A DNA stretch of 64,000 nucleotides, from NCBI RefSeq assembly GCF_025753795.1, contig NZ_JAOWPS010000005.1:372001-436000 (forward strand), given 5' to 3'. Under the pieces are notes generated by a model that ran no database searches, had not been told where the DNA came from, and worked only from the letters and a program-made list of their open reading frames with translations. Positions within the stretch are counted from its first letter, which is position 1. The number at the start of each line of letters is the position of its first letter. Below are positions 1 to 64,000 of the stretch, piece by piece. A program made the position numbers and the translations under genes. This DNA comes from Mesorhizobium sp. YC-39 (GTDB lineage: Bacteria; Pseudomonadota; Alphaproteobacteria; Rhizobiales; Rhizobiaceae).

Positions 1-999
1 CTCGGTTGGCGCCATCAAGGCCGCCTGGCCGCCGGCCTCGACGGCGCGTGCCATGGCAAGCAGCGCCACCACTGTCTTGCCGGAACCGACATCGCCCTGC
101 AAGAGGCGCAGCATGCGTTCGGGATCGGCGAGATCGGCGTTGATTTCGGCCAGCGCAAACTCCTGGCTGGTAGTCAGCGAATAGGGCAGGGCTTCGCGCA
201 GTTTATCAACGATACGGCCGTCGCCAATGAGCGGCCTGCCGGACAGACGGCGGACTTTTGCCCGCACCAGCGCCAGCGATACCTGGCCGGCCAGTAGCTC
301 GTCATAGGCAAGCCGCCGCCACGCCGGTCCCTCGATGGCGACGTCGATCGGGTCCGCCGGATAGTGGATGCGCGCGAGCGCTTCGTCAAAGCCAGGGAAG
401 GTCTGACGACGCATGAACGCCTCGTCCTGCCATTCCGGCAACTCCGGCAGACGGCCAAGCGCCTGGCCGATCGCCCGACGCAATACCTTGCCGGAGAGGC
501 CCGCAGTCAGCGGATAGACCGGCTCGACCAGCGGCAGGTTTTCGGCGTCATTGGCCAGCGCGATATGGTCGGGATGGACCATGGTCGGACGGCCGTTGAA
601 CCATTCCATGCGGCCGGACACCACGACATGCTCGCCTTCGGGCATCGCCTTTTCGAGATAGGCGGCATGCGCATGGAAGAAGGTCAGCGCGATCTCGCCG
701 GTATCGTCATGGGCGTAGACCCGGTACGGCACCGACCTGTTGCCGCGCGGCGGCGGCTGGTGACGGTCGATGCGCACGTCGAGGGTGACGATGGCGCCTG
801 CCGGCGCCAACGCTATGCCCGGCCGGTTGCGGCGGTCGATGACGGTGTTGGGCAGCACGAACAGAAGATCGCCGGCGCGCGCGGCGCGGTCGCCGAGATC
901 GGCGGCCACCACTTTCTCGATCAATGCGCCAACCTTCGGCCCGACGCCGGCAAGCGAGGTGATCGGGACAAACAACGGGTCGAGGATGGAAGGACGCAT
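1..999 (-). CDS. recG: ATP-dependent DNA helicase RecG, N-terminal part (cut by window edge)
   Basis: RecG remodels stalled replication forks and branch-migrates Holliday junctions. Only the first 333 codons are present; the 3' end lies left of base 1. Translation starts MRPSILDPLFVPIT, typical of rhizobial RecG, runs through the wedge/OB-fold region (DNA-binding, roughly residues 50-200) and reaches the helicase Walker A motif GDVGSGKT near residues 300-310 before the edge. An in-frame TAA lies 9 bases upstream of the ATG, so the start cannot lie further upstream. It is transcribed divergently from sdhE-mfd across about 90 bases. Identity rests on the Walker A context (MLRLLQGDVGSGKTVVALLA) and on the N-terminal wedge-domain sequence. 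Confidence 0.95.
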   Translation of the reverse strand, partial: MRPSILDPLFVPITSLAGVGPKVGALIEKVVAADLGDRAARAGDLLFVLPNTVIDRRNRPGIALAPAGAIVTLDVRIDRHQPPPRGNRSVPYRVYAHDDTGEIALTFFHAHAAYLEKAMPEGEHVVVSGRMEWFNGRPTMVHPDHIALANDAENLPLVEPVYPLTAGLSGKVLRRAIGQALGRLPELPEWQDEAFMRRQTFPGFDEALARIHYPADPIDVAIEGPAWRRLAYDELLAGQVSLALVRAKVRRLSGRPLIGDGRIVDKLREALPYSLTTSQEFALAEINADLADPERMLRLLQGDVGSGKTVVALLAMARAVEAGGQAALMAPTE

Positions 1000-1091
1000 G
1001 ATGTCAGCTTATGTCGCGACAGCCTCAGCGCAAGGCTGACACCGCCGTCTATCCACGCTATATGCGCCGCGACAGGCAAGGATGCTGCGCA

Positions 1092-1379
1092 ATGACAGGA
1101 ACGAGACGATCAAGCGAGGGGCTGGATGCCCGCCGCCGCAAGCTTTTGTTCCGTTCCTGGCATCGTGGCATGCGCGAGATGGACCTCATCCTCGGTGGCT
1201 TCGCCGATGCCGAGATCGGCGCCTTGACGGGCGAGGAAATCGACCAATATGAGAGGCTTCTCGACATCCCCGACACCGATTTCCTGCCCATGGTCACCGG
1301 CGAAAGCCCGGTTCCGGCTGATGTCGATTGTGCCGTCCTGCAAAAAATCCTGGCCTCGCGCCGGACCATGACTTTCTGA
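1092..1379 (+). CDS. sdhE: Succinate dehydrogenase assembly factor SdhE (FAD assembly factor family)
   Basis: A 95-residue protein of the SdhE/SDHAF2 family, which helps attach FAD covalently to the flavoprotein subunit of succinate dehydrogenase. The family signature RGxxE is seen as RGMRE at residues 25-29, within the helical KLLFRSWHRGMREMD segment, and the length matches the family. An in-frame ATG exists upstream, but the family length fits the ATG at 1092. It ends 11 bases before mfd and is probably co-transcribed with it. The neighbouring recG-sdhE-mfd arrangement is one I know from rhizobia. No sdh structural genes are in the window. Confidence 0.9.
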   Translation: MTGTRRSSEGLDARRRKLLFRSWHRGMREMDLILGGFADAEIGALTGEEIDQYERLLDIPDTDFLPMVTGESPVPADVDCAVLQKILASRRTMTF

Positions 1380-1390
1380 AACGTGAATCC

Positions 1391-4300
1391 ATGAGCCTCA
1401 TTCCCACAATCGGCCTGCCCAAAGGCCGCGCCGGTCAGTTCATCGTCGACGGCGTCGCCGACGGCTACGAGGCCTTCGCGCTGGTGCAGGCGGCGCACGA
1501 GATCGCGCCTGACAAGCCGGTGCTGTTCGTGGCGCGCGACGGCCAGCGCCTGCCGGCGATCACCGAGGCGCTGGCCTTTGCCGCACCCGGCCTGCCGGTG
1601 CTGGAACTGCCGGCCTGGGACTGCTTGCCCTATGACCGCGTTTCGCCCGGCGCGGACGCCGCCGCCAGGCGGCTCGATGCACTGACGGCGATGATCGCGC
1701 TGGCGAAGAAACCGCACCGCGCCGTCATCCTCACCACCGCCAATGCGCTTTTGCAGCGCATTCCGCCAGCCGAACTGGTTGAAGCGCAGACCTTCCATGC
1801 CAGGCCGGGCAACCAGATCGATATGAATGCGCTGGTGTCGCGGCTGGAGACCTCCGGCTTCGAGCGGGTGCCGACCGTGCGCGGTGTCGGCGAGTTCGCG
1901 GTGCGTGGCGGCATTTTGGACCTGTTCGCGCCCGGCTGGATTGAGGCACTCCGGCTCGACTTCTTCGGCGACACGCTGGAATCGATCCGTGTCTTCGATG
2001 CCGCCACCCAGCGCACCACCGGTCAGCGCAAATCCATGGCGCTGCAGGCGATGAGCGAAGTGGCGCTGACGCCGGAGACGATCAGCCGCTTCCGCCGCTC
2101 CTATATCGAAGCCTTTGGCGCGCCGCAGCGCGACGACGGGCTCTATGCGGCGGTCAGCGAGGGACGGCGCTTTGCCGGCATGGAACACTGGCTGCCGTTC
2201 TTCTACGAGCGGCTGGAGACGGTGTTCGACTATCTGCCGGATACGCCTGTCGTCTTCGATCATCTGGCGCATGAGGCGCTGGCGGAGCGCCATACGCTGA
2301 TCCTCGATCACTACGAGGCGCGCCGGAAACAGGCAGACGGCGCGCTGAAGGACGCTGTTCCGTATAAACCAGTGCCGCCGGATCTGCTTTTTCTCTCGCC
2401 CGAGAACCTGGTCGCCTCGCTCGGCCCGCGTGAGGCAATCGACTTCACAGCCTTCGATGCGCCGGATGCTGGTGCAAAGAAGGTCTATCATGCCGGATCG
2501 CGGCATGGCCGCAGCTTCGTCGAAGAGCGCGCCGACCCCAGCATCAATGTCTTTGACGTCGTCGTGAAGCACATTGCCGACGAGCGTGCCGCGCGCCGCC
2601 GCGTCATTATTGCCGGCTGGACCGAAGGTTCGCTCGACCGGCTCGGCCAGATCCTTGCCGAGCACCATCTCGGCAACCTCATGCCAGTGGCGACGCTGGC
2701 CGAGGCCGAAAAGCTCGAGCCGGGGCAGGCGGCGCTTGCCGTGCTGCCGCTCGAATCCGGCTTCGAGACCGAAAGGCTGGTCGTCGTCGCCGAGCAGGAC
2801 ATTCTGGGCGACCGGCTGATCCGGCGCTCGAAGCGCAAGAAACGCGCTTCCGATTTCATCGCCGAGGCTTCGTCGCTGTCCTCCGGCGATATCGTCGTCC
2901 ACACCGATCACGGCATCGGCCGCTTCATCGGCCTGCGCACCATCGAGGCGGTCGGCGCGCCGCATGATTGCCTCGAAATCCACTATGCCGGCGACGACCG
3001 GCTGTTCTTGCCGGTGGAGAACATCGAGCTTCTGTCGCGCTATGGCTCGGATTCGGCCGAAGCGACATTGGACAAGCTCGGTGGCGGCGCCTGGCAATCG
3101 CGCAAGGCGCGGCTGAAGCGGCGTTTGCTCGACATGGCCGGGCAGTTGATCCGCATCGCCGCCGAGCGGCAGATGCGCGCAGCACCCGCGTTGGTGCCGG
3201 CCGATGGGCTCTACGGTGAGTTCTCGGCGCGTTTTCCCTATGAGGAAACCGACGACCAGCAGACGGCGATCGATTCGGTCATGGACGACCTGGCCGCCGG
3301 CAAGCCGATGGACCGACTGATCTGCGGCGATGTCGGCTTCGGCAAGACGGAAGTCGCGCTGCGGGCCGCCTTCATCGCGGCGATGGAAGGGTTCCAGGTC
3401 GCGGTGGTGGTGCCGACGACGCTGTTGTCGCGGCAACATTTCAAGACCTTCTCGCAGCGTTTCTCCGGCTTGCCGATCCGCGTTGCCCAGGCCTCGCGGC
3501 TGGTCGGTGCCAAGGAGCTGGCCGAAACGAAGAAGGGCATCGCCGAGGGCACGGTCGACATCGTCGTCGGCACCCATGCGCTGCTCGGCGCCTCGATCTC
3601 GTTCAAGAATCTCGGCCTTTTGATCATCGACGAGGAGCAGCACTTTGGCGTCAAGCACAAGGAGCGGCTGAAGGACCTAAAGACCGATGTACACGTGCTG
3701 ACGCTGTCGGCGACGCCGATCCCGCGCACGCTGCAACTGGCCTTGACCGGCGTGCGCGAACTGTCGCTGATCGCCACACCGCCGGTAGACCGCATGGCGG
3801 TGCGCACCTTCATCTCGCCCTTCGACCCGCTGGTGATCCGCGAGACGCTGCTCAGGGAACGCTATCGCGGCGGCCACTCTTTCTATGTCGTGCCGCGCAT
3901 CAGCGATCTGGCGGAAATCCATGATTTTCTGAAGGAATCAGTGCCCGAGCTGAAAGTGGCGGTGGCTCATGGCCAGATGCCACCCGGCGAGCTCGACGAC
4001 ATCATGAATGCCTTCTACGACGGCCAGTACGATGTGCTTCTGTCGACCACCATCGTCGAATCCGGCCTTGATATCCCGACCGCCAACACGCTGATCGTGC
4101 ATCGCGCCGATATGTTTGGCCTGTCGCAACTCTACCAGTTGCGCGGCCGCGTCGGCCGCTCGAAGGTGCGCGCCTATGCGCTGTTCACGCTGCCGGCCAA
4201 TCGCAAGCTGACCGACACCGCGGAGCGCCGGTTGAAGGTGCTGCAGTCGCTCGACACACTTGGTGCCGGCTTCCAGCTTGCCAGCCACGATCTCGATATC

Positions 4301-4888
4301 AGAGGCGCCGGCAATCTTCTCGGCGAAGAGCAGTCCGGCCACATCAAGGAGGTCGGCTTCGAGCTTTACCAGCAGATGCTGGAAGAGGCGGTGGCCGAAG
4401 TGAAGGATTCCGGCGAGGTGCAGGATGGCGGCTGGTCGCCGCAGATCGCCGTCGGCACGGCGGTGATGATCCCGGAAAGCTATGTGCCGGATCTGCAATT
4501 GCGGCTGGCGCTCTATCGCCGCCTCGGCGATCTCGAAAACACCGAGGAGATCGATGCCTTCGGCGCCGAGCTGATCGACCGTTTTGGCCCGCTGCCGGAG
4601 GAGGTGAAGCACCTGTTGAAGATCGTCTTCATCAAGGCGCTCTGCCGCAAGGCCAATGTCGAAAAACTCGACGCCGGGCCGAAGGGCGTCGTCATCCACT
4701 TCCGCAGGCGCGAGTTCCCCAACCCGGTCGGACTGGTCAAGTTCATCGGCGAACAGGGCTCGCTGGCCAAGATCCGGCCGGATCATAGCGTTGTCTTCAT
4801 CCGTGACTGGCCGAACGCCGAAAAGCGGCTGGCCGGGTCCGCAGTGGTCATGACGCAACTGGCGCGTCTGGTGGAGAAGGCAGCATAG
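1391..4888 (+). CDS. mfd: Transcription-repair coupling factor Mfd
   Basis: A 1,165-residue Mfd, which dislodges RNA polymerase stalled at DNA lesions and recruits UvrA for nucleotide excision repair. Order of parts: UvrB-like N-terminal modules (about 1-350), CarD/RID-type RNA-polymerase-binding domain (SGDIVVHTDHGIGRFIGL, near residue 500), RecG-like helicase with Walker A GDVGFGKTE near residue 645 and DEEQ box near 747 (LLIIDEEQHFGVKHKE), then the TRG region and the C-terminal UvrA-regulating domain. The length is normal. The start MSLIPTIGLPKG is chosen because the upstream in-frame stretch overlaps sdhE and does not look conserved. It sits directly behind sdhE. Confidence 0.97.
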   Translation: MSLIPTIGLPKGRAGQFIVDGVADGYEAFALVQAAHEIAPDKPVLFVARDGQRLPAITEALAFAAPGLPVLELPAWDCLPYDRVSPGADAAARRLDALTAMIALAKKPHRAVILTTANALLQRIPPAELVEAQTFHARPGNQIDMNALVSRLETSGFERVPTVRGVGEFAVRGGILDLFAPGWIEALRLDFFGDTLESIRVFDAATQRTTGQRKSMALQAMSEVALTPETISRFRRSYIEAFGAPQRDDGLYAAVSEGRRFAGMEHWLPFFYERLETVFDYLPDTPVVFDHLAHEALAERHTLILDHYEARRKQADGALKDAVPYKPVPPDLLFLSPENLVASLGPREAIDFTAFDAPDAGAKKVYHAGSRHGRSFVEERADPSINVFDVVVKHIADERAARRRVIIAGWTEGSLDRLGQILAEHHLGNLMPVATLAEAEKLEPGQAALAVLPLESGFETERLVVVAEQDILGDRLIRRSKRKKRASDFIAEASSLSSGDIVVHTDHGIGRFIGLRTIEAVGAPHDCLEIHYAGDDRLFLPVENIELLSRYGSDSAEATLDKLGGGAWQSRKARLKRRLLDMAGQLIRIAAERQMRAAPALVPADGLYGEFSARFPYEETDDQQTAIDSVMDDLAAGKPMDRLICGDVGFGKTEVALRAAFIAAMEGFQVAVVVPTTLLSRQHFKTFSQRFSGLPIRVAQASRLVGAKELAETKKGIAEGTVDIVVGTHALLGASISFKNLGLLIIDEEQHFGVKHKERLKDLKTDVHVLTLSATPIPRTLQLALTGVRELSLIATPPVDRMAVRTFISPFDPLVIRETLLRERYRGGHSFYVVPRISDLAEIHDFLKESVPELKVAVAHGQMPPGELDDIMNAFYDGQYDVLLSTTIVESGLDIPTANTLIVHRADMFGLSQLYQLRGRVGRSKVRAYALFTLPANRKLTDTAERRLKVLQSLDTLGAGFQLASHDLDIRGAGNLLGEEQSGHIKEVGFELYQQMLEEAVAEVKDSGEVQDGGWSPQIAVGTAVMIPESYVPDLQLRLALYRRLGDLENTEEIDAFGAELIDRFGPLPEEVKHLLKIVFIKALCRKANVEKLDAGPKGVVIHFRRREFPNPVGLVKFIGEQGSLAKIRPDHSVVFIRDWPNAEKRLAGSAVVMTQLARLVEKAA

Positions 4889-5014
4889 CCCGCCCGGCGC
4901 ATTCGCCAGCGCTGAAATTCCGGTCTAGAATAGGAAATCGGCTTCGTGTATGGAGCCGCCACCCCATATAGGGGTCTGAAATGGCGGGCGAGGGCGCTCG
5001 CCTGTTTATTTGAC

Positions 5015-5058
5015 GCAATTCCGGATGGAAAACCGTTTCACACTTTTCCTGGAATTGC
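5015..5058. repeat. Intergenic imperfect palindrome, likely dispersed rhizobial element
   Basis: An inverted repeat with arms GCAATTCC (5015-5022) and GGAATTGC (5051-5058) encloses an AT-richer core reading ggatggaaaaccgtttcac. It lies just upstream of the DAHP synthase start. The arms and core resemble a short palindromic sequence I recall as common between Mesorhizobium genes. The repeat arms are seen; membership of a dispersed family is from memory and needs a genome search. It could also act in the aroF leader. Confidence 0.5.
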
Positions 5059-5083
5059 TCTGGAAGGGCGTTTGGGTGCAACG

Positions 5084-6457
5084 ATGACGAAATGGTCGCC
5101 GAATTCGTGGAGAGCAAAGCCGATCAAGCAGGTTCCTGCCTATCCGGACCTTGCCGCGCTGAAGAACACGGAAGCCCAGCTCGCCACCTTTCCGCCGCTG
5201 GTTTTTGCAGGTGAGGCGCGCAAGCTGAAGAAGCAGCTTGCGGCTGTCGCCGCCGGTGACGCATTCCTCCTCCAAGGCGGCGACTGCGCCGAGAGTTTCG
5301 CCGAACATGGCGCGGACAACATCCGCGACTTCTTCCGCGTATTCTTGCAGATGTCGGTGGTGCTGACCTTCGCCGGCGCGCAGCCGGTGGTGAAGGTCGG
5401 CCGTGTCGCCGGTCAGTTCGCCAAGCCGCGCTCGTCCGACAACGAAACCAAGGGCGATGTGACGCTGCCGAGTTACCGCGGTGACATCATCAACGGCATC
5501 GAGTTCGACGCCAAGTCGCGTATTCCCGATCCCGCACGCCAGGAGATGGCCTACCGCCAGTCGGCGGCGACGCTCAACCTTTTGCGCGCCTTCGCCCAGG
5601 GTGGTTACGCCAGCCTGGAGAACGTGCATAGCTGGATGCTCGGCTTCGTGTCAGACAGCCCGCAGGGCGAGAAATACGAGTCACTCGCCAACCGCATCAC
5701 CGAGACGATGGACTTCATGAAGGCCGTCGGCATCACCTCTGAGACCAACTACGCGCTGCGCGAGACCGATTTTTATACCAGCCATGAGGCGCTGCTGCTT
5801 GGTTACGAGGAGGCGCTGACCCGGGTCGATTCCACCTCAGGCGACTGGTACGCCACGTCAGGCCACATGATCTGGATCGGCGACCGCACGCGCCAGCCCG
5901 ACCATGCCCATGTCGAGTACTGCCGCGGCATCAAGAACCCGCTGGGGCTGAAATGCGGTCCGTCGCTGACGCCGGATGGCCTCTTGCAGCTCATCGACCT
6001 GCTCAATCCGGAGAACGAGCCTGGGCGGCTGACGCTGATCGCGCGCTTCGGTTCCGACAAGGTCGCCGATCATTTGCCGAAGCTGGTGCGGGCGGTGCAG
6101 AAGGAAGGCCGCAGCGTGGTGTGGTCGTCCGACCCGATGCATGGCAACACCATCGAGGCGGCTGGCTACAAGACGCGGCCGTTCGACCGCATCCTCAAGG
6201 AGGTGCAGACCTTCTTCGAGGTGCACCGCGCCGAAGGCACGCATCCGGGCGGCATCCATGTCGAGATGACTGGCAAGAACGTCACGGAATGCACCGGCGG
6301 CGCCCGCGCCATCACGGCCGAAGAGCTGCAGGATCGTTACCACACCCATTGCGATCCGCGCCTCAACGCCGACCAGGCGATCGAACTGGCCTTCCTGGTG
6401 TCGGATCTCTTGAAGAAGAGTCACCCGGTGCAGCACAAGCAGGCCGCGAACGGCTGA
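5084..6457 (+). CDS. aroF: Class II 3-deoxy-7-phosphoheptulonate synthase (DAHP synthase)
   Basis: Catalyses the first step of the shikimate pathway, joining phosphoenolpyruvate and erythrose 4-phosphate. The 457 residues match plant-type (class II, AroA-II) enzymes rather than the short E. coli type. Visible family blocks include [11 protein letters not shown] (metal-binding Cys), [32 protein letters not shown] and GLKCGPS. The start [14 protein letters not shown] is chosen because class II enzymes of rhizobia begin this way; upstream in-frame sequence is the intergenic palindrome. The gene stands alone and is closed by a strong intrinsic terminator at 6491-6515. The aroF symbol follows rhizobial usage. 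Confidence 0.95.
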
Positions 6458-6490
6458 ACCACTTGCCGGTCTGAGTTTGGTTGAAGAAGG

Positions 6491-6515
6491 CGCCGGAGAA
6501 ATCCGGCGTCTTTTT
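6491..6515 (+). terminator. Intrinsic terminator of aroF
   Basis: A 7-bp stem (cgccgga / tccggcg) with a GAAA tetraloop, followed after two bases by five T. It lies 34 bases after the aroF stop, and nothing else ends here. Confidence 0.85.
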
Positions 6516-6629
6516 CGTTCCGGATGCCGAACTGCGGTAACTTACGAAAATGTGTTCTCGCACGACCATTGCAAAACCCAGATTGGATGGAACTGCATCA
6601 TCCACCCCAACCTGGTTCCTTCATTCATC

Positions 6630-7334
6630 ATGCACCACGAGCATGCCGTCATTCGTCACCGCGCGCTCGACTTCTGGTTGGCACGGGCTGCGGTCCTCGT
6701 CATCATCTGCCTGCAGCTTCTCGTCATCAACGACCTGTCGTTCGGACCGCGCTGGCTGGCGCCGGCGATCGAGACGGCGCTGCTTTTGCCATTATCGGTA
6801 GCGACCGCCTGGACGCAGGTGGCGACGCAAAAGGCCGTGGAACACGATCAGTGGTACGCGATCGGCCGCTTTCGCATCTTCATCCGCAGGGCGGCCCTGG
6901 TGATGACAGGTATCATCAGCGTCATGAATTGCGGGGCGCTGGGCTTCCTTGTGCGGGCGCTGCTGGAAGGCCACGCCGGCGCTGGAACGACGCTTCTTGT
7001 CGATGCGCTTAACATCTGGGTCACCAATGTCATCGTGTTTGCGTTGTGGTTCTGGAGTACCGATCGGGGCGGACCGCCGACCTGCGGGCTGGTCAAGCGC
7101 GCGCAAGCCGACTTCCTGTTCCCGCAAATGACGCTGCCCGATCGCGAAATCCGCGACTGGCTGCCCGGTTTCATCGACTATGTCTTTCTGGCATTCACCA
7201 ATGCGACGGCGTTCTCGCCGACCGACACATTGCCGCTCAGCCAGCGCGCCAAGCTCCTGATGATGGCGGAGGCGATGATCTCGCTGCTGACGATCGCCCT
7301 GGTCGCGGCGCGCGCCGTCAACATCCTGGCTTGA
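6630..7334 (+). CDS. Multi-pass membrane protein with a K+-channel-like pore region but no selectivity filter
   Basis: A 234-residue protein with about five or six hydrophobic segments (near residues 13-32, 40-60, 85-105, 118-138, 175-190, 205-230). I do not recognise a characterised homologue. The C-terminal block FLAFTNATAFSPTDTLPLS followed by AKLLMMAEAMISLLTIALV aligns by eye with the pore and inner helix of two-TM ion channels (Ion_trans_2), where a TVGYGD filter would be; here the filter position reads NATAFSPTD. The start MHHEHAVIRHRALDFW is picked because the upstream in-frame residues overlap the aroF terminator. It is monocistronic. Function is unknown; a degenerate channel or transporter is inference. 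Confidence 0.7.
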   Translation: MHHEHAVIRHRALDFWLARAAVLVIICLQLLVINDLSFGPRWLAPAIETALLLPLSVATAWTQVATQKAVEHDQWYAIGRFRIFIRRAALVMTGIISVMNCGALGFLVRALLEGHAGAGTTLLVDALNIWVTNVIVFALWFWSTDRGGPPTCGLVKRAQADFLFPQMTLPDREIRDWLPGFIDYVFLAFTNATAFSPTDTLPLSQRAKLLMMAEAMISLLTIALVAARAVNILA

Positions 7335-7486
7335 TGTCCGCGCTCCCAACAATCTGGGGGCGCTGGACTGCAAGGCGCTCTGCCAACGGCGCTGGACGCC
7401 CGCTTTGTGTCGCATTTGCTTGGGTGCTGCCGCTCCAGAACTGGAATCCTGTCGCGATGGTGAGGCCATATCGGACGGAGGGTGGG

Positions 7487-7906
7487 ATGAGCGACAATCA
7501 CAGCGGATCATGTCTATGCGGCGCGGTGCGCTTCAAGACGCGTGGGCCTTTGCGCGGGGTGATTTATTGTCACTGTTCGCAATGCCGCAAGCAGAGCGGG
7601 CACTATTACGCCGCAACCAATGTCCCCGACGAGAACATCGAGATCGCCGGCGCCGAGAGCATCACCTGGTACGAAGCGTCTTCGTTTGCCCGGCGCGGTT
7701 TTTGCAAAGCATGCGGCTCGGTACTGTTCTGGAAGCCACGCGAGGACGCCTACGTCTCGGTTTTAGCTGGAGCATTCGACAGGCCGACCGGCCTTCAGGG
7801 TGAATGTCATATCTTCGTCGGCGACAAGGGCGATTACTACACTATCGATGACGGGCTGCCGCAGTTCGAGAGGTCGACACCCTCGCTCAAGGTGGCCGAT
7901 GAATGA
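7487..7906 (+). CDS. GFA-family zinc protein (glutathione-dependent formaldehyde-activating enzyme-like)
   Basis: A 139-residue protein of the Gfa/Mss4-like fold. Zinc-binding cysteines are visible as CLC (residues 9 and 11), CHCSQC (28, 30, 33) and CKAC (73, 76), the complete family pattern. The founding enzyme speeds formation of S-hydroxymethylglutathione from formaldehyde and glutathione, but most members are uncharacterised and not all have this activity. The ATG at 7487 follows ggagggtggg, a good ribosome-binding site, and starts immediately before the first Cys block. The 150 bases upstream hold no other gene that I can support. Confidence 0.85.
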   Translation: MSDNHSGSCLCGAVRFKTRGPLRGVIYCHCSQCRKQSGHYYAATNVPDENIEIAGAESITWYEASSFARRGFCKACGSVLFWKPREDAYVSVLAGAFDRPTGLQGECHIFVGDKGDYYTIDDGLPQFERSTPSLKVADE

Positions 7907-7999
7907 CAAGAATGGCGAATGAATTTTGGAGAGGTCGCCTTATTCCATTGATCGGGCCATTGCGATATCCCCTGCCGGTGATTCGAAAAGGGATTGGGC

Positions 8000-8359
8000 A
8001 TGCAGCGGCTGATCGATGCTTTCTTCAATTCGGTACGGGCGTTCCGCAAACTGGCCGCCAGCGAAAAGGCCTTCCAGCAGGAGCTGATGCTGCTCGTGCT
8101 CGCTTTGCCGCTTGGCTGGTTCGTTTCGGTCTCGTGGCGCGGCTATGCCTTGCTGATCGGCGCGGTGCTGCTTTTGATCATGGTCGAGGTGCTGAATACC
8201 GGTATCGAGGCAGCGTGCGACGCTTTTAGCCGGGAGTTCAATGTCGATATCCAGCTCGCCAAGGATTGCGGTTCGCTGGCGGTGCTGATCTCGGTGGTGA
8301 TCGTCGCCGGCGTCTGGGGCATCGCCATCATCGAGCGGATTACAGGGCTGCCGATCTGA
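8000..8359 (+). CDS. dgkA: Diacylglycerol kinase DgkA
   Basis: A small integral membrane kinase (119 residues) that phosphorylates diacylglycerol to phosphatidate, recycling lipid released when membrane-derived glucans are decorated. It shows the family's three transmembrane helices and the active-site motif EVLNTGIEAACD, with E..N and a second acidic/Lys block (LAKDCGSLAVL). The ATG at 8000 is preferred over a TTG six bases upstream. It is convergent with the DedA gene, with 25 bases between the stops. Confidence 0.93.
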   Translation: MQRLIDAFFNSVRAFRKLAASEKAFQQELMLLVLALPLGWFVSVSWRGYALLIGAVLLLIMVEVLNTGIEAACDAFSREFNVDIQLAKDCGSLAVLISVVIVAGVWGIAIIERITGLPI

Positions 8360-8384
8360 CAAAGCGCCTGTTGGGCGACATGCG

Positions 8385-8987
8385 CTAACCCCGATCCGCC
8401 CCGGCGTCCCTGACGCGCTCTTTGCCAGCGACATGGCGGGCGACGAGCCAGGCAACAATGGCCACGCCCAGACCGATGGCAAGCGCCGTCAGCAGCCGCT
8501 CGTGGCGGGCCAGCGCCTGGCCGAGGATGCGCTCGGCGCCCAGTCCGAAGACATAGCCGATCGTGACGAACAGGATTGCCCATAGCGTCGACGAAAGGGC
8601 GTTGAGGATGACGAAACGGCGCATGGTGATGCGCGAGAGCCCAGCCGCTATGCCCCCGACCAGGCGCATGCCGTAGACGTAGCGGTTCGACAGCACGAAG
8701 ATGTTGGGATGGGTGTTGAGCAGACGATAGGCGCGGCGGAAACCGGGGCGCTTGCGCAATCTCACGACAAAGGGATGGTCCGCAAACCGGCGGCCGAGTA
8801 TGAAAAAGAAGGTGTCGCCGGCGAAGGCACCGAGAGCCGCCGCGACAAAGGCCCGCCACAGGACGAAGACATGCTGGTGCGCGAAAAAGCCGCCGAGGAT
8901 GGCAGCACTTTCGCCTTCGGCGACACAGCCCAGAAAAACGGCGATCAGCCCATATTGTTCGATGAAATGATGGATGGTCTCCGTCAT
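8385..8987 (-). CDS. DedA-family membrane protein
   Basis: A 200-residue DedA/SNARE-associated (VTT) domain protein with four to five membrane segments. Recognisable family features are GCVAEGESAAILGG near the N-terminus, GDTFFFILGRR, and an Arg-rich FVLSNRYVYGMRLVGGIAAGLSRI block. DedA proteins are linked to lipid scrambling, undecaprenyl-phosphate or phosphatidylethanolamine flipping, and membrane homeostasis; the substrate of this one cannot be read from sequence. It overlaps the upstream DUF1003 gene by four bases (ATGA), so the two are translationally coupled. Confidence 0.88.
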   Translation of the reverse strand: MTETIHHFIEQYGLIAVFLGCVAEGESAAILGGFFAHQHVFVLWRAFVAAALGAFAGDTFFFILGRRFADHPFVVRLRKRPGFRRAYRLLNTHPNIFVLSNRYVYGMRLVGGIAAGLSRITMRRFVILNALSSTLWAILFVTIGYVFGLGAERILGQALARHERLLTALAIGLGVAIVAWLVARHVAGKERVRDAGADRG

Positions 8988-9547
8988 GAAGACGTCCGCT
9001 GCTTCGACAGGATGTCGTCGATGCGCTTGACCTGCTCGGCCAGCTTGGCGATCTCGTCGCGCATGCCGATGATCTGGCTGTGGCGCAGTTCGTCGAGCTT
9101 TTCATGCAGCGCCATGATCTCGATCTCGGCCTTGAGGTTGACCTCATAGTCGTGGGCGGCGTCGATCCGGTCGCGCTCGGTCTGGCGATTCTGCGCCATC
9201 ATGATCACCGGCGCCTGCAGGGCCGCCACCATGGAAAGCACCAGGTTGAGGAAGATGAAAGGGTAGGGATCAAAGGCATCGCGCGTCAAAAGCCAGACAT
9301 TGCCTGCCGTCCACAGGATCAGGAAGGCAATGAATCCAAGGATGAAGGACCACGAGCCGCCGATCCGGGCGATGGTGTCGGCCAAGCGGTCGCCAAACGT
9401 CTGGTGAAAGGCGACGGCCTTGTTGGTGTCGCGAGAAATGGTGGTGCGTTCGAGCGTCGATTGCAGCACCCGGTTCTCGATCGCGCTGAGACCATCCGGC
9501 TTTCGCTTCAGCCAGCGGTTCGCCAGGTCCTCGATCGTCTTGTTCAT
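8984..9547 (-). CDS. DUF1003 membrane protein
   Basis: A 187-residue protein with the DUF1003 layout. A soluble N-terminus is followed by two transmembrane helices (about residues 65-110: SWSFILGFIAFLILWTAGNVW and FIFLNLVLSMVAALQAPVIMM), then the conserved QNRQTERDRIDAAHDYEVN and a C-terminal coiled coil. The biochemical role of DUF1003 proteins is not established. It heads a two-gene operon with the DedA protein, sharing an ATGA overlap, which suggests a shared membrane function. It is divergent from the Tag-like gene. Confidence 0.88.
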   Translation of the reverse strand: MNKTIEDLANRWLKRKPDGLSAIENRVLQSTLERTTISRDTNKAVAFHQTFGDRLADTIARIGGSWSFILGFIAFLILWTAGNVWLLTRDAFDPYPFIFLNLVLSMVAALQAPVIMMAQNRQTERDRIDAAHDYEVNLKAEIEIMALHEKLDELRHSQIIGMRDEIAKLAEQVKRIDDILSKQRTSS

Positions 9548-9629
9548 CGTCGCCTCCGTCGTCAGCGATAGGTAGAAGCTGTCGGCTCGTACGGGAAGTG
9601 ATAGATTGACGCGATGGGGTGAGGAAACA

Positions 9630-10343
9630 ATGATGGATTTTCAGAAAATTCGCGCCCGCGCGGCAAAACGCAAAGGTGGTGAAGCGACATTGGCGTCGCT
9701 GCTGGGTCCAATGCCGGACAACGCCGCCGTGGCTGACATTACCGACGACCGCATTCTATCGACCATGGCCGAGCGGATTTTCGCCGCCGGTTTCGTCTGG
9801 CGCGTCATCGAGCAGAAATGGCCCGGCTTCGAAGAGGCCTTTCTCCGCTTCGAGCCGAAGCGGCTGTTGTTCCAGCCCGATGATTTCTGGCACGATCTGA
9901 CGGCCGATCAACGCATCGTGCGCAATCCGCAGAAGATCAAATCCGTCCGCGACAACGCCGTCTTTGTCGAGCGGGTGTCGAAGGAACATGGCGGTTTCGG
10001 CAGGTTCCTCGCGGAGTGGCCGGCCGACGACCAGGTCGGGCTGATGGCCTATCTCGGCAAGCATGGCAGCCGGCTCGGCGGCAATACCGGCCAGTATTTT
10101 CTGCGCTGGCTGGAATGGGACGCCTTCATCATCTCGGCCGACATGGCGGCCGCACTTCGCGACGCCGGCCTAGACATCGCCGAAAGCCCGACGTCGAAGA
10201 GGGATCTCGACAAGATCCAGGCTCAGATCAACGCCTGGGCGGCGCATACCCGGCTGCCGCGCCGGCATATTTCGCGCATCCTGGCGATGTCGATCGGTGA
10301 AAACCATTCGCCGGAGTCGCTGCGGGCATATATGGGCGAATAG
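9630..10343 (+). CDS. DNA-3-methyladenine glycosylase I-like protein (divergent Tag family)
   Basis: A 237-residue protein that resembles Tag base-excision glycosylases in the helix block AERIFAAGFVWRVIEQKWPGFEEAF and in the IVRNPQKIKSVRDNA region, which corresponds to the IIRHRGKI segment of E. coli Tag. It lacks the N-terminal Cys-Gly-Trp and the C-terminal His/Cys zinc-site residues of classical Tag, so substrate and activity are uncertain. The start ATGATG at 9630 follows gtgagga; a TTG 24 bases upstream is less likely. It lies 65 bases before nadE and may share its transcript. Confidence 0.75.
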   Translation: MMDFQKIRARAAKRKGGEATLASLLGPMPDNAAVADITDDRILSTMAERIFAAGFVWRVIEQKWPGFEEAFLRFEPKRLLFQPDDFWHDLTADQRIVRNPQKIKSVRDNAVFVERVSKEHGGFGRFLAEWPADDQVGLMAYLGKHGSRLGGNTGQYFLRWLEWDAFIISADMAAALRDAGLDIAESPTSKRDLDKIQAQINAWAAHTRLPRRHISRILAMSIGENHSPESLRAYMGE

Positions 10344-10407
10344 GACCGAACATTGGTCCAAGCGAACGCCATTGCCCGGCGAATTTTGCCGCGCTAAGTC
10401 AGCAGGC

Positions 10408-12090
10408 ATGACCAAGACCACCGCTCCCGATATCCTGCGCATCGCCGTCGCCCAGCTCAACCCGACGGTCGGCGATATATCAGGCAATCTCGCCAAGGCG
10501 CGCGAGGCGAGGGCGGACGCCGCCCGACAGGGCGCCGACCTCGTGCTGTTCACAGAGCTCTTCCTCGCCGGTTATCCGCCGGAGGATCTGGTGCTGAAGC
10601 CGGCCTTCCTGAAGGCCTGCGAAAGGGCGGCGCAGGATTTCGCCAACGACACCGCCGATGGCGGTCCGGGCGTCATCATCGGCACGCCACTGAAGCGCAA
10701 GAGCGGCACGCACAACTCGATCATTTTTGCCGATGGTGGCAAGATCCTGGCCGAGCGCTACAAGCTCGATCTGCCGAACTATGGCGAGTTCGACGAGAAG
10801 CGCGTCTTCCAGGCCGGACCTGAACTCCAGGGGCCGGTCAACTTCCGCGGCGTGCGGCTCGGAATTCCGATCTGCGAAGACATCTGGGGCGATGTCGCCG
10901 TCTGCGAAACACTGGCCGAGAGCGGAGCAGAGATCCTGCTGGTGCCGAACGGCTCGCCCTACTACCGCGCCAAGATCGACGTGCGCCACCAGGTCGTCAT
11001 CCGCCAGGTCATCGAGTGCGGCCTGCCGATGATCTACGCCAACCAGCTTGGCGGCCAGGACGAGCTGATCTTCGACGGCGCCTCGTTTGCCATAGGTTTC
11101 GACAAAACGCTGGCCTTCCAGATGAGCCAGTTCGAGGCGGCGGTCGACGTCACCACCTGGAAAAGGACGCCGAATGGCTGGGTATGCTCGGAAGGGCCGA
11201 TGTCGAAGATTCCCGAAAGGGAAGAGGCCGACTATCGCGCCTGCATGCTGGGCCTGCGCGACTATGTCAACAAGAACGGTTTCAAGAACGTCGTGCTCGG
11301 CCTTTCCGGCGGTATCGATTCGGCGATCTGCGCTGCCCTTGCCGTCGATGCCCTAGGCGAGGAACGGTTGCGCGCCGTGATGATGCCTTATCGCTACACT
11401 TCGAAGGATTCGCTGAAGGATGCCGAGGACTGTGCCCGCGCGCTGGGCTGCCGCTACGACATCGTGCCGATCTTCGAGCCGGTCGAAGGATTTCTGCACA
11501 CGCTGACGCAGCTTTTCGAGGGCACCAAGGAAGGCATCACCGAGGAAAATTTGCAGAGCCGCGCGCGCGGCACCATCCTCATGGCGATCTCCAACAAGTT
11601 CGGCTCGATGGTCGTCACGACGGGCAACAAGAGCGAGATGTCGGTCGGCTACGCCACGCTTTATGGTGACATGAACGGCGGCTTCAACCCGATCAAGGAC
11701 CTCTACAAGATGCAGGTCTATGCGCTGTCGCGCTGGCGCAATTCGCATGTGCCGCCGGGCGCGCTTGGCCCCTCCGGCGAGGTGATCCCGAAGAACATCA
11801 TCGACAAGGCGCCGTCGGCGGAGCTGCGCGAGAACCAGACCGATCAGGATTCGCTGCCGCCTTATCCGGTGCTGGACGACATATTGGAGTGCCTGGTCGA
11901 GAACGAGATGGGTGTCGACGACATCGTTGCGCGCGGCCACGACAGGGCGACGGTGACGCGGGTCGAGCACCTGCTCTATATCGCCGAATACAAGCGCCGA
12001 CAGGCGGCTCCCGGCGTGAAGATCACCAGGAAGAATTTCGGCCGCGACCGCCGCTATCCCATCACCAACCGGTTCAGGGATCGGAGCTAG
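10408..12090 (+). CDS. nadE: Glutamine-dependent NAD+ synthase
   Basis: A two-domain NadE of 560 residues that makes NAD+ from nicotinate adenine dinucleotide. The N-terminal glutaminase (nitrilase fold) has the catalytic Glu in FTELFLAGYPPEDL, the Lys in RYKLDLPNYGEFDEKRVF and the Cys in IPICEDIWG. The C-terminal synthetase has the PP-loop LGLSGGIDSA near residue 298 and the TTGNKSEMSVGYATLYGDM block. It is full length. The start MTKTTAPDILRIAVAQLNP gives the normal N-terminus of the nitrilase domain. The GNAT gene follows eight bases later. Confidence 0.97.
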   Translation: MTKTTAPDILRIAVAQLNPTVGDISGNLAKAREARADAARQGADLVLFTELFLAGYPPEDLVLKPAFLKACERAAQDFANDTADGGPGVIIGTPLKRKSGTHNSIIFADGGKILAERYKLDLPNYGEFDEKRVFQAGPELQGPVNFRGVRLGIPICEDIWGDVAVCETLAESGAEILLVPNGSPYYRAKIDVRHQVVIRQVIECGLPMIYANQLGGQDELIFDGASFAIGFDKTLAFQMSQFEAAVDVTTWKRTPNGWVCSEGPMSKIPEREEADYRACMLGLRDYVNKNGFKNVVLGLSGGIDSAICAALAVDALGEERLRAVMMPYRYTSKDSLKDAEDCARALGCRYDIVPIFEPVEGFLHTLTQLFEGTKEGITEENLQSRARGTILMAISNKFGSMVVTTGNKSEMSVGYATLYGDMNGGFNPIKDLYKMQVYALSRWRNSHVPPGALGPSGEVIPKNIIDKAPSAELRENQTDQDSLPPYPVLDDILECLVENEMGVDDIVARGHDRATVTRVEHLLYIAEYKRRQAAPGVKITRKNFGRDRRYPITNRFRDRS

Positions 12091-12098
12091 GCTGGGCC

Positions 12099-12512
12099 GT
12101 GCCTGATTGCGAGATCAGCTTCGACCTGTCGCGGATCGACTTCCGGGCGACTTCCGACCTGCTGCTGGCAAGCTACTGGGGCACCGGGCGCAGCGACGAA
12201 ACGCACCGCCGCGCCTTTGCCAATTCGCTCTGCGCCGGCGCTTACATTGGCGGCAAGCAGGTCGGCTTTGGCCGGGCGATCACCGACCGCACAGTGTTTG
12301 CCTATCTTGCCGACATCATCGTCTGGCCCGGGCACCGCGGGCGAGGGATCGGCACGCGGCTTGTCCAGGCGCTTATCGATCATCCGGATTGCAAGACGGT
12401 CACGCATTGGAGCCTGTCGACCAACGACGCCCACGCGGTCTATGAAAAGCTCGGCTTCAAGCCGTCTACCGACGGCCGCTACATGCGGCTCGACCGCATC
12501 CCGGCAAGCTGA
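12099..12512 (+). CDS. GNAT-family N-acetyltransferase
   Basis: A 137-residue acetyl-CoA-dependent acetyltransferase. The acetyl-CoA pyrophosphate-binding motif A is clear (DIIVWPGHRGRGIGTRLVQALI, with the RGxGxG-type loop), and motif B ends YEKLGFKP. Small GNATs of this shape acetylate amines of metabolites, antibiotics or proteins; no substrate can be inferred here. There is no ATG; a GTG at 12099, eight bases after the nadE stop, gives the right N-terminal length. Operon position behind nadE is probable. Confidence 0.82.
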   Translation: MPDCEISFDLSRIDFRATSDLLLASYWGTGRSDETHRRAFANSLCAGAYIGGKQVGFGRAITDRTVFAYLADIIVWPGHRGRGIGTRLVQALIDHPDCKTVTHWSLSTNDAHAVYEKLGFKPSTDGRYMRLDRIPAS

Positions 12513-12587
12513 CAAGGCGGCACAACCCGCGATTGTTGCAAAATCGTCTCACTGCTTGGACCAGATGCGCTTTCGCTCGGCCGCTAT

Positions 12588-12616
12588 CTTGGCGAAGCGT
12601 TGAGGCATCTTTATAA
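12588..12616 (+). promoter_or_regulatory. Predicted sigma-70 promoter for the ABC-exporter leader
   Basis: CTTGGC (12588-12593), a 17-base spacer and TTATAA (12611-12616) fit the rhizobial housekeeping consensus CTTGAC-N17-CTATAT well. The expected start is near 12622, about 30 bases before the short leader frame. Pattern only; no transcript data. Confidence 0.5.
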
Positions 12617-12651
12617 AAGTCTTCCCGCGATCCCCCTTTGGGAGGAACCGA

Positions 12652-12693
12652 ATGCCAGGATTTGACATCGTTATGCGAGGCCGCGAGGCCTAG
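12652..12693 (+). CDS. Putative 13-residue leader peptide
   Basis: The frame ATG...TAG encodes MPGFDIVMRGREA. It is preceded by GGGAGG six bases before the ATG, one of the best Shine-Dalgarno matches in the window, which would be hard to explain if the frame were not translated. The stop codon lies two bases before the base of the first long hairpin, so a ribosome at the end of this frame would cover or open that stem. No homologue is known to me; the peptide's role as a sensor is inference from placement. Confidence 0.55.
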   Translation: MPGFDIVMRGREA

Positions 12694-12809
12694 GTCCTGT
12701 GCAGCAGGCCGCGAAGATTTGTCTTCGCGACGAGAGCTGCACCGAGAACAGGCATTTGCCGCTGCCGGTCGCCGCCCGTTTGAGGGCGAGCCGCCGAGAT
12801 ACCAAACCT

Positions 12810-12849
12810 CCGCACTTCCGGGCGCTGATTGGCGCCAACGCGGTTTTTT
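12810..12849 (+). terminator. Possible intrinsic terminator/attenuator inside the leader
   Basis: Outer stem CCGC/GCGG (12810-12813/12840-12843) and inner stem GGCGC/GCGCC (12821-12825/12832-12836), followed at once by TTTTTT (12844-12849). It lies upstream of the exporter start, where a terminator makes sense only as a conditional one. The internal loop is asymmetric, so strength is uncertain. Confidence 0.45.
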
Positions 12850-12897
12850 CAATTTCTACCTTATCGGGACCGGGCTCGTTTGCGCCCGGATGACATT

Positions 12898-14703
12898 ATG
12901 GCTCGTTTTAAAATCGATTTGCGCGCGAGCGCCTTTCGCAGCGTTCTTGGCTTTACGCTCGGCCATTGGCGGCGTCAGCCTTGGCGGCTTTCGCTCATCA
13001 TGGGCACTTTCCTGCTGTCGACCTCGGCCGACGTGCTGACGCCGCTCTATTCCGGCCGATTGGTCGATGCGGTCGCCAGCAGTGCGACGGCCGATGTGGT
13101 CGCGTGGAACGCAGCGATGGCGGCGTTTTCCATGTTGGTGGCGCTGGCGCTCGCGGGCGTCGTTCTGCGCAACCTGGCCTTCATGGGCATCACCGACCTG
13201 ACGCTGAAAATGATGGCCGACATTGCCGCCGACGCCTTCCACCGCGTCCAGCGTTTTTCCACCGACTGGCACGCCAACAGCTTTGCCGGCTCGACCGTGC
13301 GCAAGATAACGCGCGGCATGTGGGCGCTTGACCTGCTCAACGACACGATCCTGATCGCGCTGCTGCCGTCGCTCGTCATGCTCATCGGCTCGACGCTGCT
13401 GCTCGGCTGGTTCTGGCCGATGATGGGCGTGGTGGTCGCCGCCGGCTCGGTGCTGTTCATCGCGGTGACGGCAATGCTGTCGCTTGGCTATGTCGCGCCG
13501 GCGGCAAGGCTTGCCAACGCCTGGGATACGCGCCTTGGCGGCTCGCTGGCCGATGCGGTGAGCTGCAATGCCGTGGTCAAGGGTTTCGGTGCCGAGACGC
13601 GCGAGGAAACGCGTCTTGCCAAAGTGGTCGCCAAATGGCGTGCCCGCACGCGGCGCACCTGGGTGCGCGGCACCGTCAACGGCACCGCGCAAGGGACGAT
13701 GCTGTTGCTGCTCAGGACCGCGGTGATCGGGTTTTCGCTGCTGCTGTGGTCGTGGGGGCAGGCGAGCGCCGGCGACGTCGCCTTCGTGCTGACCTCGTTC
13801 TTCGTGCTGCAAGGCTATCTCCGGGATATCGGCACGCATATCCGCAATTTGCAGCGTTCGATCAACGATATGGAGGAACTGGTCGACTTCCAGTCCGAAC
13901 CGCTCGGCATCGAAGACCGGCCCGGCGCCAGGCCGATCCGCATCACCGATGGCCGTATCGCCTTCGACGAGGTCACCTTCCACTATGGCAACCATCGGCT
14001 GCCGCTCTACCGCGACTTTTCGGTGGATATCGCGCCGGGTGAACGCGTTGGGCTGGTCGGCCATTCCGGCTCGGGCAAGACGACCTTCGTCAAGCTGATC
14101 CAGCGCCTCTACGACGTTAACTCAGGGCGGATCCTGATCGACGGCCAGAATATTGCCGAGGTGGCGCAGGCGTCGCTGCGCGGGCAGATCGCCATCGTCC
14201 AGCAGGAGCCCATCCTGTTCCATCGGTCCCTGGCCGAAAACATCGCCTATGCCCGGCCTGATGCCACCCAGGCGGAGATCGAGCGTGCCGCGCGGCTGGC
14301 CAGTGCGCACGACTTCATCGCCGACCTGCCGAAGGGCTATGGCACGCTGGTCGGCGAACGCGGCGTGAAACTGTCGGGCGGCGAGCGCCAGCGCGTGGCG
14401 ATTGCACGTGCTTTCCTCGCCGATGCGCGGATCCTCATTCTGGATGAGGCAACGTCCAGCCTCGATTCGGAATCGGAGGTGCTGATCCAGCAGGCGATGG
14501 AACGGCTGATGGTCGGGCGCACGACCCTGGTCATCGCCCACCGGCTATCGACGGTGAGGGCGCTCGACAGGCTGCTGGTGTTCGATCGCGGCCGCATCGC
14601 CGAAGAAGGCTCGCATGGCGAACTGATCCGGCTGAAGGATGGCATCTACCGCCGGCTTTTCGAGCGCCAGGCGCTCGAACTGACCAAGGGCATGGTGATC
14701 TGA
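12898..14703 (+). CDS. ABC exporter, fused permease and ATPase half-transporter
   Basis: A 601-residue type I exporter half (MsbA/LmrA-like) that should act as a dimer. About six membrane helices fill residues 30-320; the nucleotide-binding domain follows, with Walker A GHSGSGKTT near residue 387, signature LSGGERQR near 492, Walker B ILILDEATS near 513 and the H-loop IAHRLS. The export substrate (lipid, peptide or drug) cannot be told from sequence. The ATG at 12898 has a GGATGA site next to a stable hairpin. No accessory periplasmic partner is adjacent. The structured leader upstream suggests expression is conditional. Confidence 0.9.
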   Translation: MARFKIDLRASAFRSVLGFTLGHWRRQPWRLSLIMGTFLLSTSADVLTPLYSGRLVDAVASSATADVVAWNAAMAAFSMLVALALAGVVLRNLAFMGITDLTLKMMADIAADAFHRVQRFSTDWHANSFAGSTVRKITRGMWALDLLNDTILIALLPSLVMLIGSTLLLGWFWPMMGVVVAAGSVLFIAVTAMLSLGYVAPAARLANAWDTRLGGSLADAVSCNAVVKGFGAETREETRLAKVVAKWRARTRRTWVRGTVNGTAQGTMLLLLRTAVIGFSLLLWSWGQASAGDVAFVLTSFFVLQGYLRDIGTHIRNLQRSINDMEELVDFQSEPLGIEDRPGARPIRITDGRIAFDEVTFHYGNHRLPLYRDFSVDIAPGERVGLVGHSGSGKTTFVKLIQRLYDVNSGRILIDGQNIAEVAQASLRGQIAIVQQEPILFHRSLAENIAYARPDATQAEIERAARLASAHDFIADLPKGYGTLVGERGVKLSGGERQRVAIARAFLADARILILDEATSSLDSESEVLIQQAMERLMVGRTTLVIAHRLSTVRALDRLLVFDRGRIAEEGSHGELIRLKDGIYRRLFERQALELTKGMVI

Positions 14704-14830
14704 TCGGTTACGGGCCGTAGATGAACGCGCGGCGCTGTAGTCTTTCCATTTCCGTCATCATATTCTATGTCTGCGGCGGAGCGCGGGGGCGTGTCTTGTC
14801 AACACCGAAAGCATCCGGTACGCCCCGCCC

Positions 14831-16204
14831 ATGACAGTTACCGTTCGTTTTGCCCCATCGCCGACCGGCCGCATCCATATCGGCAATGCGCGCACCGCCC
14901 TGTTCAACTGGCTGTTTGCCATGAACAACAAGGGCCGCTTCATCCAGCGCTTCGACGACACCGACGTCGCGCGCTCGACGCAGGAATTTTCCGACGCCAT
15001 CCTCTATGATCTGCATTGGCTGGGCATTTTTCCGGATGCCACGGAGTACCAGTCGCGGCGCTTCGAGATCTATGACGCTGCGGTGGAGAGGTTGAAGGCG
15101 GCGCGCCTTCTCTACGCTTGCTATGAAACGCCGGAAGAGCTCGATCTCAGGCGCAAGGTGCGCCGCACGCGCGGCCTGCCGCCGGTCTATGGCCGTGAGG
15201 CGCTGACTTTGACGCGTGATCAGGTCGCCGAATACCAGTCGGATGGCCGTCGGCCGCACTGGCGCTTCCTCCTGCCCAATTTCACCAGCGATCCCTTGCA
15301 GCCGGAGCGCACCGAAATCCACTGGAACGACCTGGTGCGGGGCGAGGAAACCGTCGATCTGGCCTCGCTCTCGGATCCGGTCCTGCGGCGCGAGGACGGC
15401 ACCTATCTCTACACGCTGCCATCCGTGGTGGACGATATCGAGATGGGCGTCAGCCATGTCATCCGCGGCGACGATCACGTCACCAATACCGGCGTGCAGA
15501 TAGCATTGTTCCAAGCGCTGGGCGCCGAACCACCGGTATTCGGTCACCACAATCTCTTGACCACAACCTCGGGCGAGGGGCTGTCGAAGCGGACCGGCGC
15601 ACTGTCGATCGAAAGCCTGCGTGAGACCGGCATAGAAGCGATGGCCGTCGCCTCGCTGGCCGTATTGGTCGGCACATCGGAAAATGTCGTGGCGGTGCCC
15701 GACATGGGCGGGCTTGCCGAGCGCTTCGATCCGGCCGCAACGTCGAAATCCGCGGCCAAATTCGATCCGGACGAGCTTTTCGTGCTCAACCGTACGCTGC
15801 TCCATCATATGCCGTTTTCCGAAGCACGCGACCGGCTGATCGTGCTTGGCATTTCCGGCGAGCACGCCGAGCCGTTCTGGCTCGCCGTGCGCGGCAATAT
15901 CGACAGGCTGGCCGATGCGGCAATCTGGTGGCGGACACTTCGCGAAGGCCCGCAGGAGCCGCCGGAGTTTTCCGACGACGACCGCGATTTTCTTCGCCAG
16001 GCGTTCGATCTTCTGCCGGAAGACCCATGGAACGGGTCGGTCTGGAAGAATTGGACGGGCAAGATCAGGGAAGCGACCGGTCGCAAGGGCAAGGCGCTGT
16101 TCATGCCGCTCAGGCTGGCGCTTACTGGACAGCCTTCGGGGCCGGAGCTTGCAGATCTATTGCCGCTTTTGGGTCGGGAAGGAACGTTGGCCCGACGACC
16201 CTGA
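14831..16204 (+). CDS. gltX: Glutamate--tRNA ligase
   Basis: Charges tRNA with glutamate. The 457-residue length fits the shorter of the two GltX types found in rhizobia. The class I signature is HIGN at residues 16-19 ([19 protein letters not shown]) and the KMSKS-type loop is EGLSKRTG near residues 249-256; [11 protein letters not shown] precedes it as in the family. The ATG at 14831 gives the canonical N-terminus [13 protein letters not shown]. The last 83 bases overlap, tail to tail, the opposite-strand DUF2865 gene. Confidence 0.95.
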
Positions 16205-17294
16205 CCTTGCGCTGTTCCGGCGGCGGCAAGGTCGACGCCACGGGCTTGACGGCCAGGCGCTTGATATCAGCCACGTCGAGACCGCCTTCGGCGTTGGCCA
16301 GGGTCTCGGGATCGGCGCCCGGATCCGGCTTGGCGACCGGCACCGGAATGAATGGCTCGGTTTGCGTATTGGCCAGCGATTGTTCCGGACTTGGCGGATT
16401 GCCGGCAATGACCTCGAAATTCTGTGCCGCGTTGCAGCCGCAGGCCGGTGGGCGTGAAGACTGCTTGTAGAGATAGGCGGTCGGCAGTTCGCGGTATGGC
16501 CTGCCGGTTGCCGACGACGTCATGTCAGCCGAATCGCCACCCTGACCACGCGTGTAGAACACTTGCATCTCGGTGCCGGGGCAGCTTGAATCGCAGTTCT
16601 TCTGGTCGCGCTCGAAATCGCCCATCGAGGCGGCATTCGACATCGGGAAGAAATAGCCGTCGCAGGTGCGCACGCAAACCGTGCGGAATTCGCCGCCAAG
16701 GCGTGGCAGGTCCATGCGGTCGGGCTGGTTGATCATGGCGCGGATGCCGCGTTGTTCGCCGGGGTCGCTCTCCAGCGCTTCGGGTTGGCTTTTGTCGCCA
16801 TCCAAGAACTGATCGAGCAAAGTTCCATTGCCGTCTTCACGGTTCGCTTCCCGCAACGGTGCGCGCTTCGGAGCGACAGCGTCGTCGCGGCAGCCATTGG
16901 CATCGAGCGAGGCCAGTATGCGGGCACGGTCGCGCCGCGAGCCACCACCGGCGAGCTGCGCCCGCTTGGTCTCTAAGGCTTCGAGATTGGCGTTCATGCG
17001 GTTGAGCGTGGCGTCGAGTGCGGCGCAGGCGTTTTCATTGCGGCCGAACAGTGAAAAGCCACAGCCGGACTGGTTGCGGGCCTTTGCAATCTGCTGGCGT
17101 TGCCTGACGATCGCGTCGTCATATTTCCTGAGCAGAGCCGGCTTGCCGCCGCCGCGCGAAGCGGAGGCCAGATCGGCTTCCAACTGCCGGCAAATACGCG
17201 AGGCGGCCTGCGGCTGGGTGATGGCAAAGCCTGACAACGCCAAGGCGGCGAGCAGCGTCGCCGCACGCGTCAACCTCCACCCTGCGCCCACCAT
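16122..17294 (-). CDS. DUF2865 secreted, cysteine-rich protein
   Basis: A 390-residue exported protein with a signal peptide (about residues 1-31, [15 protein letters not shown]) followed by a coiled-coil-like N-terminal half with Cys pairs. A conserved central block then reads [44 protein letters not shown] and [10 protein letters not shown], which I recognise as the DUF2865 signature of alphaproteobacteria. The C-terminus is Pro-rich and low in complexity. The many Cys suggest disulfides in the periplasm. Function is unknown. The coding sequence runs 83 bases into the 3' end of gltX on the other strand. Confidence 0.85.
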
Positions 17295-17400
17295 CTGACC
17301 GGAACTCCGTTGCCGTCCGTTGTGAAAGCTACCGCGTTTGCGGTTAACTGTTTGTTTAGCTTGCCGCCGAAGGCAATCTCAGTTAACGCGAAAAATTGGC

Positions 17401-19725
17401 TTAGCCCAGATTTACGATTGCCTGGGCCTTGTGGGCAGCTTCGACCACGGCGAGTGCCGTCATGTTGACCACGCCGCGCGACGTCACCGATGGCGTCAAA
17501 ATATGCGCCGGCCTATCGGTGCCGAGCAGGATGGGCCCGACATGCAGCGCGTCCATCATCGTGCGCAGCGCCGTCAGCGTGATGTTCGCCGAGTCGAGAT
17601 TAGGGAACACCAGGAGGTTGGCTTCGCCTTTCAGCCGCGAATGCGGGTAGACGCGCTGGCGCAGCTGCTCTGACAGAGCGGAATCGGCATGCATCTCGCC
17701 GTCGCATTGCAGGTCGGGCGCTATGCGCGCCAGGATCGCCGCCGCCTGCCGCATCTTCAGCGCGCTTGGCGAATCGCGTGAGCCGAAATCCGAATGCGAG
17801 AGCAGGGCGGCCTTGGGTTCGATGCCGAAGCGCTGGATTTCCTCCGCCGCCAGCACCGTCATCTCGGCGATCTCCTCGGCCGTCGGATCGACCGAGACAT
17901 GGGTGTCGGTGAGGAAAATGATGCCGCGCTGCGAGATCAGCATGGAAAGCGTCGACAAATCATGGTCCTTGATGCCGGCGCGCGGTCCGATGATCAGGGT
18001 GACATTGCGCAGATGCCGCTCGAAACGGCCTTCGAGGCCGCAGACCATGGCGTCGGCGTCGCCGCGCTTCAGGGCAAGTGCGGCGATCACCGTGTTGTCG
18101 GTGCGCACCATGGTGCGCGCGGCTTCCGTCGTCACGCCGCGGCGGCCGGCAAGTTCGATCAGAAGATCGACATAGTAGCGGTAGCGGGGATCGTCTTCGG
18201 GGTTGATCAGGCCGAAATCGACGCCCGGCTTGATGCGCAGCCCGTAGCGTTTCAACCGGACCTCGATGACATGCGGCCGGCCGATCAGGATCGGCTCGGC
18301 GATGCCTTCCTCCAGCACGACTTGCGCCGCGCGCAGCACGCGCTCGTCCTCGCCGTCGGCATAGATGACGCGCTTGGCGGCTGACGTCTTAGCCATCGAG
18401 AACACCGGCTTCATCACCAGGCCGGAGCGGAAGACGAAGCGGTTCAGCGTGTCGATATAGGCGGCGAAGTCGGTGATTGGCCGTGTGGCGACACCGGTGT
18501 CGCAGGCAGCCTTGGCGACAGCCGGAGCGATGCGCAGGATCAGCCTGGGATCGAAGGGCGAGGGGATCAGGAAGTCGGGCCCGAAGATCGGTGTCTCGCC
18601 GGAATAGGCGCGGGCGGCGACATCGGACGGCTCTTCGCGGGCAAGGGCCGCGATCGCGCGCACTGCAGCCATCTTCATCTCTTCGTTGATGGCGCTGGCG
18701 CCGCAATCCAGCGCTCCACGGAAGATGTAAGGAAAGCAGAGTACGTTGTTGACTTGATTGGGAAAATCGGACCTGCCGGTGCAGATCATCGCGTCAGGTC
18801 GCGCTGCGCGTGCGGCTTCCGGCATGATCTCGGGATTGGGGTTGGCCAGCGCCAGGATCAGCGGTTTTGGCGCCATGTGCTGGAGCAATTCCGGTTTCAG
18901 CACGCCGGCGGCGGAAAGGCCGAGGAACACGTCGGCGCCCGAGATGACGTCGGCCAGCGTGCGCGCCTCGGTGTCCTTCACATAGGGATCCTTCCAGCGG
19001 TCCATCTCGTCGACGCGGCCCTTGTAGGCAACGCCGAAACGATCGGTGACCCAGATGTTTTCGACGCGCGCGCCGAGCGAGACCAGAAGGTTGAGACAGG
19101 CGAGGGCCGCTGCGCCCGCGCCCGAAGTGACGATCTTGATGTCGGAAATGGTCTTGCCGGCGAATTCCAGCCCGTTGAGCACGGCGGCGGCGACGATGAT
19201 CGCGGTGCCGTGCTGGTCGTCGTGGAAGACTGGAATGGCCATGCGGGCTTTCAGCCGTTCCTCGACCTCGAAACATTCCGGCGCCTTGATGTCTTCAAGG
19301 TTGATGCCGCCGAAGGTCGGTTCCAGCGCCGAGATCGTCTCGACCATGCGCTCGATGCCGGGCGCGTCGATCTCGATGTCGAAGACATCAATGCCGGCGA
19401 ATTTCTTGAACAGCACCGCCTTGCCTTCCATGACAGGCTTGGAGGCGAGCGGCCCGATATTGCCGAGGCCCAGCACCGCCGAACCGTTGGAGACGACGCC
19501 GACCAGATTGGCCCGCGCCGTATAGTCGGCGGCGGTCGCCGGATTGTCGCGGATTTCCAGACAAGGTGCGGCGACGCCAGGCGAATAGGCCAGCGCCAGG
19601 TCGCGCTGGTTGCCAAGCGGTTTTGTCGCCTGGATTTCGAGCTTTCCCGGCCTCGGATGCTTGTGGAAATAGAGGGCGGCTTCGTCGAGATCCGACCGGG
19701 CTGCCTTTTTGCCTTCGCCTTCCAT
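17401..19725 (-). CDS. maeB: Malic enzyme fused to a phosphotransacetylase-like domain
   Basis: A 774-residue MaeB-type enzyme that oxidatively decarboxylates malate to pyruvate. Residues 1-430 are the malic enzyme part ([31 protein letters not shown](P) site [25 protein letters not shown]). Residues 440-774 are the phosphotransacetylase-like domain seen in rhizobial Dme and Tme, thought to regulate by acetyl-CoA rather than to catalyse. Whether it uses NAD or NADP is not decided by sequence reading. The length is normal. In nodulating rhizobia the NAD form supports symbiotic nitrogen fixation. It is monocistronic. Confidence 0.95.
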
Positions 19726-19879
19726 GCCGGCCGCTCCTCAGTTCAGTCCGCTTGGTGTTTTGAGTCTCTTAGCATGCAGCCGACGCTTTTCGAGAGGTGA
19801 TATGTCGCAAGTGGCGCTTGTGGCTTCGCACAGCCGCCGGCCTGTGTGGTCTGCCATTGAAATGTTGGGTCGACGGACG

Positions 19880-20257
19880 CTACGCTCCCGTCGAAAGGCG
19901 GCTCCGCAAGGCTTGCACATCTTCTCGCGAAAGGGGTGCGCTCTCGTCTGACAGTAAGAACAGAATCTCCGAGACGCCATCTTCCGCAAAGTCGAAGTCG
20001 TCGCTCATGATCAGCGCATCGGCGATGTAAGCGGCTGCTTGGACTGGTAGGATGCCGTCCGCCAGCCGACCAACCAGCACGTCCACATGTCGACGATTAA
20101 TGATCGTATGTGGCCCGTCAGTGATGATGACATGCCCCACACAGCCAAGGGTAGTTGCAGCGGTCATGCATTCGGTCACTTCGGTTTCAATCTCTCGCCA
20201 AAGCTCGTTAGGCGATTTCTCGCCGTTGAGGAAGGATATGAGGGACGAATGTTGCAT
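19880..20257 (-). CDS. Hypothetical protein
   Basis: A 125-residue acidic, soluble protein that I do not recognise. No signal peptide or membrane segment is visible; it looks mixed alpha/beta with a Leu-rich C-terminus (ILFLLSDESAPLSREDVQALRS). Base composition in and upstream of the gene is more AT-rich than in its neighbours, which may mean recent acquisition or weak constraint. It lies between maeB and the SDR gene on the same strand. The open frame has an ATG start and no competing frame. A real gene is likely but not certain. Confidence 0.55.
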   Translation of the reverse strand: MQHSSLISFLNGEKSPNELWREIETEVTECMTAATTLGCVGHVIITDGPHTIINRRHVDVLVGRLADGILPVQAAAYIADALIMSDDFDFAEDGVSEILFLLSDESAPLSREDVQALRSRLSTGA

Positions 20258-20284
20258 TGCGATCTTATGCTTACGGCTCCATCA

Positions 20285-21064
20285 TTAGAACGCGCTGACG
20301 TAGAGGCCGCCATCCACCGGTATGTTCTGCCCGGTCAGATAGCCGGCATGGACCGAGCACAGGAAGGCGCAGATCTGGCCGAATTCCTCCGGCGTGCCGA
20401 GCCGCTTGGCCGGAACGTTGGCTGCCGCCTGGGCCTTGCGTTTGGCAGCGGCGGCAGGGTCCTCAACTGAGCCGGGCTCATGCGGGCCGCGCAGCCGGTC
20501 GGTGTCGAGCTTGCCCGGCAGCATGTTGTTGATCGTCACATTGCGGTCCATCACTGTTCGCGCCACGCCGGCAAGGAACGAGGTCAGGCCGGCGCGCGCG
20601 CCCGACGACAAGTCGAGGCCGGGAATTGGGACATAGACCGACAGCGAGGTGATGTTGACGATGCGGCCGAAGCCGCGCGCTGCCATGCCGTCGATGACAG
20701 CCTGAATCAGTTCGACGGGGGTCACCATGTTCTGGGTGACGCCTTCGAGGATCTTTTCGCGATCGAGCTCCCGGAAATCGCGATATGGCGGTCCGCCATT
20801 GTTGTTGACGAGGATATCGGGATCGGGGCAGGCGGCAAGCAACGCCTCCTGCACTTCGGGCTTCGACACGTCGCCGACGATCTCGGTCACCTTCACGCCG
20901 TATCGCTCGCGCAGTTCCGCTGCGGTTTTCGCCAGCAGCTCGGCATTGCGTCCATTGACGACCAGATCGCAGCCGGCCTCGGCCAGCGCCATGGCGCAGC
21001 CGCGCCCGAGGCCCTTGCTTGAAGCGCAGACGATCGCCTTCTTGCCGCGAATGCCGAGATCCAT
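20285..21064 (-). CDS. Atypical SDR-family oxidoreductase lacking the Tyr/Lys pair
   Basis: A 259-residue Rossmann-fold protein of the short-chain dehydrogenase superfamily. The nucleotide-binding glycine motif is ASSKGLGRG at residues 14-22 and the NNxG block reads ILVNNNGGPP. The usual YxxxK catalytic motif is missing: after VNITSLSVYVPIPGLDLS the sequence reads SGARAGLTS where Tyr and Lys would sit. A conserved-domain subgroup of BKR-like SDRs with an imperfect tetrad is known to me, so this is a family trait rather than damage. The ATG at 21064 has an ideal GGAGG six bases upstream of ATCATG; the open frame continues upstream only as an antisense shadow. Confidence 0.88.
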   Translation of the reverse strand: MDLGIRGKKAIVCASSKGLGRGCAMALAEAGCDLVVNGRNAELLAKTAAELRERYGVKVTEIVGDVSKPEVQEALLAACPDPDILVNNNGGPPYRDFRELDREKILEGVTQNMVTPVELIQAVIDGMAARGFGRIVNITSLSVYVPIPGLDLSSGARAGLTSFLAGVARTVMDRNVTINNMLPGKLDTDRLRGPHEPGSVEDPAAAAKRKAQAAANVPAKRLGTPEEFGQICAFLCSVHAGYLTGQNIPVDGGLYVSAF

Positions 21065-21184
21065 GATGAAATCCTCCGTTTTGACCGGCGGCAGGCTAGC
21101 CCTTTGGCTGGACCAATCGCAACCGTCATACGGTTGTTGCATGAATCGGGGCATAGGCTGCTGGAAAGCAACGGTGAGAATCCA

Positions 21185-22000
21185 ATGCCCGGCGCAGAGC
21201 CCCGCACTTTCCGCAGCATGTTCATCTCCGACATCCATCTCGGATCGAAGGCGGCGAAGGCCGACTTCCTGATCGATTTCCTGCGCCACCACGATGCCGA
21301 TATCATCTATCTCGTCGGTGACATCGTCGACGGCTGGCGCCTGAGACGAAGCTGGCACTGGCCGCAGAGCCATAACGACGTCGTCCAGAAACTGCTGCGC
21401 AAGGCGCGCAAGGGCGCCAGCATCACTTACATTGCCGGCAATCACGACGAATTCGCGCGGCAGTTCCAGGGCGTGCATTTCGGCGGTATCGTCGTCGCCG
21501 ATCGTGCCATTCACGAGACCGCCGACGGCAAGCGCTTGCTGGTCATCCATGGCGACCAGTTCGACACCGTCGTCCACAATCAGCGCTGGCTGGCCTATCT
21601 TGGCGACTATGCCTATGACGCGGCCATGCTGGTCAACCGTGTCATCACACGGCTGCGTCAGTTGCTCGGCCTCTCCTACTGGTCGTTCTCGTCCTGGGCC
21701 AAGGTCAAGGTCAAGAAGGCGGTGAACTTCATCGGCTCGTTCCAGACAGTGCTGACCGAGGAAGCACGTCGCTCGCATGTCGACGGCGTGATCTGCGGAC
21801 ACATCCACCATGCGGCGATCGAGAATTTCGAGGACGTGCAATATATCAACACCGGCGACTGGGTCGAAAGCTGCACGGCTGTGGTTGAGCATTTCGACGG
21901 CCGGATGGAAATCCTGACCTGGGCGCACATCCTGCCTGAAGCGCCAGACGAGCCGTTCATCCCGATGCTCATCGAGGACAGGGTGGTCGAAGCGGCTTGA
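21185..22000 (+). CDS. LpxH-like metallophosphoesterase (UDP-2,3-diacylglucosamine diphosphatase family)
   Basis: A 271-residue calcineurin-like phosphoesterase. All metal-ligand motifs are present: SDIHLGS, VGDIVDGWR, AGNHDE, HGDQFD and CGHIHHA. This matches UDP-2,3-diacylglucosamine hydrolase-like proteins; in alphaproteobacteria the lipid A step is generally done by LpxI, so LpxH-like proteins here may have other phospholipid or nucleotide substrates. No lpx gene is nearby. The ATG at 21185 is favoured by position just before the first motif. It is divergent from the SDR gene. Confidence 0.85.
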   Translation: MPGAEPRTFRSMFISDIHLGSKAAKADFLIDFLRHHDADIIYLVGDIVDGWRLRRSWHWPQSHNDVVQKLLRKARKGASITYIAGNHDEFARQFQGVHFGGIVVADRAIHETADGKRLLVIHGDQFDTVVHNQRWLAYLGDYAYDAAMLVNRVITRLRQLLGLSYWSFSSWAKVKVKKAVNFIGSFQTVLTEEARRSHVDGVICGHIHHAAIENFEDVQYINTGDWVESCTAVVEHFDGRMEILTWAHILPEAPDEPFIPMLIEDRVVEAA

Positions 22001-22105
22001 TGCGACATTAATCGATTAGTCCAAGCGGTTTCGACTCGCTTTCCCGCATGTTAAAGGATCGATGCGCGTTGCAGCCCGTCGAATGCAGCGTCATTGGATC
22101 GATTC

Positions 22106-23320
22106 ATGTCCCTGCCGCCGCTTTCGCCCGAACAGCTCGTCAAGCCACGCCATTTCGAGCTGCGCATGAGCTTGATTTTCTTCACGCTTTTCGTGCCGCT
22201 CGGCACGCATTTGCCCTACTTTCCGCTGTGGCTCCAGGCAAAGGGTTTTCATGCCGGGGAGATAGCGGTCATTCTCGCCGCGCCAATGTTCCTGCGCGTG
22301 GTGACGACTCCGTTGCTTACCGCGCTCGCCGACAGGGCGAAGGACCGCGCCAATGTCTATATCGCGCTGGTTGCCGCATCGCTGATCCTGGCCGCCGGCT
22401 ACTTCCTGCCACCGACTTACGCCATGGTGCTCGCCGTGTCGCTGGCGCTCGCCGTCGTCTGGACGCCGCACTCGCCGATCGCCGATTCACTGGCGCTGTC
22501 TGGTGTGCGCCGCTTCGGCTCGAATTACGCAAGCATGCGCAAATGGGGATCGATCTCATATCTCTGCGCCAATCTTGCGGGCGGCTTCATCTTGTCGGCG
22601 ACCAGCGCCGAGGCTGTCCCGGTGATCATTTTCTTGGCGTTTGCCGCGGCACTTGCCGTCGGACTGATTGCGCCGCGGCTTGGTCGCCCCCGACGCGCCT
22701 CGCCGCTGTCAGCCAGCGATATCCAGCAATCGGCGCCGAAGCTTCTCAATGCGTATTTCCTCTATTTCTCCATCGGCGTCGGCGTCATCACCGCCAGTCA
22801 CGCGTTTCTCTACGGTTTCGTGTCGATCTACTGGAAATCGATTGGTATCAGCGATTCGGTTGTCGGGCTGCTGTGGGGGTGGGGCGTGGTGGCCGAGATC
22901 TGCATGTTTTTGGCCTTCACGCGCGTCTTCGGCTCATTCTCCGTCGTGTCGATCATGGTGATAGCCGGAATCGGCTCGATCGTCCGCTGGATCGCTTTCC
23001 CACTGATCTGGCCACTTGGTCTCGGCGTCGCCGGATTTTTCGCCGTCCAGACATTGCATGCGATTTCGGTGGCGCTGGTACTGATCGGCCTGCAGAAGAT
23101 GATCGGCGAAACAGTCGCGGAGGAACGAACCGGAGCCGCGCAAGGCATCGCCTATTTCTCCAACGGCTTTTTCACGGCCGTGGTGACGCTGCTTTCCGGC
23201 CCGCTATACGACCGCTTCGGCGTGGACGGCTTTCTTGCCATGATCCCGATCGCCCTGATCGGGCTGGCGTTGATCGGACTTGCGGCGCGTTCAGCCCCAC
23301 AGCGTCGGATCGGGGGGTAG
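22106..23320 (+). CDS. MFS transporter, HcaT/NupG-like (MFS_1_like)
   Basis: A 404-residue carrier with about 12 membrane helices. The opening FFTLFVPLGTHLPYFPLWLQAKGF and the loop LTALADRAKDR fit the MFS_1_like family, which includes phenylpropionate and nucleoside permeases; the real substrate is not known. The ATG at 22106 is chosen over a TTG 12 bases upstream. Its last 30 bases overlap the 3' end of the dipeptide epimerase gene on the other strand. No regulator is adjacent. Confidence 0.85.
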   Translation: MSLPPLSPEQLVKPRHFELRMSLIFFTLFVPLGTHLPYFPLWLQAKGFHAGEIAVILAAPMFLRVVTTPLLTALADRAKDRANVYIALVAASLILAAGYFLPPTYAMVLAVSLALAVVWTPHSPIADSLALSGVRRFGSNYASMRKWGSISYLCANLAGGFILSATSAEAVPVIIFLAFAAALAVGLIAPRLGRPRRASPLSASDIQQSAPKLLNAYFLYFSIGVGVITASHAFLYGFVSIYWKSIGISDSVVGLLWGWGVVAEICMFLAFTRVFGSFSVVSIMVIAGIGSIVRWIAFPLIWPLGLGVAGFFAVQTLHAISVALVLIGLQKMIGETVAEERTGAAQGIAYFSNGFFTAVVTLLSGPLYDRFGVDGFLAMIPIALIGLALIGLAARSAPQRRIGG

Positions 23321-24274
23321 CACCAGCGATCCCTCGTAGACGAGACCGGGTTCGCGGTCCCTGGCCAAAAGCAGCGGACCGTCGAGATCGACGAAATCGG
23401 CATCCTGGGCCAGGAGTACGGCTGGCGCCATGGCAAGCGACGTGCCGACCATGCAGCCGACCATGACGCCGAAACCCAGTTCGCGGGCGCGGTCGCGAAG
23501 GACGAGGGCTGCCGTCAGCCCGCCCGCCTTGTCGAGCTTGATGTTGATGGCATCGTAAAGGCCGGCGAGCGAGGCGAGATCCTTCGCCTCATGCACGCTT
23601 TCATCAGCGCAGATCGGCACTGGATGCGCGATGTAGCCAAGGATGCCATCATGGCCCGCGGGAAGCGGCTGTTCGATCAGCGCGATGCCTTGCTCCGCGG
23701 CAAAGGCGAGGTTTTCCACGATGTTATCGTCCGTCCAGCCTTCATTGGCGTCGAGGATGATGCGGCTTTTCGGTGCCGCCGCGGTGACGGCGCGGATACG
23801 GGCGATGTCGTTGTCGCCGCCGATCTTGACCTTGAGCAGCGGCCGCATGGCGTTGGCGCGGGCCTGTGCGGCCATCGCCTCCGGCTCGCCCAGCGACAGC
23901 GTGTAAGCCGTCTCAAGCGCCCGCAACGGAACCGCGCCTATCGCATGCGCCACCGATGTTCCGCTGATCTTTGCTTCGAGGCCCCAGAGCGCGCAATCGA
24001 TGGCGTTGCGCGCGGCACCTGCCGGCATGGCGTCGAGCAAGGCACTGCGGGTGATGCCGCCTGCAATTTGTTCCCGCATGGCCTCGATCGCAGCGCGCAC
24101 GCCATCAACGGTTTCGCCATAGCGCCTGTAGGGAACGCATTCACCGCGCCCGACATGGCTGCCCTGGCTGATCGTGCAAATGATCACCTCGGCCTCGGTC
24201 TTCGAACCGCGCGAAATGGTGAAGGTGCCAGCTATGGGAAAGCGCTCGGCCTCGACCGAAATGACACGCGCCAT
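23291..24274 (-). CDS. L-Ala-D/L-Glu epimerase (enolase superfamily)
   Basis: A 327-residue enolase-superfamily enzyme of the dipeptide epimerase type, which recycles murein-derived L-Ala-D-Glu by epimerising it. Visible are the catalytic KxK (LKVKIGGDND), metal ligands in ILDANEGW, LIEQPLP and CADESVH, the second-side Lys in INIKLDKAGGL, and the substrate-loop DLDGPLLLARD. The ATG at 24274 has GGAG upstream; the open frame extends further upstream only by chance. It is divergent from the mla-type operon and convergent, with overlap, with the MFS gene. The epimerase call is by family resemblance. Confidence 0.87.
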   Translation of the reverse strand: MARVISVEAERFPIAGTFTISRGSKTEAEVIICTISQGSHVGRGECVPYRRYGETVDGVRAAIEAMREQIAGGITRSALLDAMPAGAARNAIDCALWGLEAKISGTSVAHAIGAVPLRALETAYTLSLGEPEAMAAQARANAMRPLLKVKIGGDNDIARIRAVTAAAPKSRIILDANEGWTDDNIVENLAFAAEQGIALIEQPLPAGHDGILGYIAHPVPICADESVHEAKDLASLAGLYDAINIKLDKAGGLTAALVLRDRARELGFGVMVGCMVGTSLAMAPAVLLAQDADFVDLDGPLLLARDREPGLVYEGSLVLPPDPTLWG

Positions 24275-24352
24275 ATTTTTCTGCTCCAGCTGTGCGACAA
24301 GGGGCTTGTCGGCAAATCGACAGGTCGACCCCGTCAGGCTAAACAGGACGCC

Positions 24353-25537
24353 ATGTTGACCACCCGCAAACGTTTCGCAAGCGGCACTCCCAGCGAAGCC
24401 GACCACCGGCCACGCGTTGAGGTTGGTGAAGAGGGCGGCGTTTTGCGCTGTGCTTTCGCTGGAAACTGGACGACGCGCACTGTGGCGCTGATCGATGCGG
24501 AGATGCGCAAGATCGAGAAACGCAGCGGTTTCCAATCAGTTACGCTCGATCTCTCCCATATTGAGAAGATGGATACCGCCGGCGCCTGGCTGATCGACCG
24601 CCTGGTCAGCGTCTTTGAGAAGAAGAGCATCGAGATCAGCTTGCAGGGGCAAAGCGAGATCGCCTCTATCCTGCTCGGCGCCGTCGGCGACGCCGTTCGT
24701 CGCGAGCCTGAGTCGGGCATTGCAAGACCGCCGAACATCGTCATCCGAGCGCTCGAGGCGGTTGGCCGTCGCGTTTACGAGATGCGCGACGATTTCCTGG
24801 CCTCGATGAACATTCTTGGCGCCACGATACAAGGCTCGCAGATGAAGCTTGGCCGCGGCCACGCGGTCAATCCGGCGGCGATCTTCAACCAGATCGATCG
24901 CATGGGCGTCGGCGCCATACCGGTGGTGGTGCTGATGTCGGCCATCGTCGGTGCGATCGTCGCCCAGCAAGGCGCCTACCAGCTCAGCTATTTCGGTGCC
25001 GACATCTTTGTCGTCGACCTGGTCGGCGTGCTGATCCTGCGTGAGCTCGGCGTGCTGATGACCGCGATCATGATCGCCGGCCGCTCGGGCAGCGCCATCA
25101 CCGCCGAGATCGGCTCGATGAAGATGCGCGAGGAGGTCGACGCGCTGAAGGTCATCGGGCTCAATCCGATCGGTGTACTGGTGTTTCCGCGGCTGGTTGC
25201 GCTGGTGATCGCTTTGCCTTGCCTGACCATCATCGCCAATTTCGCCGCACTTGGCGGCGGCATCCTGGCTGCATGGCTCTACTCCGACATTGCGCCGGCC
25301 GCCTTCATCGACCGGCTGCGCGTCGCCATCGATATCAGCACCATTTTTGCCGGCCTGATCAAGGCGCCGTTCATGGCCATGATCATCGGCACGATCGCCT
25401 CGGTCGAAGGCATGAAGGTCGGCGGCAGCGCCGAATCGCTCGGCCAGCACGTGACCGCTTCCGTGGTGAAATCGATCTTCGTGGTCATCATCCTCGACGG
25501 GCTTTTCGCCATGTTCTACGCGGCGATCGAGTTCTGA
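24353..25537 (+). CDS. mlaE: MlaE-family ABC permease with fused N-terminal STAS domain
   Basis: A 394-residue inner-membrane permease for lipid transport. Residues about 20-110 form a STAS domain (LDLSHIEKMDTAGAWLIDRL); in E. coli this is the separate protein MlaB. Residues about 140-394 are the MlaE permease with motifs AAIFNQIDRMGVGAIPVV, VLILRELGVLMTAIMIAGR, EIGSMKMREEVDALKVIGLNP and EGMKVGGSAESLG. The ATG at 24353 precedes the STAS domain by about 20 residues. It begins a tight operon with MlaF (one base between), MlaD and a lipoprotein, so it should form the membrane core of a phospholipid transporter. Confidence 0.92.
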   Translation: MLTTRKRFASGTPSEADHRPRVEVGEEGGVLRCAFAGNWTTRTVALIDAEMRKIEKRSGFQSVTLDLSHIEKMDTAGAWLIDRLVSVFEKKSIEISLQGQSEIASILLGAVGDAVRREPESGIARPPNIVIRALEAVGRRVYEMRDDFLASMNILGATIQGSQMKLGRGHAVNPAAIFNQIDRMGVGAIPVVVLMSAIVGAIVAQQGAYQLSYFGADIFVVDLVGVLILRELGVLMTAIMIAGRSGSAITAEIGSMKMREEVDALKVIGLNPIGVLVFPRLVALVIALPCLTIIANFAALGGGILAAWLYSDIAPAAFIDRLRVAIDISTIFAGLIKAPFMAMIIGTIASVEGMKVGGSAESLGQHVTASVVKSIFVVIILDGLFAMFYAAIEF

Positions 25538-25538
25538 C

Positions 25539-26360
25539 ATGGCAATGCAGGGCAGCACAGAGGCAACCGGGGTTGCGGAGGAAGCCAACGAAAACGAGAT
25601 CGTGCTTTCGGCGCACGACATCACCGTCTCCTTCGGTGACAAGGTCATTCTCGACAAATTGTCGCTCGATATCAGGCGCGGCGAGATCCTCGGCTTTGTC
25701 GGGGCTTCGGGCGCCGGCAAGTCGGTTTTGCTGCGTACCATCCTCGGCCTGACGCGCAAGCAATCGGGGACGATCAAGCTGTTCGGCGTGGATGTCGAAA
25801 AAGCGAGTGAACGGGAGCGTCTTCGCATCGACATGCGCCTTGGCGTCCTCTTCCAGCACGGCGCGCTGTTTTCGGCGCTTACGGTTCTCGAAAACGTCCA
25901 GGTGCCGATGCGCGAATATCTCGACTTGCCGCGAAAGCTGATGGACGAACTGGCGATGCTCAAGGTCGAACTGGTCGGGCTGCCGCCGGATGCGGCGCAG
26001 AAATTTCCTTCCGAACTGTCCGGCGGCATGATCAAGCGTGCGGCGCTGGCGCGCGCACTGGCACTCGACCCCGACATCGTCTTCCTCGACGAGCCGACAT
26101 CCGGCCTCGATCCGATCAGCGCGGCGGAGTTCGACGAACTGGTCGTCAAGCTGCGCGACACGATGGATCTGACCGTCTACATGGTCACGCACGATCTCGA
26201 CACGCTGTTCACGGCCTGCGATCGGGTGGCTGTGCTCGGCAAGAAGAAGGTGCTTGTCGAAGGCACGATCGACGACATGCTCAAAAGCGAGGAGCCGTGG
26301 GTGAAATCCTATTTCCGCGGAAAACGTGCCCGGCAACTTGATCTTGCGGCGCGTGCATAG
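25539..26360 (+). CDS. mlaF: MlaF-family ABC transporter ATP-binding protein
   Basis: A 273-residue ATPase that drives the MlaE permease. Walker A is VGASGAGKSVLL, the Q-loop GVLFQHGALFSALTVLENV is typical of MlaF, the signature is LSGGMIKRAALARAL, and Walker B FLDEPTSGLDP is followed by the H-loop VTHDLDT. An acidic N-terminal extension of about 20 residues precedes the ABC domain. It starts one base after the mlaE stop, so the pair is translationally linked. The C-terminal tail is basic (KSYFRGKRARQLD). Confidence 0.93.
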   Translation: MAMQGSTEATGVAEEANENEIVLSAHDITVSFGDKVILDKLSLDIRRGEILGFVGASGAGKSVLLRTILGLTRKQSGTIKLFGVDVEKASERERLRIDMRLGVLFQHGALFSALTVLENVQVPMREYLDLPRKLMDELAMLKVELVGLPPDAAQKFPSELSGGMIKRAALARALALDPDIVFLDEPTSGLDPISAAEFDELVVKLRDTMDLTVYMVTHDLDTLFTACDRVAVLGKKKVLVEGTIDDMLKSEEPWVKSYFRGKRARQLDLAARA

Positions 26361-26374
26361 CCATAAGTGAGGCA

Positions 26375-27748
26375 ATGGAAACCAGAGCCAACTACGTTAT
26401 TGTCGGCATTTTCACGCTGGCCGCGATCCTGGCGGCCTTCGCGTTCGTCTATTGGACGGCCGCGATCGGCGATAAGGGTGAGACGGTGCTGCTGCGTGTG
26501 CGCATCCCCGGCTCGGCATCCGGTCTCGGCCGCGGCAGTTTCGTGCTGTTTAACGGCGTCAAGGTCGGCGATGTCAGGCGCGTCTATATCGACGTTGACA
26601 ATCCGACCGCCGCTATCGCCGACACCGAGATAGACCGCTTGACGCCGATCACCAAATCGACGCAGGCCGATATCGGGCTTGCCGGCCTCACCGGCCAGGC
26701 CAATATCGAACTCAAGGGCGCCGACCCCAAGGAAGCGAAGCTTCTCGACCAGGCGGAAGCGGAGGGCAAGGTTGCCGAGATTGTCGCCAACCCGTCGGCG
26801 GTCACCAATCTCTTGCAGACGGCGCAGAACATCTTCACCCGCGCCGACACGGTTCTCACCCAGCTCGAGGGCTTCACCAAGGACGTTCGCGGGCCGCTGA
26901 CGCAGACCGTTAACAATGTGCAGACCTTCTCCGACGCGCTGGCCAAGAACTCCGACGGTATCGACAAGTTCCTCGCCAGCGTCAGTTCGCTGTCCGATGA
27001 ATTGAAGGGCGTTTCCGGCAAGCTCGACGGCACGCTTAAGGCGGCCGAAGGGCTGCTCAACGCCGTCGACAAGGACCAGATCAAGAGCATCGTCGCCAAT
27101 GTCGATACGGTGACCGGCAATCTGAAGGAAACCTCGAAGCAGTTCGACACCGTCATCAAGAATGTCGACACGGCGGTGGGATCGATCAACGACTTCGCCC
27201 AAAAGACGCAAGGGACGCTGACCAAGGTCGACGGCGTTCTCGATGGCATCGATCCGGCGCAGGTTCGCACCGCGCTGGCCAACATCCAGAAGGCGAGCGA
27301 GAATGCCAACAAGGCTGCCGCCGATATCGCCAAGGTGACCGACAAATTCGCCAACCGGGCCGACGATATCGATGAGACGATCAAGGATGCGCAGCAGCTT
27401 GCGCAGCGCCTCAACAATGCTTCGGTGCGCGTCGACGGCATCCTAGCCAAGGTCGATACATTGCTGGGCTCGGGCCAGGCGGATGGGGTGATGGCCGATG
27501 CCAGGGGCACACTGAAATCGTTCAAGCAGGTCGCCGACACGCTGAACGCCCGCCTCGGCACCATCACCGACAATCTGGCGCGATTCTCTGGCCAGGGCCT
27601 GCAAAACGTCGAGGCGCTGGTTCAGGACAGCCGCCGCTCGATCAACCGCATCGAAGAAGCGGTGACGGATCTCAGCCGCAATCCGCAACGGATACTTTCT
27701 GGGGGAGAAGGCGAGGTTCGACAGTTCGACGGCAGGGCGCGGCGTTGA
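26375..27748 (+). CDS. mlaD: MCE/MlaD-family lipid transport protein with long helical C-terminus
   Basis: A 457-residue protein anchored by one N-terminal transmembrane helix (residues 6-28) with a single MCE domain (VRIPGSASGLGRGSFVLFNGVKVGDV) that would form a periplasmic hexameric ring. After it come about 300 residues of amphipathic helix with recurring motifs such as VDTVTGNLKETSKQFDTV. E. coli MlaD is only 183 residues, so this resembles the long-tailed MCE proteins whose helices bridge the periplasm. It belongs to the mlaE-mlaF operon. No mlaC-like gene is present, consistent with the tail making the bridge itself; that is inference. Confidence 0.9.
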   Translation: METRANYVIVGIFTLAAILAAFAFVYWTAAIGDKGETVLLRVRIPGSASGLGRGSFVLFNGVKVGDVRRVYIDVDNPTAAIADTEIDRLTPITKSTQADIGLAGLTGQANIELKGADPKEAKLLDQAEAEGKVAEIVANPSAVTNLLQTAQNIFTRADTVLTQLEGFTKDVRGPLTQTVNNVQTFSDALAKNSDGIDKFLASVSSLSDELKGVSGKLDGTLKAAEGLLNAVDKDQIKSIVANVDTVTGNLKETSKQFDTVIKNVDTAVGSINDFAQKTQGTLTKVDGVLDGIDPAQVRTALANIQKASENANKAAADIAKVTDKFANRADDIDETIKDAQQLAQRLNNASVRVDGILAKVDTLLGSGQADGVMADARGTLKSFKQVADTLNARLGTITDNLARFSGQGLQNVEALVQDSRRSINRIEEAVTDLSRNPQRILSGGEGEVRQFDGRARR

Positions 27749-27827
27749 CTTCAGCCTTCCCACCCCCCAAGAACATGAACCACCATTGCAGGTTGATCTT
27801 ACGATCTGGGGACAACGGGGATCGCGT

Positions 27828-28439
27828 GTGAAGTCGGTTTGGGTCAAATCGGGCGGCGTCAGATCGACTGTGGCATTGCTTGCCCTGACCCTTGCCAGTT
27901 GCGCTGCCTTGCCGGGCGGCGGGCCGGCTCCGCTCGATACGTTCGAGCTTTCGGCGCCGTCGCTCGACGCGCGCAGTCACAGTCGCCGCCAGATACTCAT
28001 CGCCCAGCCGTCGGCCCTCAAGGCGCTGGACAGCCAGAACATCGTCATCAGGCCGTCCGATCGGTCGATCCAGTATCTCAAGGGCGCGCAATGGGCCGAC
28101 CGGCTGCCACTGATCGTGCAGGCGCGGCTGGCTGAGACGTTCCAGCGTTCGGGCAGCTTCGCCGGCGTCGGCAAGCCGGGCGAGGGGCTGGCGATCGACT
28201 ATCAGGTGATCGTCGAGGTTCGGTCTTTCGAAGTCCGGGTCGATGGTGGCGAACACGCCGAGGTCGATCTGTTCGTGCGGATACTGAACGACCGCAACGG
28301 CGAGGTGCGCGCCTCAAAGAGCTTTACCGCGACCGCGCCCGTCTCGGGCAGCGGCAACCAGGCCTATGTCGGCGCGCTCGACAATGCCTTCGGCGATGCG
28401 GCCAAGGACATTGTGCGCTGGACGGATTCGGTGATCTGA
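27828..28439 (+). CDS. ABC-type transport auxiliary lipoprotein (PqiC/LptE-like family)
   Basis: A 203-residue lipoprotein with a clear lipobox (LTLASC) after a hydrophobic leader, so it should be cut by signal peptidase II and lipid-anchored. The rest matches the auxiliary lipoprotein family found with MCE systems (PqiC type): SRRQILIAQPSALKALDSQNIVIRP, IQYLKGAQWADRLP and FAGVG. It probably anchors the MCE tunnel to the outer membrane. There is no ATG: the GTG at 27828 gives a complete signal peptide, while a TTG 42 bases upstream would add sequence unlike a leader. It is the last gene of the mla-type operon. Confidence 0.88.
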   Translation: MKSVWVKSGGVRSTVALLALTLASCAALPGGGPAPLDTFELSAPSLDARSHSRRQILIAQPSALKALDSQNIVIRPSDRSIQYLKGAQWADRLPLIVQARLAETFQRSGSFAGVGKPGEGLAIDYQVIVEVRSFEVRVDGGEHAEVDLFVRILNDRNGEVRASKSFTATAPVSGSGNQAYVGALDNAFGDAAKDIVRWTDSVI

Positions 28440-28491
28440 ATCGCCGAGCGCGATGCTCCAGACAAGTCGCCGCTGTTGTGAGGAGTCATGC

Positions 28492-28812
28492 ATGGCCGCT
28501 ATCGGTTTTGTTCAAAGAACATTCCTGGTCGATGGCAAGGAGGTAACGTGCCGTTTCTTCCAGCCTGGACCCGAGGAGGGGCGAGACTTCCAATGCCAAT
28601 ATGAAATAGGCTGGACGGAAGGCCCGCGCTCCCGAAAAGCTTACGGGATTGATCAGGTGCAGGCGCTACTGCTTGCGATGCAAATGGCGCATGCTGAACT
28701 GTTGTCAGCTCGCGAAAACAACGGACGCAAGGTGTCATGGCTCGATCAGCGAAGCCTTGGACTACCCGTAGCCGATTCAATCCGTGATTGGGATCCTGAG
28801 GGTGGCTTCTGA
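28492..28812 (+). CDS. Uncharacterised small protein
   Basis: A 106-residue soluble protein with no signal peptide or membrane segment. I do not recognise a named family with confidence; the shape (beta-rich N-terminus with FLVDGKEVTCRFFQP, then a helix AYGIDQVQALLLAMQMAHAEL, then WLDQRSLGLPVADSI) is seen in small proteins scattered through Proteobacteria. The start at 28492 has GAGGAG nearby; an ATG at 28453 in the same frame is less well placed. It is followed by the terminator at 28895-28920. Confidence 0.65.
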   Translation: MAAIGFVQRTFLVDGKEVTCRFFQPGPEEGRDFQCQYEIGWTEGPRSRKAYGIDQVQALLLAMQMAHAELLSARENNGRKVSWLDQRSLGLPVADSIRDWDPEGGF

Positions 28813-28894
28813 ACGCCCGCCATCGATCGCGGCTCTCAGACCGTACCTACCGCCGCTTGCAGTTCGTGAAATGAAAAACAGTATGGATTGAAAA

Positions 28895-28920
28895 GGCGGG
28901 AAAATCTCCCGCCGTTTTTA
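28895..28920. terminator. Bidirectional intrinsic terminator
   Basis: Stem ggcggga/tcccgcc (28895-28901/28907-28913) with a five-base loop. It has a T tract on the plus side (ttttt, 28915-28919) and an A tract before it (28891-28894), which becomes a T tract on the other strand. It can therefore end both the small gene to the left and the growth-pole gene whose stop is at 28936. Confidence 0.85.
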
Positions 28921-28935
28921 TTCCCTATTGCCTGA

Positions 28936-31900
28936 TCAATGCAGGCGGCCGCTGGCGTGGGCAAGCATGGTGTAGACCTTGCCGGTGTCCGACGTCAGGT
29001 AGGTCTGCGCCATGATGTTGTCGCGGTCGTTGCGCGACACATCCTTGAGCAGCTTCTCGAAATCGTCGCAGTAACGGTCGACGGCGGCACGGAATTCCGC
29101 CTCGGTCTGATATTTGCGGCGGATTTCGTCGAAAGTCTGCTGGCCCTTCAGCGTGTAGAGACGCCGCGTGAACACGTCGCGCTCGCCGCGCCGATAGCGG
29201 TTCCACAATTCGATCGAAGCATCGTGATCGATGGCGCGGGCGATATCGACGGAAAGCGAGTTGAGTGACTCCATGACATGAAGCGGCGAGCGCTGGGCAG
29301 GGGCCGGGCGCAGCGTTTCCACCGGAGCGGCGGGCCTGGCGTCCTCTTCGCGCGATGCCCCGGTCAGGAGATCGCGCACCCAGCCGCCCTGCGGCGTCCG
29401 GGCATTGGGATCGCGCTGACGCGCCGTCTCAACTGGGCGCTCCAGGTCGCGCAAGGCGGTCCCGCCCAACGGCACTTGCGGCGCACGATGCTCCGGCTGT
29501 GGCGCCGGCGATGGGGCCCGGCGTGGCGGCTCAGGCGCGCGCGCGGCAGGCGCTTGTGGCGCCGGACGCAGGCTGCGTGGCTCCGAGGGATCGGTGCCGC
29601 GGCCGGATTTCGCAACAATATCCGAGAGTTCCTTCAACGCGTTGATCTGCTCGGAAACAGCACGACGGATGGCCGTGGTCGATTCCTTTGCTTCTTCCGG
29701 CATCTCGATGACGCCCTTTTTGAGCTCGGCGCGAGTGAGGTCGAGCTCACTCTTGATCGAGCCGGCGGTGCGCCGCATCTCCTCGGTTGCGTCGGCGAAG
29801 CGCTTGGTTGCCGAATCAACGACCTCGGAAATGGCGGAACGGATCTTGTCGGCCGATTCCAGTGTCTTGCCTTCCGCGTTCTGCAGCGTCTGGCCGACCA
29901 GGTTCTCGAAGGAGCGCATCACCTTTTCCAGGTCTTCCGACTTCTTGACCAGGCCGACGGCGAGATCCTCCAGCGAGGACTGGCGCTCCAGCGTGTGTTC
30001 GAGGTTGCTTTGGGCCGAGCTCAACAGGTCCGAAGCGCTGGACAGCAGCCGGCTGTGCTCGTCGAACTTGGTGGCAATCGAGGCAACCTCGCGCAAGGTG
30101 GCGGACGACAGTTCGGTAAGCCGGGTCGTGTTCGAATCGACCAGGCGCGCCGAACTGGCGAAGGTCTGCGCGGCTTTCTCGGTCGTTGCGGCAAAGCTCT
30201 GCGTGCTGCCGGTCAGGCGTTCGTCGACCTGGCCGAGATTGGTCGCCGCCTGTTCGATCAACTGACCAAGCTGCGCACTGGATGTACTCATGCGGCCGAT
30301 AAGCTCGGCTACACTGTCGGCGAGCGTCGAGCGTGCCCCGTCGACGGCCGACAATGTTTCGGCCGTGCGACTGGCGAGCGCGTTGACGAGAGTGGCGTTT
30401 TCGCTACGCAGCTTCTCGGTGGCGCGCTCGGTGACTTCTTCCATGCTCCTTTGCAACTCCGAGCCACCCTGGGCGAAGCGCTCGACCAGTGGCCGTGCCG
30501 TTTCGTCGAGGATTTTCGATATCTCGGCCGACCGCGCCGCAAGCATGGTGTTGAGCTCGCGAGTGTTGGAGCCGATGGTCTTGGCCGCGTCGTTGGTGCT
30601 CTGGCCGATATGCTGGCCGACCGCGGTAAAAGTCTCGGCGATCGAGTTGGCGCGCGAAATGAGCTGCGCCTCGGCGGTCGAAACCTGCTCGTTGAGCCTC
30701 TGGCCCATCGTTTCGGTGGTGTAGGCGAGACGGTTCTCGACACCGGCAAGCTGCTCCTCGACGCGAGCCGCCGCAGCGGCCGCGCTTGACGCCAGGCGCT
30801 CGTCGGCGCCGGCGAGCGCCTGCTCGATTTCGCGGGCATGGACGGCGAGGTCCTGACCGGTCAGCCTTGCACGTTCGGCAACACGCTGCTCGGTGTTGGC
30901 GAAGGCCCCGACGATGTTGTCGGCATGCTCGCCAATCGTCGAGGTGCTGTCGGCGATGCGCGCCACCAGACGGTGATCCGCTTCGTCGAAGATGCGGCCG
31001 ATCTCGGATGCGCGCGCCGACAGTGCCTCCGAACCTTCGGCAATGCGCGATATCAACTTCTGGTCGGCGGCATCGAAGATGCGGCCAAGGTCCGACGCGC
31101 GTGCCGCAAGCGCTTCGGCCGACTCGCCGATGCGCACTGTCAGCCGTTCGTCGGCGCCTTCGAAATTGCGCAGGATATCGCCGGCGCGTGCGGCCAGCGA
31201 CTGCGCTGTTTCGACCGCGCGGGCAACCAGCTTCTGGTCCGCCGCATCGAATGTTCCGGCAATCTCGCCGGCACGGGCGGCCAGTTGATCGGCCGTTGCC
31301 TGGGCGCGTGCCAGCAGGGAGTTCGACGTGTCGTCGACACGCGCCATGAGTGTGCTCGATGTGTCCTCGGCGCGGGCAATGAGCGCGCTCGACGTGTCCT
31401 GCGCCCGCGCTGCGAGGCGGCGATCCGCCTCCTCGAAGGTGCGGGCGATATCCTCGGCCCTGGCAAGCAAGGCAGCCGAGGTCTGCTCGGCGCGTTCGGC
31501 GATCTTGCGGTCGGCATCGCTGAACGCCACACCCGCCTGCTCATGCAGCGCGCTGGTGACCTCCATGACCTTTTCGCGCAGTGCTCCCGCAACGAAGACA
31601 GCGCTTTTCTCGAGCACGGCGCGGACGTTGTCGACACCTGTCGACAGCGCGCGTTCCATGGTTCCGGCCCGCTCCTCGATGACGCCTGTCTGCCGGCTGA
31701 ACGCCTGCTCGATCTTTTCGATGTCCGCGGCAATGGCGTCCGAGATGTCGGTGCTTCGGGCGGCAATCTGGTCGATATGGCTGGATAGGGAACGATCGAC
31801 GTCCTTGCGCGTATCGGCAAGCTTGGAGAGATCGTCGTCCAAGGCGCGGGTCAGCATGTCGCGGCCTTCGGCGAGCTTGCCGACATGGCCGGTGATGATG

Positions 31901-34900
31901 TCGTCGACCTCACCACGGCTCGCTGCAAGCCTCTCCAGATCAGCTTCCAGCGCGCGCCTCAGTATGTCGCGGCCTTCGGCCAATTTCTCGACCTGGCCGG
32001 CGACCAGCCCGTCGATGCTTGAGCGGCTTTCGGCCAGTTTGGCGAGATCGTCCTCAAGCGCCTTCGACAGCGTCGAGCGATCCTGGAGGAGTTTCTCGGT
32101 ATGGTTGCCGACGAGGCTGTTGACGCCGCCGAGGTCGGCTTCCAGCGCACGCGCAAATTCCGCGCGGTTGTCGGTCAATTGCTTGGACTGGTCGGCGACG
32201 ACGCCCTTGATCGTGTTGAGATCGGCTTCCAGCGCGCGCCTGAGGATGTCGCGGCCCTCGGACAGCTTTTCGACCTGGCCGGCGACCAGCCCGTCGATGC
32301 TCGAACGGCTTTCCGCCAGCCTGGAAAGATCGTCTTCGAGCGCCTTCGACAAGGCCGAACGGTCCTCGATCAACTTCTCGGCGTGGCTGTTGACGAGATT
32401 GTTGACGCTGCCGAGATCGGCTTCCAGCGCGCGCTTGAGGATATCGCGGCCCTCGGCCAGCTTCTCGACCTGGCCGGCGACCAGCCCATCGATGCTCGAG
32501 CGGCTTTCGGCCAGTTTAGCGAGATCGTCTTCGAGCGCCTTCGAAAGGGTAGAGCGGTCCTGGGCGAGCCTGTTCATGTGGTCGGAGATAAGGCCGTTGA
32601 CGCTCTGCAGGTCGGCTTCCAGCGCTCGTGAAAGCTGACTGCGGTCTTCCGCCAGCCTTTCGGACTGGCCAGCGATAACACCCTTGATCGTGTTCAGGTC
32701 GGTTTCCAGCGCGCGCTTGAGGATATCGCGGCCTTCGGCCAACTTCTCGACCTGGCCGGCGACCAGCCCATCGATGCTCGAGCGGCTTTCCGCCAGCTTG
32801 GCGAGGTCGGCCTCGAGTGTTTGCGACAGCAGGCTGCGATCCTCGCTGAGCCTGTCCGAATGACTCTCGATCAGGCCCCTGATGCCGGACAGGTCATCGT
32901 CGAGCGAACGCGACAGCCCGGCGCGGTCTTCCGCCAGTTTCGCGGAATGGCTCTCGATCAGGCCCTGGATGCCGACAATATCGGTTTCCAGTGCCTTGGC
33001 GAGAACGGCGCGACCTTCGGCGATCTTTTCAACCTGGGCGGCGACCAACCCGTCGATGCCGGCGCGGTTGTCGGCCAGCTTGGCGAGGTCGGCGTCCAGC
33101 GCCCGCGAAAGAATGCCGCGACCCTCGGCGAGCTTTCCGACATGGCCGGCAACCATTTCATCAATGATTGTGCGGGCTTGCACGAGTTTTCCGGAGTCTT
33201 CATCGAGGGCCTGCGCTAGCCTGCTGCGGCCTTCTTCTAGTCTTTCGAGATGGCTGCCGAGCGAAGCGTCGATGGCGGCGCGCGACTCGTTGACCTTGCG
33301 CAGATCCTCTTCGAGAGCGCGCGCGATCAAGCTGCGGCCGTCGGCAAGTTTCTGCACCTGATCGGTCACGGCTGCATCGATGCCGGCACGGCTTTCGGCG
33401 AACTTCGCCAGATCGGCCTCCATTGCCGCCGCCATGCGTTCTCGGCTTTCCGACAGCTTGCGGCTGTGGTTTTCGACGGCTTCCTCGATACCGACGCGGG
33501 CGTCGGCAAGTCGCTGGATATCGCTGTCGAAGGAACGGGAAACGACGTGGCGCGCCGCTTCCATGCGCCCGGCGAAGTCGCTGGCGCGTGCTTCAAGCAT
33601 GGACGAGGTCGACGAAACGATGTCGGCCATGTCGGCGCCGATCTGGGTCTTGCCCTGATCGATCATGGCCGACAGCGTGTCCTTGCTTTCCTGGAAAGTA
33701 TGGGCGATTTCGCGTGCGCGCTCGACCAGTGTCTCGTTGATCTGGCGGGCTCGAGCCTCCAGCGCGGCGTTGAGCTTCTGCGTGCCGGTGTCCAGCGCTT
33801 CGGCGCGGGTCTGGAATTCGCCGATCAGCGCCTGCCCGCGTTCGGCAAGCGTGCGCTCGATGCCGCTGAGGCTGGCTTCGAATTCGGAACTCAGCGTGCG
33901 CGCCGCACCCCCGAGCAGCGACACCATGCCGTTGGTCCGATCGTCGAGCAGTTCGGTCAGCGACCGTGTCAGGCCGTCGGTCGTGTCCGTCAGCTTGGCG
34001 ATGCGCGTATCGAGAAGGCTGGCGAAGGCTTCGCCGGAGGTCGACAGCCGGTCGGTGATCGTATCGAGGCGTCCTTCCACCTGATCGAAGATCGACATCG
34101 AGCTTCCGTTGATCCTGTCGATCAGCGTATCGCCGGAATTGGTGATGGTCATCGACAGCTGGGTCGAAGCGTTGAGGATGCTGTCGCGGATGAGGTCGCT
34201 GGCGGAGCCGATTTCATCCTTCAGCGTCTCATGCGCGCCGGCGATCGATGCACGCACGCGCTCGGCGTGGGTGACCACGGCTTCGCGCTCGCTGCCCAGC
34301 CCGTCGACGAGCGAGCGGATGCGGGATTCGTTTTCAGAATAGGAGCGTTCGATCTGGTTCACTTCGCTGTGGACAAGGGTTTCGAGCTCGACGGCGCGCG
34401 CCAGCGTGCGCTCGATGCCTTCGCCCATGGCAGCCACCTCGCGGCGAACGGCCTGACCGATCATCATGACACGATCCTGGGCAAGGCTTTCCGGCTCGGC
34501 CAGGCGGAAGGCCACTTCCGTCATCGACTGGGCGGCGATGCGCATTTCCTGGGCGCGGCGGATCATGGCGGCAAACGCCCAGAACAGGATAACGGGCAGG
34601 ATTGCCGCGACTGCGAGGCCGATCAGTTCGGGACGGGCCAAAAACTGGTCAAGCGTACGGATTTTCCAGATGTCGGGTCCGAACAACAGATTGGCCAAAG
34701 CTCCAGCGCCGGCAAGCCAGGCGAGCGAAACGATCGCCACAACCCAATAGATCGTGTTGGAGGCGCGCCGATTGAGGCTGTGCAGCAGCGTCTTGTAATC
34801 TTTTTGACGATCGTCGTTGGCCGGTGCGAAACCGGTAGGCTGCGAGCCATTGCGCGTTTCCACCGGGCGCAACTCGGCCGGCTTGGCCTTTGCCGCTGAC

Positions 34901-35184
34901 TTCGCGCTCTGGCTCTGGTTGGCGGCGGGCGCCGCGTTTTGACTTTGGTTTACCACAGGCGCTGGCGTCTCGCTTTGGCTGACGACAGGCTCCGCATCCT
35001 GGTTGCGGCCTTCGCGCGCCAGCTCGTCCGCAGCCTGCGATATCTGCGCTTCGAGATCTTCCATCGACACCGCAATGTCGAGGTCGCCGCCGGCGTCCCC
35101 ACTCAGGTCGATATCAAGCGCTTTTTCGAGTTCCTTGGCTACGTCGCTGTCGAGCGTTCTTGTCGTCGATGTTTTCTTCGCCAT
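28936..35184 (-). CDS. gpr: Giant coiled-coil membrane protein, growth pole ring (GPR/RgsE) type
   Basis: A 2,082-residue protein. The size, membrane anchor and apolipoprotein-like helices match Agrobacterium GPR (growth pole ring protein) and Sinorhizobium RgsE, which organise polar cell growth. Residues 1-140 are soluble and acidic, 144-168 and 187-207 are transmembrane, and 210 to about 1,850 are almost all helical. Within that, residues about 550-1,149 are eighteen tandem modules of 36 or 29 residues (ALEDDL...AEGRDIL pattern), and about 1,235-1,470 hold further 29-residue repeats (AARAGEI...). A Pro-rich linker leads to a conserved C-terminal domain (WNRYRRGERDVFTRRLYT). It is divergent from the Hpt gene. 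The call rests on size, architecture and C-terminus from memory of the family; DNA repeats inside it are near-identical. Confidence 0.85.
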   Translation of the reverse strand: MAKKTSTTRTLDSDVAKELEKALDIDLSGDAGGDLDIAVSMEDLEAQISQAADELAREGRNQDAEPVVSQSETPAPVVNQSQNAAPAANQSQSAKSAAKAKPAELRPVETRNGSQPTGFAPANDDRQKDYKTLLHSLNRRASNTIYWVVAIVSLAWLAGAGALANLLFGPDIWKIRTLDQFLARPELIGLAVAAILPVILFWAFAAMIRRAQEMRIAAQSMTEVAFRLAEPESLAQDRVMMIGQAVRREVAAMGEGIERTLARAVELETLVHSEVNQIERSYSENESRIRSLVDGLGSEREAVVTHAERVRASIAGAHETLKDEIGSASDLIRDSILNASTQLSMTITNSGDTLIDRINGSSMSIFDQVEGRLDTITDRLSTSGEAFASLLDTRIAKLTDTTDGLTRSLTELLDDRTNGMVSLLGGAARTLSSEFEASLSGIERTLAERGQALIGEFQTRAEALDTGTQKLNAALEARARQINETLVERAREIAHTFQESKDTLSAMIDQGKTQIGADMADIVSSTSSMLEARASDFAGRMEAARHVVSRSFDSDIQRLADARVGIEEAVENHSRKLSESRERMAAAMEADLAKFAESRAGIDAAVTDQVQKLADGRSLIARALEEDLRKVNESRAAIDASLGSHLERLEEGRSRLAQALDEDSGKLVQARTIIDEMVAGHVGKLAEGRGILSRALDADLAKLADNRAGIDGLVAAQVEKIAEGRAVLAKALETDIVGIQGLIESHSAKLAEDRAGLSRSLDDDLSGIRGLIESHSDRLSEDRSLLSQTLEADLAKLAESRSSIDGLVAGQVEKLAEGRDILKRALETDLNTIKGVIAGQSERLAEDRSQLSRALEADLQSVNGLISDHMNRLAQDRSTLSKALEDDLAKLAESRSSIDGLVAGQVEKLAEGRDILKRALEADLGSVNNLVNSHAEKLIEDRSALSKALEDDLSRLAESRSSIDGLVAGQVEKLSEGRDILRRALEADLNTIKGVVADQSKQLTDNRAEFARALEADLGGVNSLVGNHTEKLLQDRSTLSKALEDDLAKLAESRSSIDGLVAGQVEKLAEGRDILRRALEADLERLAASRGEVDDIITGHVGKLAEGRDMLTRALDDDLSKLADTRKDVDRSLSSHIDQIAARSTDISDAIAADIEKIEQAFSRQTGVIEERAGTMERALSTGVDNVRAVLEKSAVFVAGALREKVMEVTSALHEQAGVAFSDADRKIAERAEQTSAALLARAEDIARTFEEADRRLAARAQDTSSALIARAEDTSSTLMARVDDTSNSLLARAQATADQLAARAGEIAGTFDAADQKLVARAVETAQSLAARAGDILRNFEGADERLTVRIGESAEALAARASDLGRIFDAADQKLISRIAEGSEALSARASEIGRIFDEADHRLVARIADSTSTIGEHADNIVGAFANTEQRVAERARLTGQDLAVHAREIEQALAGADERLASSAAAAAARVEEQLAGVENRLAYTTETMGQRLNEQVSTAEAQLISRANSIAETFTAVGQHIGQSTNDAAKTIGSNTRELNTMLAARSAEISKILDETARPLVERFAQGGSELQRSMEEVTERATEKLRSENATLVNALASRTAETLSAVDGARSTLADSVAELIGRMSTSSAQLGQLIEQAATNLGQVDERLTGSTQSFAATTEKAAQTFASSARLVDSNTTRLTELSSATLREVASIATKFDEHSRLLSSASDLLSSAQSNLEHTLERQSSLEDLAVGLVKKSEDLEKVMRSFENLVGQTLQNAEGKTLESADKIRSAISEVVDSATKRFADATEEMRRTAGSIKSELDLTRAELKKGVIEMPEEAKESTTAIRRAVSEQINALKELSDIVAKSGRGTDPSEPRSLRPAPQAPAARAPEPPRRAPSPAPQPEHRAPQVPLGGTALRDLERPVETARQRDPNARTPQGGWVRDLLTGASREEDARPAAPVETLRPAPAQRSPLHVMESLNSLSVDIARAIDHDASIELWNRYRRGERDVFTRRLYTLKGQQTFDEIRRKYQTEAEFRAAVDRYCDDFEKLLKDVSRNDRDNIMAQTYLTSDTGKVYTMLAHASGRLH
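31737..33535 (-). repeat. Tandem repeat array encoding 36/29-residue helical modules
   Basis: Inside the growth-pole gene, eighteen consecutive modules start with ALEADL-like and end with AEGRDIL- or EDRSxLS-like residues. In protein order the lengths are 36,36,36,36,36,29,29,36,29,29,36,29,36,29,29,36,36,36. The two lengths differ by exactly one heptad (AKLAESR present or absent). DNA copies, such as the gacctggccggcgaccag block, recur near 31990, 32275, 32470 and 32750 and are nearly identical, so recombination between copies is plausible. Confidence 0.8.
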
Positions 35185-35458
35185 GCCTTCGCTACCCTGT
35201 ACAAGCTGCTACGGGACTTATGATTGTGATTTTCGTATCCCGTGCAGGAGGCTGAAAAATGGACCCCTCGTATCGTAATGACACACCGGGGTAAAGAAAA
35301 CATGCATTCCGCGAGATACGTAAAACTTTAAATATAAGGTTAACAACACCGTGATCCGGGCGCCGTTTTCGCAACATTTTTCTCGGCCATTCATTAACCC
35401 GTTGTCCATGGGATTCGCCTAGCTTTTCCGGCGATCCGCGATCAAGGAGTTAGAGTTC

Positions 35459-35827
35459 ATGCGTGGCGAAAACGGCATCGCCTTCTCAATGCCTGGCGGC
35501 GACGTGTCGGGAACCGGGCCGGCACGGCCTGTGGATATGGCTCATTTGGCCCGCCAGACAATGGGCGATCGTGGCCTCGAGCAGGAGGTGCTCGCCTTAT
35601 TCGTGCAGCAGGCGTTGTCGGTGCGCGACAGGATAGTCGACGCCGATGTCCGCGAAAGGCTATTTCTGGCGCACGCGCTGAAGGGCTCGGCGCGAGGGGT
35701 CGGCGCCTTTGCCATCGCCGATTGCGCCACCGCCATCGAGCGTCAGCCCGAAGACCCTAGCGCGCTCAAGCGCCTTGGCGCGCTTATCGAGGAAGTGCGC
35801 GATTTCATCGCAGCCATCAACCGCTAA
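35459..35827 (+). CDS. Single-domain Hpt (histidine phosphotransfer) protein
   Basis: A 122-residue protein whose four-helix Hpt core carries the phospho-accepting His72 in AHALKGSARGVGA, the classic HxLKGSA(R/A) motif. Such proteins shuttle phosphate between hybrid kinases and response regulators. The N-terminal 25 residues are probably disordered. A good ribosome-binding site (aaggag) lies ten bases before the ATG. It is divergent from the growth-pole gene; CckA lies 14 kb away in the window, but alphaproteobacterial CckA normally works with ChpT, so the partner is not known. Confidence 0.85.
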   Translation: MRGENGIAFSMPGGDVSGTGPARPVDMAHLARQTMGDRGLEQEVLALFVQQALSVRDRIVDADVRERLFLAHALKGSARGVGAFAIADCATAIERQPEDPSALKRLGALIEEVRDFIAAINR

Positions 35828-35928
35828 TTCCAGTTTCCAAAAAAACGGCATAGAGCGGCGTTTTTGCACGGCAGTTGACTTGTCTGCCGGAGTGATTATC
35901 TCGGCTGGGACTTCCCTTCAGGTGACAA

Positions 35929-36249
35929 ATGACCAAGCTGACCTTCATTGCCCATGACGGCACGCATTTCGACGTGGATGCCGAAAACGGCTCGACCGTC
36001 ATGGAAAACGCTATCCGCAACGCGGTGCCGGGGATCGAGGCCGAATGCGGCGGCGCCTGCGCCTGCGCGACCTGCCATGTCTATGTCGACGAGGCATGGA
36101 CAGCGGAAGTCGGCGAGCCGGAGGCGATGGAGGAGGACATGCTGGACTTCGCCTACGACGTCCAGCCGAACTCACGGCTGTCCTGCCAGATCAAGGTGCG
36201 AGACGCACTTGATGGACTGGTCGTGCGCGTGCCTGCCCGTCAGGGCTGA
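35929..36249 (+). CDS. 2Fe-2S ferredoxin, adrenodoxin type
   Basis: A 106-residue plant/vertebrate-type ferredoxin. The cluster ligands are Cys40, Cys46, Cys49 and Cys86 (CGGACACATC ... LSCQI), the spacing of adrenodoxin-like and Isc-type ferredoxins. A ferredoxin-NADP reductase follows 180 bases downstream, so the two likely form an electron-transfer chain to an oxygenase, P450 or Fe-S assembly step. Just upstream, TTGACT (35875-35880) and TTATCT (35896-35901) resemble a promoter but with a short 15-base spacer, so I do not list it separately. Confidence 0.92.
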
Positions 36250-36349
36250 GACGCGCGTTTATTACCGTGTTTTTGCAGCTCCCGCTTGGCAGCGCGCCAA
36301 TGGTCATGCAGTGTCGCGCCGTTTCCCACGCGTCCTCTTGGGCGCGTAA

Positions 36350-37459
<1,110 letters not shown>

Positions 37460-37476
37460 AATGCGTCGCGGGGTTT

Positions 37477-38955
37477 TTACTCCGCGAGAACCGGCGCGGT
37501 TTCCGCATGGCCGCGGAGCGGCTTTTCCGGCATCAGCCCGAGCGCGACCAACGCCAGGACCAGGGTCACGGCCGCGGCGAGGAAGATCATCACGAATGCG
37601 GCGGCTTCGACAGTGACGCTGGTCGCATGCGCGCCCTCGCTGGCCAGCGGCAGGCCGTAGCCCAGCGCGACCGCGCCGAGCATCGCAACCCCAAGGGCGC
37701 TGCCCAAGGAGCGAAGGAAGGTCAGTACGCCGGTGGCAACGCCGAGATGCCGCTGATCGACGGCGTTCTGAACCGACACGGTGGCAACCGGAAAGGTCGT
37801 TCCGCTGCCAAGGCCGATGCACGTCGTCAGGATCTCGACAACCAGCAGGGAGGCATGCTCCGCCACGAGGCTGAGCACGCCAAGACACACTATGGCGAAG
37901 GCAATCCCTGCCATCGCGATCCGCTTGTAGTGGACAAAGCGCTGTATCGTGCGGCCGCTGAATGTCGCGCCGGCAACAGTGCCGAGCATCAGCCCCAGCA
38001 TGGCGATTCCCGATTCGCCAACCGACAGCCCGACGACAGACTGCAGATAGACCGGCAGGTAGACCGCCAGGCCGATATTGGCGGCCTGCAGCAGGAACAT
38101 GGACAATGTGCCGGTCAGAACGATCGGGTTGCCAAGCACTTCGAGCGAGATAAGCGGCTCTGCCGCCTTGAGCAGCCGCAGCGCGAAGCCAGCCCAGAAG
38201 ATTGCCGAGCAGGCGAGCAGCCCAAGGATTTCGCTGGACAGCCAGGGGTAGGCGCTGCCGCCCCAGTTCAGCGCCAGAAGCAGCAATGCCGTCGCCACCA
38301 CAAGAAGCAATGCCCCCAGCCCGTCAATACGATGATGCTTTGCCGCGATTGGCAGCTTCTTCAGCGGCTTGTTGATGATCGCCATGGCCAGAAAGCCGAG
38401 CGGCAGGTTGATCCAGAAGATCAGCGACCAGTGCAGATGTTCGGCGAAGCCGCCGCCGAGCAGCGGGCCGGCGATGCTGGCGACGGCCCATGTGCCCGCG
38501 ATCCAGGCGGAGTAGCGCGCCCGCTCGCGTGGCGGCACGAGGTCGCCGATGACGGTCTGCGCCAGGGCAAAAAGGCCGCCGCCGCCGGCACCCTGGATCG
38601 CCCGGCCGATGATCAGCACGAGCATGTTGGGCGCCATGGCACTGACAAGCGAGCCCGCAAGAAAGATAAGGATCGCCGCATAGACGGTCGGCCGACGCCC
38701 ATGGACGTCGGAAATCTTGCCATAGAGCGGCGCCACCGCTGTTGCGGTCAAGAGATAACCGGTGACGATCCACGGCAGATACTCGGCATGGCCGAGTGCA
38801 TGCGCGATGGTCGGCATGGCCGGTGCGACAATGGTCTGGTCGAGCGCCGCCAACAGCATCGACAACAGCACGCCGCCGATGATGGCGTTCTTCTCGCTCT
38901 CGGTCAGCGGTGATGGGGGCACCATCGTCGCCTGCTTGTCGACAGCCTGGTCCAT
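37477..38955 (-). CDS. MFS drug exporter, EmrB/QacA (DHA2, 14-helix) type
   Basis: A 492-residue proton-driven exporter with about 14 membrane helices. Family motifs are LDQTIVAPAMPTIAHAL in helix 1, WIVTGYLLTATAVAPLYGKISDVHGRR (motif A) and RAIQGAGGGGLFALAQTVI (motif B/C region). Such pumps expel drugs, dyes or plant compounds; the substrate is unknown. No EmrA-like membrane fusion protein or TetR/MarR regulator is adjacent. The start MDQAVDKQ at 38955 is chosen because the upstream in-frame residues are Arg-rich and not leader-like. It runs convergent to the FNR gene with 17 bases between. Confidence 0.9.
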   Translation of the reverse strand: MDQAVDKQATMVPPSPLTESEKNAIIGGVLLSMLLAALDQTIVAPAMPTIAHALGHAEYLPWIVTGYLLTATAVAPLYGKISDVHGRRPTVYAAILIFLAGSLVSAMAPNMLVLIIGRAIQGAGGGGLFALAQTVIGDLVPPRERARYSAWIAGTWAVASIAGPLLGGGFAEHLHWSLIFWINLPLGFLAMAIINKPLKKLPIAAKHHRIDGLGALLLVVATALLLLALNWGGSAYPWLSSEILGLLACSAIFWAGFALRLLKAAEPLISLEVLGNPIVLTGTLSMFLLQAANIGLAVYLPVYLQSVVGLSVGESGIAMLGLMLGTVAGATFSGRTIQRFVHYKRIAMAGIAFAIVCLGVLSLVAEHASLLVVEILTTCIGLGSGTTFPVATVSVQNAVDQRHLGVATGVLTFLRSLGSALGVAMLGAVALGYGLPLASEGAHATSVTVEAAAFVMIFLAAAVTLVLALVALGLMPEKPLRGHAETAPVLAE

Positions 38956-39191
38956 CGTCTTAAGTCTTTCATGGGCTTGCGTGCGTTCAGCAGGGGCGGC
39001 CGGGTCGGCCGGTCCGGTGCGTGCGCCGCGTCGATTGTTGTCTCGTGCTTTTCGAGGTTTCGCCTTCGCGAACCTGACATATGTCGTCCCGTATAGGCGG
39101 ATTTCGACAGCGGCTCGAAAGTTTTTCCGGCTTGGCACCATGCTTCGGCGAAATTGGCTTGCGCCATTGGCACTCGAGCGGCGGCGAAATC

Positions 39192-39824
39192 TCAGGTCGG
39201 TGGCAACCGGCCGTTCTCGATGCGCTCCATGCGATAGCGCAGCAGCCGGATGATGCGGCTTTCGAAATTGACGCTTTCGACGCGGTCGAATTGCACCTGG
39301 GCCTGGTCGTGCTTAGCAAGAATGGCGGCGGTGATCTCGGAGGCCTTCGCCTTGGCCTCCTGGCAGGTCTTCTGCGGATAGGTCGCCTTCAGCACGTCCT
39401 CCAACTCCTTGGCGTGGTTTTTGGCGATCTCGACATGGCGTTCCTCATGGCGCTTGATGTCGGAAGACAGAGTGTCCCAGAACAATCTTACGCCGGCATC
39501 GGCCTTGCGCGGACGGCGCCACTCCGGGAGGATCACCTTGACCTTGACGGTCACGGTGGCCGCCACGATCCGGCAGGAATTCGCATTCTCCGCGTAGCCG
39601 ACGCGCGTCGTGAAGGCCATTTGCGTGGCGCCGGGATGCCTCATCCCGGTGCTTTTCACGCGCGGCCCATGTTTGGTGAGCTGCGTCTCGATGTCGTCGA
39701 GCGTCCTGCCGCCAACAGGGAAATAGCTGTATGTCTTCACCAGTGACGCAGCGCCCACAGGCAAAGCGGTCATTGCGAGCATCGGGGCGAGCATCAGGGC
39801 GCAGAGCAGGGGTCGGTTCATCAT
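39192..39824 (-). CDS. DUF922 secreted protein with HExxH protease motif
   Basis: A 210-residue exported protein. A signal peptide covers about residues 1-25 (LAPMLAMTALPVGAA). The metalloprotease-like motif HEERH is near residue 127 (SDIKRHEERHVEIAKNH), characteristic of DUF922 (predicted secreted Zn-dependent proteases). Activity has not been shown for most members. The N-terminal TYSYFPVGGRTLDDIETQL is also typical. It is divergent from folP and about 235 bases from the MFS gene on the same strand. Confidence 0.85.
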   Translation of the reverse strand: MMNRPLLCALMLAPMLAMTALPVGAASLVKTYSYFPVGGRTLDDIETQLTKHGPRVKSTGMRHPGATQMAFTTRVGYAENANSCRIVAATVTVKVKVILPEWRRPRKADAGVRLFWDTLSSDIKRHEERHVEIAKNHAKELEDVLKATYPQKTCQEAKAKASEITAAILAKHDQAQVQFDRVESVNFESRIIRLLRYRMERIENGRLPPT

Positions 39825-39908
39825 GTTGCCTCTTCAGCCACCTTGCGTTACGGCCGTCCTCGACGCAACGGATTTGATCTTTGGCGGATCACACATGGTT
39901 GATGGACA

Positions 39909-40754
39909 ATGACGACAAGGCGATGGCAGTTGGCGCACGGACGCCATCTCGACCTTGGCGGCAAGTCGGTGATTGTCGGCATCCTCAACGTCACGCCGGA
40001 TAGTTTTTCCGACGGCGGGCTGTTCGTTGGAGCCGAACAGGCGTTGGCCCAGGCACACCGCATGGTGGAGGAGGGGGCCTCGGTCATCGATGTCGGCGGG
40101 GAATCGACGCGGCCCGGCGCCTCCGCGGTAACCGCTGGCGAAGAGCAGGCCCGCGTGCTGCCGGTCATCGAGGCGCTGGCCGGGCTTGGCGAGGCGCTGG
40201 TTTCGGTCGACACCTATCGCGAGGACACCGCCCGGCTTGCGGTGGCGGCCGGCGCGCATATCGTCAACGATGTCTGGGGCCTGCAGCGCGAACCCGGCAT
40301 TGCGCGCGTTGCCGCCGAGACCGGAGCCGGGCTGGTCATCATGCATACCGGACGTGACCGGCAGAAACTGCCCGACGTCATCGAGGACCAGCTTTTCTTC
40401 CTTGGGAAATCGCTGGAAATCGCCCGTGGAAGCGGAATTGTCGACGATCAGATCGTGCTCGATCCGGGTTTCGGCTTCGCCAAGGAGACGGCGGAAGAAA
40501 ACCTCGATCTGATGGCGCGGTTTTCCGAGCTCAATGCACTGGGCTTTCCGCTGATGGCCGGCACGTCAAGAAAGCGCTTCATCGGCAACGTCACCGGCCG
40601 CGACGCCTCGGCAAGGGGTGCGGGAACCGCGGCGACAAGCGTCATCCTGAGGCTCAAGGGGGCGCAGCTTTTTCGCGTCCACGATGTCGCAATCAACATG
40701 GATGCACTGGCCATTGCCGATGCTATGTTGGCGCGAGAGATCCGGGGAAGCTGA
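39909..40754 (+). CDS. folP: Dihydropteroate synthase
   Basis: Condenses 4-aminobenzoate with hydroxymethyl-dihydropterin pyrophosphate; the target of sulfonamides. The 281 residues carry both family signatures, GILNVTPDSFSDGG and DVGGESTRPGA, plus LDPGFGFAKE and the pterin-site GTSRKRFIG. It is the first gene of a folP-folB-folK operon, with three bases separating it from folB. Confidence 0.96.
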   Translation: MTTRRWQLAHGRHLDLGGKSVIVGILNVTPDSFSDGGLFVGAEQALAQAHRMVEEGASVIDVGGESTRPGASAVTAGEEQARVLPVIEALAGLGEALVSVDTYREDTARLAVAAGAHIVNDVWGLQREPGIARVAAETGAGLVIMHTGRDRQKLPDVIEDQLFFLGKSLEIARGSGIVDDQIVLDPGFGFAKETAEENLDLMARFSELNALGFPLMAGTSRKRFIGNVTGRDASARGAGTAATSVILRLKGAQLFRVHDVAINMDALAIADAMLAREIRGS

Positions 40755-40757
40755 GCA

Positions 40758-41117
40758 ATGTATGTCATCCGCATGAAGAACTGCGCCTTCTTTGCCCGGC
40801 ATGGCGTGCTGGACGAGGAGGAAACGCTCGGCCAACGCTTTTATGTCGATGCAGCCCTTACGGTCGAACCGGGCCGGGCGCTGGTCGATGATTCCATCGA
40901 CGACACCGTCAATTACGGCATCGCCTTCGCGGTGATCGAAAAGATCGTTACCGGCGAGCGGCGTTTTCTGATCGAAGCGCTGGCACTGGAGGTGGCGCGG
41001 GCTCTGACGGCGCGTTTTCCGCAGATCAAAAGAGCCGAAATCACCGTGCGCAAGCCGAATGCGCCGGTGCCAGGTGTGCTCGATCATGTCGAGGTGACCG
41101 TTGTCTGGCCAGAATAA
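40758..41117 (+). CDS. folB: Dihydroneopterin aldolase
   Basis: Splits dihydroneopterin to hydroxymethyl-dihydropterin and glycolaldehyde, the step before FolK. The 119-residue protein shows the family motifs MKNCAFFARHGVLDEEETLGQRF, DDTVNYG and the C-terminal ITVRKPNAPVPG with the catalytic Lys. It sits between folP and folK; its end overlaps folK by 17 bases. Confidence 0.94.
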   Translation: MYVIRMKNCAFFARHGVLDEEETLGQRFYVDAALTVEPGRALVDDSIDDTVNYGIAFAVIEKIVTGERRFLIEALALEVARALTARFPQIKRAEITVRKPNAPVPGVLDHVEVTVVWPE

Positions 41118-41625
41118 TCACAACAGCAACACGGTCTATCTGAGCCTGGGCGGCAATCTCGGCGATCCGGCAAAGTCGATGGCCGCGGCGCTGCGAATGC
41201 TGGATGGCGATGAGAAAACGCGTGTCGTCGCCGTCTCCTCGCTTTACCGAACGCCGCCCTGGGGCAAGCTCGACCAGCCGGATTTCCTCAATGCGGCAGC
41301 CGAGATTTCGACCCGGCTCGCACCACGTGCGTTGCTTGATCTCTGTCTCGACGCCGAGCGCAGACTGAAGCGGGTGCGCGAGGAACGCTGGGGGCCGCGC
41401 CTGATCGATATCGACATATTGGTGTTCGGCGACCGCATCATCCACGAGACAGGGCTGGACGTGCCGCATCCGCGCATGCTGGAGCGCGCCTTTGTGCTGG
41501 CGCCGCTGGCGGAGATTGCGCCCGACCTTGCCGTCGGCGGCAGGAGCGTGCCGGAGCGGCTTGCCGCCGTCGATACAGCAGGCATAGAGCGATTGCCGTC
41601 GGGCCGCGACTGGTGGCTGGCCTGA
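41101..41625 (+). CDS. folK: HPPK, 2-amino-4-hydroxy-6-hydroxymethyldihydropteridine diphosphokinase
   Basis: Transfers pyrophosphate from ATP to hydroxymethyl-dihydropterin, giving the FolP substrate. The 174-residue protein has VYLSLGGNLGDP, SSLYRTPPWGKLDQPDFLNAA, RWGPRLIDIDILVFG and VPHPRMLERAFVLAPL, all classic HPPK blocks. No ATG or GTG lies ahead of the conserved VYLSLGGNLG, so the TTG at 41101 is the only reasonable start; it overlaps folB by 17 bases, implying translational coupling. Confidence 0.93.
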   Translation: MSGQNNHNSNTVYLSLGGNLGDPAKSMAAALRMLDGDEKTRVVAVSSLYRTPPWGKLDQPDFLNAAAEISTRLAPRALLDLCLDAERRLKRVREERWGPRLIDIDILVFGDRIIHETGLDVPHPRMLERAFVLAPLAEIAPDLAVGGRSVPERLAAVDTAGIERLPSGRDWWLA

Positions 41626-41647
41626 GGCCAGCAGGCGACGGAAGAGT

Positions 41648-42196
41648 TCAGCCGGAAAACCCGCCGCCATCAAGGAACGCCTGTTCCTCGGGCGTCGTTT
41701 CTCGGCCGAGCATCCTGTTTCGATGCGGAAAGCGGCCGAAGCGCTGGATGATGTCGCGGTGCTCGACGGCGTATTTCAGGTAGGCCGGGGCTTTGGCGGC
41801 GGTAAGGTCCACGCATCTGAGCTGATCGTCGAGCAACTCCGAATGCTCATAGGGCAGATAAAGGAAAACACGCAGATCTTCATCGAGCGCCAGATCCTGG
41901 CCGGCGGCGATGGCTTTTCCGGCAAAATATCTCGCCAGCGGGTCGGTCGCGTACATGTGTCCGGTGCCGCGAAAGCAGTTTCGCGGGAACTGGTCGAGCA
42001 GGATCATCAAGGCGAGCGAACCTTCGGCATGGTTCGACCAGTCGTCGCATTCGCGCCGGGCAGCGGCATAATGCAAGTCGAGAAACCGGTCGCGGAATTC
42101 GACATCGAAAGCGTCGTTCTTTTCGAACCACGCATCCTCTCCGGCATCACGCCAGAATTGGGTGACCGAAAGGGCCTGCCCGTCCAGTTCGATCAT
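41648..42196 (-). CDS. DUF924 family protein
   Basis: A 182-residue soluble helical protein of DUF924, related to TPR-like folds. Signature parts are VTQFWRDAGEDAWFEKNDAFD, SLALMILLDQFPRNCFRGTG and LPYEHSELLDDQ. Function is not known, although the family is widespread. The ATG at 42196 has GAGGAG eight bases upstream. It lies 11 bases behind the KefB-type gene on the same strand and is probably co-transcribed with it. Confidence 0.88.
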   Translation of the reverse strand: MIELDGQALSVTQFWRDAGEDAWFEKNDAFDVEFRDRFLDLHYAAARRECDDWSNHAEGSLALMILLDQFPRNCFRGTGHMYATDPLARYFAGKAIAAGQDLALDEDLRVFLYLPYEHSELLDDQLRCVDLTAAKAPAYLKYAVEHRDIIQRFGRFPHRNRMLGRETTPEEQAFLDGGGFSG

Positions 42197-42207
42197 CTGC
42201 AAGCTCC

Positions 42208-44043
42208 TCAGTCGGCCGGCTCGGCTTTATGCAGCACGTCGGCGGTCTCTTCGTTGAGCGCCTGGCCGGCGCGGCGCGGGGTGCTGAGTGGCGTCGGGAT
42301 GGGTGTGCCGATATTGCCTTTGAGAAAGCGCGCCCCGGCACGAACGCCTTCGGCGAGCTGCAACTCGAAACGGGCGGCGTCGCGGCGGCGGACGTCCTCG
42401 ATCACTTCGGCGACGTCTTCGGGGTCGACGCCCAGCGCCTCCAAGGTGGACCCGCCGAAGACAAGGGCCGATTCGAAGGTTTCGCGAAGCTGGAAGTCGA
42501 CGCCGGCGCGGATGAGCTGCAGCGCGGTTCCGCGATCGAAGGCACGTGCCAGCACCGTGAGCAGGGGAAACTCCGCCTTGATCAGCTCCGCGATACGGAC
42601 GGCGGCATCGGGCTTGTCGACGCAGATCAGCACGGCGCGCGCCCGGCCGGCGCCGGCGGCACGCAGAATGTCGAGCCGTGTGCCGTCGCCATAATAGACC
42701 TTGAAGCCGAAATCGGCGGCCGCCTGGATCATTTCGACCTCATTGTCGATGATCGACACGTCGATGCCACGCAGTAGCAGTGGCTGGCTGGCGATCTGGC
42801 CGAAGCGGCCGAAGCCGATGATCAGCACGCTGCCGGTCAGGCCATCGGCAATGTCGACGCCTTCAAGCGACTGCTCGTCGCGCGGCGTCAGATAGCGCAA
42901 CGCCAAGATGGCCAGTGGCGTCAGCACCATGGAGATGATGACGATCGCGGTCAGGGTCGCATTGGCCTGGCTGTCGATGATGCCGACCGCGGCCGCGGCG
43001 GAATAGAGAACGAAGGCGAATTCGCCGCCTTGCGCCATGAAGACGGCACGCTCGAGGGCTTCCCGGTGGCCGGTCTTGAGAATGCGGGCGACGAGATAGA
43101 TGCCGACCGCTTTCATCACCATGTAGGCGACGACATAGACGGCGACGAGCCGCCAGTTCTGCGCGACCACATTGAGGTCGAGCGACATGCCGACGGCAAG
43201 GAAGAACAGGCCGAGCAGGATGCCCCGGAACGGCTCGATGTCGGCCTCGAGCTGATGGCGAAAGGTGGATTCCGACAACAAAACACCGGCCAGGAAAGCG
43301 CCCATCGCCATCGACAGGCCCGAGAGCTGCATGGCAAGCGCTGATCCCAAAACGACCAGAAGGGCGGCGGCGGTCATCACCTCGCGGGCGCGGGAATCGG
43401 CCAGGATGCGAAAGAGCGGATTGAGCAGATAGCGTCCGGCCACCACCAGCCCGACGATCGCGGCAAGGCCAATGCCAACCTCCGTCAGCCGCTCCGTCAG
43501 GCTCATATGGGCTCCGCCCGGCGCCAGGAATGCGATCAGGGCGAGCAGCGGCACGATCGCCAGATCCTCAAGCAGCAGGATGGAGACGATGCGCTGACCC
43601 TTGGGCGCGGCGATTTCGCCGCGCTCTTCGAGAAGCTGCATGACGATCGCGGTCGAGGTCAGCACGAAGCCGGCGCCGGCGACGAAGGATTGCGAGATCG
43701 GAAAGCCGCCTGCCAAGCCGACACCGGTCAGCAACAGCGCACACACGCCGACCTGCAATGCCCCAAGGCCGAAGATCTCTCGCCTGAGACCCCAAAGCCG
43801 CGATGGCTGCATTTCCAGCCCAATGATGAACAGAAACATGACGACGCCGAGCTCGGCGACATGAAGAATGGCTTGTGATTCGGAAAAGATACGAAGTCCG
43901 AACGGGCCGATCACCACGCCGGCCGCGAGATAGCCGAGGATCGAGCCGAGCCCCAAGCGCTTGAAGATCGGTACCGCGACCACGCCTGCGGCGAGCAATG
44001 CCACCACCTGGATCAGTTCGCTACCCGATACCTCTGCCGCCAT
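42208..44043 (-). CDS. kefB: KefB/KefC-type K+/H+ antiporter with RCK domain
   Basis: A 611-residue CPA2 antiporter. Residues 1-390 hold about 12 helices (GYLAAGVVIGPFGLRIF, LFIIGLEMQPSRLW, LLEDLAIVPLLALIAFL, GAFLAGVLLSEST), then a Rossmann-type RCK_N domain starts at VLIIGFGRFGQIASQPLL and regulates the channel by nucleotide binding. The family exports potassium to acidify the cytosol when glutathione adducts form. No KefF/KefG-like accessory gene is adjacent, so glutathione gating is not implied. It is followed by DUF924. Confidence 0.9.
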   Translation of the reverse strand: MAAEVSGSELIQVVALLAAGVVAVPIFKRLGLGSILGYLAAGVVIGPFGLRIFSESQAILHVAELGVVMFLFIIGLEMQPSRLWGLRREIFGLGALQVGVCALLLTGVGLAGGFPISQSFVAGAGFVLTSTAIVMQLLEERGEIAAPKGQRIVSILLLEDLAIVPLLALIAFLAPGGAHMSLTERLTEVGIGLAAIVGLVVAGRYLLNPLFRILADSRAREVMTAAALLVVLGSALAMQLSGLSMAMGAFLAGVLLSESTFRHQLEADIEPFRGILLGLFFLAVGMSLDLNVVAQNWRLVAVYVVAYMVMKAVGIYLVARILKTGHREALERAVFMAQGGEFAFVLYSAAAAVGIIDSQANATLTAIVIISMVLTPLAILALRYLTPRDEQSLEGVDIADGLTGSVLIIGFGRFGQIASQPLLLRGIDVSIIDNEVEMIQAAADFGFKVYYGDGTRLDILRAAGAGRARAVLICVDKPDAAVRIAELIKAEFPLLTVLARAFDRGTALQLIRAGVDFQLRETFESALVFGGSTLEALGVDPEDVAEVIEDVRRRDAARFELQLAEGVRAGARFLKGNIGTPIPTPLSTPRRAGQALNEETADVLHKAEPAD

Positions 44044-44248
44044 ACCTGCCGTTCCGCTCGCTCTCTAGGATCGCCTCGGTTGGGCGATGGAGCGGCCAAG
44101 ATAGGGGCTTCGGGAGAGATCGAACAGTGCCAATTCGGGATGTGGCACAACTCGTTTTGCCGGCGCGTCACACAAGGTTGTGCGACCGTCGCGTTGCGTC
44201 TGCGAAGCGCTGCTTTAGAGGGTCGGCATTGCCGGCAGCGATGGCGGT

Positions 44249-44803
44249 TCAGTTCGGCGCGATCGAGCCGACTTCGACGGCATCGACTCGCTTCAGCTTC
44301 ATGCCGATGACCGGCACCAGTTGCTCGTCGACGCGCACGGCGACCGTCACCGTCATCGAATTGTCGTCAGGCACGAGAGCCTGCATGACGCCGCGCAACT
44401 GGTTGCGGTTTATGGTGAAGACGACCTTGTGCGGGTCAACCACGTTGCCGCCGATGATGTCGAGGCCCGAACCAGCCGCGCCGCCCATGAAGCTGCCCTT
44501 GTAGCCTTGGCGGCCCTTGTGCTGGACGGTGGCCGACATTTGCTGGGTGAACATGCCGACCCGGCAGCCGCCGTCGAGCGACATGCCGACGTTGCCGTCA
44601 GGCGTCGAGCCGGTGAAACTGCAGGTGAATTTGGTGCCTTTGTATTTGCCGGCGACGATTTCTCCCGGGCCAACCCATTTGCCTTCGACCGATCGGAAGA
44701 ACTGCTTGTCCGGCTCTGCTCCGAGGGCTTTCCCGGCGAGGCCGGCGGTTGCGGCGAGCGCGACGGTCATGGGCAGGACGCTGGACAGAATTGCGCTTTT
44801 CAT
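44249..44803 (-). CDS. Secreted protein of unknown function
   Basis: A 184-residue exported protein with a signal peptide of about 29 residues (VALAATAGLAGKALGA). The mature part looks beta-rich and includes FRSVEGKWVGPGEIVAGKYKGTKFTCSF and CRVGMFTQQMSATV; the two Cys (CSF, GGCRV) may form a disulfide. I do not recognise a named family; it resembles rhizobial exported hypothetical proteins. The start MKSAIL at 44803 gives a proper leader; an in-frame start 54 bases upstream does not. Confidence 0.72.
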   Translation of the reverse strand: MKSAILSSVLPMTVALAATAGLAGKALGAEPDKQFFRSVEGKWVGPGEIVAGKYKGTKFTCSFTGSTPDGNVGMSLDGGCRVGMFTQQMSATVQHKGRQGYKGSFMGGAAGSGLDIIGGNVVDPHKVVFTINRNQLRGVMQALVPDDNSMTVTVAVRVDEQLVPVIGMKLKRVDAVEVGSIAPN

Positions 44804-45041
44804 CGACAACACCCGGCAACAAAGAGGTTGGTTTGGAACCCGCCCGACCATGAACAAGATTGGTTAATGCTTGGTGACCGCTTAAGCCTTTTGCTGCTAG
44901 GCGGAACCAATTGGCATCGTACAAATGCAGGTTGACAAACGGCATATTACCGCAAGAACCGGAATCGATTTCAACGGGATTACACGCAAGAATCAAAGCG
45001 CTGCAACCGCCCTCAAAAACGCCCGAAAGATGCGCGGTTCT

Positions 45042-46130
45042 TCATTTGTCGGGGGTTGTCTCGCTTTCTTTCTTGGTTGCAAATGATGTCAGTGCGGACA
45101 GGAAATCGCCCAATCCCGGCCGTCTCGCGGCGCTGAAGGGCAGGGGCCTTGCGGTCTCCATCGCCGCGATGCCGATGCGCGCCGTCATCATGCCGTTGAC
45201 GACGCCTTCGCCGAGCTTCGCCGAGAGCCGCGCGGCAAGGCCATGGCCGACGATCTGCTGCACGAAACTGTCGCCGACGGCGATCGAGCCGGTGACCGCC
45301 AGATGGGCGAGAACGCTGCGCGCCAATCGAAAGAACCCCAGCGTGCCCGGCCGGCCACCGTAGAGCTCCGACAGGCGGCGAATGAGCCGGCCGGCCTCGA
45401 ACACGACATAGGCAACGTCGACCAGCGCACGCGGGCTGACCGCCGTCACCAGCGACACGCGCTTTGCCGCCTCGAGGATCATTGCCTTGGCGCGCGCGTC
45501 GAGCGGTCCCAGGATTTCGGTCTCGGCCAGGCGCACCAGATTGCCGCCGTCGATGATCTCGCCGCGCAATTCGGCCAGTGCGCGCCTGCCGGCCGCGGTT
45601 TCGGGCTTGGCCGCGACAAAGGCTGAGAGTTCGTCGACTACGGCGCGCGCGGCCTTCGGGTCGTCGCGGGCGATGGCATCGAGTGCCCGCTTCTGCAGCT
45701 TTTCGACCTCCGCTAGACGGGCGATCGCCATGAATTCGCGGATGAGGATGACCAGCAGCGCCAATACCGCGATGGCGGCCATGCCGGCGGCCAGCCAGCC
45801 CAGCCATTGCGCGCGCTCGAACAGGTCGCGAATCAGCTGGTCGGTCCACAGACCGACGGCCAGCGAAACCAGAACGCCCAGGGCGCCGAAGAATATGCTG
45901 CCAAGCAGCGAACGCTTTTGCGGCGCGGTTGCCGGCGGTGGTTGCGCGGCGATGATGTCGGGTTCGTCGAAGACATCGATCTCCGCCGGCACGACGACAG
46001 CGACATCGGCCTTTGCCGAGCGAGGTTTTCGCACTGCCTGTGTGTCGATGCGGCGAGCTTCCGAAGCTTCCTGGCTTGGCGGGGCTTCCGGCTCGATGCG
46101 GAATGCCGCCGGCTTGCGCGGCGCGGTCAT
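45042..46130 (-). CDS. YcjF-family (TIGR01620) inner-membrane protein
   Basis: A 362-residue membrane protein: a disordered, acidic N-terminus (about 1-70), two transmembrane helices (about 77-97, GSIFFGALGVLVSLAVGLW, and 113-136), then the DUF697 domain (LVDVAYVVFEAGRLIRRLSELYGGRPGTLGFFRLAR). It is the partner of the YcjX-type P-loop protein and overlaps it by four bases (ATGA). Their function is not settled; in E. coli they are linked to stress and phage-shock-type regulons. No psp genes are nearby. Confidence 0.88.
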   Translation of the reverse strand: MTAPRKPAAFRIEPEAPPSQEASEARRIDTQAVRKPRSAKADVAVVVPAEIDVFDEPDIIAAQPPPATAPQKRSLLGSIFFGALGVLVSLAVGLWTDQLIRDLFERAQWLGWLAAGMAAIAVLALLVILIREFMAIARLAEVEKLQKRALDAIARDDPKAARAVVDELSAFVAAKPETAAGRRALAELRGEIIDGGNLVRLAETEILGPLDARAKAMILEAAKRVSLVTAVSPRALVDVAYVVFEAGRLIRRLSELYGGRPGTLGFFRLARSVLAHLAVTGSIAVGDSFVQQIVGHGLAARLSAKLGEGVVNGMMTARIGIAAMETARPLPFSAARRPGLGDFLSALTSFATKKESETTPDK

Positions 46131-47605
46131 GCCAGATGATCTCCGATCAGGAACTGCAAGGCGCGGTCGAGCCTGATATGCGGCAGCGACAGCGTGACGC
46201 CTTCAGCAGTGCGTTCGAGTTTTGGCGGGCGAAAGCGTACGAAGCGGATCGCCGGGTCGTCGCTGTTCTGCCGATGGTCCCGCCCAGAGATATCAAAAAC
46301 AGCATCAGCTTTCTCCGGTAAGTCACCGGGAAATATGGCTGTTTCAGTTTTTCCGTCAAATGTCTCTCCGTTGATCTTCTCGCCTTTCAGCGGCGTGCCG
46401 ATAATGACCGGCAGCGTTTCGCGACCTTGCCTGACCGTGCCTTCCCGCGTCGCGCGCACGGCTGCCATGGCGACCACGTCGACATCGGCGCCGGTGAAAT
46501 TCGCCCGCGCCACGGCGCGGTCGGCGAGCCGTCGAACGATCGCCTGTAATCGGTCATGGCTTTCATGATGCAGATGGTCGGCCTTGGTCGCCGCCACCAG
46601 TATGCGATCGATGCGTCTTGAAAAAAAGTCCGTCAGGAAATTGCCCCGGCCGGGGCGGAAACAGGCGAGGATCTCGGTCACCGCGCGTTCCAGATCGGCC
46701 ATTGCGCCTGGACCGGCGTTCAGGGCCTGCAAAGCGTCGATCAGGACGATCTGGCGATCGAGACGGGTGATGTGTTCACGGAAGAACGGTTTGACGACAT
46801 GCGTCTTGTAGGCCTCGTAGCGCCGCTCCATCATCGCCTGCAGCGACCCCGAACGCGCCCGCCGGTCGCTTAAGGTCGGCAAGGGGGCGAAGGTCAGCGC
46901 CGGCGAGCCCTCAAGATCACCAGGCATAAGGAAGCGGCCGGGCGGAAGGGTCGAAAGCGCCCGTTCGTCGAGCTTGCATGCCTTGAGGTAGGCGGCGAAG
47001 CTTTCGGCGAGGCGGCGCGCCGTCATCTCGTCGGCGTCCGCGCCGAGATCGACCGTGGCGGAGAACGCCCGCCACTCCTGCGAAAGCTCGACACGCACCG
47101 GCAACATGGCCATCTCGAAGGCTTCGCGTGAGAAATCGGCGTAGGATTTGCCGAGCAGCGGCAGGTCGAGCAGCCATTCGCCGGGATAGTCGACGATATC
47201 GACCGATAATCTGCCTGATGAAAACATGCGGCTCCAGCCGGAGGCCGATTCATATTCGATGGTCAGCCTGAGCTCGGAAATGGCGCGTGTCGAATCCGGC
47301 CAGAGGCGATCATTGACCAGGGCGGCGACGTGATCTTCGTACTGGAACCGCGGCACGGCGTCATCAGGCTGTTCTTCCAGGAAAGCCCGGGCGATGCGTC
47401 CCGATTTCTGCGCCTCGAACAGTGGCAGGCGTCCGCCATGGATCAGATTGTGGACGAGAGCCGAGATGAACACCGTCTTGCCCGCGCGCGACAATCCAGT
47501 CACACCAAGACGCAGCGACGGTGAAAAAAGCCCGGCAGCGCGCCCCGACAGCGTATCCAGGGCAATCCTCGCCTCGTCGGTGAAAGTGGTCAGCGATGAT
47601 GCCAA
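46127..47605 (-). CDS. YcjX-family (DUF463) P-loop GTPase-like protein
   Basis: A 492-residue nucleotide-binding protein. Walker A is GLSRAGKT (about residues 36-43), the DxxG-like motif is IVDYPGEWLLDLP, and the NKxD-like motif reads VAATKADHLHHE. It also carries the family's FREHITRLDRQIVLIDALQALN. It is the first gene of the YcjX-YcjF pair, joined to it by an ATGA overlap. SixA lies upstream on the same strand with about 65 bases between. The molecular role of the pair is unknown. Confidence 0.9.
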   Translation of the reverse strand: MASSLTTFTDEARIALDTLSGRAAGLFSPSLRLGVTGLSRAGKTVFISALVHNLIHGGRLPLFEAQKSGRIARAFLEEQPDDAVPRFQYEDHVAALVNDRLWPDSTRAISELRLTIEYESASGWSRMFSSGRLSVDIVDYPGEWLLDLPLLGKSYADFSREAFEMAMLPVRVELSQEWRAFSATVDLGADADEMTARRLAESFAAYLKACKLDERALSTLPPGRFLMPGDLEGSPALTFAPLPTLSDRRARSGSLQAMMERRYEAYKTHVVKPFFREHITRLDRQIVLIDALQALNAGPGAMADLERAVTEILACFRPGRGNFLTDFFSRRIDRILVAATKADHLHHESHDRLQAIVRRLADRAVARANFTGADVDVVAMAAVRATREGTVRQGRETLPVIIGTPLKGEKINGETFDGKTETAIFPGDLPEKADAVFDISGRDHRQNSDDPAIRFVRFRPPKLERTAEGVTLSLPHIRLDRALQFLIGDHLA

Positions 47606-47669
47606 ATTTGCTCTCTTGGACTCCCCGTGGCCTCCGATATAGGCCCTGCATCGCAGGTTTGAAATGGCG

Positions 47670-48188
47670 TCAAGGTTCGGCCGGCGTCATAAAGGCTTCG
47701 AGATAGCCGGCGCCTTGAGCAGCGTTGGCGAGAATACCCGGAAAACGGACCACTGCCAGGCCGGAGGTCGGGAAGCCATAGTTCAGCAACCCCCGCGCCG
47801 CCTCGTCGCCGTCGCCCGAAAGTGCCAGTGCGAGATCCTCCGTCATCGGGTTGTGGCCGATGACCAGCAGCGAGTCCGGCCCGCCCGAGCCTGGCCCGCC
47901 ATTGTCGCGGATGGCGGCCAGATAGAAGGCGGCGTCCTCGCTGTAAAGCGAGTCGAAGAACAGCACCCGGCCGGTATCGGTATGTCCGGCCAGGCCCTCC
48001 AGGGTCTGGCGCGCCCGCTTTGCGTTGGAGCAAAGGGTGAGGTCCGGAACATAGTTGCGGACACGCATGAGGGTCCCCATCATTTCAGCATCGGCGACGC
48101 CCGATGCGTCGAGCGGGCGATCGAAGTCGCGGACGCCGGGCAGCGCCCATCCGGCCTTGGCATGCCTCAACAGATAAAGTCTGCTCAC
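47670..48188 (-). CDS. sixA: Phosphohistidine phosphatase SixA
   Basis: A 172-residue histidine-phosphatase-fold enzyme that removes phosphate from phosphohistidine, in E. coli from NPr of the PTS-Ntr branch or from ArcB. The catalytic LLRHAKAG starts at residue 6 (His9), and the second-half VIGHNPMTE is typical of SixA. The start is a GTG at 48188 with GGAGG five bases upstream; an in-frame ATG further up would add sequence that is not conserved. It is divergent from dksA. Confidence 0.87.
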   Translation of the reverse strand: MSRLYLLRHAKAGWALPGVRDFDRPLDASGVADAEMMGTLMRVRNYVPDLTLCSNAKRARQTLEGLAGHTDTGRVLFFDSLYSEDAAFYLAAIRDNGGPGSGGPDSLLVIGHNPMTEDLALALSGDGDEAARGLLNYGFPTSGLAVVRFPGILANAAQGAGYLEAFMTPAEP

Positions 48189-48385
48189 CAAACCTCCGTT
48201 CGTGTCGGCGCCAAGTGCCAGGATCGTTGCAAGATTAGCCATGAGAAAGGCTTGGCGCACAATGGCTGGCACCATTCAAACCTAACGAATCATAAGCGAA
48301 TTCGGCGTTGCCCTTCATGCGAAGGATGTTATCGATGCCGTTCGGTCCGACATTAACAATTGCGTGAAACTGTCGCGGATTGCGC

Positions 48386-48414
48386 TTGTGCAGCCTTCGG
48401 TCCGCGAATATATA
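48386..48414 (+). promoter_or_regulatory. Predicted sigma-70 promoter of dksA
   Basis: TTGTGC (48386-48391), a 17-base spacer and TATATA (48409-48414) match the rhizobial consensus, placing the expected start near 48421, about 26 bases before the dksA ATG at 48447. No other promoter is as good in the 258 bases between the divergent sixA and dksA genes. Confidence 0.5.
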
Positions 48415-48446
48415 GGCGCGAAATTTGGGGTTGTTGGGTGAGTCGA

Positions 48447-48863
48447 ATGAACGACATCGTTACCGCCGATTACGTACCCTCCGAAGACGAGCCGTTTATG
48501 AACGAACGGCAGAAATCCTACTTTCGCCTGAAGCTCGTCACTTGGAAGAATGACATATTGCGCGAAGCGCGCGAAACTCTCGAAATCCTGCAGCAGGAAA
48601 ACGCCAACCATCCCGACCTGGCCGATCGCGCCTCGTCGGAAACCGACCGCGCCATCGAACTGCGCGCCCGCGATCGCCAGCGAAAACTCATTTCAAAGAT
48701 CGATTCCGCACTCCAGCGCATCGATGAGGGAACGTATGGCTATTGCGAGGAAACCGGCGAACCCATCGCGCTGAAACGGCTCGATGCGCGTCCGATCGCT
48801 ACCTTGTCGATCGAGGCGCAAGAGCGCCACGAGCGCCGCGAGAAGGTCTACCGCGACGACTGA
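48447..48863 (+). CDS. dksA: RNA polymerase-binding transcription factor DksA, zinc-finger Cys mostly lost
   Basis: A 138-residue DksA, which enters the RNA polymerase secondary channel and works with ppGpp on rRNA and amino-acid promoters. The coiled-coil tip DLADRAS and ELRARDRQRKLISKI match E. coli DksA, whose tip reads DPVDRAA. The zinc-finger region reads YGYCEETGEPIALKRLDARPIATLSIEAQERHE: only Cys100 of the four zinc ligands is retained, while the second, third and fourth are Thr, Ser and Ala. Such Cys-poor DksA versions are known in other bacteria and remain functional. It has its own promoter and a strong terminator. Confidence 0.93.
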   Translation: MNDIVTADYVPSEDEPFMNERQKSYFRLKLVTWKNDILREARETLEILQQENANHPDLADRASSETDRAIELRARDRQRKLISKIDSALQRIDEGTYGYCEETGEPIALKRLDARPIATLSIEAQERHERREKVYRDD

Positions 48864-48889
48864 AGCGTAGCCATCAGGCAAGAACAGTC

Positions 48890-48918
48890 AAAAATGGCCG
48901 GGATCTCCGGCCATTTTT
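48890..48918. terminator. Strong bidirectional intrinsic terminator after dksA
   Basis: A 12-bp perfect stem AAAAATGGCCGG/CCGGCCATTTTT with a five-base loop (GATCT). The A and T runs at the ends serve as T tracts on both strands, so it can close dksA and the FliO-like gene, which ends at 48925. Confidence 0.9.
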
Positions 48919-48924
48919 GTTTGG

Positions 48925-49650
48925 TTATCTTTTCTGACTGGAAAGCTCGCCGAGAAGCTTCGTCATCTCGTCATCCAGAGACTGCGGCGCCTTCGGCGCC
49001 GGTTTGCTCACAGGCTTGCTGGCGGACGATTCGTCGAGCGAGCCCTCAAGTTCCTGCATCAGCGTATCGTCGATGGAGGTCTGGCTGGCTGGCGGCGATG
49101 GCGTGTGGCGGGCGATATTTCCATTGGCCGATCCATAGGCGGGCAGTGGGGTGACGGTCGCCGATGGGTAATTTTGCGCGGCTGGCCCCGGCGCCGGCGC
49201 CGTCTGACGGGGCCGGACGGGCGTCGGGGTCGCGGTTACCGGCTGCGGTGGTGGTGCCTGCTTCGCCGGTGCAGCAGCGGGTTGAGGCGCGCGCGGCCGC
49301 GGCGCCGGCTGATGGCCGCCGCCATCCCCGGTCAGCGCTGGGCGGCGCGGCGCGGCCAGCCTGATATCGCGCTCGACGACGACATCAGTCGGGCCGCCGA
49401 TCAGCAACAGGTGCTCAATGTCGTCACGGCGCACAAGCACCAGCCGGCGGTGGCTGTCGACAGCGGTGGCGTCCATGACGGCCAGCCGCGTCTTGCGGTT
49501 TCTGCCGCCAGCAACGAAGGTTCCGAAGGTCAAACTGCGGACAAGCTTGATGACGAGCAGAGCGATGATTAGAAGGACAAGCGCTGCAAGCGCCCACAGG
49601 ATTGCCGCGGCATAACCAGGACCCGCCACGCTATCCAGCCACTGCAGCAT
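48925..49650 (-). CDS. FliO-like membrane protein with Pro-rich tail
   Basis: A 241-residue protein with one N-terminal transmembrane helix (about residues 13-36, AILWALAALVLLIIALLVIKL) followed by a FliO-like domain (LAVMDATAVDSHRRLVLVRRDDIEHLLLIGGPTDVVVE). FliO normally helps assemble the flagellar export gate. After about residue 95 the protein is Pro/Ala-rich and disordered, ending in an acidic helical stretch (IDDTLMQELEGSL). No flagellar genes are nearby, so a flagellar role is not implied by context. The ATG at 49650 is preferred over a TTG 12 bases upstream. Confidence 0.65.
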   Translation of the reverse strand: MLQWLDSVAGPGYAAAILWALAALVLLIIALLVIKLVRSLTFGTFVAGGRNRKTRLAVMDATAVDSHRRLVLVRRDDIEHLLLIGGPTDVVVERDIRLAAPRRPALTGDGGGHQPAPRPRAPQPAAAPAKQAPPPQPVTATPTPVRPRQTAPAPGPAAQNYPSATVTPLPAYGSANGNIARHTPSPPASQTSIDDTLMQELEGSLDESSASKPVSKPAPKAPQSLDDEMTKLLGELSSQKR

Positions 49651-49747
49651 CGGTGCCCCCAAAACGGCTTTCGAAGAAACGCGACACTAGACTGTTGCGG
49701 CACGCTACCGCAAGTTGCCTTTCACCCATCGTGAACAGTGCAAAACA

Positions 49748-49856
49748 CTGAAGCGCGTCGCGTTTGAACGGATTCATGCGACCAGCTTTAAGTTCTTGTT
49801 TTGATGCATGTCGTTATCGCAAAACCGCCGCGTGCTTTTGCGCAATGTGCATTAGC
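49748..49856. repeat. Composite palindromic intergenic element between FliO-like gene and cckA
   Basis: In this 316-base gap I see two imperfect palindromes: AAGCGCGTCGC / GCGACCAGCTT (about 49751-49788) and a longer one, ATGCATGTCGTTATCGCAAAA (49804-49824, arm one base over 20 in the original) against TTTTGCGCAATGTGCATT (49836-49853). The composite is one I recall from intergenic regions of Mesorhizobium and relatives. The symmetry is seen; dispersal is from memory. It is not coding, although a frame runs through it. Confidence 0.55.
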
Positions 49857-49966
49857 CGCCGAACGCGTCATTTTTAGGGTGGATTTGCCGCCAAGGCCTT
49901 TTCCAGGCATTGAGAATGTGATTCAACCGGGCAGGGGCAAGTACCGGAATTCACAAGCAGGGGCAC

Positions 49967-52540
49967 ATGGCCAAGGAAGCGCGCGGCGATTTCTATCCGG
50001 TACCTATCGTCGACCAGAACACGCGACCGGGTGCAGTCGCCCGGCTCATCGTCTTCATTGTCGTCCTGACGGGCGCCGCGATCATCTTCGGCCTGTTCCG
50101 CGAGCGTCTTGGCGATCCCTTCCTGCTGGGAATGCTTGGCGTGCTGGCAATGATCGGCGTCGGCTTCCTGTTCGCCACCGCGATCGGCTTCGTGCAGATC
50201 ACACCGCGTTCGACAAACGACGAACTGTCGAAAGCCTTCGTCGATTCGATGTCGCAGGGCCTTCTCGTCACCGACACCAAGGGCCGTGTCGTCTACGCCA
50301 ATCGGGCCTATGCCGACATGACGGGGGCCGCGTCCGCGGCGGATCTCAAGACGGTCGAAGGATTGCTCTCGGATGTTCCTGAGGCCTCCGTGACCATATA
50401 CCGGCTGGCATCCGGCCTGCGCGACGGCCAGCCCGGCGACGGGGAGTTTCGGCTTGCGCAATCCATTCGCCCCGGCGCTGAGCCCGGCGCGTGCTGGTAC
50501 CGGGCACGGGCTCGCGCTTTCAGCGTTCCGGGCCAGCGGCTGCCTCTGCTCGCCTGGCAACTCGCCGACATCTCCCAGGAGAGGGCCGAGCAGGAGCGGT
50601 TCTTCCTCGATCTGCAAAAGGCCATCGATCATCTCGACCATGCGCCGGCCGGTTTCTTTTCGGCCGATCAGGAAGGCCGGGTCACCTACATCAATGCCAC
50701 ACTGGCGGAATGGCTGGGCATCGACCTGACGAGCTTCACGCCTGGCGCCGTCACGCTTCCCGAGATCGTGGCCGGCGACGGCATGGCGCTGGTCCGCTCG
50801 GTCAAGGCCGATCCCGGAACCACGCGTAATGCGGTCATCGATCTCGATCTGACGACAATGACCGGCGAGGCGCTGCCCGTGCGTTTCATGCATCGCGTTT
50901 CGGCCAGCCGCGAGGGCGTCAACGGTCCAACCCGCACCATCGTGCTCAACCGGACCCAGGGCGAGGATGCGTCCGCCGATCTTCGCGCGTCGGAGATCCG
51001 CTTCACCCGGTTTTTCAATTCGACGCCGATGGCGATCGCGGGCGTAGACCAGAGTGGGCGTATCCTGCGCACCAACGCGCCGTTCCTGTCGCTGTTTTCC
51101 TCCGTCGTCGATCGCGATGCCGTCGACCGCCGCGTCCGGTTGGATACGGTGATCCACGAGCGCGACCGGCCCGCCTTTGCCGCGGCGTTCGAAAAGGCCA
51201 GGCAACGGCAGGCCGACATCGAGCCCATCGATACGTTGCTGCCCGGCAACGAGGAGCGCCACATACGCTTTTACGTCAACGCGGTTGCCGACGGCACTGG
51301 CGGCGAGGGCGCCGAGGAATCGGCCATCGTCTACGCCGTCGAGACCACCGAGCAGAAGGCGCTCGAAGGCCAGATGGCGCAAAGCCAGAAGATGCAGGCG
51401 GTTGGCCAGCTTGCCGGCGGCATCGCGCACGACTTCAACAATGTGCTGACCGCCATCATCATGGCGTCGGATCTTTTGTTGACCAACCACCGCCCGTCGG
51501 ATCCGTCCTTCCCGGACATTATGAACATCAAGCAGAACGCCAACCGCGCGGCCTCGCTGGTGCGGCAGCTGCTCGCCTTCTCGCGCAAACAGACGCTCAG
51601 ACCGGAAGTGCTCAACCTGACCGATGTGCTTGCCGATCTCAGGATGCTGCTGGCCCGTCTGGTCGGCAACGACATCAAGCTGAAGGTCGATCACGGCCGC
51701 GACCTGTGGCCGGTCAAGGTCGACATCGGGCAATTCGAGCAGGTGGTGGTCAATCTGGCGGTCAATGCACGCGACGCGATGCCGACTGGCGGCGAGCTCA
51801 CCGTGCGCACCAGGAACGTGATGGTGGAGGAGAGCAAGACCTTTTCCTACCGTGAGCTGGCGCCGGCCGACTATGTGGTGGTCGAAGTGGAAGACACGGG
51901 CAGCGGCATCGCGCCCGATGTGCTGAAGAAGATTTTCGAACCTTTCTTCACCACCAAGGAGGTCGGTAAGGGCACCGGCCTCGGCCTGTCGATGGTCTAT
52001 GGCATCATCAAGCAGACGGGCGGCTTCATCTTCTGCGATTCCGAAGTCGGCAAGGGATCCGTGTTCCGCATCTTCCTGCCGCGTCATATCGCAGAGGTGA
52101 AAAAGGCAGGCGAGCCCGGCGAGGCGCCGGCAACGCCCGCCAAAATCGCCGAATCGGCCAAGGATTTGTCGGGCTCGGCCACGGTGCTGCTAGTCGAGGA
52201 CGAGGATGCTGTGCGCATGGGCGGCATGCGGGCGCTGACGTCGCGCGGCTATACCGTCCACGAAGCGTCCTCGGGCGTCGAGGCGCTGGAAGTTTTCGAG
52301 GCGCTTGGCGGCAAGGTCGACATCGTCGTTTCGGACGTGGTGATGCCGGAAATGGATGGGCCGACGCTGCTTGGCGAATTGCGCAAGCGGCAACCGGACA
52401 TCAAATTCGTCTTCGTTTCGGGCTATGCAGAGGACGCGTTCGCCAGGAATCTGCCGGCGGATGCGCATTTTGGTTTCCTGCCGAAGCCGTTTTCGCTCAA
52501 GCAACTGGCCACGATCGTCAAGGACGTGCTCGAATCGTAA
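49967..52540 (+). CDS. cckA: Hybrid histidine kinase CckA
   Basis: An 857-residue cell-cycle kinase that feeds phosphate, through ChpT, to the master regulator CtrA and to CpdR. Two transmembrane helices lie at about residues 27-44 and 55-75, followed by PAS-like regions (about 85-200, 220-330, 345-450). The histidine kinase has the H-box [11 protein letters not shown] with His488, an N-box ([16 protein letters not shown]) and G-boxes ([23 protein letters not shown]); the receiver carries Asp790 ([10 protein letters not shown]). The HDFNN form of the H-box and this domain order are typical of CckA. It sits alone, after the intergenic palindromes. Confidence 0.95.
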
Positions 52541-52734
52541 GGCGCGCGGGCTGAATGTGACCGAGTTCACAGACGCCCGTGCCCTGCCTTTTACACGTGG
52601 CGGCGCCGGAGAACGAGCCGTCCGTTCATAACCAGTGAGGTCCGGCCACTGGAGTTTCGCAATCGCCGCTTGCGCATCGACGCGAGCCTGCCATGATTGC
52701 GATGACAACGCGGCGGGGAATTGGGGTAGATGCC

Positions 52735-53442
52735 GTGACGCCGCACAACGAGGCAAATAAAGGCGATTATGCCGAAACGGTGCTGTTGCCGGGTGACCCG
52801 GAGCGCGCCGAGTGGATGGCTGAGACATTTCTCGAGGCGCCGCGCTGCGTCAACCGCCGCAGGGGCACCCTCGGCTTCACCGGTCTTTTCCGGGGCAGAC
52901 CGGTCAGCATCCAGTCAACGGGGATCGGTGTCTCGTCATTCCTGATCTACGCACACGAGTTGCTGGACTTCCATGGCGTCAGGAGGTTGATCCGCACCGG
53001 TACCTGTGGTGGCCTGAGCGAGGATGTGGCGCTGCGTAGCGTTGTCATTTCGAGTGCCGTTCATGCCGAGGGTGATCGCAGCGGCCAGGTCTTCGGGCTA
53101 TACGAACCGGCAGGCCCCGATCCGGCGCTCCATGCGCTGGCGTTGCAAAAGGCGGCCGATCTCGGCATCGCCTGGAGCGCGGGGCTGACGGTCTGCAGCG
53201 ATATCTTCTATCACCCTGACGGGCGCGCCCGCTTTGATGAAGCACGGGCACTTGGGGCGTTGGCGGTCGATATGGAAACCAGCGCGCTCTATCGCATTTC
53301 AGCCCATTTCGGTGCGCGTGCCCTGTCGCTGCTGAATGTGGTCGACCATGTCACCACCGGCGAGCAAACCGACTATAGTGAACGCCAGGCGCTTTTCACC
53401 GACATGACGCGGCTGGCACTGGAGGTTGCGGCCGAGAGCTAG
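52735..53442 (+). CDS. deoD: Purine nucleoside phosphorylase, DeoD type
   Basis: Phosphorolyses purine nucleosides to base and ribose-1-phosphate. The protein follows E. coli DeoD closely: TPHNEANKGDYAETVLLPGDPERAEW, RRGTLGFTGLFRGRPVSI, GTCGGLSEDVALR, VDMETSALY and the C-terminal VVDHVTTGEQTDYSERQ. The GTG at 52735 gives the family's MTPHN start (235 residues); an ATG at 52693 in frame would add 14 residues and is an alternative. Its last four bases overlap the ribbon-helix-helix gene on the other strand. Confidence 0.9.
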   Translation: MTPHNEANKGDYAETVLLPGDPERAEWMAETFLEAPRCVNRRRGTLGFTGLFRGRPVSIQSTGIGVSSFLIYAHELLDFHGVRRLIRTGTCGGLSEDVALRSVVISSAVHAEGDRSGQVFGLYEPAGPDPALHALALQKAADLGIAWSAGLTVCSDIFYHPDGRARFDEARALGALAVDMETSALYRISAHFGARALSLLNVVDHVTTGEQTDYSERQALFTDMTRLALEVAAES

Positions 53443-53744
53443 GCCGCTTCCCGTTTGGGTGGCGTCTGCTCTTCCATGCCAGGTCGATGGCCGCGCAAAT
53501 AGAGGGCGCAAGTGGTGCGCAGCATCGAGGCGAAGTTCGGAATCTGGCCATTGATCTCGATGGCCTCGTCATAGAGCTTCGAGATGAATTTCGGCGTCGT
53601 CAAACCCTGGCTGTCGGCGATCTCGTCGAGCAGCGCCCAGAACGTTGCCTCGAGCTGGATGCTTGTCGAGTGTCCGTCTATCCGGATCGACCGGTTGATC
53701 TGCCGATAGCCCTCCGGATCCTGTCCGGCGAAGACTCTGCACAT
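53439..53744 (-). CDS. Ribbon-helix-helix domain protein (RHH_4-like)
   Basis: A 101-residue protein with a likely RHH DNA-binding core: NRSIRIDGHSTSIQLEATFWALLDEIADSQGLTTPKFI, where the beta strand and following helices match the RHH_4 (aryl-sulfate sulfotransferase-like) family. Such proteins often regulate nearby genes, but no target is clear; the C-terminal third (GQIPNFASMLRTTCALYLRG) is helical. It is convergent with deoD, overlapping by four bases. Confidence 0.75.
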   Translation of the reverse strand: MCRVFAGQDPEGYRQINRSIRIDGHSTSIQLEATFWALLDEIADSQGLTTPKFISKLYDEAIEINGQIPNFASMLRTTCALYLRGHRPGMEEQTPPKREAA

Positions 53745-53968
53745 CGTTTCCTCCCGTTCTTGTTGGTCTTGGGCGCAATTCGCAGCGATCCGCGCCTTTG
53801 GTCACAGCTCGTCCCTCCAGTCATCTTCAGCCGAAAAATAGAAAACAGCAATCGGACTTTCGTCCTTGGGAGAATGGTATTGCGCCGGTAGAGCGTGGTA
53901 ACCGGCTGCCACCACCTTTTCCCAACGCCGCCCATAATCGCTCCCGGCATGCAGCAGCGGAGATTGAT

Positions 53969-54364
53969 TTGGCGAAGGCGATCCACACCATGATCCGGGT
54001 TCTCGACGTGGCCCGGTCCGTTGATTTCTACCGGAACGCCTTCGGACTGGACGTTGCCGATCGGCTCGATTTCGAGACCTTCACGCTTATCTATCTCAGC
54101 AATGCCGATACCTCGTTCGAGCTCGAGCTGACCGTCAACAAGGACCGGCAGGAGCCTTATGCGCTCGGCGATGGCTACGGCCATTTCGCGGTTTCGGTCG
54201 CTGATCTGGACAGCGAACACGACCGGCTCGGCGCGCTCGGTTTCAGCCCGAAGAAGATCGTCGAGTTCAACCGCGACGGCACGCTGCTCGCGCGCTTTTT
54301 CTTCATCGAGGATCCCGACGGCTACAAGATCGAGGTCCTGCAGCGCAGCGGACGCTTCAAATAG
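53969..54364 (+). CDS. Glyoxalase / lactoylglutathione lyase-like protein
   Basis: A 131-residue vicinal-oxygen-chelate protein. It resembles glyoxalase I, which isomerises the glutathione-methylglyoxal adduct: MIRVLDVARSVDFYRNAFGLDV, ELELTVNKDRQEPYALGDGYGHFAV with the metal His and Glu, and FIEDPDGYKIEVLQR. The TTG at 53969 (ggag six bases upstream) gives MAKAIHTMIRVLD, common in rhizobia; the ATG at 53990 is the alternative. It is followed closely by the gluconate-dehydrogenase-type genes. Confidence 0.85.
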   Translation: MAKAIHTMIRVLDVARSVDFYRNAFGLDVADRLDFETFTLIYLSNADTSFELELTVNKDRQEPYALGDGYGHFAVSVADLDSEHDRLGALGFSPKKIVEFNRDGTLLARFFFIEDPDGYKIEVLQRSGRFK

Positions 54365-54445
54365 GGGAGATGACGGTCGCGCCCGGCCGGCGCGGCGCCA
54401 GCAACGGCACCCCTCGGGTGCAGATAGCAAGCAAGGGAGGAACAA

Positions 54446-54976
54446 ATGGTCACGATCTACGAGAGGAAGCCCGGCCTGTCGCGCCGCGAGCTGCTGAAAC
54501 GCGGCGGGGCAAGCGCATTGCTGATGATTTCGGGCAGCGCCGTCATCAGCCCGGAACATGCGTGGGGGCTGGAGACATCGGCACTCAAGCCGGAAACCAT
54601 GGCGACGCTGATCCAGATGGCGCGAGACATCTACCCGCACGACCAGGTGCCCGACAAATATTACGCGATTGCCGTAAAGGCGCATGACGAGCAGGCCGCA
54701 AAAGACCCCGCCCACAAGGATCTCATTGAAAAGGGCATTGCCGATCTCGACTTGAAGTCGGGCAAGGACGGCTACACCGGTCTCGGCTGGGAGGAGCAGC
54801 GCGTCGCCGTACTCAAGCAGATCGAGGGCACGCCGTTCTTCCAGGCGGTCCGAGGCGGACTGGTTGTCGGCCTCTACAACCAGAAGGAGGTCTGGCCGAT
54901 CTTCGGCTACGAGGGCGAGTCCTACTCCAAGGGCGGCTATATCGCGCGCGGTTTCGACGACATCGAGTGGCTTTAA
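54446..54976 (+). CDS. Gluconate 2-dehydrogenase subunit 3 family protein, Tat-exported
   Basis: A 176-residue accessory subunit. The N-terminus carries a twin-arginine signal (SRRELLKRGGASALLMISGSA, residues 11-31), so it is exported folded, probably together with its GMC partner. The rest (LIQMARDIYPHDQVPDKYY ... GWEEQRVAVLKQIEGTPFF) fits the subunit 3 family. It starts after a ggagg site and lies 50 bases before the GMC gene, which itself has no signal peptide; co-export by this subunit is the known mode for such complexes. The third, cytochrome c subunit is not in the window. Confidence 0.9.
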   Translation: MVTIYERKPGLSRRELLKRGGASALLMISGSAVISPEHAWGLETSALKPETMATLIQMARDIYPHDQVPDKYYAIAVKAHDEQAAKDPAHKDLIEKGIADLDLKSGKDGYTGLGWEEQRVAVLKQIEGTPFFQAVRGGLVVGLYNQKEVWPIFGYEGESYSKGGYIARGFDDIEWL

Positions 54977-55026
54977 GCCTCCTTCGTCCCCAATCGCATC
55001 AGACAGACACATCATGGGAGGAAACC

Positions 55027-56598
55027 ATGGCAGCACCATTTGATCTCAAGGACGATGGCGTGGTCGTCATCATCGGCTCGGGCGCCGGCGGCGGCACGCT
55101 CGGCAACGAACTTGCGCAAAAAGGCATCGACGTCGTCATCCTGGAGGCGGGCGCCCGTCACGAATATGAGGACTTCATCAACGACGAGTGGGATTCCTTT
55201 GCTCAACTCGCCTGGAAGGACAAGCGCACCACCTCCGGCGACTGGCGGGTGGCGAAGGATTTTCCGAACCTGCCGGCCTGGATCGTCAAGTCCGTCGGCG
55301 GCTCGACCACGCATTGGGCGGGCGCATCGCTGCGCTTCCAGGAGCACGAATTCAAGACACTTTCGACCTATGGAAAACTGGAAGGCGCGACTTTGCTAGA
55401 TTGGCCGATCACGCTGGCCGAGATGGAGCCCTACTATGCCAAGGCCGAGGCCAAGATGGGCGTCACCGGCACCAACGATTGGCCGAGGTTGCCGGGCAAC
55501 AATAACTTCAAGGTGCTGAAGGCCGGCGCCGACAAGCTCGGCTACAAGGAGTGCCACACCGGCAATATGGCGATAAACTCGGTCGACCGCGACGACCGCA
55601 TGTCCTGCCAGCAGACCGGCTTCTGCTTCCAGGGCTGCAAATGGGGCGCCAAATGGTCGACGCTCTATGCGGAGATCCCCAAAGGCGAGGCGACCGGCCA
55701 TCTCGAGGTCAGGCCGAATGCCATGGCGATCAAGATCAACCACGATGCGTCGGGCAAGGTCACCGGTGTTGTCTATGCCGACAAGGACGGCAAGTTGCAG
55801 GAGCAGAAGGCCCGCATCGTCGCCGTCGCCGGCAATTCGATCGAGAGCCCGCGTCTGCTGCTCAATTCAGCGTCAGCGAAGTTCCCCGACGGTCTCGCCA
55901 ATTCGTCGGGGCAGGTGGGCAAGAACTACATGCGCCACACCACCGGGTCGGTCTATGCCATTTTCGACAAGCCGGTGCATATGTATCGCGGCACCACCAT
56001 GGCCGGAATCATCCGCGACGAGGCGCGCCATGATCCGTCGCGCGGTTTCGTCGGCGGCTACGAGCTCGAGACGCTGGCGCTCGGCCTGCCATTCATGGCG
56101 GCCTTCCTCGATCCCGGTGGCTGGGGTCGCTCCTTCACCACCGCGCTCGATCATTACGACCAAATGGCCGGTCTGTGGATCGTCGGCGAGGACATGCCGC
56201 GCGCGGAAAACCGCATCACGCTGCATGCCGACATGAAGGACGAGCACGGCATGCCGGTGGCGGACGTGCATTTCGACGACCACGCCAACGACACGGCGAT
56301 GCGCAACCACGCCTACAAGCAGGGTTCGGCGCTCTATGCGGCGGTCGGTGCGACCCGCACCTTCCCGACGCCGCCCTATCCCTCGACCCACAACCTCGGT
56401 ACCAACCGGATGAGCGAGAAGGCGGAAGACGGCGTCGTCAACAAGCATGGCCAGGCGCACGACATCAAGAACCTGTTCGTGTCGGATGGCAGCCAGTTCA
56501 CCACCGGCGGTGCCGAGAATCCGACGCTGACGATCGTGTCGCTGGCAATCCGCCAGGCCGAGTACATCGCCGGACAGATGTCGGCGAAGAGCATCTAG
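55027..56598 (+). CDS. GMC oxidoreductase, gluconate/sorbose dehydrogenase-type flavoprotein
   Basis: A 523-residue FAD enzyme of the GMC family that oxidises sugars, sugar acids or alcohols. The FAD motif is IIGSGAGGGTLGNELAQKG near residues 14-33, then WIVKSVGGSTTHWAGASLR; the active-site region is PPYPSTHNLGTNRMSE (His near 455) and ends FVSDGSQFTTGGAENPTLTI. It has no signal peptide and is likely carried by the Tat-exported subunit 3 upstream. The ATG at 55027 has GGAGG. The substrate is not defined by sequence. A very strong terminator follows. Confidence 0.9.
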   Translation: MAAPFDLKDDGVVVIIGSGAGGGTLGNELAQKGIDVVILEAGARHEYEDFINDEWDSFAQLAWKDKRTTSGDWRVAKDFPNLPAWIVKSVGGSTTHWAGASLRFQEHEFKTLSTYGKLEGATLLDWPITLAEMEPYYAKAEAKMGVTGTNDWPRLPGNNNFKVLKAGADKLGYKECHTGNMAINSVDRDDRMSCQQTGFCFQGCKWGAKWSTLYAEIPKGEATGHLEVRPNAMAIKINHDASGKVTGVVYADKDGKLQEQKARIVAVAGNSIESPRLLLNSASAKFPDGLANSSGQVGKNYMRHTTGSVYAIFDKPVHMYRGTTMAGIIRDEARHDPSRGFVGGYELETLALGLPFMAAFLDPGGWGRSFTTALDHYDQMAGLWIVGEDMPRAENRITLHADMKDEHGMPVADVHFDDHANDTAMRNHAYKQGSALYAAVGATRTFPTPPYPSTHNLGTNRMSEKAEDGVVNKHGQAHDIKNLFVSDGSQFTTGGAENPTLTIVSLAIRQAEYIAGQMSAKSI

Positions 56599-56625
56599 CT
56601 GGCAGTATCCTCCCGACTGCGTGCT

Positions 56626-56658
56626 GGCGCGAAACCCCAAGGGTTTCGCGCCTTTTTT
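56626..56658 (+). terminator. Intrinsic terminator after the GMC gene
   Basis: A 12-bp perfect stem (ggcgcgaaaccc/gggtttcgcgcc) with a three-base loop and six T. It ends the dehydrogenase transcript 28 bases after the stop. Confidence 0.9.
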
Positions 56659-56682
56659 CGCCGCGATCCTCAGCCGCCAGAG

Positions 56683-58595
56683 CTATGCGCCGACCGGCTG
56701 GCCATCCTTGCGGCGGATGGCGACCACAGACGGTCGCGGCGGCTGACCATCCCTAAAGTCGGGCCACAGCGTCGCGGCCTTGTCGAGCGTCTCGGCGTCC
56801 TCGGCCGGATGCTGCACCGACAGGAACAGCGTCGTGCCGTCCGGGGTGAAGCAGGGGCCGGTTGCCTCGGCGCCATGTGGGCAGGTGAAGAGCAGCTTCG
56901 GCAAGCCGCGCGCCGCACCCTCGGTATCGACGCCATAGACGCCGTCCGGCAGATCGAAGTCGTTGGCGCCGTCGGTCGCGACCCAGAGCCGGCCGGCGGG
57001 GTCGAAAGTGATGTTGTCGGGGCAGACGAACCAGCCATTGTCCGATGTGTCGGGATGGAAGGTGGCGCCGACGGCGGCCTCCTTCGGGTTGCCGCAGAGC
57101 ACGAACAGGTCCCATTCGTATTTTTCGGCCGTATGGTCAGCCTCAATGCCACGGCCGCCGGGCGGGATCAGCTCGACGATATGACCCCAGAGGTTTTCCG
57201 GCCGCGTGTTCGCCGGGTTAACCTTCGACTGGTCGCGCTTCTTGTTCTTGGTCATCACCGCATAGACGCGGCCGGTGACTGGATTGGTCTCGATATCCTC
57301 CGGCCGGTCCATCGGTGTCGCGCCCAGCGCGTCGGCGGCAGAACGGGTCTTGAGCAGCACTTCGGCCTGGTCGGCGAAACCGTTCTTGGCGGTCAGCTTG
57401 CCCTGGCCGTGCACCAGCGGCAGCCACGTCATCGTGCCGTCGGCATCGAAACGCGCCACCGACAGCACACCATCATCGAGCAGATCCTTGCCGGAAGCCG
57501 GGTTCGCCGGGTCGTAGGCCTCGGCTGAGACGAAGCGATAAATGTATTCGAAATAGTCGTCGTCGCCCATATAGACGACAACGCGGCCGTCCTTGTTGAC
57601 GACGACGGTCGAGGCTTCGTGCGACATGCGGCCGAGCGCGGTGCGCTTCACCGGCTTCGAAGTCGGATCATAGGGATCGATCTCGACCACCCAATCGAAA
57701 CGATTGGCCTCATTGGGTTCCTTGTCGAGGTCGAACCGGTCATGGAAGCGGGCGCGGCCGTAGATGTCCGAGCCGTCGAAAGCGTAGCGATCGAGGATAT
57801 CTGATATCGGCGCCTTCTTCGGATCGCCACCGAAAATATCGGAAACGCCTTCCTCGAGGTGAGCACAGTGCCCCATGGGGTGAAGCCGCCGCTGCAATTG
57901 TAGCTGGTGCCGAGAACCTTGGTGCCGGTGGCGTCGGCCGAAGTCTTCATCAGCGCATGGCCGGCAGCGGGGCCGGAAAGGATCATTTCCGTGGTCGCCG
58001 TGATGCGGCGGTTGAGCGGGCTGTCTTCGACGGTTCCCCACTTACCGTCCTTCAGTATCACTTCGACGATCGAATGGCCCATCGCGGCCATGCCGAGATC
58101 GACTTGCTCCTTGTTCATCGTCTTGCCGGCATCGTCCTCGGTCATGCCGGGAAACATCACATTGGGAGAGATGTATTCGTTGTTGACGCAGAGCAGGCCG
58201 TGGTCGGAATTGACCGAGCCTTTCGGCAGCGGCATGAAGGCGATGTAGTCGCAATTGTAGCCGAAGCGCTTCTCCTGCTCATCGGCGGCGACCTTGTTGC
58301 CATCGAACTCCGGCAGGCCGGCGGCCAGCGCGTCGCCCCAGCGCGCGACGATCGTCGTCTCATAACCATCGGCGGCGGCATGGTTTTTGTCGTAAACGCG
58401 CTTCAGCTCGGGAAAGCCGAGCGTCGAGAGTGCGGCCGCGGCATGCGTTTCACCGGCAAACAGCGAGCCGACGAAGCTGCCGCCGGCAATCAGCGCTCCG
58501 GATGCAAGGCCGCCTTTCAGTATTTCGCGGCGCGAGACGCGGGCGGCGATGACGTCGCGAATGACAGGGGAGGATGAAGACGGTGCGTTGGCCAT
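56683..58595 (-). pseudogene. phoX: PhoX-family alkaline phosphatase, interrupted by a frameshift
   Basis: Two overlapping reading frames together give one PhoX (DUF839) protein of about 637 residues, a Tat-exported phosphatase (SRREILKGGLASGALIAGG) that releases phosphate from organic esters with Ca/Fe cofactors. The N-terminal part runs 58595 to about 57855, through NSDHGLLCVNNEYISPNVMF and CSGGFTPWGTVLTS; the C-terminal part, in the next frame, runs from about 57855 to 56683 (EEGVSDIFGGDPKKAP; MSHEASTVVVNKDGRVVVYMGDD; PRPSVVAIRRKDGQPVGA). Adding one G in the TCGAGG at about 57853-57858 restores the frame. Whether this is a real mutation or a read error cannot be told here. It ends convergent with the GMC gene. 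Confidence 0.85.
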
Positions 58596-58716
58596 AGTGT
58601 CTGCCTCTCTGGGTGGATGTTGACGGCGCACCGCTGCCTAAGCTGTTTCGGCAACACCCCGATGACATGAGAGGAAAGACTTTTGGCCGCGATCGCACGG
58701 CAGGCAGGCGCCGTGC

Positions 58717-59112
58717 TCAGCCCTTTGTGCAGGTCGAAGCGGTGAAGGCGCCGTCAGGCTGCCTCATGATGATGTCGAAAGACGGGCTGGTTTGCCCGTC
58801 CAGAGTGGCTTGGGTGAGCGAGATCGAATTGCCGCCGCTGGTATAGCCGCCCAATGGACCAAGCCAGGTGATCACGCCATTGGCGTCCATCTGATAATTA
58901 TAGCCCTGTTCAGCGGTCCCGAACGTGACCGGGCCACTATAGAGGTTGCCCTTGATGGTGATGTCGCCGAGGTTGAGGAACATGCCGAGCAGATAGACTT
59001 CGCAATGATAGGTGCCGTCCGGCATCTTGCCGTCGCTGAAGTCGGCGCGTGCGCCGCCAGTGGCTGCAAGCACAAGCGTGATGCCGAAAATACAGGAAAT
59101 CCTGGAAGCCAT
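58717..59112 (-). CDS. Small secreted protein of unknown function
   Basis: A 131-residue exported protein with a signal peptide of about 22 residues (FGITLVLAATGGARA). The mature part is beta-rich: DGTYHCEVYLLGMFLNLGDITIKGNLYSG, then TFGTAEQGYNYQMDANGVITWLGPLGGY. Two Cys (YHCE and STCTKG) may pair. I do not recognise a family. It lies between phoX and the urt promoter region and is transcribed on the phoX strand, 121 bases ahead of it, so it could be co-transcribed. Confidence 0.65.
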   Translation of the reverse strand: MASRISCIFGITLVLAATGGARADFSDGKMPDGTYHCEVYLLGMFLNLGDITIKGNLYSGPVTFGTAEQGYNYQMDANGVITWLGPLGGYTSGGNSISLTQATLDGQTSPSFDIIMRQPDGAFTASTCTKG

Positions 59113-59366
59113 GACGTCGCTCTGTTCGAGGCGAACTTGCCCTATTTCACCGCTGCACTGCAACAGCCGCGTCGGTCAATTTCGGTGTGTTCGGTGTAGG
59201 TCGGCCCAATAAGTAGGCATTTTCGAGATTTGGGCAAAATCTAGGCACGGGTGCGCATTTTTTTCTCAACGAAACTTTGAACGACATCCGCCCATCTTCA
59301 ACGGCTAATATTATAAGCAGCTGATAACGTTTGAAAATTCATGCATTTTCGATCGAATTCCGTCGG

Positions 59367-59383
59367 TTGGCACGGGGGTTGCT
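59367..59383 (+). promoter_or_regulatory. Consensus sigma-54 (RpoN) promoter of the urt operon
   Basis: TTGGCACGGGGGTTGCT has GG at -24 (59369-59370), exactly ten bases, then GC at -12 (59381-59382), matching the RpoN consensus TGGCACG-N4-TTGCW. The expected start is near 59394, 33 bases before the urtA ATG. It implies nitrogen control, probably through NtrC. The rest of the 314-base gap before urtA is AT-rich and shows no gene; I could not identify a convincing NtrC site. Confidence 0.85.
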
Positions 59384-59426
59384 TTGCATTGGTGCGGTGC
59401 AGTCAACCAGCTTGGGAGTGCTAGGC

Positions 59427-60737
59427 ATGAGGGGTAATTTCTCGACAATAACAAAAATGGTTTCGGCAGGCGTGGTCGCGGCGAGTCTGTTGATGGCCGT
59501 CCAGGCCAAGGCGGCCGACGACACGATCAAGGTGGGTATTCTCCATTCGCTGTCGGGGACCATGGCGATTTCGGAGACCACGCTGAAGGACGCCATGCTG
59601 ATGCTTATCGAGGAGCAGAATGCCAAGGGCGGCCTGCTCGGCAAGAAGCTTGAAGCGGTCGTTGTCGACCCGGCTTCCAACTGGCCGCTGTTTGCCGAAA
59701 AGGCGCGCGAGCTGATTTCCAAGGACAAGGTGGCGGCGGTGTTCGGCTGCTGGACGTCGGTGTCGCGCAAGTCGGTGCTGCCGGTTTTCTCCGAACTCGA
59801 CAACATCCTGTTCTATCCCGTCCAGTATGAGGGTGAGGAGAGCGAGCGCAACGTGTTCTACACTGGTGCCGCACCGAACCAGCAGGCTATTCCCGCGGTC
59901 GACTATCTGATGAGCGAGGATGGCGGTTCGGTGAAGCGCTGGGTGCTTGAAGGCACCGACTACGTATATCCGCGTACCACCAACAAGATCCTCGAGGCCT
60001 ATCTGAAGGCCAAGGGCGTCGCCGCCGAAGACATCATGGTCAATTACACGCCGTTCGGCTTCTCCGACTGGCAGACCGAAGTCTCGGCGATCAAGAAATT
60101 CGGTTCTGCAGGCAAGAAGACCGCAGTCGTCTCGACCGTCAATGGCGACGCCAACGTGCCGTTCTACAAGGAACTCGGCAACCAGGGCATCAAGGCCGAG
60201 GACATCCCGGTCATGGCCTTCTCGGTCGGTGAGGAAGAGCTTGCCGGTCTCGATACCGCTCCCCTGGTCGGCCATCTCGCCGCCTGGAACTATTTCGAGA
60301 GCGTCGATACGCCCGAGAACAAGAAGTTCATCGCCGACTGGCACAAGTTCATCAAGAACGACAAGCGCACCACCAACGACCCGATGGAAGCCCACTATAT
60401 CGGCTTCAACATGTGGGTGAAGGCGGTCGAGAAGGCCGGCACCACCGATCCGGACAAGGTCATCGACGCGATGATCGGCGTCTCCGTGCCGAACCTGACC
60501 GGCGGCTATTCGACCATGATGCCGAACCATCACATCACCAAGCCGGTGCTGATCGGCGAAATCCAGGCCGACGGCCAGTTCGAAACGGTCTCGCAGACCC
60601 CCGGTCTTGTCATGGGCGACGAATGGTCCGACTATCTGCCTGACTCCAAGGACCTGATCTCCGATTGGCGCGCGCCACTGTCGTGCGGCAACTTCAACGT
60701 CGCCACCGGCAAGTGCGGCGGCAAGGGAACCAACTGA
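59427..60737 (+). CDS. urtA: Urea ABC transporter substrate-binding protein
   Basis: A 436-residue periplasmic binding protein that captures urea. A signal peptide ends near residue 30 (SLLMAVQAKA-A); mature sequence KVGILHSLSGTMAISETTLKDA, FGCWTSVSRKSVLPV, NILFYPVQYEGEESERNVFYTGAAPNQQ and the C-terminal SCGNF is characteristic of UrtA rather than other branched-chain binding proteins. The ATG at 59427 (gggag upstream) is used because a TTG further up would lie upstream of the promoter. First gene of urtABCD. Confidence 0.95.
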   Translation: MRGNFSTITKMVSAGVVAASLLMAVQAKAADDTIKVGILHSLSGTMAISETTLKDAMLMLIEEQNAKGGLLGKKLEAVVVDPASNWPLFAEKARELISKDKVAAVFGCWTSVSRKSVLPVFSELDNILFYPVQYEGEESERNVFYTGAAPNQQAIPAVDYLMSEDGGSVKRWVLEGTDYVYPRTTNKILEAYLKAKGVAAEDIMVNYTPFGFSDWQTEVSAIKKFGSAGKKTAVVSTVNGDANVPFYKELGNQGIKAEDIPVMAFSVGEEELAGLDTAPLVGHLAAWNYFESVDTPENKKFIADWHKFIKNDKRTTNDPMEAHYIGFNMWVKAVEKAGTTDPDKVIDAMIGVSVPNLTGGYSTMMPNHHITKPVLIGEIQADGQFETVSQTPGLVMGDEWSDYLPDSKDLISDWRAPLSCGNFNVATGKCGGKGTN

Positions 60738-60754
60738 TCCTCCCGGGTCTGAAC

Positions 60755-60825
60755 GGTCGTGGATTTGTCCACGACCTAGACCGCGAAGCGTCCGGGCGAG
60801 CTCCTCCTCCAGTCCGCCCGGACGC
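60755..60825 (+). promoter_or_regulatory. Two stable intercistronic hairpins between urtA and urtB
   Basis: First, GGTCGTGGA/TCCACGACC (60755-60763/60768-60776) with a TTTG loop; second, an 11-bp stem GCGTCCGGGCG/CGCCCGGACGC (60788-60798/60815-60825) with a 16-base loop. Neither has a T tract, so they are not plain terminators. They are placed as in many binding-protein operons, where such stems protect the upstream message and lower downstream expression. Confidence 0.65.
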
Positions 60826-60871
60826 GAAATTCAACGCTTCAAGAGTACTCGAATCAAGAGTGTTCGAATCG

Positions 60872-62488
60872 ATGGTCCTGCTACGCGCGATTGGCCTGAC
60901 GCTGCTGTTTCTGCTGGCAAATCTGTTGCCGGCGAACGCCAGCGAAGCCGATCTGCGCGCGATCATCGCGAAATTTGCCACAGCCACGAATTTCTCGGCC
61001 ACCGAAGCCGTGGTGCGCGAGCTTGCCGCCACTGGCGATCCCCTGGTCGAACGCCCGCTTGCAGCGCTTGCGGAGGGCAGTCTTTACGTCCGCAGGGCCG
61101 ATTCCCTGGTCTTCGTCGGCAAGGAGGGCGGCGACAGCGTCGAACTTCTAGATCCCCTGAGCGGCGAAAAGTCCGGCGAGGCGGCCAAGGGAGACATCAC
61201 CAAGATCAAGGTTAATAACACGCTGCGCCGCGTCATCCGCGATGCGCTGGGTACGTTGACGCTTCGCGCCAAGGATCCGGCCGTGCGCATCGCAGCCGCC
61301 GCCACTATGTTCAAGACGCCCGATGCCGCAAACATCGAACCGCTCGACGCCGCGATCGCCGCTGAAACCGATGCAAAGGTCAAGGCGCTGTTCGAACAGG
61401 CGCGCGCCGCATCCGTGCTGGTCTCCGACAGGTCGGAGGCCGACAAGCTTGCGGCAATCGCCCTGATTGGCGTGCGCGGCGACCGCGATGCGCTCTCGCT
61501 GCTCACCTCGGTCGAGGCCAATTCGCAAGGCGCGGTCAAGGACGCGGCGACAGCGGCAATCGGCACCATCAATTCGACGTTGGCCTTCTGGGATGCCGGC
61601 CAGAACATCTGGTACGGCATTTCGCTGGGGTCGGTGCTGCTGCTAGCGGCAATTGGCCTCGCCATCACCTTCGGCGTCATGGGCGTCATCAACATGGCGC
61701 ATGGCGAGATGGTCATGCTCGGCGCCTACACCACCTTTGTCGTCCAGGAGGTGATCCGCAGTTCCTTTCCCGGTCTGTTCGACTGGTCGCTGGTCATCGC
61801 GCTGCCGCTTGCTTTCCTTGTCGCGGCCCTGGTCGGCCTGGCCATCGAGCGCGGCGTTATCCGCTTCCTCTACGGCCGGCCGCTGGAAACGCTGCTGGCG
61901 ACATGGGGCGTCTCGCTGATCCTGCAGCAGGCGGTGCGCACCATCTTCGGGCCGACAAACCAGGAGGTCGGCAATCCGTCTTGGATGTCGGGCTCGTTCG
62001 ATGTCGGCCAGCTTGCGATCACCTGGAACCGCCTCTGGATCCTGGTTTTTTCGCTCTGCGTGTTTGCCCTGTTGCTCTATGTGATGAAGCGCACGCCCTG
62101 GGGCCTGCAGATGCGCGCCGTCACCGCCAACCGCCGCATGGCCGCCTCGATGGGCATCAAAACGCCATGGGTCGACGCGCTGACCTTTGCATTGGGATCA
62201 GGTATTGCCGGCATTGCCGGCGTCGCGCTCAGCCAGATCGACAATGTTTCGCCCAATCTCGGCCGCGGCTACATCATCGACAGCTTCATGGTCGTGGTCT
62301 TCGGCGGCGTCGGCAATCTCTGGGGCACGCTGGTCGGCGCCTTTTCGCTCGGCATCGTCAACAAGTTCCTCGAACCCTATGCCGGCGCCGTGCTCGGCAA
62401 GATCGTCGTGCTGGTCCTCATCATCCTGTTCATCCAGAAGCGCCCGCGCGGCCTGTTCGCGCTCAAGGGCAGGGCGGTGGAAGCATGA
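60872..62488 (+). CDS. urtB: Urea ABC transporter permease UrtB
   Basis: A 538-residue permease. A signal-peptide-like N-terminus (about 1-22, LLFLLANLLPANA) and a periplasmic helical domain of about 220 residues, typical of UrtB, precede the LivH-like membrane core (AAIGLAITFGVMGVINMAHGEMVMLGAYTTF; RPLETLLATWGVSLILQQAVRTIFG; GNLWGTLVGAF). The ATG at 60872 gives a normal leader. It ends in ATGA with urtC, so they are translationally coupled. The dimer UrtB-UrtC forms the urea path in the inner membrane. Confidence 0.94.
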   Translation: MVLLRAIGLTLLFLLANLLPANASEADLRAIIAKFATATNFSATEAVVRELAATGDPLVERPLAALAEGSLYVRRADSLVFVGKEGGDSVELLDPLSGEKSGEAAKGDITKIKVNNTLRRVIRDALGTLTLRAKDPAVRIAAAATMFKTPDAANIEPLDAAIAAETDAKVKALFEQARAASVLVSDRSEADKLAAIALIGVRGDRDALSLLTSVEANSQGAVKDAATAAIGTINSTLAFWDAGQNIWYGISLGSVLLLAAIGLAITFGVMGVINMAHGEMVMLGAYTTFVVQEVIRSSFPGLFDWSLVIALPLAFLVAALVGLAIERGVIRFLYGRPLETLLATWGVSLILQQAVRTIFGPTNQEVGNPSWMSGSFDVGQLAITWNRLWILVFSLCVFALLLYVMKRTPWGLQMRAVTANRRMAASMGIKTPWVDALTFALGSGIAGIAGVALSQIDNVSPNLGRGYIIDSFMVVVFGGVGNLWGTLVGAFSLGIVNKFLEPYAGAVLGKIVVLVLIILFIQKRPRGLFALKGRAVEA

Positions 62489-63714
62489 TCACGGGACGCT
62501 TCTTCGCCGCCGGCGCCGATCGCCGCATCGCCATCACCATCTTCATCCTGCTGGCGGTCGCCATCATCGTGCCGCTGCTCAATCTTGCTGTCTCGCCGGC
62601 GAGCGCGTTTTACGTCCCATCCTATATCGTTGCGCTCGCCGGCAAATATCTGTGCTACGCGCTGCTGGCCTTGGCGCTCGATCTCGTCTGGGGCTATTGC
62701 GGCATTCTTTCGCTCGGCCATGGCGCCTTCTTCGCGCTCGGCGGCTATGCGATGGGCATGTATCTGATGCGCCAGATCGGCTCGCGCGGCGTCTACGGCA
62801 ATCCGCTGCTGCCCGATTTCATGGTGTTCCTCAACTACAAGGAATTGCCGTGGTTCTGGTACGGCTTCGACCATTTCTGGTTCGCTGGCCTCATGGTGCT
62901 GGCCGTGCCAGGCCTGCTTGCCTTCGTCTTCGGCTGGTTCGCCTTCCGCAGCCGCGTCACCGGCGTCTATCTGTCGATCATCACCCAGGCGATGACCTAT
63001 GCGCTGCTGCTCGCCTTCTTCCGCAACGACATGGGTTTCGGCGGCAATAACGGCCTGACCGATTTCAAGGATATTCTAGGGTTCAACGTGCAGGCTGACG
63101 CGACTCGCTCGGCGCTGTTCGCCGCGAGCGCGGTGACGCTCGCACTCGCCGTCTTCATCACCTGGGCGATCGTCGGCTCCAAATACGGCAAGCTGCTGAT
63201 GGCGGTGCGCGACGCCGAGAGCCGTACGCGCTTCCTCGGCTGGCGGGCCGAGAACGTCAAGCTGTTCGCCTTCACCGTTTCGGCTGTCATGGCCGGCATC
63301 GCCGGGGCGCTCTACGTGCCACAGGTTGGCATCATCAATCCGGGCGAGTTCGAGCCGTCCAATTCGATCGAGGTCGTGGTGTGGGCAGCCGTCGGCGGCC
63401 GCGGCACCATCGTGGGACCGATCATCGGCGCGCTTTTGGTCAATGCCGGCAAATCCTGGTTCACCGGCGTGCTGCCGGAGTTCTGGCTGTTTGCACTGGG
63501 TGGGCTGTTCGTCGCCGTTACGCTGTTCCTGCCCAAGGGCATTATCGGCATGTGGGATTCCTGGCGCGGCAATGCCAGGGCGCTGCGGGCGGCCTCGCTC
63601 GCCGAGGAAGCCGGCACCGATCCCGACGTGTCTCCGGCGAAGATCGTTCGCAGCGCCGCGAGGACGCCGGGCGACTGGTCCGCCTCCGGTCCTGAACCGC
63701 AGCCGGCGGAGTAG
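62485..63714 (+). CDS. urtC: Urea ABC transporter permease UrtC
   Basis: A 409-residue LivM-like permease with about 9-10 helices. Family blocks are LALDLVWGYCGILSLGHGAFFALGGYAMGMYL, TGVYLSIITQAMTYALLLAFFRNDMGFGGNNGLTDF and VRDAESRTRFLGWRAENVKLFAF (the EAA-like loop). It shares a four-base overlap with urtB and is followed by urtD after five bases. The C-terminal 40 residues are hydrophilic and lie beyond the usual family end. Confidence 0.94.
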   Translation: MITGRFFAAGADRRIAITIFILLAVAIIVPLLNLAVSPASAFYVPSYIVALAGKYLCYALLALALDLVWGYCGILSLGHGAFFALGGYAMGMYLMRQIGSRGVYGNPLLPDFMVFLNYKELPWFWYGFDHFWFAGLMVLAVPGLLAFVFGWFAFRSRVTGVYLSIITQAMTYALLLAFFRNDMGFGGNNGLTDFKDILGFNVQADATRSALFAASAVTLALAVFITWAIVGSKYGKLLMAVRDAESRTRFLGWRAENVKLFAFTVSAVMAGIAGALYVPQVGIINPGEFEPSNSIEVVVWAAVGGRGTIVGPIIGALLVNAGKSWFTGVLPEFWLFALGGLFVAVTLFLPKGIIGMWDSWRGNARALRAASLAEEAGTDPDVSPAKIVRSAARTPGDWSASGPEPQPAE

Positions 63715-63718
63715 AGCG

Positions 63719-64000
63719 ATGCCGAAGTCGAACACCATTCTCTATCTCGACGGCGTCTCGGTCTCCTTCGACGGATTTCGCGCCATCAACAATCTGTCGC
63801 TGGTGCTCGACAAGGGCGAGATGCGCGCGATCATCGGTCCCAACGGCGCCGGCAAGACGACGATGATGGACATCGTCACCGGCAAGACACGGCCCGACCA
63901 GGGCGAGGTTTTCTTCGACGGCCAGGTCGACCTCACCAAACATGACGAAGCCGAAATCGCCATGATGGGCATCGGCCGCAAATTCCAGAAGCCGACCGTC
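63719..64000 (+). CDS. urtD: Urea ABC transporter ATP-binding protein UrtD (5' part, cut by window edge)
   Basis: The first 94 codons of the ATPase UrtD. The Walker A motif IIGPNGAGKTTMMDIVTGKTRP and the stretch AEIAMMGIGRKFQKPTV, with the FQKPTVF-type Q-loop of UrtD, are visible before the window ends. It starts five bases after the urtC stop, so the operon clearly continues to the right, where urtE and often urease genes would be expected. Confidence 0.94.
   Translation, partial: MPKSNTILYLDGVSVSFDGFRAINNLSLVLDKGEMRAIIGPNGAGKTTMMDIVTGKTRPDQGEVFFDGQVDLTKHDEAEIAMMGIGRKFQKPTV

Follow-up and report, generated by a model that had tools for sequence, protein, structure and literature searches.

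Variable length and mostly conserved helix phase in the 36/29-residue module array of a GPR/RgsE-type giant protein of Mesorhizobium

We identified in Mesorhizobium sp. YC-39 a giant protein with a long array of 36- and 29-residue modules, in which helix phase is mostly kept while the length of the array varies between species. We think it probable that this array is a nearly untwisted coiled-coil scaffold, phase-kept and of evolvable length, rather than a fixed ruler. The gene lies in the window (the whole 64,000-nucleotide stretch of DNA that we analysed) as a single open frame of 2,082 amino acids on the reverse strand, at 28936-35184, where the initial annotation had correctly placed it. 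Its assignment there to the GPR/RgsE family is supported by the architecture, and we regard the protein as the Mesorhizobium counterpart of this polar-growth scaffold: compared by the descriptions in the available portions of the published accounts, GPR of Agrobacterium (2,115 aa) and RgsE of Sinorhizobium (2,089 aa) are alike in size and share with it the N-terminal hydrophobic pair, a long helical region with PF01442 matches, and a proline-rich part ahead of the C-terminal end (PMC8262873, PMC7327166).

All parts of the protein are on the reverse strand. Two hydrophobic stretches, presumably membrane-spanning, can be read directly near the N-terminus (residues ~143-209; 34558-34758); they are followed by a first helix-like part (residues 220-540; 33565-34527) with an 11/22-residue periodicity (autocorrelation lags 22 and 11) and a hydrophobic period of 3.640 (power 11.1; shuffled maximum 10.3). 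After the module array and a second repeat block come a last helix-like part (residues 1500-1850; 29635-30687), also with a hydrophobic period of 3.640, a proline-rich linker evident from the sequence (residues ~1862-1965; 29290-29601), and a highly conserved, widespread C-terminal domain (residues ~1966-2082; 28939-29289), with a mean column identity of 87% over residues 1960-2082 in 29 sequences. Matches to this domain occur in 80 of the 81 genomes of the family and in 142 of the 150 of the order; 2 of these 150 have two matches, and the other matching genomes one. In searches with the domain no family or fold came up convincingly: Foldseek gave nothing at E 0.001 or better, the best matches among PDB sequences and in Pfam had E values of 0.094 and 0.092, respectively, and the structure model of the domain has a pLDDT of 67.5. 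A search of the window for tRNAs found none, and between 28000 and 37000 no match to Rfam reached the gathering threshold.

Convergent with the gene is a forward-strand group at 23591-28439, annotated with Pfam as an MlaE permease, an ABC ATPase, an MlaD/MCE protein and an ABC auxiliary lipoprotein, in mpcEFDA gene order. Such an mpc-type operon is convergent with the GPR gene in 52 of the 74 family genomes having both; for genomes of other families the count is 15 of 34. On the other side of GPR lies a reductase gene (36365-37459), used as a control and detected at E 1e-60 in 32 of the 81 genomes; of the 31 that also have GPR, 25 carry it no more than 20 kb from that gene (hand count). Among 59 named loci with full flanks, operon genes occur in 53-54, the reductase in 50, and the transporter beyond the reductase in 37. 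The conserved mpc-type gene order is thus weakened as evidence of function, since the reductase, in genomes that have it, is equally near. The lengths of GPR and of MlaD/MpcD looked linked in the raw data (Pearson 0.51, n = 70; a single MlaD row was taken from each of 75 of the 76 matching genomes, G010 being left out at E 3.7e-4), but the link was dropped because it did not hold in independent contrasts (r 0.16, p 0.13, 67 contrasts).

A site-matrix scan, with a scoring matrix built from the window protein's own sites and without spacing preference, reproduced exactly the eighteen modules first proposed, in the order 36x5, 29x2, 36, 29x2, 36, 29, 36, 29x2, 36x3; 50 shuffles of the array region gave a mean of 0.12 sites and a maximum of 1. 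The array, defined by module spacing and hydrophobic period, covers 599 residues (535-1133; 31786-33582): ten near-constant modules, 36x5, 29x2, 36, 29x2 (residues 535-866; 32587-33582), a variable middle reading 36, 29, 36, 29, 29 (residues 867-1025; 32110-32586), and three final 36-modules placed by their spacing (residues 1026-1133; 31786-32109). Autocorrelation over residues 540-1160 peaks at lags 94, 36, 65, 29, and 18, and the DNA repeats with periods of 282 and 195 bp, which correspond to 94 and 65 amino acids. The module of 36 is not the elementary unit that it had been taken for: Arg-anchored sites stand 18 apart inside each 36-module, giving 36 = 18+18 and 29 = 18+11, and 28 of the 29 sites of the 18-units in this array have the core-facing Arg. 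Nor is the second block (residues 1224-1488; 30721-31515) built of 29 only; its eight 29-type anchors are spaced 29, 62, 29, 29, 29, 29, 29, where 62 is 29 plus three additional 11-residue units (residues 1261-1293; 31306-31404), seen in the spacing and in a 33-bp tandem repeat in the DNA at 31323-31400. A like code is read in NZ_CP015318 (L157) and NC_014923 (L175), both titled complete, so it is not an artefact of the assembly of this genome.

For comparison among relatives, we analysed 150 proteins: those of the 149 complete loci among 160 with the C-terminal domain, and the window protein. The Mesorhizobium group comprises the window protein and the complete loci L140-L193, including records titled "Rhizobiales bacterium" (L161) and "Bacterium" (L174); spacing and length counts add L134, of the same genus. 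One short copy of 1,148 aa (L179) was left out of the indel, DNA-repeat, length, and second-block analyses and of the Mesorhizobium group in the anchor-Arg count, and was kept in the spacing count and the count of autocorrelation lags. Six exact duplicate pairs among the 150 were removed for the indel pairs and kept in the lag, spacing, DNA-repeat, and anchor-Arg counts; all but one were kept in the length-CV and first-ten-module analyses.

Of 943 in-array spacings in 50 Mesorhizobium-type proteins, 914 measure 29 or 36 residues, and the remaining 29 measure 18, 58, or 72. The first ten modules have identical spacing in 46 of 49 such proteins, and the middle of the array varies among species in the number and order of modules. 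Arrays have 17-27 modules (13.5 in L190, a metagenome assembly), and their length ranges from 451 to 881 residues (CV 0.111, 49 proteins), or from 563 to 881 (CV 0.104) without L190. Over 77 family proteins, lag 29 is among the top five autocorrelation lags for 43 and lag 36 for 13, and the code of some relatives consists of 36 alone or of 36 and 40. Homologues without 36/29 periodicity, named at the outset as what would speak against the code, do exist and count against it in part: the modules are kept in Mesorhizobium-type proteins but were found in none of the 40 homologues that belong to the order's other families, which have lags of 22 and 11 instead, and the 36/29 code is therefore a local dialect.

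The hydrophobic period of the array is 3.610 (power 20.8; shuffled maximum 10.6). The early suggestion that both module lengths keep the same helix face aligned is supported: 36/10 gives 3.60 and 29/8 gives 3.625 residues per turn, and a straight helix has 3.63 (PMC4786415). Core positions of the 36-module (4, 7, 11, 14, 18, 22, 25, 29, 32, and 36) follow the 3-4-3-4-4 spacing by which an 18/5 coiled coil is recognized, with Arg rather than a hydrophobic residue at positions 11 and 29. Among sites that have a further site after them, 899 of 904 carry the anchor Arg, a column masked in the search; at last (present in 1 of 96) or isolated (47 of 136) sites of the same matrix it is mostly absent. 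Such a core Arg would weaken a plain hydrophobic core, and counts against the coiled-coil proposal. An AlphaFold2 model of residues 680-915 is a single helix over residues 2-235 of 236 (mean pLDDT 88.4; single chain, pTM 0.32), and dN/dS across the same residues is 0.06-0.15 against five other Mesorhizobium (the comparison used seven chosen relatives). These residues are under purifying selection; the model and the selection test covered 236 of the 599 array residues.

Indels were compared in 42 disjoint homologue pairs (84 of 143 proteins, each used once, with k-mer similarity of at least 0.2; 59 were left out). Within the helical region, 73 of 90 long indels (81%) lie within 40 degrees of whole turns, with a best period of 3.615 (R 0.84; the jittered null, scanned over 3.5-3.7, reached at most 0.33), and short indels are scarce (4 of 94). 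In the flanks that look disordered short indels prevail, with 95 of 109 about the proline-rich linker, where they are mostly of 1-6 residues, and 62 of 77 in the other flank. Other gap penalties gave 76/94 and 78/103 in phase, and 6/100 and 16/119 short. We consider it unlikely, though more credible than the other alternatives below, that the quantized lengths are a by-product of recombination between repeats, with phase itself unselected. DNA repeats in these genes alone offer 49-67% in-phase lengths, and much of the phase bias is therefore mutational supply; those of at least 12 nt by themselves yield 64%, with lengths of 94, 36, and 29 residues foremost. The excess over this 64% is clear in Mesorhizobium pairs (23 of 24 long indels in phase, p 0.0003), and in the remaining pairs it is modest (50 of 66, p 0.03). 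Against a mere by-product stand the in-phase fractions observed overall and in Mesorhizobium pairs, the rarity of short indels in the rod, and the low dN/dS of residues 680-915.

Apolipoprotein-like amphipathic helices lying on or carrying lipid, as proposed for Agrobacterium GPR (PMC8262873), are a less likely explanation still. PF01442 matches eight stretches of the protein (E 6.7e-24), and parts outside the array have 11/22-residue periods; the score of 85.1 bits, however, is below the curated cut-off of 90, nothing in the own genome is over that cut-off, and sub-cut-off matches in 7 of 14 control genomes mean that this may be generic helix similarity. The strongest hydrophobic positions of the array fall in an arc of about 80 degrees that also contains Arg (weaker positions are at 160 and 340 degrees), and the net charge of -33 over 618 residues is poor for binding an acidic membrane. 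The gene does adjoin an MCE lipid-transport operon, but the reductase control weakens this nearness as evidence, and we rated the lipid reading lower for that reason. The molecular ruler of the initial annotation, with module number setting ring diameter, is unsupported and very improbable: the like first ten modules and a whole-protein length CV of 0.042 inside the genus, as low as the 0.03-0.04 given for synaptonemal-complex proteins in the available part of PMC8598163, speak for it, but array length varies within the genus as described above, and protein length has a CV of 0.209 over 76 family-level genomes (1,206-3,002 aa) and 0.282 over 40 genomes of other families.

In the coiled-coil scaffold that we favor, the central array would form a continuous helix with core steps of 7+11 residues, or 18 residues in five turns, such that 36 residues would make ten turns and 29 would make eight. 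The helices may pair or bundle into a nearly untwisted coiled coil with one face aligned for roughly 90 nm. At the growing pole this could let the chains pack laterally with one another or along the membrane, and the rod would keep the membrane-anchored N-terminus away from the conserved C-terminal domain. Repeat recombination would add and remove modules, changes that rotate the downstream helix would tend to be purged, and selection would thereby hold the register of the helix more than a set length. We also suggest, tentatively and with a good deal more doubt, that rod length is free and phase selected, that genera use phase-equivalent letters (36 only, 36/29, 36/40, and 22/11), and that the choice of 36 or 29 places core Arg layers 18 or 29 apart, so that chains would have to match register for a growth-pole scaffold. 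If true, this would explain the behavior of A-IV-1cc, a 20-21-residue deletion in the GPR of Agrobacterium, which, in the available text of PMC8262873, is harmful when mixed with wild type and largely works alone. The self-similarity of the array weakens the idea of a barcode with a single register: of the 29 Arg-type sites, 21 coincide at a shift of 18 residues, 16 at 36, and 12 at 94. A charge-stagger calculation (shifts of 36 and 94 repulsive, 0-6 attractive) was given no weight, as it mixes in within-helix contacts.

GPR is a very large scaffold of the growth zone that bacteria growing at one tip must build. If phase and not length is selected, the rod could tolerate shortening at chosen sites, structural work and clean deletion tests would become feasible, and the published 20-21-residue deletions would need rereading as phase changes. 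To our knowledge, no GPR structure has been solved.

The GPR/RgsE family is already known, and the 36/29 code is apparently undescribed, as we found no description of it in the searchable literature. Myosin and tropomyosin rods are, like the array, long helices in which a higher-order repeat is superimposed on the basic core repeat; they differ from it in being heptad-based, with repeats of 28 or about 40 residues. RgsE has been described as a repeat-containing protein that has homology to coiled coils and as many as ten apolipoprotein domains (PMC7327166), and the available portions of that paper and of PMC8262873 contain no description that we could find of 36/29, 18-, or 11-residue modules. 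With the 18/5 and 11/3 coiled coils treated in PMC4786415 the array shares 18 residues in five turns and 11 in three, and it differs from them in mixing 36 and 29 in one array whose module number changes between species. As in the coiled-coil proteins of the synaptonemal complex, indels are depleted in the coiled coil relative to the regions outside it; in those proteins, according to the part of the study available (PMC8598163), length is conserved across species, whereas here the length of the array varies and its phase is mostly kept.

The GPR/RgsE-type gene at 28936-35184 (reverse strand) encodes a protein of 2,082 aa, in which residues 535-1133 are built of modules of 36 and 29 residues. 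A matrix derived from sites in the window itself and free of any spacing preference reproduced exactly the module order proposed for this protein in the initial annotation. Anchors inside the array are 18 residues apart (36 = 18+18, 29 = 18+11), and the core positions of the 36-module (4, 7, 11, 14, 18, 22, 25, 29, 32, and 36) follow repeated 3-4-3-4-4 spacings. Arginine is found at positions 11 and 29 in 11/11 36-modules and at position 11 in 7/7 29-modules; across the whole window array, 28 of the 29 expected sites have it. With the arginine column masked, sites followed by another site carry arginine in 899 of 904 cases in 48 Mesorhizobium-type proteins (the window protein and complete relatives among loci L140-L193, in some counts also L134) and in 509 of 526 cases in 101 other proteins; most last or isolated sites lack it (present in 1/96 and 47/136, respectively). 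Given the 18-spaced anchors and these arginine counts, the 29-module reads as a 36-module minus one heptad that contains one arginine layer.

AlphaFold modeling of an array segment, a check put forward with that annotation, gave a single unbroken helix through both module lengths (residues 680-915, AlphaFold2, mean pLDDT 88.4). Both lengths are indeed near whole helix turns, as had been claimed: 36 residues make 10 turns at 3.60 residues per turn and 29 make 8 at 3.625, either side of the array mean of about 3.61. A straight helix has 3.63 residues per turn, and stutters are known to give a period of 18/5 (PMC4786415); a bundle of such array helices would have very little twist. The array region has a net charge of -33 over 618 residues, and its strongest hydrophobic positions occupy an arc of about 80 degrees, features that would suit pairing more than a position on an acidic membrane surface.

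The initial annotation also saw in the array a molecular ruler for a ring or scaffold; the ruler is not supported by the array's varying length. In 49 Mesorhizobium-type proteins the array has 451-881 residues (563-881 when the metagenome assembly L190 is left out), and whole proteins are 1,206-3,002 aa long in 76 family genomes. We compared 42 disjoint nearest pairs, taking as in phase any indel whose length falls no more than 40 degrees from a whole number of turns (3.6 residues per turn). The helical region has 94 indels, 4 short (1-6 residues) and 90 longer, and short indels make up 95/109 and 62/77 in its flanks. Among the longer ones 73/90 are in phase, against 5/18 residue classes (28%) by chance; the best period is 3.615, with R 0.84 where 500 jittered null sets reach at most 0.33. 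Mesorhizobium pairs alone give 23/24, and the other pairs 50/66, another seven being multiples of 11. DNA repeats in these genes (minimum length set at 9-15 nt) would supply 49-67% in-phase lengths on their own, and mutational supply therefore accounts for much of the pattern. The in-phase excess over 64% has p 0.0003 in Mesorhizobium pairs and p 0.03 in the others. Phase is kept more than length.

In 50 Mesorhizobium-type proteins, the 943 in-array spacings below 100 residues are 29 (363), 36 (551), 18 (27), 58 (1), and 72 (1), and another 46, of 408-495 residues, end at an isolated downstream site; the spacing of the first ten modules is identical in 46 of 49 proteins. The rest of the family (99 rows, including five repeats) has at least five modules in 29 rows and 514/519 spacings in phase. 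One locus (L061) has nearly all modules of 36, and two (L073 and L132) use 36 and 40 in place of 36 and 29, the 40 keeping helix phase to within 40 degrees. A lag analysis independent of the window-derived matrix placed 29 in the top five lags of 43/77 family proteins, 36 in 13/77, 11 in 66/77, and 22 in 57/77. Comparison of homologues bears out the 36/29 pattern in Mesorhizobium-type proteins and not in 40 proteins of the order that belong to other families, where the window-built matrix, which distant modules could escape, found modules in 0/40; their top lags are 22 (39/40) and 11 (33/40), with 36 in 2/40, and their median helical period is 3.66.

For residues 680-915, dN/dS between the window and five other Mesorhizobium is 0.06-0.15, with a sixth (L192) 0.20, and with L202 (Oryzicola) 0.31. 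Within the gene, most module copies have diverged widely at silent sites; in the 22 closest same-length pairs dS is 0.18-1.25. The array is old and maintained, and 282-bp DNA repeats together with the codes of different species suggest occasional duplication of 29+29+36 blocks (94 aa).

The protein has a disordered-looking N-terminus, two hydrophobic stretches (residues about 143-209), helix-like periodicity over about 1,640 residues, a proline-rich linker (29290-29601, reverse strand), and a very conserved C-terminal domain. PF01442 matches eight stretches with 85.1 bits (Pfam), under the cut-off of 90. The closest named relatives are from Mesorhizobium species, and Agrobacterium GPR (PMC8262873) and Sinorhizobium RgsE (PMC7327166) are described with similar architecture and size. 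We use the GPR/RgsE name because of this architecture and the widespread C-terminal domain, present in 80/81 family and 142/150 order genomes. The last 123 residues (28939-29307, reverse strand) have 87% mean column identity in 29 sequences and no convincing match in Pfam, PDB sequences, or by fold. Several assemblies (loci L187, L188, L189, L191, L205, L216, and L217; family genomes G008, G049, G067, and G080) start 100-270 bp upstream of this domain; perhaps, at a guess, the linker is hard to assemble. In another family genome (G056, 2.6 Mb, 310 contigs), the MCE gene and reductase are present and the C-terminal domain has no match.

Convergent with the GPR gene is an operon matching MlaE, ABC ATPase, MlaD, and auxiliary lipoprotein (23591-28439, forward strand), in the order of Brucella mpcEFDA (PMC12436622). 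The arrangement recurs in 52 of the 74 family genomes having both, and in 15 of the 34 other-family genomes with a match (40 examined). A control neighbor, the reductase beyond GPR, occurs in fewer genomes, yet is equally close where present (25/31, hand count), which tempers this evidence: the gene order may simply be old, and does not prove a functional tie. The main text of PMC12436622 does not mention RgsE. The MlaD/MpcD neighbor (26375-27748, forward strand) varies greatly in length (open frames of 323-1095 aa in the family), as noted before (PMC12436622).

The GPR/RgsE family is already known, and RgsE has been termed repeat-containing (PMC7327166); we met no description of the 36/29 code in titles, abstract openings, and some main text on GPR/RgsE (repeats, coiled coils, lipid transport) or coiled-coil periodicity and indels, which is not proof of absence. 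Two deletions in Agrobacterium GPR, each taking 20 residues (21 according to the abstract) out of a predicted coiled coil, are harmful when mixed with wild type; alone, the A-IV-1cc deletion largely complements, and the other forms foci in cells that are still abnormal (PMC8262873). By calculation, deleting 20 residues rotates the helix by ~160 degrees, 21 by ~60, 22 by ~40, and 18, 29, or 36 by 0-20. Indels of 20 or 21 residues are absent from the 94 natural helical-region indels, and a larger set of 219, which overlaps with these, has one of each length. These observations suggest but do not prove that a change of helix phase causes the harm; a mismatch in length would explain it as well. 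An alpha-helix rises 0.15 nm per residue. A 1,700-residue helix would thus measure about 255 nm, versus the 600 nm given for the extended 1,700-residue helical domain of GPR (PMC8262873), which alters the argument on how far this domain must fold.
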